Positions 1 to 22,175 of a stretch of 22,175 nucleotides of DNA are shown here, one piece after another. Source of the DNA: a virus; the IMG/VR virus record IMGVR_UViG_3300029989_000165, positions 1-22,175 of that record, one strand, 5' to 3'. Below the pieces are notes generated by a model. The model had not been told where the DNA came from. It did not search any database and worked only from the letters and a program-made list of their open reading frames with translations. The position numbers were made by a program, and so were the translations under genes. Each line of letters opens with the position of its first letter. Positions within the stretch are counted from its first letter, which is position 1.

Positions 1-19
1 ACCCTCCCGCCCGGTTGAG

Positions 20-532
20 GTGGCGAAGCGCACGAACGACAACGCGGAAGCCTTGCTTAACCAACGCAAGCCGCTAAACGCCGCGACGCTTGCCGAAGTT
101 AAAACAACCGTTGCCGGACTGTTGAGCGTAGAAACCGCCAAGCGTGAAGCGGCCGAAAAGGCACAGCTCGCGACCGAGAAACAAAATCAAACATTGTCCC
201 AAGAGTTGGAGCAAACACGCGCCGATCTAAAAGAGCTGGCGAAGGCTCGGGCTGTTGAAGCCGCGAACAACCTTGAATTGGCGAACCAACTCCGTTGGGC
301 AAACATCGTCAAATATGCCGGCATTGCAGCGTCAACCCTCCTTAGCTTGGCCGTCATCGCGTACCGGCTGAACATCGGGCGATTGCAGACAGGCGCGGCC
401 GAAGTGCTCGCCAAATTGCAGGCAAGCCACCCGGAAGCGGCAACGACCGCCCGCAGCGCGTTGGACGCGATCTTGCACACAGGCGAGCAAAGGGGCGTCG
501 CCAAAGCTTTCTTCAATCTTACCCAATCTTAA
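20..532 (+). CDS. Coiled-coil, single-membrane-span phage protein (5' end uncertain)
   Basis: I do not recognise the family. Read from the GTG at 20 it gives 170 aa, but the frame stays open to the left edge, so this may be the C-terminal part of a longer gene. Residues about 35-95 are rich in Ala, Glu, Lys and Gln with heptad-like spacing and look like a coiled coil. A hydrophobic stretch at about 98-116 (IVKYAGIAASTLLSLAVIAY) looks like one transmembrane helix. A short helical C-terminal part of about 50 residues follows. The next gene has the same plan (coiled coil plus membrane span) and starts six bases after this stop, so the two may act together. A lysis role (holin or spanin partner) or a tail-related membrane role is possible, but nothing in the sequence decides between them. 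Confidence 0.6.
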   Translation: MAKRTNDNAEALLNQRKPLNAATLAEVKTTVAGLLSVETAKREAAEKAQLATEKQNQTLSQELEQTRADLKELAKARAVEAANNLELANQLRWANIVKYAGIAASTLLSLAVIAYRLNIGRLQTGAAEVLAKLQASHPEAATTARSALDAILHTGEQRGVAKAFFNLTQS

Positions 533-538
533 AACCTA

Positions 539-811
539 ATGAGTGCCGCCCCGAATCGGTGTGAAGAACACGCCCGCAAAATTTCCGAAATGGAAAAGCG
601 CCTTGAAAAGGGCGATGCGATCTTGACCACAGTTAAGCGCATTGAAATTGCCGTTTGCGGTGACGAGGCGATGGGGGTTAAGGGGCTCGTTTCTTTGCAT
701 GGCCGGGTTGAGTCATTGGAGCGTGACCGTGTGTGGCGATTGGGCGCAGCCGCCGCCCTGGGCTTCGTTGCCGGTTCTGTCCCGGTTCTAATCGCGCTAT
801 TCAAGAAATGA
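539..811 (+). CDS. Small coiled-coil protein with C-terminal membrane anchor (XhlA/holin-like)
   Basis: This 90-aa protein has a charged N-terminal helical region (about 8-62, with KISEMEKRLEKGD and GRVESLERDRV) followed by a hydrophobic segment at about 67-87 that ends in Lys-Lys. Small proteins of this layout include XhlA/hemolysin-type phage membrane proteins and some holin accessories, but I see no diagnostic motif, so the role is inferred from architecture only. The ATG at 539 is six bases after the previous stop and has no Shine-Dalgarno sequence. The stop (TGA 809-811) overlaps the next start in an ATGA arrangement, which indicates co-translation with the DUF1833-like tail gene. Confidence 0.65.
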   Translation: MSAAPNRCEEHARKISEMEKRLEKGDAILTTVKRIEIAVCGDEAMGVKGLVSLHGRVESLERDRVWRLGAAAALGFVAGSVPVLIALFKK

Positions 812-1314
812 ATACAGCCCTAAGTGAAGCAATCAAAGAGGCGTTCGCGCTCGCGCCGTCAAACGTCGTCTATTTGGAGACGCTTGAAATCATACACCCG
901 CAAATTGTCGATTCGATTCGGTTGGTTAAGGATCGGGCCAACCATGACTTTCGTTTGGAGTCTGGCGTTGTGAAGACGTTTGAAGCCGCCGGGTTCCGCA
1001 TGGCGTTGCCACAGTCCGGGGACAACGGGTTGCAGGAATTGACGATTGGAATTGATAACGTGGACCGTCGCGTTTCGGACTTTCTAAACACGGCCGCGAC
1101 CTACGGCGAAATGGTGACGGTGATTTTCCGGCCGTACCTGTCCACCGATCCGAACACGGTTCAAATGAACCCGCCGCTTGAATTGTACCTGACGGACATT
1201 GCCGTTACCGCGCTTGAAGTCACGGGCAAGGCGACGTTCGCGAATATAAACAATAAACCGTTCCCAACCGAGCGTTACACCCGGTCGCGGTTCCCGAGCC
1301 TGGGCAACTCGTAA
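808..1314 (+). CDS. DUF1833-like phage tail protein
   Basis: The product is 168 aa. It begins with a helix (SEAIKEAFALAPS) followed by the features I associate with DUF1833 tail proteins: YLETLEIIHPQIVDSIRLV, then LPQSGDNGLQELTIGIDNV, then an RPYLSTD segment. This family sits between the tape-measure region and the NlpC/P60 and J genes in many siphophages and is thought to take part in building the tail tip; its exact role is not established. The start was placed at the ATG at 808, which overlaps the previous stop as ATGA. An upstream in-frame ATG at 733 would overlap the previous gene by about 80 bases and adds residues that do not fit the family. The stop overlaps the next start by one base (TAATG). 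Confidence 0.85.
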   Translation: MNTALSEAIKEAFALAPSNVVYLETLEIIHPQIVDSIRLVKDRANHDFRLESGVVKTFEAAGFRMALPQSGDNGLQELTIGIDNVDRRVSDFLNTAATYGEMVTVIFRPYLSTDPNTVQMNPPLELYLTDIAVTALEVTGKATFANINNKPFPTERYTRSRFPSLGNS

Positions 1315-1724
1315 TGCACTGGGCATCTGAATTTATCGGCAAGCCTTGGGTATCAGGCGCACGCGGCCCGGACGTGTTCGACTGTTGGGGGCTGTTGTTT
1401 CATATCTATAAAACAAAGTATCAAACAATATTGCCGCTGTATGAAGACACGAACGCGGCGAATGTTTTGGAAGCTACTAAACAAATAAACGCCGGTTGCC
1501 TCGGGTCCGATTGGGAGCGTATAGAGAAGCCATTTGAAGGCTGCGCGGTTGGCATGTCCACACATAAACTCTTCCACCATGTAGGTCTTTATATTGTGGC
1601 GAACGGCGGCGTAATACTACATTGCGCAGACGGCAAAGGCGTCGTCGCTCAATCAATTCCGGTTCTCAAATCGCAAGGCTGGGGCCGGATCGAATTTTTT
1701 AAACACAATGGCGCACGTTATTGA
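1314..1724 (+). CDS. NlpC/P60-family tail peptidase (lambda K-like)
   Basis: This 136-aa protein has the NlpC/P60 layout. The nucleophile Cys24 is in DCWGLL after a G-A-R-G-P-D-V-F lead-in, the catalytic His89 is in HHVGLY, and a third polar residue is likely His103 in VILHC. Such proteins are cysteine peptidases or amidases acting on peptidoglycan peptides. In lambda-like phages the K protein carries this domain, is needed for tail tip assembly and may help local cell-wall degradation during entry. The gene starts in the stop of the DUF1833-like gene (TAATG) and its 3' end overlaps the J-like gene by 17 bases, matching the usual K-(I)-J order. The protein is close to a bare catalytic domain, without an extra N-terminal Mov34-like metalloprotease domain. 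Confidence 0.88.
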   Translation: MHWASEFIGKPWVSGARGPDVFDCWGLLFHIYKTKYQTILPLYEDTNAANVLEATKQINAGCLGSDWERIEKPFEGCAVGMSTHKLFHHVGLYIVANGGVILHCADGKGVVAQSIPVLKSQGWGRIEFFKHNGARY

Positions 1725-4700
1725 AATCACCAACCCTTTCCAACCCGACAAGGACGCGAAAACGCACCTTGTTGCAGGCGCGCCAACCGTGCGGGAATGG
1801 CTCGGCATTCGCTTTCCCGGTTTCGTTGAGTTCGACCGCCCAACCATTTGTTTGTTTAACGGCAAACCGCTAAAGCGCAAAGAATGGGAGACAGCGCGCA
1901 TTCAGGGGGACGACCTTGTTACTTTCGCCGCCGTCCCCGGCATGGTCGCGGTGTATATCATTTACGCCATTTTGGTCATCGCCAGCATTGCAATCTCTCT
2001 TTCGATCAAAGCCCCGAGCGCGGCGATTGTGGCGGGTCAAGACTCCAACCAAGCCGATCCGGTCTATACGCTCAAAGGTCAGCGCAACCAAATTAAACTT
2101 GGTGACGTTATCGAAGTCCCTTACGGCCGTTGCCGTCTTTACCCGAGTTACGCGGCCGTCCCCTACAACAAATATCAAAACAACGACCAATATCTTTATC
2201 AGTTGTTTTGTTTAGGTCAGGGGCGTTTCAATATACATTCTAAACAAATCGAAGACACGGACATTTCAAACTTCGATGACGTTCAAATTGAAATCGTTGA
2301 ACCCGGCCAAAGCGTCACTCTCTTTCCTGACAATGTCATTACCTCGCCCGAGGTCGGAACGATTGAACTGCTAGACCCTAGCGCCTATGTCGTGGACGTG
2401 CCCGAGGAAGGCCACAACGAGGACAACGGCAACGGCGGTCAAACGTGGGTCGTTGATGTTCCCGAGCAAGGCCATTGGGTTTACGATTACGCCGGCCCAT
2501 TTGTGGCCAACGCCTCGGGCACCAAAACAAACCGGATCGAAGTCGATATTGTTTTGCCGAAGGGGCTTTACTATTCAAACAACTCGGGCGGCTTGGACAA
2601 CCTGACGGCGAGCGCGGGCTTTGACGCTCGCATGATTGACGACGCAGGCGCGCCCCTGGGGGATTGGTTCCAAATCGGCAGTTTCAACAAGACGTTGAAG
2701 ACCACGACCCCGCAGCGGTTCACAATCGGCGCAGCGGTCGCGGAAGGCCGTTACGAAATCCGGGGTTACCGAACCAACACAAAGAACACCAATTCCCGCG
2801 CGGGAAATGACCTGTCTTGGGAAACGCTGCGCGCCTATCTGCCAGCAACGCGGACTTACGGAAACGTGACCGTCATTGCCATGAAGGCGAAGGCGACGAA
2901 CAATTTAAACAGCAACGCACAGACCCGCTTCAACGTGTGGGCAACCCGGTTGCTTCCGGTTTGGAACCTGACCACAGGCACTTGGGACTTGGACGTTGAA
3001 ACCCGCTCGCCCGTGTGGGCGTTCGTTGACATTTTCCGCGCGAAGTACGGCGCACAGCTCGCCAACCGATTCTTGGAGCTGGATTACCTTTGCGAGCTGG
3101 CGGACCTGTACGCGGACCGGGAAGAGTTCTTTGATTGGGTCTATGACCAGCCCGTGACCGCTTGGGAGGCTTCCAAGCTCGCCGCGCGGGTCGGGCGGGG
3201 CATCCCCATGTTGAACGGCTCCCGTGTGACCATTTCACGCGACGCGCCCAAGGATTTACCGAGCGCGATTTTCAACCCGGACAACATCATTGCCGGCTCG
3301 TTCCGTTGGGAAATTAAACTTCCATCGTTCGACGCTTACGACGGGTTGGAAGTCGCCTATGTTGACCCGGATACTTGGAAGGAAGAAACGGTTAAATGTT
3401 TACTTCCGAAGGGCGAAGGAAAGGAAGCCGGGGACAACTGCAAACAAACCAAGGCGTGCGGAATCACGGGCCGAACCCATGCGTTCCGGGTGGGCATGTA
3501 TGAACGGGCGTTGGAGAAATACACCCGCGAAAACATTATTTTCAAAACCGGCCTTGAAGGCCACATTCCAAGCTACGGCGAACTAATCGCCGTAAGTCAT
3601 GACATTCCCCGTTGGTCAACGGGCGGACTTTTGCAAGCCGTCAACGGGCTCGTTCTAACCCTGTCCGAAAAAGTAGTTTTTGAAGAAGGGCAGACGCACA
3701 AGATTGTTTTACGAAAGAAGAACGGCGAAGCAACGCAGCCCTTGGACGTGACCCCAGGCGTTGACGAATACCACGTTTCGCTTGTTGCTCCGTTGGACCC
3801 GGACGACTTCTCTTTTGATTACCACAACGAGCAACCTATTTACTTGTTCGGCAAAACGAGCATGTGGGGCAAGCCCTGCCGCGTCGTCAATTTGCAGCCG
3901 AGTGACGAGGACACGGTTGAGGTCACGGCGGTAAATTACACGGAACTGCCGTTCATCTTTGACGAATACGACGCCCCAGAGCTTGACAACAACGGCATTG
4001 GGTTGCCCTCCATTCCCGCCCTGCCCTCCGTCAGCGGCTTGCGCGTGACCAAGGCGGCGAACCTGTTAAACACCGTCATTGCGGCATGGAAGCCGAGCGC
4101 GGGCGCAAAATATTACGTCGTTCAGATTTCCTACAACAACACGGATTGGGAATACCTCGGGCAAACGGTTGATTCTTGGCTACAATTCGCGGTTCTGCCG
4201 CGCTACATTTACGTTCGCGTTTCGGCTGTGAACCTGGGCGCGGGTCTGTGGGCTACATGGCAGGGGCAAGCCCCGGTTGAAAAGTCCACTGTGGTCATTG
4301 ATGACGGGGAGACGCCGGCCGGTGTGTCGGATGTTTTATTTGAACCGGACCTGAACACCATAACCGCCGGTTGGATTCCCCCGGTCAACACGGCCATAAA
4401 GTTCGTTCACATTTACAAGAGCCTGACGACCGTGCGGCCGGTGGACGTGACCTTTTCAATCGCTCCCCCGCAAAAAACTTTTGTCTTCGCCGGACTGGCG
4501 GAAAAAACGAAGTATTACTTTTGGTTTGAGGCGGAAGCGATCAACGGCCGGCACGGTCCAATTAGCGAAATGTATTCAAGCGAGACGGGTTCCGACCCTG
4601 TCTCAAATGCGCTTAATGAGCTGGCGAAAACGTTGGCCCAAAGCTTGGCGAACTCGTCCGACCATGCCAGCGCGATCCTTCAAGAAATCGAAGACCGCGA

Positions 4701-5868
4701 AGCCGGTATTGCTGAACTGAATACCGCCCTTGCCGACAAGGCGAGCGTTGCCGCCCTCACGTCCGAATCACAGACCCGAGCGACAAACGACGCTTCCGAA
4801 ACAAGCGCGCGAGAGGTCGCAATCTCCGCGCTGTCAACGACCGTTCAGCAAGTCGGGGCCGCGCTCGCGACCGAACAAACCACGCGGGCAACCAACGACA
4901 CAGCGGAAACGAACGCCCGAGAACAGGCGATTTCAGCGGTGCAAAGCGCGCTGAACGGCAAAGCCTCACAGGCGGCGCTAGACAGCGAATCTAGCACGCG
5001 CGCAACGGCCGATTCCGCCGAAACCACGGCCCGAAACACGGCAATCTCTACCCTGACCAACACCGTCAACGGGAAGGCGTCGCAAGCGGCTTTGGACAGC
5101 GAAAGCACGACGCGGGCAACGAACGACGCGACCGAGACGACGCAGCGCACAACCGCAATCGCGACGCTACAGACCCAAGTTGACGGGAAAGCCACCCAAG
5201 CCGCTCTTGACAGTGAGAGTTCAACCCGAGCGACGGCAGACGCCGCAGAAACAAGCCAACGCACAACGGCTGTGGCCAACCTGCAAACACAGGTGGACGC
5301 CAAAGCAAGCCAAGCCTACGTTGACAACCTCATTGCTACCCGAGTGACCGAGACGAGCGCGTTGGCCCGGACAATCGCGAACCTCATGGCCACAATGGGG
5401 GAAACCTCGGCTTACGTTCAGACGTTGGCGGACGCATACGTTGACAGCGCCGGCAACGCGGTTGCTCGTTGGGCAACGATGCTGACGGCCGCAAGCAACG
5501 GCGATCTAGTACAAACCGGAATCGAAATGGTTGCGCAGAACGGCGCGGCACCGATTAGCGCAATCCGAATGCTCGCGAGCGTGTTTCAACTTCGCAGTAC
5601 GATCAACGGAGTTGACGTTTACCCCTTCCAAGTGGTTGACGGCGTCGTTCGGATGAACACGGCGATTATTGCGGACGCAACTATTACCTCGGCAATGATT
5701 CAGTCCTTGGCGGCGAACAAAGTTTCCGCAACGTCGCTGTCAGCTATCACGGCAACAATTGGTCTTCTGCGCACGGCCGCGTCAGGCGCGCGGACTGAAA
5801 TCGAAGACAACCAAATTCGCGTTTACGACGGAGCCGGCACCCTGCGCGTGCGAATGGGCATTTGGTAA
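1708..5868 (+). CDS. J: Tail tip / host specificity protein J-like, 1386 aa
   Basis: This is the central tail-tip protein, which contacts the host and organises the tip. Residues 1-80 look like a beta-grasp domain similar to lambda gpI (LFNGKPL, then GDDLVTFAAVPG). A hydrophobic stretch at about 80-103 (VYIIYAILVIASIAISLSI) follows, then the J core (about 115-770) with GDVIEVPYGR and RPV/YG-type segments. Two fibronectin-III-like domains lie at about 772-865 and 868-956. A Ser/Thr/Ala-rich coiled-coil repeat region covers 1011-1198. The C-terminus (about 1240-1386) resembles the DUF1983 central-fibre domain, with VFQLRSTINGVDVYPFQVVDG and ADATITSAMI. The 17-base overlap with the NlpC/P60 gene fixes the ATG at 1708, preceded by TTTAAACACA. 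Host range probably depends on the C-terminal half and the genes that follow. Confidence 0.9.
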   Translation: MAHVIEITNPFQPDKDAKTHLVAGAPTVREWLGIRFPGFVEFDRPTICLFNGKPLKRKEWETARIQGDDLVTFAAVPGMVAVYIIYAILVIASIAISLSIKAPSAAIVAGQDSNQADPVYTLKGQRNQIKLGDVIEVPYGRCRLYPSYAAVPYNKYQNNDQYLYQLFCLGQGRFNIHSKQIEDTDISNFDDVQIEIVEPGQSVTLFPDNVITSPEVGTIELLDPSAYVVDVPEEGHNEDNGNGGQTWVVDVPEQGHWVYDYAGPFVANASGTKTNRIEVDIVLPKGLYYSNNSGGLDNLTASAGFDARMIDDAGAPLGDWFQIGSFNKTLKTTTPQRFTIGAAVAEGRYEIRGYRTNTKNTNSRAGNDLSWETLRAYLPATRTYGNVTVIAMKAKATNNLNSNAQTRFNVWATRLLPVWNLTTGTWDLDVETRSPVWAFVDIFRAKYGAQLANRFLELDYLCELADLYADREEFFDWVYDQPVTAWEASKLAARVGRGIPMLNGSRVTISRDAPKDLPSAIFNPDNIIAGSFRWEIKLPSFDAYDGLEVAYVDPDTWKEETVKCLLPKGEGKEAGDNCKQTKACGITGRTHAFRVGMYERALEKYTRENIIFKTGLEGHIPSYGELIAVSHDIPRWSTGGLLQAVNGLVLTLSEKVVFEEGQTHKIVLRKKNGEATQPLDVTPGVDEYHVSLVAPLDPDDFSFDYHNEQPIYLFGKTSMWGKPCRVVNLQPSDEDTVEVTAVNYTELPFIFDEYDAPELDNNGIGLPSIPALPSVSGLRVTKAANLLNTVIAAWKPSAGAKYYVVQISYNNTDWEYLGQTVDSWLQFAVLPRYIYVRVSAVNLGAGLWATWQGQAPVEKSTVVIDDGETPAGVSDVLFEPDLNTITAGWIPPVNTAIKFVHIYKSLTTVRPVDVTFSIAPPQKTFVFAGLAEKTKYYFWFEAEAINGRHGPISEMYSSETGSDPVSNALNELAKTLAQSLANSSDHASAILQEIEDREAGIAELNTALADKASVAALTSESQTRATNDASETSAREVAISALSTTVQQVGAALATEQTTRATNDTAETNAREQAISAVQSALNGKASQAALDSESSTRATADSAETTARNTAISTLTNTVNGKASQAALDSESTTRATNDATETTQRTTAIATLQTQVDGKATQAALDSESSTRATADAAETSQRTTAVANLQTQVDAKASQAYVDNLIATRVTETSALARTIANLMATMGETSAYVQTLADAYVDSAGNAVARWATMLTAASNGDLVQTGIEMVAQNGAAPISAIRMLASVFQLRSTINGVDVYPFQVVDGVVRMNTAIIADATITSAMIQSLAANKVSATSLSAITATIGLLRTAASGARTEIEDNQIRVYDGAGTLRVRMGIW
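4738..5301 (+). repeat. Five tandem ~38-aa (114-bp) coiled-coil repeats within the J-like gene
   Basis: Residues 1011-1198 of the tip protein consist of five units of 36-38 residues. Each follows the pattern K-A-S-Q-A-A-L-D-S-E-S-x-T-R-A-T-x-D, then A-E-T, then an xAIxxLxxxV segment. Units 3-5 are most alike and unit 2 is two residues shorter. A degenerate sixth unit begins at 5302 (KASQAYVDNL). The regular small/polar pattern suggests a trimeric coiled-coil stalk whose length could vary by recombination between units. Confidence 0.85.
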
Positions 5869-5869
5869 C

Positions 5870-6151
5870 ATGGCGCAAGGGCTTCAAATTTTCGACGCAG
5901 CCGGGAACCTGACGATTGACGTTGGTTCAAGCCTGGGGCGTTTGCTTGGCTCGCTAGATACCGGCGGAAATAGCGGCACCCATGACGAGGCGGCATTTAA
6001 CGACGGGATTCCCTTCTTTCATGTCATCCCCCAGGCGGAAGGCCGTCCCCCAACTGTCTATGTATCCGGGATAACGTTGGTTTGGACCTATTCCGACACG
6101 CCATCTTACTACCCCAACGTTCCGGTAACAATCGTCTTCGGAATCCGCTAA
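5870..6151 (+). CDS. Small tail-tip associated protein with LQIFDAAGN motif
   Basis: This 93-aa protein is of unknown family. The start is the ATG at 5870, one base after the J-like stop; the frame is open further left, but that part overlaps J in another frame. The N-terminus reads GLQIFDAAGNLTID, nearly the same as the N-terminus of the next gene and similar to the last segment of J (IRVYDGAGTLRV). The rest is beta-rich (YVSGITLVWTY, PVTIVFGIR) without membrane segments or cysteines. Position directly after J suggests a minor tip or fibre-base component. It may be a shortened paralogue of the following gene. Confidence 0.7.
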   Translation: MAQGLQIFDAAGNLTIDVGSSLGRLLGSLDTGGNSGTHDEAAFNDGIPFFHVIPQAEGRPPTVYVSGITLVWTYSDTPSYYPNVPVTIVFGIR

Positions 6152-6152
6152 A

Positions 6153-6863
6153 ATGCCCGCAGGTATCCAAATTCTAAACACGGCGGGTTCAGTCATCATT
6201 GACGAGAACTATTCAAACTTCACCCTTCGGCAGAAGGGCACGGCTAACATTTGGGTTCCGTCCACGGGTGGCATAAGCTACGGGACAAACGGCATGGTCA
6301 CAATTGCAGTAAGCGCCGAAGCCCCATTGCTCGCGCTCTATTCGCAGAACTACACGGCCATGAAATCTTGTTCCAAGAGCGGTGGCACTTGGACGTTTGA
6401 TTTTTACGTCGGGGCGAACTCGGGAACTGTCGATTTCTATTTGTTCGACAAGGCCAATTACGCCAATGACGAGGGTTGCGGTTTACAGGTGTTCGACGCC
6501 TCGTTTAACAAGGTGTTCGATTCTGCAAAGGGCTCGGCAAGCATTCGCGACGTTTTTAGCCACAGTTCGCTGGGGCCGAGCGGGGCAGATTTCTCATTCC
6601 GAAACAATTACACAGAGGGACGAAAGTACGCCGTCGTTCACTCGTTGCCGGCAAGCGGCGTTGTTCCAATCGGACACGTTCAAATGTTTACTGTTTTGCA
6701 GCGCGTTTACTCTGCGGCGAAAAGCGATTTTGGTTTTGTGGACTTCGCTAGAATGATTGCATACCAAGGCAACATAGTTGATACAGAGGAACAAATTTTA
6801 GCGTCCGGCCCGCATATTTCAGCTGACTATAAATGCTTAGTTTTGGACGTAACGAATCTATAA
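6153..6863 (+). CDS. Tail-tip associated protein, DUF6453-like
   Basis: The product is 236 aa and starts MPAGIQILNTAGSVIIDENY. Proteins with this opening occur after J in many siphophages and are sometimes annotated DUF6453; the function is not established. After the N-terminal motif come beta-rich segments and, at about residues 108-125, an internal second copy of the motif (GLQVFDASFNKVFDS). The protein therefore appears to contain two related units. The start lies one base after the previous stop with no Shine-Dalgarno sequence. The C-terminal part is more AT-rich than the upstream tail genes, which marks the beginning of a compositional change that continues into the next gene. The family assignment is from memory of the motif and is moderate. 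Confidence 0.65.
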   Translation: MPAGIQILNTAGSVIIDENYSNFTLRQKGTANIWVPSTGGISYGTNGMVTIAVSAEAPLLALYSQNYTAMKSCSKSGGTWTFDFYVGANSGTVDFYLFDKANYANDEGCGLQVFDASFNKVFDSAKGSASIRDVFSHSSLGPSGADFSFRNNYTEGRKYAVVHSLPASGVVPIGHVQMFTVLQRVYSAAKSDFGFVDFARMIAYQGNIVDTEEQILASGPHISADYKCLVLDVTNL

Positions 6864-6884
6864 ACAATTTTATTAAACAATATT

Positions 6885-8465
6885 ATGGCAACCATTGACC
6901 GGCTCGGCCTAAATTTCCGTTTCGATAAAGCGACTATCGTTGACAAGGCGATTGCGTTCGCTCGCGCGAGCACGGCAACGCGGATCAACCCAACGACCGG
7001 CCTTGTTGAAACGGTTGCGGCGAACGTGCCGCGCTTGTGTGGCAAGCAAGAGTTGTCTAATGCGTTTTCAAAAAATCTGATCAGTGATTCCAATAATTTT
7101 ATAGCTAATCGCTGGGGGTGTTGGGTTAATTGGCCTAACAATTTCGCGCAAAACGTAACCGGGCCAAATGGCGGTACGGGTTGGAGCGGGACGGTAGTTG
7201 TAAATAGTGGGTTGATCTACTATAAGAAACTAACCGCTGGCATAACGTACACCGTTTCCTGTTGGGTAAAAGCAAGCGCGGTGGCTAACATTACGTTTGG
7301 TTTTTCAGACGATCAAACTACGTCGTTAGGAGTCGATACAAATTGGACTCGGCTCGTGTTCACTGCCGTGTGTTCGGCAGGTACCGCAGCGATGAGTAGA
7401 GCATTTGAAATCATAATAACGAACATCGGTGTTGGTGGCACATTTTGCATTGCGGACGCTCAAGTAGAACAAGCGGGAGCTGTTTCGGCGTATGAAGCAA
7501 ATCCCGTCATAATCCAGCGCGGACTGCTAATTGAAGGACAGGCGACGAATTTGCTAGAACGCCTTAGTGTCGTGCCGTGGTACAGTAGTTTTGCCGTCGA
7601 TAACAATGCGATAGCGCCAAATGGAAATGCCGAGGCGTGGCAAGGTCAACTAGTGGACGGATCAAATCGCGGTTTGTGTTGGAATACTACCTCGGCAGTT
7701 CCCGCCAATGGAACCAATGTTGTTTTCTCAATTTGGCTTAAAGCATCTACGTTCGGAAAGGTGAAGATCGGGCCAAACGACAATTGGAATGAGTTCGTAG
7801 ATGTAACCACGTCTTGGAGGCGATATTTTATTCAAGGAGGTTTCCTTTCAGAGGCTACCCGAGTCGGGCAGTTAATGTGGAACTCGGGTTGGGCACCTGA
7901 TATGTTGCCGGCAGGAAGCACGCTCTATTGCGCGATGCCGCAAATTGAGGTTGGAACGTCAATACCATCTTCCAATATTCTAACAACTAACGCGGCTGTA
8001 ACGCGGGAGGCGGATATATCGACGGTTGATGTATCTAAACTTTGGAATCCGAAAGAAAGTACGTTAATTTGCGAAGCGGACTTTGGACCTGTTAACGGGG
8101 GTTGGCGCATCGCGGTGGACGGCGCCGATGCTGACAACTTGTTGCGAATAACCCAAACCAATCCGATTGGGAATGCTGTTGCCGCTGTCGGCCCCGGCTC
8201 TGGTCCGTTGAGTTTGACCCTGCTGAGTTCGGCAGTGGTTTCGCGCCTAAAAGTCGCGTGCGCACTAGCTAAGGGTGCGCTTTCGTTATCGGCGAACGGT
8301 TCAGCCGTAGAAAAAGGGAATGTTGCAAGCCCTTCGCCTACGGCGTTGCGAATTGGCGCAATGTGGAACGGTGCAATTCCCATTAACGGAACTATTCAGT
8401 CCATCCAATACGTTCCATACGCGATGGACGATTTGACGCTGCGAGCAGTAAGCGAACTAAAATAA
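6885..8465 (+). CDS. Lectin-like tail fibre / receptor-binding protein candidate
   Basis: This 526-aa protein opens with a pattern I associate with phage fibre and spike proteins (FARASTATRINPTTGLVETV, then ANVPR). Two carbohydrate-binding-module-like beta-sandwich units follow, at about 60-205 and 215-365. Each has a YTVSCWVKAS or VVFSIWLKAS strand and a TSWRRYF or TNWTRLV strand. The first ends in the linker GLLIEGQATNLLE; the second ends with TTNAAVTREADIS. The last about 150 residues look like a LamG/concanavalin-type module. These features suggest binding of host surface glycans. There is no protease or hydrolase motif, so binding rather than cleavage is likely. The gene is visibly more AT-rich and uses codons rare in its neighbours (AGA, ATA, AAT), as expected for an exchanged receptor-binding gene. 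Two TAAACA elements precede the ATG. Confidence 0.75.
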   Translation: MATIDRLGLNFRFDKATIVDKAIAFARASTATRINPTTGLVETVAANVPRLCGKQELSNAFSKNLISDSNNFIANRWGCWVNWPNNFAQNVTGPNGGTGWSGTVVVNSGLIYYKKLTAGITYTVSCWVKASAVANITFGFSDDQTTSLGVDTNWTRLVFTAVCSAGTAAMSRAFEIIITNIGVGGTFCIADAQVEQAGAVSAYEANPVIIQRGLLIEGQATNLLERLSVVPWYSSFAVDNNAIAPNGNAEAWQGQLVDGSNRGLCWNTTSAVPANGTNVVFSIWLKASTFGKVKIGPNDNWNEFVDVTTSWRRYFIQGGFLSEATRVGQLMWNSGWAPDMLPAGSTLYCAMPQIEVGTSIPSSNILTTNAAVTREADISTVDVSKLWNPKESTLICEADFGPVNGGWRIAVDGADADNLLRITQTNPIGNAVAAVGPGSGPLSLTLLSSAVVSRLKVACALAKGALSLSANGSAVEKGNVASPSPTALRIGAMWNGAIPINGTIQSIQYVPYAMDDLTLRAVSELK

Positions 8466-8489
8466 AACAAACATTTCAACAAAAACCAA

Positions 8490-8732
8490 ATGACAACTAC
8501 AATAAAAGCATATTGCCACACAGCCGGCCCGCAAGCCCTTGGACCCGGTGTTTCTCAAACCAACGTCTCGTTGCTCGCCCCTGCGGGTGACAATACCGGC
8601 GTTTTCAGCAAGCCAACCGGTGTCGGCGGGCTCAACTTTTCGGACACAACCAAAGAGTTCGCCGCGCAGTTTGAACCCGGCAAGCGGTACGAAATCACCG
8701 TTAAAGAAGTCGTTGAAACGCCGGCCGAATGA
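8490..8732 (+). CDS. Small conserved-looking hypothetical tail-region protein
   Basis: This 80-aa protein is not recognised. It is polar, with no signal peptide or membrane segment. The C-terminal half (FAAQFEPGKRYEITVKEV) reads like a beta-sandwich strand pair, and the 8-residue tail is acidic. The ATG at 8490 is preceded by an A/C-rich leader (CAACAAAAACCAA) with no Shine-Dalgarno sequence. The stop overlaps the next start as ATGA, so it is probably co-translated with the beta-helix-like protein and may be a small structural or chaperone-like partner of the fibre genes. That role is inferred from position only. Confidence 0.6.
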   Translation: MTTTIKAYCHTAGPQALGPGVSQTNVSLLAPAGDNTGVFSKPTGVGGLNFSDTTKEFAAQFEPGKRYEITVKEVVETPAE

Positions 8733-9316
8733 TTGCGTCCACGCGAACGGACGTAAACCTAACCGGCGCGTATGGCCAAGACGGCGTTGCGTTTGACGGG
8801 CTCAACCTGACCGAACACGACGGCCGCGAATATTCGACGCTTCTAAAAATCTCGCATTGCTGCAACGTCTCGGGGGAAGGGTTAAACATTCCCCAGGGCA
8901 ACGAAAACGCGGTTGATATTGACGTTTGCGAGGACGTAGCCCTTAGCGGCGAGTTCGGCACGGCCGGCGCAACGTGTGACCAAGTTTTAACCGTGAAGGG
9001 CGGTTGCCGGCGGGTTCAAGTTGTCGGCACCGTTCACACCCTCAAGACGCGCCGGCTAGCCCACGTCCAAGTTGGGAATTGGATGGACCAAAGTTACGAC
9101 CTCACCCGCGACGTGACGCTTGACCTCCAACGCGCGGACGGCGGGCCGGTCCTTGTGGCCATCGGTTGGGCCGTGCCGTTTTCGGTCAAGCTGCGGGGCT
9201 CGTGCAAGTACCTCGTTTGGGAATCGGTGAAGTTGAAAGCCTATGTCCTCGCCAAATTCGCCGTACGGGCTGTTCTGCGCATCCCCAAGGGCACAAAAGG
9301 GCCGGCTTGGCTCTAA
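8729..9316 (+). CDS. Beta-helix-like phage protein, last gene of the tail block
   Basis: The product is 195 aa. Residues about 8-155 contain repeated short strands separated by glycines and polar turns (VNLTGAYG, LLKISHCCNVSGEGL, VDIDVCEDVALSGEF, VLTVKGGCRRVQVVGTV, HVQVG, VTLDLQ). This is the pattern of a right-handed parallel beta-helix, and several Cys residues recur at similar strand positions. The C-terminus is basic and more hydrophobic (KAYVLAKFAVRAVLRIPKG) and may be an anchor. Beta-helix proteins in this location are usually spike or fibre parts; no catalytic motif is visible. The gene starts within the previous stop (ATGA). Its own stop overlaps that of the oppositely directed polymerase gene by four bases. 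Confidence 0.65.
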   Translation: MIASTRTDVNLTGAYGQDGVAFDGLNLTEHDGREYSTLLKISHCCNVSGEGLNIPQGNENAVDIDVCEDVALSGEFGTAGATCDQVLTVKGGCRRVQVVGTVHTLKTRRLAHVQVGNWMDQSYDLTRDVTLDLQRADGGPVLVAIGWAVPFSVKLRGSCKYLVWESVKLKAYVLAKFAVRAVLRIPKGTKGPAWL

Positions 9317-11601
9317 GTGGCTCCAATTTCCCCGAGCGTCTTAAACGCCTCGCGTTCGTAATACTCGTAATCCAAGTCCTCGGGTAGCTGCGCCGGTAGG
9401 TCCATGCACGGCCGCGCGCCGTCCGTTTCAGCGACCTTTTTGCCGGACAAGGCATAAATGATGCACCCGGTTTCACCCCGGCCATAATACCAACGCACGG
9501 CCTTGCCCAGGTAAACCCCGTCCTTCACTGCCCCACCCCGGACGGTTCGGATTGAAAGGAACTTTCGCACGTCCGTTGCGCTGCGGATCGTCTCCGCAAT
9601 CGGCGTGCCCTTGGTCAGGTAGGCCGTGACGGCTTCAACGATAATTCCGCCGGTCGGGTTTTTCTTGAACCGTTCATATTTGTACTCGTCCGAAGCCCAC
9701 GGGTTGAAGTACGCGCCTTTTGTTTTGGTTTTCCCGTCCGCCTTCACGGCAATGTAATTGTTTACGTCGCGGCTGTAGATAGCCACATATTCGGCTTCCT
9801 CGGTCTTGAACCCGGTCGCGGCTTCCCAAGCGTCGAAAATGGCGAGCATGTCCGCGCGGCGATCCTTGGGGCATTTGATCGTCAAGCCGTCCGTGTTCGC
9901 GCTGCAAACCGTGATTCCCGCCAGTTCTAGGGCTTCCACGAGCATTAGAAGCGACAGTTGGCCGGTAATGGTGACCGTCATTAGAAGGTCCGGCGCGTAC
10001 AGCGTGGACCACTTGGAGCCGAGTTTGCCGAACGACCCGTTGACAACGATCTTGAGTGTTTCCGCTTCAACTTTGTTTTTGTTTTTCTTCGCCTCAAGAC
10101 GGCGCTGCACAATGGAACGGTAAACCTGCAAAAACGACGGCCCCAGGTGCAACGGGTACAGCTCCAAGTTTAGAATTATGCTCGGGTAATAGCTCGCAAC
10201 GTCCCGGTCAAAAATCTGCGTTTGGGCGTCCGCCTTGTGGCTAGCAACCTGTTCGTTGCTGTGTAGTCCGCCTATGCCGATCGTATAGGTTGCATCGGCA
10301 ATTTGAACTTGAAGGTTCCACGCTTTTCCGGTGGACGGATCAACGGGAAGTTCGACGTATCCCGATTCTGAAACAAAAAATTCCCAACCCTGAATTTGCA
10401 CCAAGAGGCGGTTCAGCATTGGCGTTTGAAACCGGATGAACGCGGGCGTTATGTAGTGGTAGCGCGTGCCTGGGGCAATCTGCGGCCGCTCGGGCTCGGC
10501 AAAGTTGATCCGCTGCAACTCGCCGTTAATAACCGCCTCGGCAATCTGCGCGTCTGACTTGCTGCGCAGGTCCATGCCGTAGCGTTCGGACATGGCTTGC
10601 CGCAATTCGATTTGCTCGCGCAGGTTGACGAAACAAAACGCGGTTGAGGTTAAGTCCTTCTTTAAACAATAGTGCCGGACAATCGTAATGTGGTCCTCAG
10701 TCAAAACCATGTCCTCGGGAAACGGCAGGTCTTGCATGTAAGGCGTGTGCAGTCGTCCGCCGTACAACTTCAACGATCCGTCTAACGGGCAAACTTCGAT
10801 CAAATCAATATGGTTGATGTTTAGTTTTTTGACCTTCGCGGATTTCAACACCTGCCAAGGCTTCGCCTGTTCGCCGATTATTTGGTTTGCGGCGAATTTG
10901 AGCTGTTCGCACGACCTACCCGCCAGCGCCAAGGCCAAAATCGGAAGGTCGAAAAAGTTGCCGTTGAACGTGACAATAAGGAAGTGTTCCAAAATCCACT
11001 TCAACCGCTCGCAATCAAACAACGTGACCCCCGGCCGCATTTCAAAATATGTCACCTTGCCCGTGACGACGGAGGTAAAGCCGGCGAGGAAATAGTTGCT
11101 GTAAACTTCCGTGTCGCAAATCAACGGTTCCTTGCCCATCGCGGCGGCAACGAGCCCGTCAACGGTGAACATGTCCGGCACGTATGCCCGCGCCTCGTCT
11201 AGCCCCGGCAAGTAATCCGGGTTGCGCCAAACAGGATCGGGCGGGACGCACTTCGGCACCGGCGGCTTGCGCACGCGCGGCACATCGAACCAAAAGCCGT
11301 CAAGCTGGGGCGGGAATTTTTCCAACGGTTCGCATTCGACCGTTTCCGTTACTTCGCCGGCATGAAGCATAATGTTACCCTCGGGGTTGATCCAAAGCGC
11401 GATTGTTTCTTTTTGCTTTTGGCACTTCTTCACCGCTCGCACGAACGCCTTGGCCTTGGGTGCAAATTCAAGGTCGCACTGTATTGGCGTTGTCGCTACG
11501 TCGCCATTAAACGCGGAGACTGTACGGCCGCGAATGACGAAATATTGACTTAGTTTTTTCGCGCCAACCTGGGGAAGGACGAGTTGCAGGGCGTCAAGCA
11601 T
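9313..11601 (-). CDS. Family B DNA polymerase with 3'-5' exonuclease and N-terminal clamp-like domain
   Basis: The product is 762 aa and is probably the replicative polymerase. From the start used here, residues 1-105 resemble one domain of a beta sliding clamp (helix LDALQLVLPQV, FNGDVATTP, and GNIMLHAGEVTETVECEPL before EKFPP). The exonuclease follows: exo I CDTE (Asp163), exo II FNGNFFDLP (about 212-220) and an exo III-like HYCLKKDL. Palm motif A is DRDVASYYPSII (465-476), motif B is KIVVNGSFGKLG (517-528) and motif C is ANTDG (568-572). In motif C, Asn replaces the first Asp of the usual DTD while the main catalytic Asp is kept. An in-frame ATG at 11640 adds 13 residues but lies across a terminator-like hairpin, so the ATG at 11601 is preferred. 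The gene is the last of the minus-strand block. Confidence 0.9.
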   Translation of the reverse strand: MLDALQLVLPQVGAKKLSQYFVIRGRTVSAFNGDVATTPIQCDLEFAPKAKAFVRAVKKCQKQKETIALWINPEGNIMLHAGEVTETVECEPLEKFPPQLDGFWFDVPRVRKPPVPKCVPPDPVWRNPDYLPGLDEARAYVPDMFTVDGLVAAAMGKEPLICDTEVYSNYFLAGFTSVVTGKVTYFEMRPGVTLFDCERLKWILEHFLIVTFNGNFFDLPILALALAGRSCEQLKFAANQIIGEQAKPWQVLKSAKVKKLNINHIDLIEVCPLDGSLKLYGGRLHTPYMQDLPFPEDMVLTEDHITIVRHYCLKKDLTSTAFCFVNLREQIELRQAMSERYGMDLRSKSDAQIAEAVINGELQRINFAEPERPQIAPGTRYHYITPAFIRFQTPMLNRLLVQIQGWEFFVSESGYVELPVDPSTGKAWNLQVQIADATYTIGIGGLHSNEQVASHKADAQTQIFDRDVASYYPSIILNLELYPLHLGPSFLQVYRSIVQRRLEAKKNKNKVEAETLKIVVNGSFGKLGSKWSTLYAPDLLMTVTITGQLSLLMLVEALELAGITVCSANTDGLTIKCPKDRRADMLAIFDAWEAATGFKTEEAEYVAIYSRDVNNYIAVKADGKTKTKGAYFNPWASDEYKYERFKKNPTGGIIVEAVTAYLTKGTPIAETIRSATDVRKFLSIRTVRGGAVKDGVYLGKAVRWYYGRGETGCIIYALSGKKVAETDGARPCMDLPAQLPEDLDYEYYEREAFKTLGEIGAT

Positions 11602-11605
11602 GGTG

Positions 11606-11638
11606 AAAAAGCCCCGGTCAGTCAGCGACCGCCGGGGC
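11606..11638 (-). terminator. Intrinsic terminator-like hairpin before the polymerase gene
   Basis: Read on the minus strand, GCCCCGG (11638-11632) can pair with CCGGGGC (11617-11611) over a 14-base loop, directly followed by TTTTT. An alternative fold pairs GCCCC with GGGGC and GGTC with GACC. The hairpin begins 17 bases after the stop of the Lys/Pro-rich gene and its T-run ends five bases before the polymerase ATG at 11601. It may end or attenuate the upstream transcript. Confidence 0.6.
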
Positions 11639-11654
11639 ATAGTTAAACAAACAG

Positions 11655-12599
11655 TTACTTTGTGACGGCGAACGGAAGGACGCCTTGGGACGGTTTGACC
11701 ACAACGGCCGGTTTCGGAATGAAGGGAGCGACGCCGGGGTTGCCGACAGGATTAGCGGCAGCGCCACCAACCGGCTTTGACAACAGCGGCTTCGCTGTGG
11801 GTTTCTTGCTGGGGATAGGCGGAAGGGCCGGGATTGTGGTCAAGGGGGGCTTCGGCGCGGGCTTCGGTTTTTCAGTGAACCCCGTGTATTTGCGCGGCCC
11901 GCCAGTGCAAGCGGCCTTGGTGCCGTCTTTTTTGATGCGACCGAACAGCCCGTTGAATTTCCGCCAGCGGTAGAAATGATTTGAAAAATTGGAGTAACCA
12001 ATTTGTTCGGCAGAGCAAGCAACTAACACCTCTTGTCGGGTCGCGGGCTTGGCTTTGACGACAACGCCGGTTTGTTTCGATTCTTCGGCCGCAAGTTGGG
12101 CTTTCTTGGCTGAAATCTCGTCCGCGATCTTCCAAACGCGATGGGTGATTTTCGGTTTGCCGTCCGTGTCCGTGGGTCTTGGGCGGGTAATGCCGTTTTG
12201 CTGAATCTTGGGCGAAGGGACGACAATTGGCTTGCCGCCAGCAATCGGGATTACAACGGCCGGCTTCTTGGCACCCACGAGCAAGGTCGGGGTTTGCGGA
12301 ACTGCCTTACCCGTGGGTTTGACAGCAACAACAGGCTTCGCGGGAACGACCGGTTTCGGGGCCGGGGTCACAACAACCGGCGGCTTGGTTGCAACAACTG
12401 GTTTCGCGACGGGTGGCTTTACCTCGGGTTTGATGACCACAGGCGCAGCGGGCTTGACCGCAACCAACGGCTTGACGACGGCGGGCTTTGTTTTGGCTTT
12501 GGCCTTGGGGGCTGGTTTTGAAACAACCTTTTTCGGGCTCGTCTTTGGAGCGGGTTTATTGACGGCTTTTTTGGCCGGCTTCTTTGTTTGTTTTTTCAT
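11655..12599 (-). CDS. Lys/Pro/Ala/Val-rich histone-H1-like protein with a central RWRKF domain
   Basis: The product is 314 aa. Residues 1-132 are a low-complexity basic tail of KP, KPA and KPVV repeats with hardly any acidic residues. Residues about 137-223 form a folded domain with NGITRPRP, RVWKIADEIS and FYRWRKFNG. I recall this pattern from small phage and plasmid proteins of unknown function, in which R-VW-IADEIS is followed by QY-RWRKF; a helical DNA-binding role is plausible. Residues about 240-314 are a second basic Pro-rich tail. The double-tailed design resembles histone H1-like or AlgP-like nucleoid proteins and suggests coating or compaction of phage DNA. The ATG at 12599 is chosen because the 55 residues before it overlap the helicase gene and look like its shadow. 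A terminator-like hairpin follows the stop. Confidence 0.75.
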   Translation of the reverse strand: MKKQTKKPAKKAVNKPAPKTSPKKVVSKPAPKAKAKTKPAVVKPLVAVKPAAPVVIKPEVKPPVAKPVVATKPPVVVTPAPKPVVPAKPVVAVKPTGKAVPQTPTLLVGAKKPAVVIPIAGGKPIVVPSPKIQQNGITRPRPTDTDGKPKITHRVWKIADEISAKKAQLAAEESKQTGVVVKAKPATRQEVLVACSAEQIGYSNFSNHFYRWRKFNGLFGRIKKDGTKAACTGGPRKYTGFTEKPKPAPKPPLTTIPALPPIPSKKPTAKPLLSKPVGGAAANPVGNPGVAPFIPKPAVVVKPSQGVLPFAVTK

Positions 12600-12640
12600 G
12601 GACGTTTGATTTTGGGTTGATGCTGACGCGGGAAATTTGT

Positions 12641-14365
12641 TTAGGCGTGAACGGGAACGAGGGTTCCAAAGGCCGTGCCGGAATAGTCGTAAGCCATGAT
12701 TTTGGGCTGTTTGCAGTTGACCCAAACGCGAATGTGCGACGGCCGTTGCAAGACCTCCAAGCAAGCCAACGCGGCGCTAATTGTGTCGGGCGGTTCTGTG
12801 TCCAAGTCGTCCGCAGCGTTACGCCACCAATCGCGCGCCTTCTTCGCCGCGTAGCCCTCATGTTCCAAGCAAATCCATTCAGAGAAACAGCGGAGCCCGG
12901 CGAAGTATTCAACTTTCAGCGACTCGGGCTTGCCGCTCAAATGGTGGGGCGTGTGCCGGCGATAGTTCACTGAATCGACTTTGAAAATCTCAACCAACGG
13001 CGCAGAGCCAACAATGAGCGCGTCCGTTGACGCTTCGGCTTCAAGGTTCACCTCGGGAGGCGGAAACTCTTCCCCGCACTTAATGCAGATTTGCGCGCGG
13101 GCATGATTCCATGTTGCGCAGTGGACGCAGAGGCGGACAGGCGCGCCGCGCTCTTCCTCCAACCCCTCGCCCTTTTTACGGCGGCGCTTCGGAATTACCG
13201 GGTCATTGATCGGACCGTTGCGGCGGGTGTTGCCGGCGAAGTCCAAAACCAAACAATCGGTTTTGCCAATTTCAACGCGGGTTCCCCGGCCGTACTTCTG
13301 AACATGGCGCGAGGCTGACGAGGTGGGGGCTAAATCAACAATGCAGTCAATCGCCTTGAAGTTGAAGCCGGTCGTAAACAAAACCGGGTTGACGAGGGCT
13401 TGCACCCGGCCGGCTTTGAAGTCGCAAACGGCCTTGTCGCGGACTGCGCCGGGCGTCTTGGAGTGGACTGCAACCGCGTTGACCCCGCAGGAATCCAACA
13501 TTGAAGCGACGTGTTCGCAGTGCCGGACGCCTGTGGTAAACACCAACCAATGCTTGCGGTCGTGGGCAAGTTGTATGGTTTCTTGAATACAAGCGTAAGT
13601 GATTTCGTCCTTGTCAACGGCCGCTTGCAACTGACCTTGGGCGAAGTCCCCGCCGATAATCTTGACCCCGGAAACGTCGATTTTCGTGCCGGTTTGTTTC
13701 GGTATCAGGTTGCACAAATAACCCTCGGCAATGAGACGGTTGAACGACTCCAAGCCGGTAATGTCGTAACAAATATCGGTGAACAGCGCGGGTTTAACTT
13801 TGCCGTCCCGCTCGGTTGGTTCGGTCAACAACCCTTGCCCCAGGCGGTACGGCGTCGCGGTCAGCCCAACGACTTTGACCTTGGGGTTAATCGCCCGCAG
13901 CTCGGCAATAAACGTCTCGTAATCAGTATCGTCTTGCGGGCTGACAAGGTGGCACTCGTCAATTAAAACAATGTCGATATGCCCGAACAACGAGCCCTTC
14001 CCAACAACCGATTTGATGCCGGCGAAAACGATGGGGCGAACCTCTTTGCGGTTGAGCCCTGCGGAGAAAATGCCAGCGGGCGCGGTTGGCCACAATTCCA
14101 ACAGCTCCGCGAAATTTTGGGCGATTAGTTCCTTTACATGGGTGGCCATGATAACGCGGGACGCGGGCCACTCGCGAAACATGCGTTTCAAAAACGCGGC
14201 AATGACGATGCTTTTGCCGGTTCCTGTTGGTAGGGCTGCAATCGGGTTTCCCGTGTAGCGCGAAAAGTAATCGTAAATCGACGCTACGCACTCGCTTTGA
14301 TACCAACGCAAAGCGAGTTCAGCCTTGACGGCTGGCGGTTGCAGTGTGTGCAAAAAACCGGTCAC
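12641..14365 (-). CDS. SF2 DEAD/DEAH-type helicase with zinc-finger-like insert
   Basis: With the start used here the protein is 574 aa. It carries motif Q-like LRWYQSECV, Walker A PTGTGKS (46-52), Walker B DECH (136-139), motif III LTATPYR (about 168-174) and motif VI QKYGRGTR (356-363). It is therefore a complete two-domain superfamily 2 ATPase. Four cysteines at 413, 416, 427 and 430 (CVHC and CIKC) form a likely zinc ribbon after the helicase core. The last 120 residues are unassigned and include a W/C-rich segment. SF2 helicases in phage replication blocks are thought to unwind branched or R-loop structures. The GTG at 14365 overlaps the previous stop as GTGA, the same arrangement as two other genes here; an ATG at 14410 would lie inside the nuclease gene. 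Confidence 0.88.
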   Translation of the reverse strand: MTGFLHTLQPPAVKAELALRWYQSECVASIYDYFSRYTGNPIAALPTGTGKSIVIAAFLKRMFREWPASRVIMATHVKELIAQNFAELLELWPTAPAGIFSAGLNRKEVRPIVFAGIKSVVGKGSLFGHIDIVLIDECHLVSPQDDTDYETFIAELRAINPKVKVVGLTATPYRLGQGLLTEPTERDGKVKPALFTDICYDITGLESFNRLIAEGYLCNLIPKQTGTKIDVSGVKIIGGDFAQGQLQAAVDKDEITYACIQETIQLAHDRKHWLVFTTGVRHCEHVASMLDSCGVNAVAVHSKTPGAVRDKAVCDFKAGRVQALVNPVLFTTGFNFKAIDCIVDLAPTSSASRHVQKYGRGTRVEIGKTDCLVLDFAGNTRRNGPINDPVIPKRRRKKGEGLEEERGAPVRLCVHCATWNHARAQICIKCGEEFPPPEVNLEAEASTDALIVGSAPLVEIFKVDSVNYRRHTPHHLSGKPESLKVEYFAGLRCFSEWICLEHEGYAAKKARDWWRNAADDLDTEPPDTISAALACLEVLQRPSHIRVWVNCKQPKIMAYDYSGTAFGTLVPVHA

Positions 14366-15222
14366 GGTTGGACGCCTTGAAGCTTTGGGTTGACCTGATA
14401 CGAGCCGCACGCCGCGCGCTGCGCCTTATCGTCAAGATTGAGCTGGCGAAGACCGCAGACCCAAAGGCCGTTGGCCCCAGGGCGAGCGAACGAACAGGTC
14501 CGGCAATTGCGATCCGGCACAACATCGCCGAAGTGGCAAAGGCGGTTGCAGTCGCAAAATTTGCAGCCGAAGCCGCCGGGGCTGTTGCCGATCCGTTCGG
14601 GCGGTTCGTTCGCGTAAATAATCGTCCCGGCCCGCGCAAGGGCGGTCTTGGCAACCTCCGCGTCGTACCGAACCAATTCAAGGTGCAACTCGTCCGTGTC
14701 TTTGTTTACCGCCATGTAGAGAGCGACCGGGAGCCCCATTTTGTGCATATAAATTTGCATCTGAATGAAGTGCTCCCATTTCGACCCCATGACCCCGCTT
14801 TCAACGAGTTTGGCGAAGCTCTTTGAACCGTGCGTTTTGAACTCGGTCAGAAAGGCGGTGCCTGGGGGCAGGTCGGGAAGTCCCCGCGCTACGCCGTCCA
14901 ACGATCCGCCAAAGTGCCCGTCATGGTCGGAAATCCGCCACTGTTTGCCGGGAGTCAACGCGGTAACGTCGTGCTCCCAAACCTCGCAACCAATCGAACG
15001 AAGGAAACCCACAAAGCGGGCTTCCTCCAACTGACCACGTTCAAACAGGCGCAAGAGTGCGGCGGGGTGTTTTTTCAGAACAGCCCAACGAAACAAATAC
15101 CAAAGTTCACGAGCGCATTTTTTGCCGATGACGGACGCCCCCAGGTGCGAGCGGTGCGAACTTTCTTGTTTCGCTTCAATGTAGCTATTGATAGCGGCGA
15201 GGGTGAGAGTTGCGGGAGTCAC
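14362..15222 (-). CDS. PD-(D/E)XK nuclease, Cas4/RecB-like with Fe-S-type cysteines
   Basis: The product is 286 aa. The nuclease core shows GSLDGVA (Asp109), LTEFKTHG (Glu127, Lys129) and the following QMQIYMH helix (154-160), which is motif Q-x-Q-x-Y of the RecB/Cas4 group. An early cysteine (Cys36 in KKCARELWYL) and three or more late cysteines (Cys220, 223, 225, 229) match the arrangement that holds a 4Fe-4S cluster in Cas4/AddB-type enzymes. A second CxxC (240, 243) is extra. The likely role is processing of DNA ends for recombination with the Sak4-like ATPase and DUF669 protein. The GTG at 15222 overlaps the preceding stop as GTGA. The ATG at 15318 would overlap the small upstream gene by 100 bases. 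Confidence 0.85.
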   Translation of the reverse strand: MTPATLTLAAINSYIEAKQESSHRSHLGASVIGKKCARELWYLFRWAVLKKHPAALLRLFERGQLEEARFVGFLRSIGCEVWEHDVTALTPGKQWRISDHDGHFGGSLDGVARGLPDLPPGTAFLTEFKTHGSKSFAKLVESGVMGSKWEHFIQMQIYMHKMGLPVALYMAVNKDTDELHLELVRYDAEVAKTALARAGTIIYANEPPERIGNSPGGFGCKFCDCNRLCHFGDVVPDRNCRTCSFARPGANGLWVCGLRQLNLDDKAQRAACGSYQVNPKLQGVQP

Positions 15223-15443
15223 TTTTTGGCCGTCTCCTTTAGTTCGGCGAGCGGTTCCGGGTCTTGAATAATCGCCTGTTCGGCGAGGTCTTGGGCGGGC
15301 TTCTTCAAATCCAAACATTCGATAAGCCGAGCTTCGGAAATGTGGTTTTTGATTTGCGCGGCCATGACGGGGTCACGGTCGATTAGGACGGCAATTTTAA
15401 TTGCCAAGTCGGACGAGGTTGTTTGTTGGCTGTCGAATTTCAT
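15219..15443 (-). CDS. Small acidic/helical hypothetical protein
   Basis: This 74-aa protein is not recognised. It is predicted to be helical, with a central AVLIDRDPVMAAQIKNHISEA segment and a charged C-terminus (EPLAELKETAKK). There are no cysteines, signal peptide or membrane segment. The ATG at 15443 follows CAATCAACCAAC, an A/C-rich leader without a Shine-Dalgarno sequence. The stop overlaps the nuclease start as GTGA, so translation of the two is probably coupled. The gene is the first after the inverted-repeat element, which could control the nuclease-helicase part of the block. Confidence 0.65.
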   Translation of the reverse strand: MKFDSQQTTSSDLAIKIAVLIDRDPVMAAQIKNHISEARLIECLDLKKPAQDLAEQAIIQDPEPLAELKETAKK

Positions 15444-15468
15444 GTTGGTTGATTGTTGAACCTTTGAA

Positions 15469-15560
15469 GCGGGTTCGTTGGGCGGTCACCTGCTAAACCA
15501 CTCGTAAGAACCAACAAGAACTTACCAGTTGGAACGCGAGCAACCGCCCAACGAACCCGC
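15469..15560. repeat. Perfect 18-bp inverted repeat with structured 56-base loop
   Basis: GCGGGTTCGTTGGGCGGT (15469-15486) is the exact reverse complement of 15543-15560. The 56-base loop contains further complementary pieces: GTAAG/CTTAC, CCAAC/GTTGG and, on the minus strand, TGCT/AGCA continuing the main stem. The element occupies most of the 146-base gap between the DUF669 gene and the 74-aa gene. It is not a tRNA. It could be a structured RNA, a long terminator or attenuator, or a cruciform-type replication or binding site. Confidence 0.8.
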
Positions 15561-15580
15561 CCCGTGTTTAACGAGGCGGG
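15556..15580 (-). terminator. GC-rich hairpin after the DUF669 gene, overlapping the inverted repeat
   Basis: CCCGCC (15556-15561) pairs with GGCGGG (15575-15580), and CGT pairs with ACG inside it around a GTTTA loop. On the minus strand it starts ten bases after the DUF669 stop. The following bases are only weakly T-rich (TTCGTT), so it is a poor intrinsic terminator. It shares five bases with the right arm of the 18-bp inverted repeat, so the two structures cannot form fully at the same time. Confidence 0.5.
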
Positions 15581-15589
15581 CCGTCTATG

Positions 15590-16552
15590 TTACCGAGCCC
15601 AAGGCGGCTGACCGCCAGCGGGGGCGGCTGCGGCCGGGGCAGGGGGTGGGGTCACGGGAGCGGCAGGCGGCGGGGTGACGGCGGCGGGGGCTGCGCCGAT
15701 ACCGTAAGCGGCTGCGGTCTTGTACTCGGCTTCACCTTCCAAGCACATTGGCGTTGCGGCGGGCATTCCCTGCGCGAGGTATTCCGCAACCTTGGATTCG
15801 GTGATTGCTGCGCCGAACTCGGGCGCGTCGATTCCAACGAAGAACTTGCGTTCCACGGCGGGAGCTGCGGCCGGCTTGGGTTTGCTTGCGGGCTTCGGCT
15901 TGTTGGCCGGTTTGCTCGCGGCTGGGGCAGCGGGAGCAACCGCAGCGGGAGCGGCGGCAGGCTGCGCACCCCAAGGCGGCGTTGTTGGCGCGGCTGCGGG
16001 GGCGGAAGCGGCGGCAGGGGCAGCAACACCGGGCTTTGCAGCCCAGGCGGGCGCAGCGGCACCGGGCGCGCCTGTGGCCACATTGGCGGGAGCGGAACCG
16101 GCCTTTGCGCCTTTGAACTTGTTGCGCGCTTCGTACTTCTTCGCACCCGGCGTGCCGGCGGGAACCGCGTTGTTGTCGGAATCAACGTAACGCTCGGGCT
16201 CCGTACCAAGTTTGATTTGGTGCGGGATGTTGAACAGTTGCTTCACGTCCGCGACGTTGAAAACGCCGGTCGCGTGACAGATTGCCGACAGGTCGCGGGC
16301 TGCGATTTCCTGCGCCTGGGGGTTGCTGTGAATGATGTTGAAACCGTCGAACGCCTTGCGGTTCTTGAACTGACCTTCGGTAATGGTCCATTCAAGGTTC
16401 AGCCGGCGGCCGTTGCCTCCGTCGTTCAGGCTGATTTCGCCGCCTGTGATTTGGGCGGAATACCAGCCATCCGGGACCGCTTCCATTGGGGCGGACGGGG
16501 CAACTTGAGTGGCGTCAAATGTGAAGCCAAGGGATGTGATTTTGTCGGACAT
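15590..16552 (-). CDS. DUF669-family ssDNA-binding-like protein with long Ala/Pro tail
   Basis: The product is 320 aa. Residues 1-125 match the DUF669 pattern: VPDGWYSAQITGGEI, a G-rich turn, RRLNLEWTITEGQFKNRKAF and a helical IAARDLSAICHATGVF segment. DUF669 proteins are found beside Sak4-like ATPases and are regarded as phage single-strand DNA-binding partners. Residues about 145-232 are an Ala/Pro/Lys-rich flexible linker. Residues 233-285 form a second small conserved-looking segment (KFFVGIDAPEFG, then GMPAATPMCLEGEAEYKTAA) that I do not recognise. A Pro/Ala tail ends in QPPWAR. Trp-containing PAW/PPW motifs occur three times (168-170, 192-194, 316-318). The gene follows the ATPase gene by six bases, and its ATG is preceded by TAAACAACC. 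Confidence 0.85.
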   Translation of the reverse strand: MSDKITSLGFTFDATQVAPSAPMEAVPDGWYSAQITGGEISLNDGGNGRRLNLEWTITEGQFKNRKAFDGFNIIHSNPQAQEIAARDLSAICHATGVFNVADVKQLFNIPHQIKLGTEPERYVDSDNNAVPAGTPGAKKYEARNKFKGAKAGSAPANVATGAPGAAAPAWAAKPGVAAPAAASAPAAAPTTPPWGAQPAAAPAAVAPAAPAASKPANKPKPASKPKPAAAPAVERKFFVGIDAPEFGAAITESKVAEYLAQGMPAATPMCLEGEAEYKTAAAYGIGAAPAAVTPPPAAPVTPPPAPAAAAPAGGQPPWAR

Positions 16553-16558
16553 GGTTGT

Positions 16559-17269
16559 TTATTTGGTTTGTTTTATCTTCGCGATAATCTTGCTAAGGTT
16601 GGGTTCTTCTAATTCCCCCAAAGCGCCGGATCGGTCTTTAGCGGAAAATTGGTTGTCGGGCTGGCAGCGGAGCACACGCCAAACGCGGCCGTCCTTGTCT
16701 TTGGGCGTGATATACAACGCAAAAACGTAGTCGAAAAAGTAGGCCAAACCCTGCGTCAGGGTCTTACCCGGCATTGAAGGTTGATACATAACCGCGCCGT
16801 TGGCGTCCAATTCGCGGTCTTGCTTCGCCGTCATCATTACGTGTTTGCCGGGGAGGTCGCGAAACAGGCGTATGTATTTTGCAACTACCTCTTGCGTCTC
16901 GCCGTAGGCTTTGCGCGGGTCTTTGCAGGTCGCGAGTTTTTCCCCAAGGATTGATTCGGCAATGTCAGAAATCGAATCGACCCCGACCGATTCAAAAACG
17001 CCACCATGCGGCCCGCTAATGACCTCGTAAGCTTCGCGCAGCTCTGCGGCGGTTTTGATCCGCAAAATGGGAATGTCTTCAACGTCCCCGAAAATTCGGT
17101 TTTGATTGGCAGGCGACAGCGACAACTCGCCGCGCTCTGAACCAATGATTACTTTGCGGCCGGGAAGCGTTCGCATGAGAACGGTTTTCCCCGCGCCCGA
17201 TGGACCGTAAACGCAGCCCTTGACCGCGACGTTTTCCAGTTGGGAGGTAGAACTATATTCGATTGCCAT
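16559..17269 (-). CDS. Sak4-like RecA-fold ATPase (AAA_24), phage recombinase
   Basis: The product is 236 aa. Walker A GPSGAGKT is at 22-29 after KGCVYG, and a Walker B-like SVGVDSISDI is at about 94-103. A polar MTAKQDR segment is at about 146-152, where sensor-type residues lie in this family. The length and order fit Sak4/AAA_24 proteins, which are RecA-core ATPases that help single-strand annealing in phage recombination together with an SSB-like partner. That partner is encoded directly downstream (DUF669), six bases away. The ATG at 17269 is three bases after the stop of the MazG-like gene, and there is no Shine-Dalgarno sequence. Confidence 0.85.
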   Translation of the reverse strand: MAIEYSSTSQLENVAVKGCVYGPSGAGKTVLMRTLPGRKVIIGSERGELSLSPANQNRIFGDVEDIPILRIKTAAELREAYEVISGPHGGVFESVGVDSISDIAESILGEKLATCKDPRKAYGETQEVVAKYIRLFRDLPGKHVMMTAKQDRELDANGAVMYQPSMPGKTLTQGLAYFFDYVFALYITPKDKDGRVWRVLRCQPDNQFSAKDRSGALGELEEPNLSKIIAKIKQTK

Positions 17270-17272
17270 AAA

Positions 17273-18043
17273 TTAGACCCCGCTCCCAACGCCGGCAGAC
17301 TGCCAAAGCTCGGGGCAAATCACCCAAGCGCGGTCATCGTCGGACCAGTAATAGCCGTCCCCGAAATCGACCATTTGGCCTTTGTACTTTTCGACGATGG
17401 CGCGGCGTTCGTCATCGGGAATATCGACGCGGAGCCGTTGCGAGGGGCACACGGCAACCGAGGGCTTGGGCGGGTACGGCTCGGGGTTGTCTGTGGCAAC
17501 GTCAACGCGAGCGATTGCCGCGCCGTCCGTGTATTTCTCGGGGTAACGCTTGCGCAGCTTGGCCACATTGTAGGCGGCGAGTTCTTCAAGGCTGCAACCG
17601 AGCGCGCGGCACAGCGGGGCGGCGATATACCAAAGCAAATCCCCGGCTTCCTCTTTGACCTTCACGAGGTCCAACGGCTTGCCGTAATACATGGACTTTT
17701 TAATCAGGTCCACGACCTCGCCCGCTTCGCCGGCCATGCCAAACGCGGCGTGGACGAGGTCAACGCGCTTGTCGTAACCGGGGCCGCTCGGGGTGCCCAG
17801 GCACAGACCGAACCAATGTTGTTTGCCTTCGGTGGGGAGCGTGCGGGACGACAGCTCTTGAAGTTCGTTCAACGTCAGGCGTTCGCCTGCGGCTTCAACG
17901 CTGCGTTGCTCGGGGCCGTCGAACAAACCCAACAGCTCGGTCAAGGTCTGTTCGTTTAATACGTTGGCGGGTGTGTTGTTGTCCGCGCAATGAGCAGAAA
18001 GAATTTCCTGCGCACGCTTCACAAGGTCTTTGTATGTTTTCAT
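17273..18043 (-). CDS. MazG-like nucleotide pyrophosphohydrolase with extra N- and C-terminal regions
   Basis: The product is 256 aa. The MazG/all-alpha NTP pyrophosphohydrolase core lies at about 93-171: ExxE at Glu106/Glu109 (GMAGEAGEVVDLIKK) and ExxD at Glu132/Asp135 (KEEAGDLLWYI), followed by ELAAYNVAKLRKRYPEKY. These acidic residues bind Mg2+ in the family, which hydrolyses nucleoside triphosphates to monophosphates and pyrophosphate; phage versions may adjust nucleotide pools or alarmones. The first 90 and last 85 residues are extensions. The C-terminal one has Tyr/Trp/Asp-rich segments (DFGDGYYWSDDDRAWVI) that I cannot assign. The gene lies directly before the Sak4-like gene. A 91-base leader separates it from the DUF7173-like gene and contains a GGGGTG/CACCCC hairpin. 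Confidence 0.85.
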   Translation of the reverse strand: MKTYKDLVKRAQEILSAHCADNNTPANVLNEQTLTELLGLFDGPEQRSVEAAGERLTLNELQELSSRTLPTEGKQHWFGLCLGTPSGPGYDKRVDLVHAAFGMAGEAGEVVDLIKKSMYYGKPLDLVKVKEEAGDLLWYIAAPLCRALGCSLEELAAYNVAKLRKRYPEKYTDGAAIARVDVATDNPEPYPPKPSVAVCPSQRLRVDIPDDERRAIVEKYKGQMVDFGDGYYWSDDDRAWVICPELWQSAGVGSGV

Positions 18044-18071
18044 TGAATACGTTTTGAAAGTTGGAGGGGTT

Positions 18072-18089
18072 GGGGTGTTCGTTCACCCC
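18072..18089. other. Short GC hairpin in the leader of the MazG-like gene
   Basis: GGGGTG (18072-18077) pairs exactly with CACCCC (18084-18089) around TTCGTT. It lies in the 91-base gap between the DUF7173-like and MazG-like genes. No T-run follows on either strand, so it is not a standard terminator; it may be an RNA processing or stabilising structure. Confidence 0.45.
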
Positions 18090-18134
18090 CGGCGTCCAGC
18101 TCGCCCCCGATCCGCAGACCGGAACCCCGTAAAG

Positions 18135-18713
18135 TTATTTCTTTTTGCTCTTGGCCGGCTTCGCGGCGGGAGCGGGTTTGTTTTCTTTTGCAGCGCGCTC
18201 TTTGCGGGCTTTGGCTGCAAGTTTCTTGAAATCGACGCCACCGGTTGACGGGGCGGTTTCGGCCGGCGCTTCTTCGCGGAAAATAATTTCCAACTCGGGC
18301 GATCCGTCTTTGATCGTCAACGCCTGTTCAAAAATCTTTTTGTTCTCGTCCGACATTGCGCGGTAAACGTCCAAGCTGAACGACGGTTTGTAAGAAATCA
18401 GGTTGCCGATAACGCGGAAGTCCTCGGGCAACTGCGGCATGACGGCGTCAAGTGCAGCCTCGTCAAGCGTGCGGGTGATTTTGTGGCTAACCTTCACCGC
18501 GTAACCTTCGCCTTGCACGTTGTTGGTTCCTTCAACTGGTTTCTTGACGAACAGAGAAACGAGTTCCTTCCGTAGTTCCATCTCACGAGCTTTTCCCTTT
18601 TTCAGCCATTCGGAAATTTGGGACCACTCGGTAATTTTCGCTTTTGCGTCTGCCGACAGAGCCGGCCCAACGCTGGCAGCTTTACCCGCTGACGGGGTTG
18701 TTGGTTGTTTCAT
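18135..18713 (-). CDS. DUF7173-like phage protein, first gene of the replication block
   Basis: The product is 192 aa. Residues about 25-60 are helical (ITEWSQISEWLKKGKAREME then LRKELVSLF), followed by EGTNNVQGEGYAVKV and IGNLISYKPSFSLDVYRAM. The arrangement resembles phage proteins annotated DUF7173, found early in replication blocks; the assignment is from memory and is moderate, and the function is unknown. The last about 35 residues are basic and Ala/Lys/Pro-rich (ending KSKKK), like the tails of other proteins in this block. The start is placed at the ATG at 18713. The in-frame ATG at 18752 would put the operator and both promoter boxes inside the coding region. The predicted transcript start is only about five bases upstream, so the mRNA may be almost leaderless. 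Confidence 0.7.
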   Translation of the reverse strand: MKQPTTPSAGKAASVGPALSADAKAKITEWSQISEWLKKGKAREMELRKELVSLFVKKPVEGTNNVQGEGYAVKVSHKITRTLDEAALDAVMPQLPEDFRVIGNLISYKPSFSLDVYRAMSDENKKIFEQALTIKDGSPELEIIFREEAPAETAPSTGGVDFKKLAAKARKERAAKENKPAPAAKPAKSKKK

Positions 18714-18724
18714 AGCGAATCGGG

Positions 18725-18752
18725 TGTATCGGGGTTCGCCTGATAGCGTCAA
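18725..18752 (-). promoter_or_regulatory. Predicted promoter of the minus-strand replication block
   Basis: On the minus strand, TTGACG (18752-18747) is followed by a 16-base spacer and GATACA (18730-18725). The -35 match is good (5 of 6 to TTGACA) and the -10 match is weak. The spacer contains operator 1. Transcription would begin near 18718, just before the DUF7173-like ATG. Confidence 0.55.
18727..18745. promoter_or_regulatory. Operator 1 (imperfect palindrome)
   Basis: TATCGGGGTTCGCCTGATA has half-sites TATC...GATA with GG/CC inside. It matches operator 2, 76 bp away, at 17 of 19 positions, in the same orientation. It lies between the -35 and -10 boxes of the leftward promoter, so a bound repressor would block RNA polymerase. 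The likely ligand is the small HTH protein encoded at 18866, or a repressor outside the window. Confidence 0.75.
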
Positions 18753-18794
18753 GGGAAAATCGTAGAAATCTTATTTTCTCCACCTAATTTTATC

Positions 18795-18822
18795 TTGCCG
18801 TGTATCGGGGTTTCCCTGATAC
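18795..18822 (+). promoter_or_regulatory. Predicted rightward promoter for the regulator and primase genes
   Basis: TTGCCG (18795-18800), a 16-base spacer and TGATAC (18817-18822) form a sigma70-like promoter pointing to the HTH gene. The spacer and part of the -10 box are covered by operator 2. The leader from the predicted start (near 18829) to the ATG at 18866 is about 37 bases. Confidence 0.55.
18803..18821. promoter_or_regulatory. Operator 2 (imperfect palindrome)
   Basis: TATCGGGGTTTCCCTGATA is a better palindrome than operator 1, with TATC-GGG facing CCC-GATA. The match to operator 1 extends two bases outward on the left (TG). It overlaps the spacer and -10 box of the rightward promoter, so one regulator could control both divergent transcripts. 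Confidence 0.78.
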
Positions 18823-18865
18823 CACGAACACGCCCCACAAATTTTCAAATTCAATCTGTATTCAA

Positions 18866-19081
18866 ATGCCAATTACACCTTGCGACAATCCGGGTTCTCT
18901 CGTGAAAGAGACCCTTCGCTTAATAAACAATGAGCCGCGCGGGCTTCTAGCGGTTTCACAAAAAACGGGTGTACCTTTCTATTGGTTGCGTAAATTCAGC
19001 GCGGGCAAAATCCCGAACCCCGGCGTCAACCGGGTTCAATTCCTTTTTGAAAAACTGAGCGGTGAAAAAATTTCGCTGTGA
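18866..19081 (+). CDS. Small Cro-like helix-turn-helix regulator
   Basis: The product is 71 aa. Residues about 14-48 (KETLRLINNE, then LLAVSQKTGVPFYWLRKF) and the closing NPGVNRVQFLFEKLSG match small phage helix-turn-helix repressors of the Cro/CI type; the recognition helix is probably GVPFYWLRKFSAGK. It would bind DNA as a dimer. The two palindromic operators directly upstream are the obvious candidates, which would make it autoregulatory and a controller of the leftward block. The ATG at 18866 gives a compact domain; the in-frame ATG at 18800 lies inside operator 2. The stop overlaps the primase-helicase start as GTGA. No separate CI-like repressor or integrase is visible in the window. 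Confidence 0.8.
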   Translation: MPITPCDNPGSLVKETLRLINNEPRGLLAVSQKTGVPFYWLRKFSAGKIPNPGVNRVQFLFEKLSGEKISL

Positions 19082-21483
19082 TATTACAGAACATCCCGCA
19101 CGAGCTGCGCGCCCTAAATCAGTGGGTAGCGGCCGGAACCAACAAGCACCCTCTAAACCCGCGAACGGGTCAGCCCGCTAGCGTCACGGACCCCGCAACC
19201 TGGGGGACATTTGAAGAAGCAAAAAACGCCGGATATAGCCACATTGGTTTTGTTCTCTCTGCGTCCGATCCGTATTGCATCGTTGACCTAGACGACCCCG
19301 CGACGATCAAAGTTGACGGCGTCATTGTTCCGAACCCGGACGCTGAACAGGTCGCACGCATCGGCGAACGACACACACGCATTTTGGGGGCATTTGAAGC
19401 TTACGCCGAACTCTCACAGAGCGGCACAGGCGTTCACATTATTTGCAGGGGCAGCGTTCCGCATGGTGTGCGCCGCGACAAAGTAGAAGTGTATTCGGAT
19501 TCCCGTTACATGATTTGTACGGGGAACATAATTAAAAACCTCCCCATTACCGAACAACAGCCGCTTTTGACGATGCTGTTCGACGAAATGAGCCAAGGCG
19601 CGTTGCCGGTCGCGGAGCTGCAACAGGTCGAAAGTCATTTGACCGATGACGATTTGTTTCAAATGGCGAGCACGGCGGCGAACTGCGAAAAGTTCTTGAA
19701 GCTGTGGCGAGGCGAATGGCAGGGCGTCCCCGAGTGGCCTTCACAGAGCGAAGCGGACTTTGCGTTGCTGTCCATGCTCGGGTTCTACTCGCCCGACAAT
19801 GAGCAAGTCCGGCGCGTGTTCCGCTGGTCAGCCCTGGGGCAGCGTGAGAAGGCAACGAAGAACGACCGTTACCTAAATTACGCGCTTACCAAGATTCGGG
19901 CCAAGACTCCCCCACCCGTTGATTTCTCTGCCCTGTTGGCGCGCGGATCGGCCCTTGTGCCCAACGTTGCGACCACAGCCAAGCCACCAATCCCCACTTA
20001 TGCACTTAACCAAACAACAAATAGAAATAGCGAACCAACTAGGGCACTTGAAGAGCCTGCAACGGTTGGACTTGAAATTTATTCGCCCGGCTCAACAGAG
20101 AATCAAACAACGGAGGAAAGAGATTGCGGAATTGAGGGAGAAGCTAGTTCAAACGTTCCAACTGCCGACCTCCCGCCGGGCTTTGTCGGGGAGCTAGCAA
20201 GCTACATTCACAGCTCCGCAATCCGCCCCGTCCCTGAAATCGCGCTGTGTGCATCGCTCGCCCTTACGGCCGGCGTCGTGGGTCGCTCGTTCAATATCTC
20301 GGGCACCGGGCTAAACCAATACCTCTTGGTTCTCGCAAAGACTGGCAGCGGCAAGGAAGGCGCAGCGACTGGCATTGACGCTATGGTTTCAGCCGCTCGC
20401 GCAACCGTCCCCATGATTGACGAGTTTGTTGGCCCCGGTGCGTTCGCGTCCGGTCAAGCGTTGGTTCGGGTTTTGGACAAGAACCCTTGTTTTGTTTCAG
20501 TCCTTGGCGAGTTCGGTTTGACGCTGAACGCCATGTGTTCGCCGAACGCCAACGGCGCGCAAATTATGCTTAAAAAAGTCCTCTTGGATATTTACGCCAA
20601 GAGCGGCTTCAGCAAGGTTCTCCGCTCGTCTGTTTATTCAGAGAGCGAAAAGAATACGAAGGCGATTCAAGCGCCCAACGTTACGATCTTCGGCGAGTCG
20701 AACCCCGAAAAGTTTTACGAGGGTTTGGACTCGGGCATTATTGCGGAAGGTCTGTTGCCCCGGTTCTCAATCTTTGAATACACCGGCCCGCGCCCTGACA
20801 CAAACCCCAACGCCTTCGCGCCGCCGCCTGACAGCCTTGTGCGCTTCTTTGGCGGGCTTGCGGCTGTGGCTATGGGTGCGCAGCAAAACCGCGTTTGCAG
20901 CCCCGTACAGCAAGACAGCGACGCGCTGAAACTCTTACGTGAGTTCGACCGCTACACGACGGACGAAATCAACAAATCACCAAACGACATATCTAAACAA
21001 CTGTGGAACCGCGCGCATTTGAAGGCGCTGAAAATGTCCGCTTTGATCGCCGTTGGCTGCAACCCACACCAACCAATAATAAACAAACGCTGCGCAGATT
21101 GGGCGATTGATTGTGTGCGAACTGACGTGTCCCGCCTGTTAAACAAATTTGAAAGCGGGGAAATTGGTTCGGGCGACGTGCGCCTTGAATTGGACGTGCG
21201 CAGGGCAATCACGGCTTACCTGAAAATGTCGGCAGTTGACCGCAGGGGCTACGGATGCCCCGACAAAATGGCCACATTGCAATTGATACCATTTCACTAT
21301 CTGCGCCGCCGGCTGCGTCTGTTGGTGGCATTCAAGACAGACAGGCGGGGCGCAAACAACGCCATGAACCAAACGCTTACCGCAATGGTGGACGGTGAAG
21401 TTTTGGTTCGCCTCAACCCAATGCAGGCGCGCGAGCAATGCGGCACCAACAGCCCCGTCTATGGGCTCGGGCCGGCTTGGTAA
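19078..21483 (+). CDS. Primase-helicase: AEP/NrS-1-like primase plus DUF3987-like ATPase
   Basis: The product is 801 aa. The N-terminal 1-160 resemble the archaeo-eukaryotic primase fold of the NrS-1 polymerase group: IGFVLSASDPYCIVDLDDP with Asp70/Asp72, SQSGTGVHI with His120, and VEVYSDSRYMICTGN. Residues about 185-280 form a helical linker domain (WSALGQREKATKNDRY) usual in these proteins. A Ser/Thr/Asn/Glu-rich linker at about 300-363 contains a nested ORF. Residues 365-690 resemble DUF3987, with a P-loop-like AKTGSGKEG (420-428) that has Ala for the first Gly and Glu for Ser/Thr. GEFGLTLNAM and an APNVTIFGESNPEKFYEGL segment follow. The likely role is priming plus unwinding at the phage fork. 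The GTG at 19078 is set by the GTGA overlap with the regulator stop. Confidence 0.87.
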   Translation: MILQNIPHELRALNQWVAAGTNKHPLNPRTGQPASVTDPATWGTFEEAKNAGYSHIGFVLSASDPYCIVDLDDPATIKVDGVIVPNPDAEQVARIGERHTRILGAFEAYAELSQSGTGVHIICRGSVPHGVRRDKVEVYSDSRYMICTGNIIKNLPITEQQPLLTMLFDEMSQGALPVAELQQVESHLTDDDLFQMASTAANCEKFLKLWRGEWQGVPEWPSQSEADFALLSMLGFYSPDNEQVRRVFRWSALGQREKATKNDRYLNYALTKIRAKTPPPVDFSALLARGSALVPNVATTAKPPIPTYALNQTTNRNSEPTRALEEPATVGLEIYSPGSTENQTTEERDCGIEGEASSNVPTADLPPGFVGELASYIHSSAIRPVPEIALCASLALTAGVVGRSFNISGTGLNQYLLVLAKTGSGKEGAATGIDAMVSAARATVPMIDEFVGPGAFASGQALVRVLDKNPCFVSVLGEFGLTLNAMCSPNANGAQIMLKKVLLDIYAKSGFSKVLRSSVYSESEKNTKAIQAPNVTIFGESNPEKFYEGLDSGIIAEGLLPRFSIFEYTGPRPDTNPNAFAPPPDSLVRFFGGLAAVAMGAQQNRVCSPVQQDSDALKLLREFDRYTTDEINKSPNDISKQLWNRAHLKALKMSALIAVGCNPHQPIINKRCADWAIDCVRTDVSRLLNKFESGEIGSGDVRLELDVRRAITAYLKMSAVDRRGYGCPDKMATLQLIPFHYLRRRLRLLVAFKTDRRGANNAMNQTLTAMVDGEVLVRLNPMQAREQCGTNSPVYGLGPAW
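20000..20197 (+). CDS. Candidate nested 65-aa helical basic protein in the +1 frame of the primase-helicase gene
   Basis: The ATG at 20000 opens 65 codons entirely inside the primase-helicase gene, one base out of frame. The product is helical and charged (TKQQIEIANQLGHLKSLQRL, then RIKQRRKEIAELREKL), with few turns, and looks more like a folded or coiled-coil protein than the disordered peptide of the main frame at the same place. By hand count, third positions between about 20003 and 20164 are near 54% G+C in this frame but about 26% in the main frame, whereas the main frame is strongly G+C-rich at third positions on both sides. There is no Shine-Dalgarno sequence, but that is normal here. 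It could be an overprinted gene, or a trace of a compensated double frameshift. Confidence 0.5.
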   Translation: MHLTKQQIEIANQLGHLKSLQRLDLKFIRPAQQRIKQRRKEIAELREKLVQTFQLPTSRRALSGS

Positions 21484-21497
21484 CTTTTAAACAACCA

Positions 21498-22175
21498 ATG
21501 AACTACTACAACGAAAACGACCCCAAGGCGGCTGCGTGGCTGCGCACCCTTATAGGGGGGGGTCTGATTGCTAACGGATACGTGGACGAACGCTCAATTA
21601 CCGATGTCAAACCAACAGAACTACACAGTTTCGCACAGTGTCATTTTTTCGCTGGAATTGGAGGATGGCCCCTTTCTCTTATTCTTGCCGGGTGGCCTTC
21701 CGATAGACGAGTATGGACAGGCTCTTGTCCCTGCCAACCGTTTAGCGCCGCAGGAAAGCAACTTGGAGAACAAGACGCCCGGCACTTATGGCCCGTCTTC
21801 CGCGACCTCATTGCAGAGTGTCAGCCTCCAACAGTCTTTGGCGAACAGGTTGCAAGCAAAGCTGGGCGAAATTGGCTCGTTGGAGTACGCGCTAATTTGG
21901 AAGGAATGGGCTATGCTGTCGGGGCCGCCGATTTGTGCGCTGCGGGCGTCGGGGCACCGCACATTAGACAAAGACTTTATTGGGTGGCCAACGCCCGATT
22001 CCAGCAAGCGGGGCGGTGCGCAAGACCCGATCAAACGCAGAGCGGCGGGGCACCAAGTGAATTTGCAGGACGCGGCATTGTTGGCGGGTTGGCGTTCCCC
22101 CAGGGCGTGCGATTACAAGGGCGGAGTGACAGGGGCGAACGGTTCGACTCGCATCCCGACAGATTATTTTCTGAC
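21498..22175 (+). CDS. dcm: Cytosine-C5 DNA methyltransferase, Dcm-like (3' end beyond the window)
   Basis: 226 codons are visible and the frame is open at the right edge. Motif I FAGIGG (51-56) binds S-adenosylmethionine; motif IV GSCPCQPFS has the catalytic Cys79; motif VI appears as FGEQV (114-118), with Gln in place of the usual Asn of ENV; and motif VIII is QRLYWV (158-163). The target-recognition region and motifs IX-X lie outside. The enzyme would methylate cytosines in phage DNA, probably to evade host restriction. The N-terminal GYVDERSITDVKPTELHSF lead-in is typical of phage versions. The ATG at 21498 is preceded by TAAACAACCA, 14 bases after the primase-helicase stop. An eight-G tract lies at 21555-21562. 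A second long open frame overlaps almost the whole gene. Confidence 0.9.
   Translation, partial: MNYYNENDPKAAAWLRTLIGGGLIANGYVDERSITDVKPTELHSFAQCHFFAGIGGWPLSLILAGWPSDRRVWTGSCPCQPFSAAGKQLGEQDARHLWPVFRDLIAECQPPTVFGEQVASKAGRNWLVGVRANLEGMGYAVGAADLCAAGVGAPHIRQRLYWVANARFQQAGRCARPDQTQSGGAPSEFAGRGIVGGLAFPQGVRLQGRSDRGERFDSHPDRLFSD
21555..21562 (+). repeat. G8 homopolymer near the 5' end of the methyltransferase gene
   Basis: Eight consecutive G residues encode Gly-Gly-Gly at codons 20-22. Loss of one G leads to TGA within two codons and gain of one leads to TAA within a few codons, so slippage would switch the enzyme off. Confidence 0.7.
21604..22175 (+). CDS. Candidate second-frame protein overlapping the methyltransferase gene (3' end beyond window)
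   Basis: From the ATG at 21604, in the +1 frame relative to the methyltransferase, a frame stays open for at least 190 codons to the right edge. The product includes TYGPSSATSLQSVSLQQSLA, SLEYALIWKEWAMLSGPPIC, ALRASGHRTL, FIGWPTPDS, LLAGWRSPRACDYKGG and STRIPTDYFL. I recall very similar proteins next to or within phage dcm loci, with repeated GWPTP segments and an SPEYALTWK-WDMPSGPPICALRA block. This suggests the frame is conserved beyond this phage. It may be a real overlapping gene, the start of a gene extending past the methyltransferase, or a frame that looks conserved only because the methyltransferase is. The start is uncertain and the function unknown. Confidence 0.45.
   Translation, partial: MSNQQNYTVSHSVIFSLELEDGPFLLFLPGGLPIDEYGQALVPANRLAPQESNLENKTPGTYGPSSATSLQSVSLQQSLANRLQAKLGEIGSLEYALIWKEWAMLSGPPICALRASGHRTLDKDFIGWPTPDSSKRGGAQDPIKRRAAGHQVNLQDAALLAGWRSPRACDYKGGVTGANGSTRIPTDYFL

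Follow-up and report, generated by a model that had tools for sequence, protein, structure and literature searches.

The closest described counterparts of the locus studied here are the clamp and family B polymerase genes of the Queuovirinae and their relatives (CAjan, JG054, NP1; RHEph04, Iggy, Siara): the polymerases belong to the same family (about 43–54% identity), and the pair occupies the same gene place. In these phages the clamp is complete (about 320 aa) and separate, and the polymerase has its own start. By contrast, the window, as we call the whole stretch of DNA analyzed (an IMG/VR virus record of 22,175 bases from an uncultured phage, probably a genome fragment), holds domain I of a clamp only, in one open reading frame (ORF) with the polymerase; this domain is about 30–38% identical to domain I of the Queuovirinae-type clamps. 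A covalent joining of a clamp-like domain to a family B phage polymerase had been proposed from the sequence, and is borne out by tblastn, profile, structural model and Foldseek comparisons, which specify the domain as domain I of bacterial DnaN. The fused domain shares with bacterial DnaN the fold, the order of elements and the domain end (LPAADFPNL in DnaN, EPLEKFPP in the fusion), but is without domains II and III, the protein-binding cleft and the ring-interface arginines, and is too divergent for the Pfam family PF00712. A further comparison is offered by family A polymerases encoded next to the same clamp (Baskent_P4_1; L011, L022, L023), which have the same N-terminal G[LFM]FWED although the polymerase is unrelated and the clamp intact and separate. 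A sliding clamp is the ring that tethers a DNA polymerase to DNA; the one third of it left in the window looks like a ring that was lost or turned into something else; the fusion is a natural experiment on a phage giving up its ring clamp, and makes it testable whether a single clamp domain aids a polymerase.

Some 60 related phages among the matches listed have a gene for a complete clamp (about 320 aa) immediately before a phrog_1252-type polymerase. A separate clamp gene of about 320 codons precedes the polymerase gene in Siara, BUCT627, RHEph04, Iggy, CAjan, JG054, DoCa3 and MiCath, with two short ORFs separating the genes in Iggy. On profile and predicted structure, these free phage clamps are DnaN clamps: a profile of 24 of them matches DnaN chains in the PDB at E=5e-6, with 256 profile positions in register and collinear from domain I, and the AlphaFold model of one (L037; pLDDT 90) has three repeats and matches DnaN rings from E. 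coli and others at E of about 1e-16 to 1e-17 and TM 0.7–0.8 (E=4e-17 at TM 0.8). The clamp of Quinobequin-P09 (L271:2514-3468) is annotated as two ORFs, one of 251 aa and a short one. We rejected the 251-aa product as an intermediate: the remainder sits in the separate downstream ORF, and a frameshift or sequence error is likelier.

The fusion gene occupies the clamp/polymerase place of the relatives, behind exonuclease and helicase. It belongs to a minus-strand replication module comprising DUF7173, MazG, Sak4, a DUF669/ssDNA-binding-like protein, a Cas4-type exonuclease, a helicase, a K/P/A-rich protein and then the polymerase, past which, on the plus strand, comes a primase with an NrS-1-type domain. 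The protein between helicase and fusion gene (11655-12599, minus strand) has 314 aa, is rich in K, P, A and V, and matches phrog_18634 in part; an ORF truncated by the end of the window (21438-22175, plus strand) resembles, by eye, a DNA cytosine methyltransferase. As originally noted, no second clamp and no clamp loader is seen within this 22-kb fragment. Genomes of the phage's relatives measure about 41–64 kb, and more than half of its own genome probably lies outside the window. A complete second clamp elsewhere in that genome is possible; the map of Siara, read over 12–61 kb, shows no annotated clamp loader and no clamp other than the one beside the polymerase, so that an extra clamp in the unseen part is not expected.

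The polymerase ORF extends over 9313-11640 on the minus strand (775 aa). By homology the start is the ATG at 11601; the ATG farther upstream, at 11640, lies at the edge of a terminator-like hairpin (table 1). Only from residue 136 of 775 onward does the ORF match phrog_1252, the profile of its polymerase family (E=1.6e-199), so that the N-terminal part is extra to the polymerase; the view that the first 105 or so residues lie outside exonuclease and palm is thereby upheld. The columns of the catalytic exonuclease and polymerase motifs are invariant in the polymerase alignment, and the exonuclease/polymerase domains of phrog_1252 are present. We also considered, and rejected, that the polymerase might be translated on its own from an internal start close to the junction: an ATG is lacking there, and the GTG codons 107–115 are preceded by no convincing ribosome site.

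Table 1. Features of the fusion gene and its surroundings; positions are those of the window.
Feature	Position	Strand	Basis and remarks
Clamp domain I–DNA polymerase B fusion gene	9313..11601	-	ORF; 761 aa from ATG 11601; start aligned to Met1 of free clamps
Clamp domain I (residues 1-97)	11311..11601	-	tblastn/BLASTP to free clamps, best E 1e-15; AlphaFold pLDDT 80; Foldseek
Strand LHAGEVTETV (residues 79-88), equivalent of the DnaN basic strand at the domain I-III' ring interface	11338..11367	-	Alignment; basic residues lost
Junction and polymerase N-terminal tag GFWFDVP (residues 102-108)	11278..11298	-	Alignment; equivalent to relatives' G[LFM]FWxDxP
Family B polymerase with 3'-5' exonuclease (phrog_1252)	9316..11298	-	Motifs DTE, FDLP, DVASYYPS, NGSFGKLGS and SANTDG kept
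Terminator-like hairpin, directly upstream of start codon	11611..11638	-	Stem 11631-11615 by scan; longer stem 11638-11611 by eye, then TTTTT
DNA helicase, replication module	12641..14410	-	Synteny marker; in relatives too, upstream of clamp and polymerase
Cas4-domain exonuclease, replication module	14362..15318	-	Profile match

Residues 1–97 of the fusion are homologous to domain I of DnaN-type sliding clamps. With the first 130 residues (11601 frame) as query, tblastn gave matches in 65 phage records, which in almost every case cover residues 1 to about 90–103; the best of them (E down to 1e-9) bear the annotations processivity factor, DNA polymerase III beta subunit, and sliding or replicative clamp. 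The Pfam family DNA_pol3_beta (PF00712) gave no match to the fused domain, and misses the complete phage clamps too. Modeled alone with AlphaFold, from an input alignment that included free clamps and is thus not independent of the homology, the domain (pLDDT 80) has the element order of one DnaN repeat: a helix at 2–11, strands at 20–24 and 27–30 followed by FNG, and strands at 77–81 and 84–88 with IMLHAGE. The starting helix, the strand pair ending in FNG and the final strand named beforehand are all found there. In the Foldseek comparison that had been suggested for this model, every one of the top 50 matches in the PDB is to a beta clamp (probability 1.00, E about 0.005–0.02, TM(query) 0.54–0.71), and the best viral matches are phage clamps also. 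Chance resemblance is ruled out by these Foldseek and tblastn/BLASTP matches. Membership in the divergent clamp group found beside other polymerases (L053, L074 and others) was likewise rejected, the main group being matched far better, and so was an ordinary N-terminal domain of family B polymerases: related polymerases are without such a domain and have a separate clamp gene or none. The clamp profile covers positions 1–103 of 317 only, the remainder of the ORF being polymerase; instead of the three domains per protomer of a DnaN-type clamp, the fusion has one, domains II and III being absent together with their peptide-binding cleft and the partner face.

Domain I ends at about residue 97 (ECEPLEKFPP), and the residues that follow, QLDGFWFDVPRVRKPPVPKCVPPDPVWRNPDYLPGL, match, in the alignment, the entire N-terminus of polymerases encoded as separate proteins, e.g. 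RWDTTGLFWDDYVAPRVAKEKVKREPPEPIWLKPDYLPGL. What is missing, then, is clamp domains II and III together with the gene boundary, and the polymerase has lost nothing recognizable; the join is in frame, at the end of domain I. No second clamp–polymerase fusion was found among the 277 polymerase ORFs in the fetched loci (some of which overlap), and the window is the sole case. It should be noted that these loci were gathered by a few peptide patterns, that the counts hold among the matches listed, and that rarer fusions are possible. Within the loci examined and a limited literature search, this is the only natural case that we found of a replicative polymerase with a sliding-clamp domain covalently attached.

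Judged from alignments and trees, divergence has been far more rapid in the fused domain than in its own polymerase. The branch of the domain (1.53) is the longest of 48 (median 0.16), against 0.57 for the polymerase, and its identity to free clamps is about 0.33, whereas free pairs with equally similar polymerases (0.50–0.60) average 0.57–0.61. It retains 22 of the 40 conserved positions (55%), the lowest share of all rows and mostly core residues and turns; the share expected without selection at its branch length is, on a rough estimate, 24%. Since retention exceeds this neutral expectation, a pure relic is not certain, and some role of the domain may be under selection.

The ring interface of the E. 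coli clamp carries R103 and I305 and is stabilized by salt bridges (PMC4041429). In the alignment with E. coli DnaN (L272), the fusion has N, E and T at the equivalents of R96, R103 and R105, positions that are basic in 58/58, at least 26/58 and 50/58 of the free phage clamps. The strand IKSGKFKAF has a net charge of +1 to +3 in 41 of 42 free complete clamps versus −2 in the fusion, and the basic residues for pairing with domain III' across the interface (we take R103 and I305 to lie in domains I and III) are absent from it. The residue aligned with R24, which presumably touches DNA in E. coli DnaN, is K and still basic. Our reading is that the fused domain is folded but no longer has to serve in a ring.

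The truncated clamp was probably fused to the polymerase by an old in-frame deletion, and survives as a folded monomeric appendage or as a relic; this explanation draws on homology, predicted fold, synteny, the in-frame junction, accelerated divergence and the loss of interface charge. In the ancestor, as is common in the phage group, the polymerase gene would have been directly preceded by a gene for a complete DnaN-type clamp of three domains, to whose ring the polymerase would have attached by a short tag, G[LFM]FW, at its N-terminus. Loss of clamp domains II and III and of the intergenic gap by deletion would then have put domain I in frame with the polymerase, the N-terminus of which stayed intact. 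What is left of the clamp, domain I, is predicted to fold; its ring interface being lost, it most likely forms no ring. It may serve as a monomeric appendage with weak DNA or intramolecular contacts, or may alternatively be a relic that is hard to remove because it carries the start codon. That the junction is instead an assembly artifact, the true genome having an intact clamp and a separate polymerase, we consider quite improbable. Only one contig spans the junction: a second contig of the same virus from another metagenome (L006; 99.94% identical over 5138 bp) ends at residue 46 of the domain, about 160 bp short of it, and the junction 30-mer has no match elsewhere, in a scan that possibly left out the window's own record. 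Domain I of an intact clamp, however, would be expected to be about 57–60% identical to its relatives rather than the 33% or so found, and should retain the ring interface that is lost here; the already divergent residues 1–46 are confirmed by the second contig; and the join falls in frame at the domain end, with the adjoining tag changed as well. A compositional chimera was rejected too: codon composition is ordinary, and the GC3 of the fused domain (0.57) lies inside the range of other 96-codon blocks.

The original prediction had also suggested that the domain might oligomerize into a processivity ring or replace one, and the lost basic residues, the absence of domains II and III and the rapid divergence speak against this. 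Assembly into a ring, as a polymerase hexamer or with another clamp, is barely credible: a DnaN ring consists of six similar domains, and domain I has in principle two edge faces, but the interface strand has exchanged its basic residues for a net negative charge, the window holds no domain II/III partner, and six full-size polymerases on one ring would be sterically implausible. Somewhat less remote, though still unlikely, is a working monomeric clip on the duplex behind the polymerase, which would replace the ring and, being covalent, would need neither ring nor clamp loader. The retained fold core, the retention of conserved positions above the rough neutral expectation, the basic residue at the R24 position and the lack of another clamp in the window agree with such a clip; against it stand the rapid divergence and the span of one clamp domain, only about one-sixth of a ring, and any DNA binding by the domain is putative. 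If true, it would be a natural polymerase with a built-in clamp domain, processive without ring or loader.

The tag on which the deletion explanation calls was followed across the relatives. The loose pattern G[LFMIW][FLYW][WF] is present in 63 of 63 distinct polymerases beside the main clamp type versus 0 of 66 without a clamp in reach, and a stricter pattern ending in W, on a smaller set, in 46 of 47 beside a clamp versus 1 of 39 without, kinship being uncorrected in both counts. The window keeps the position, with a tag (GFWF) that fits the loose pattern but not the stricter one. Family A polymerases beside the same clamp family carry G[LFM]FW as well, by motif in L011, L015, L022 and L023 (family A, PF00476, being confirmed by Pfam in L011, L022 and L023) and by eye in Baskent_P4_1. 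The tag resembles the bacterial clamp-binding motif QL(S/D)LF (PMC9690074), and the N-terminal GLFW-like tag is probably a clamp-binding peptide; the comparison yields a likely clamp-recognition tag common to unrelated polymerases beside one clamp family.

Downstream of the clamp in L011, L015, L022, L023 and L004, family A polymerases share G[LFM]FWED with family B, and the tag seems to go with the clamp rather than with the polymerase. Two polymerases without an upstream clamp (L099, L109) have about 80 additional residues at the N-terminus (MAKYISSxDLA...), toward the end of which stands QFDLLGG or HFDLFSG; polymerases of this type may use the host clamp, this motif being close to QL(S/D)LF. 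The tag GLFW is present in L106, the 5' end of which is open. The polymerases beside the more divergent clamp group (L053, L056, L070, L071, L107, L108) are without GxFW, and several have MFFD or MFFE at the N-terminus.
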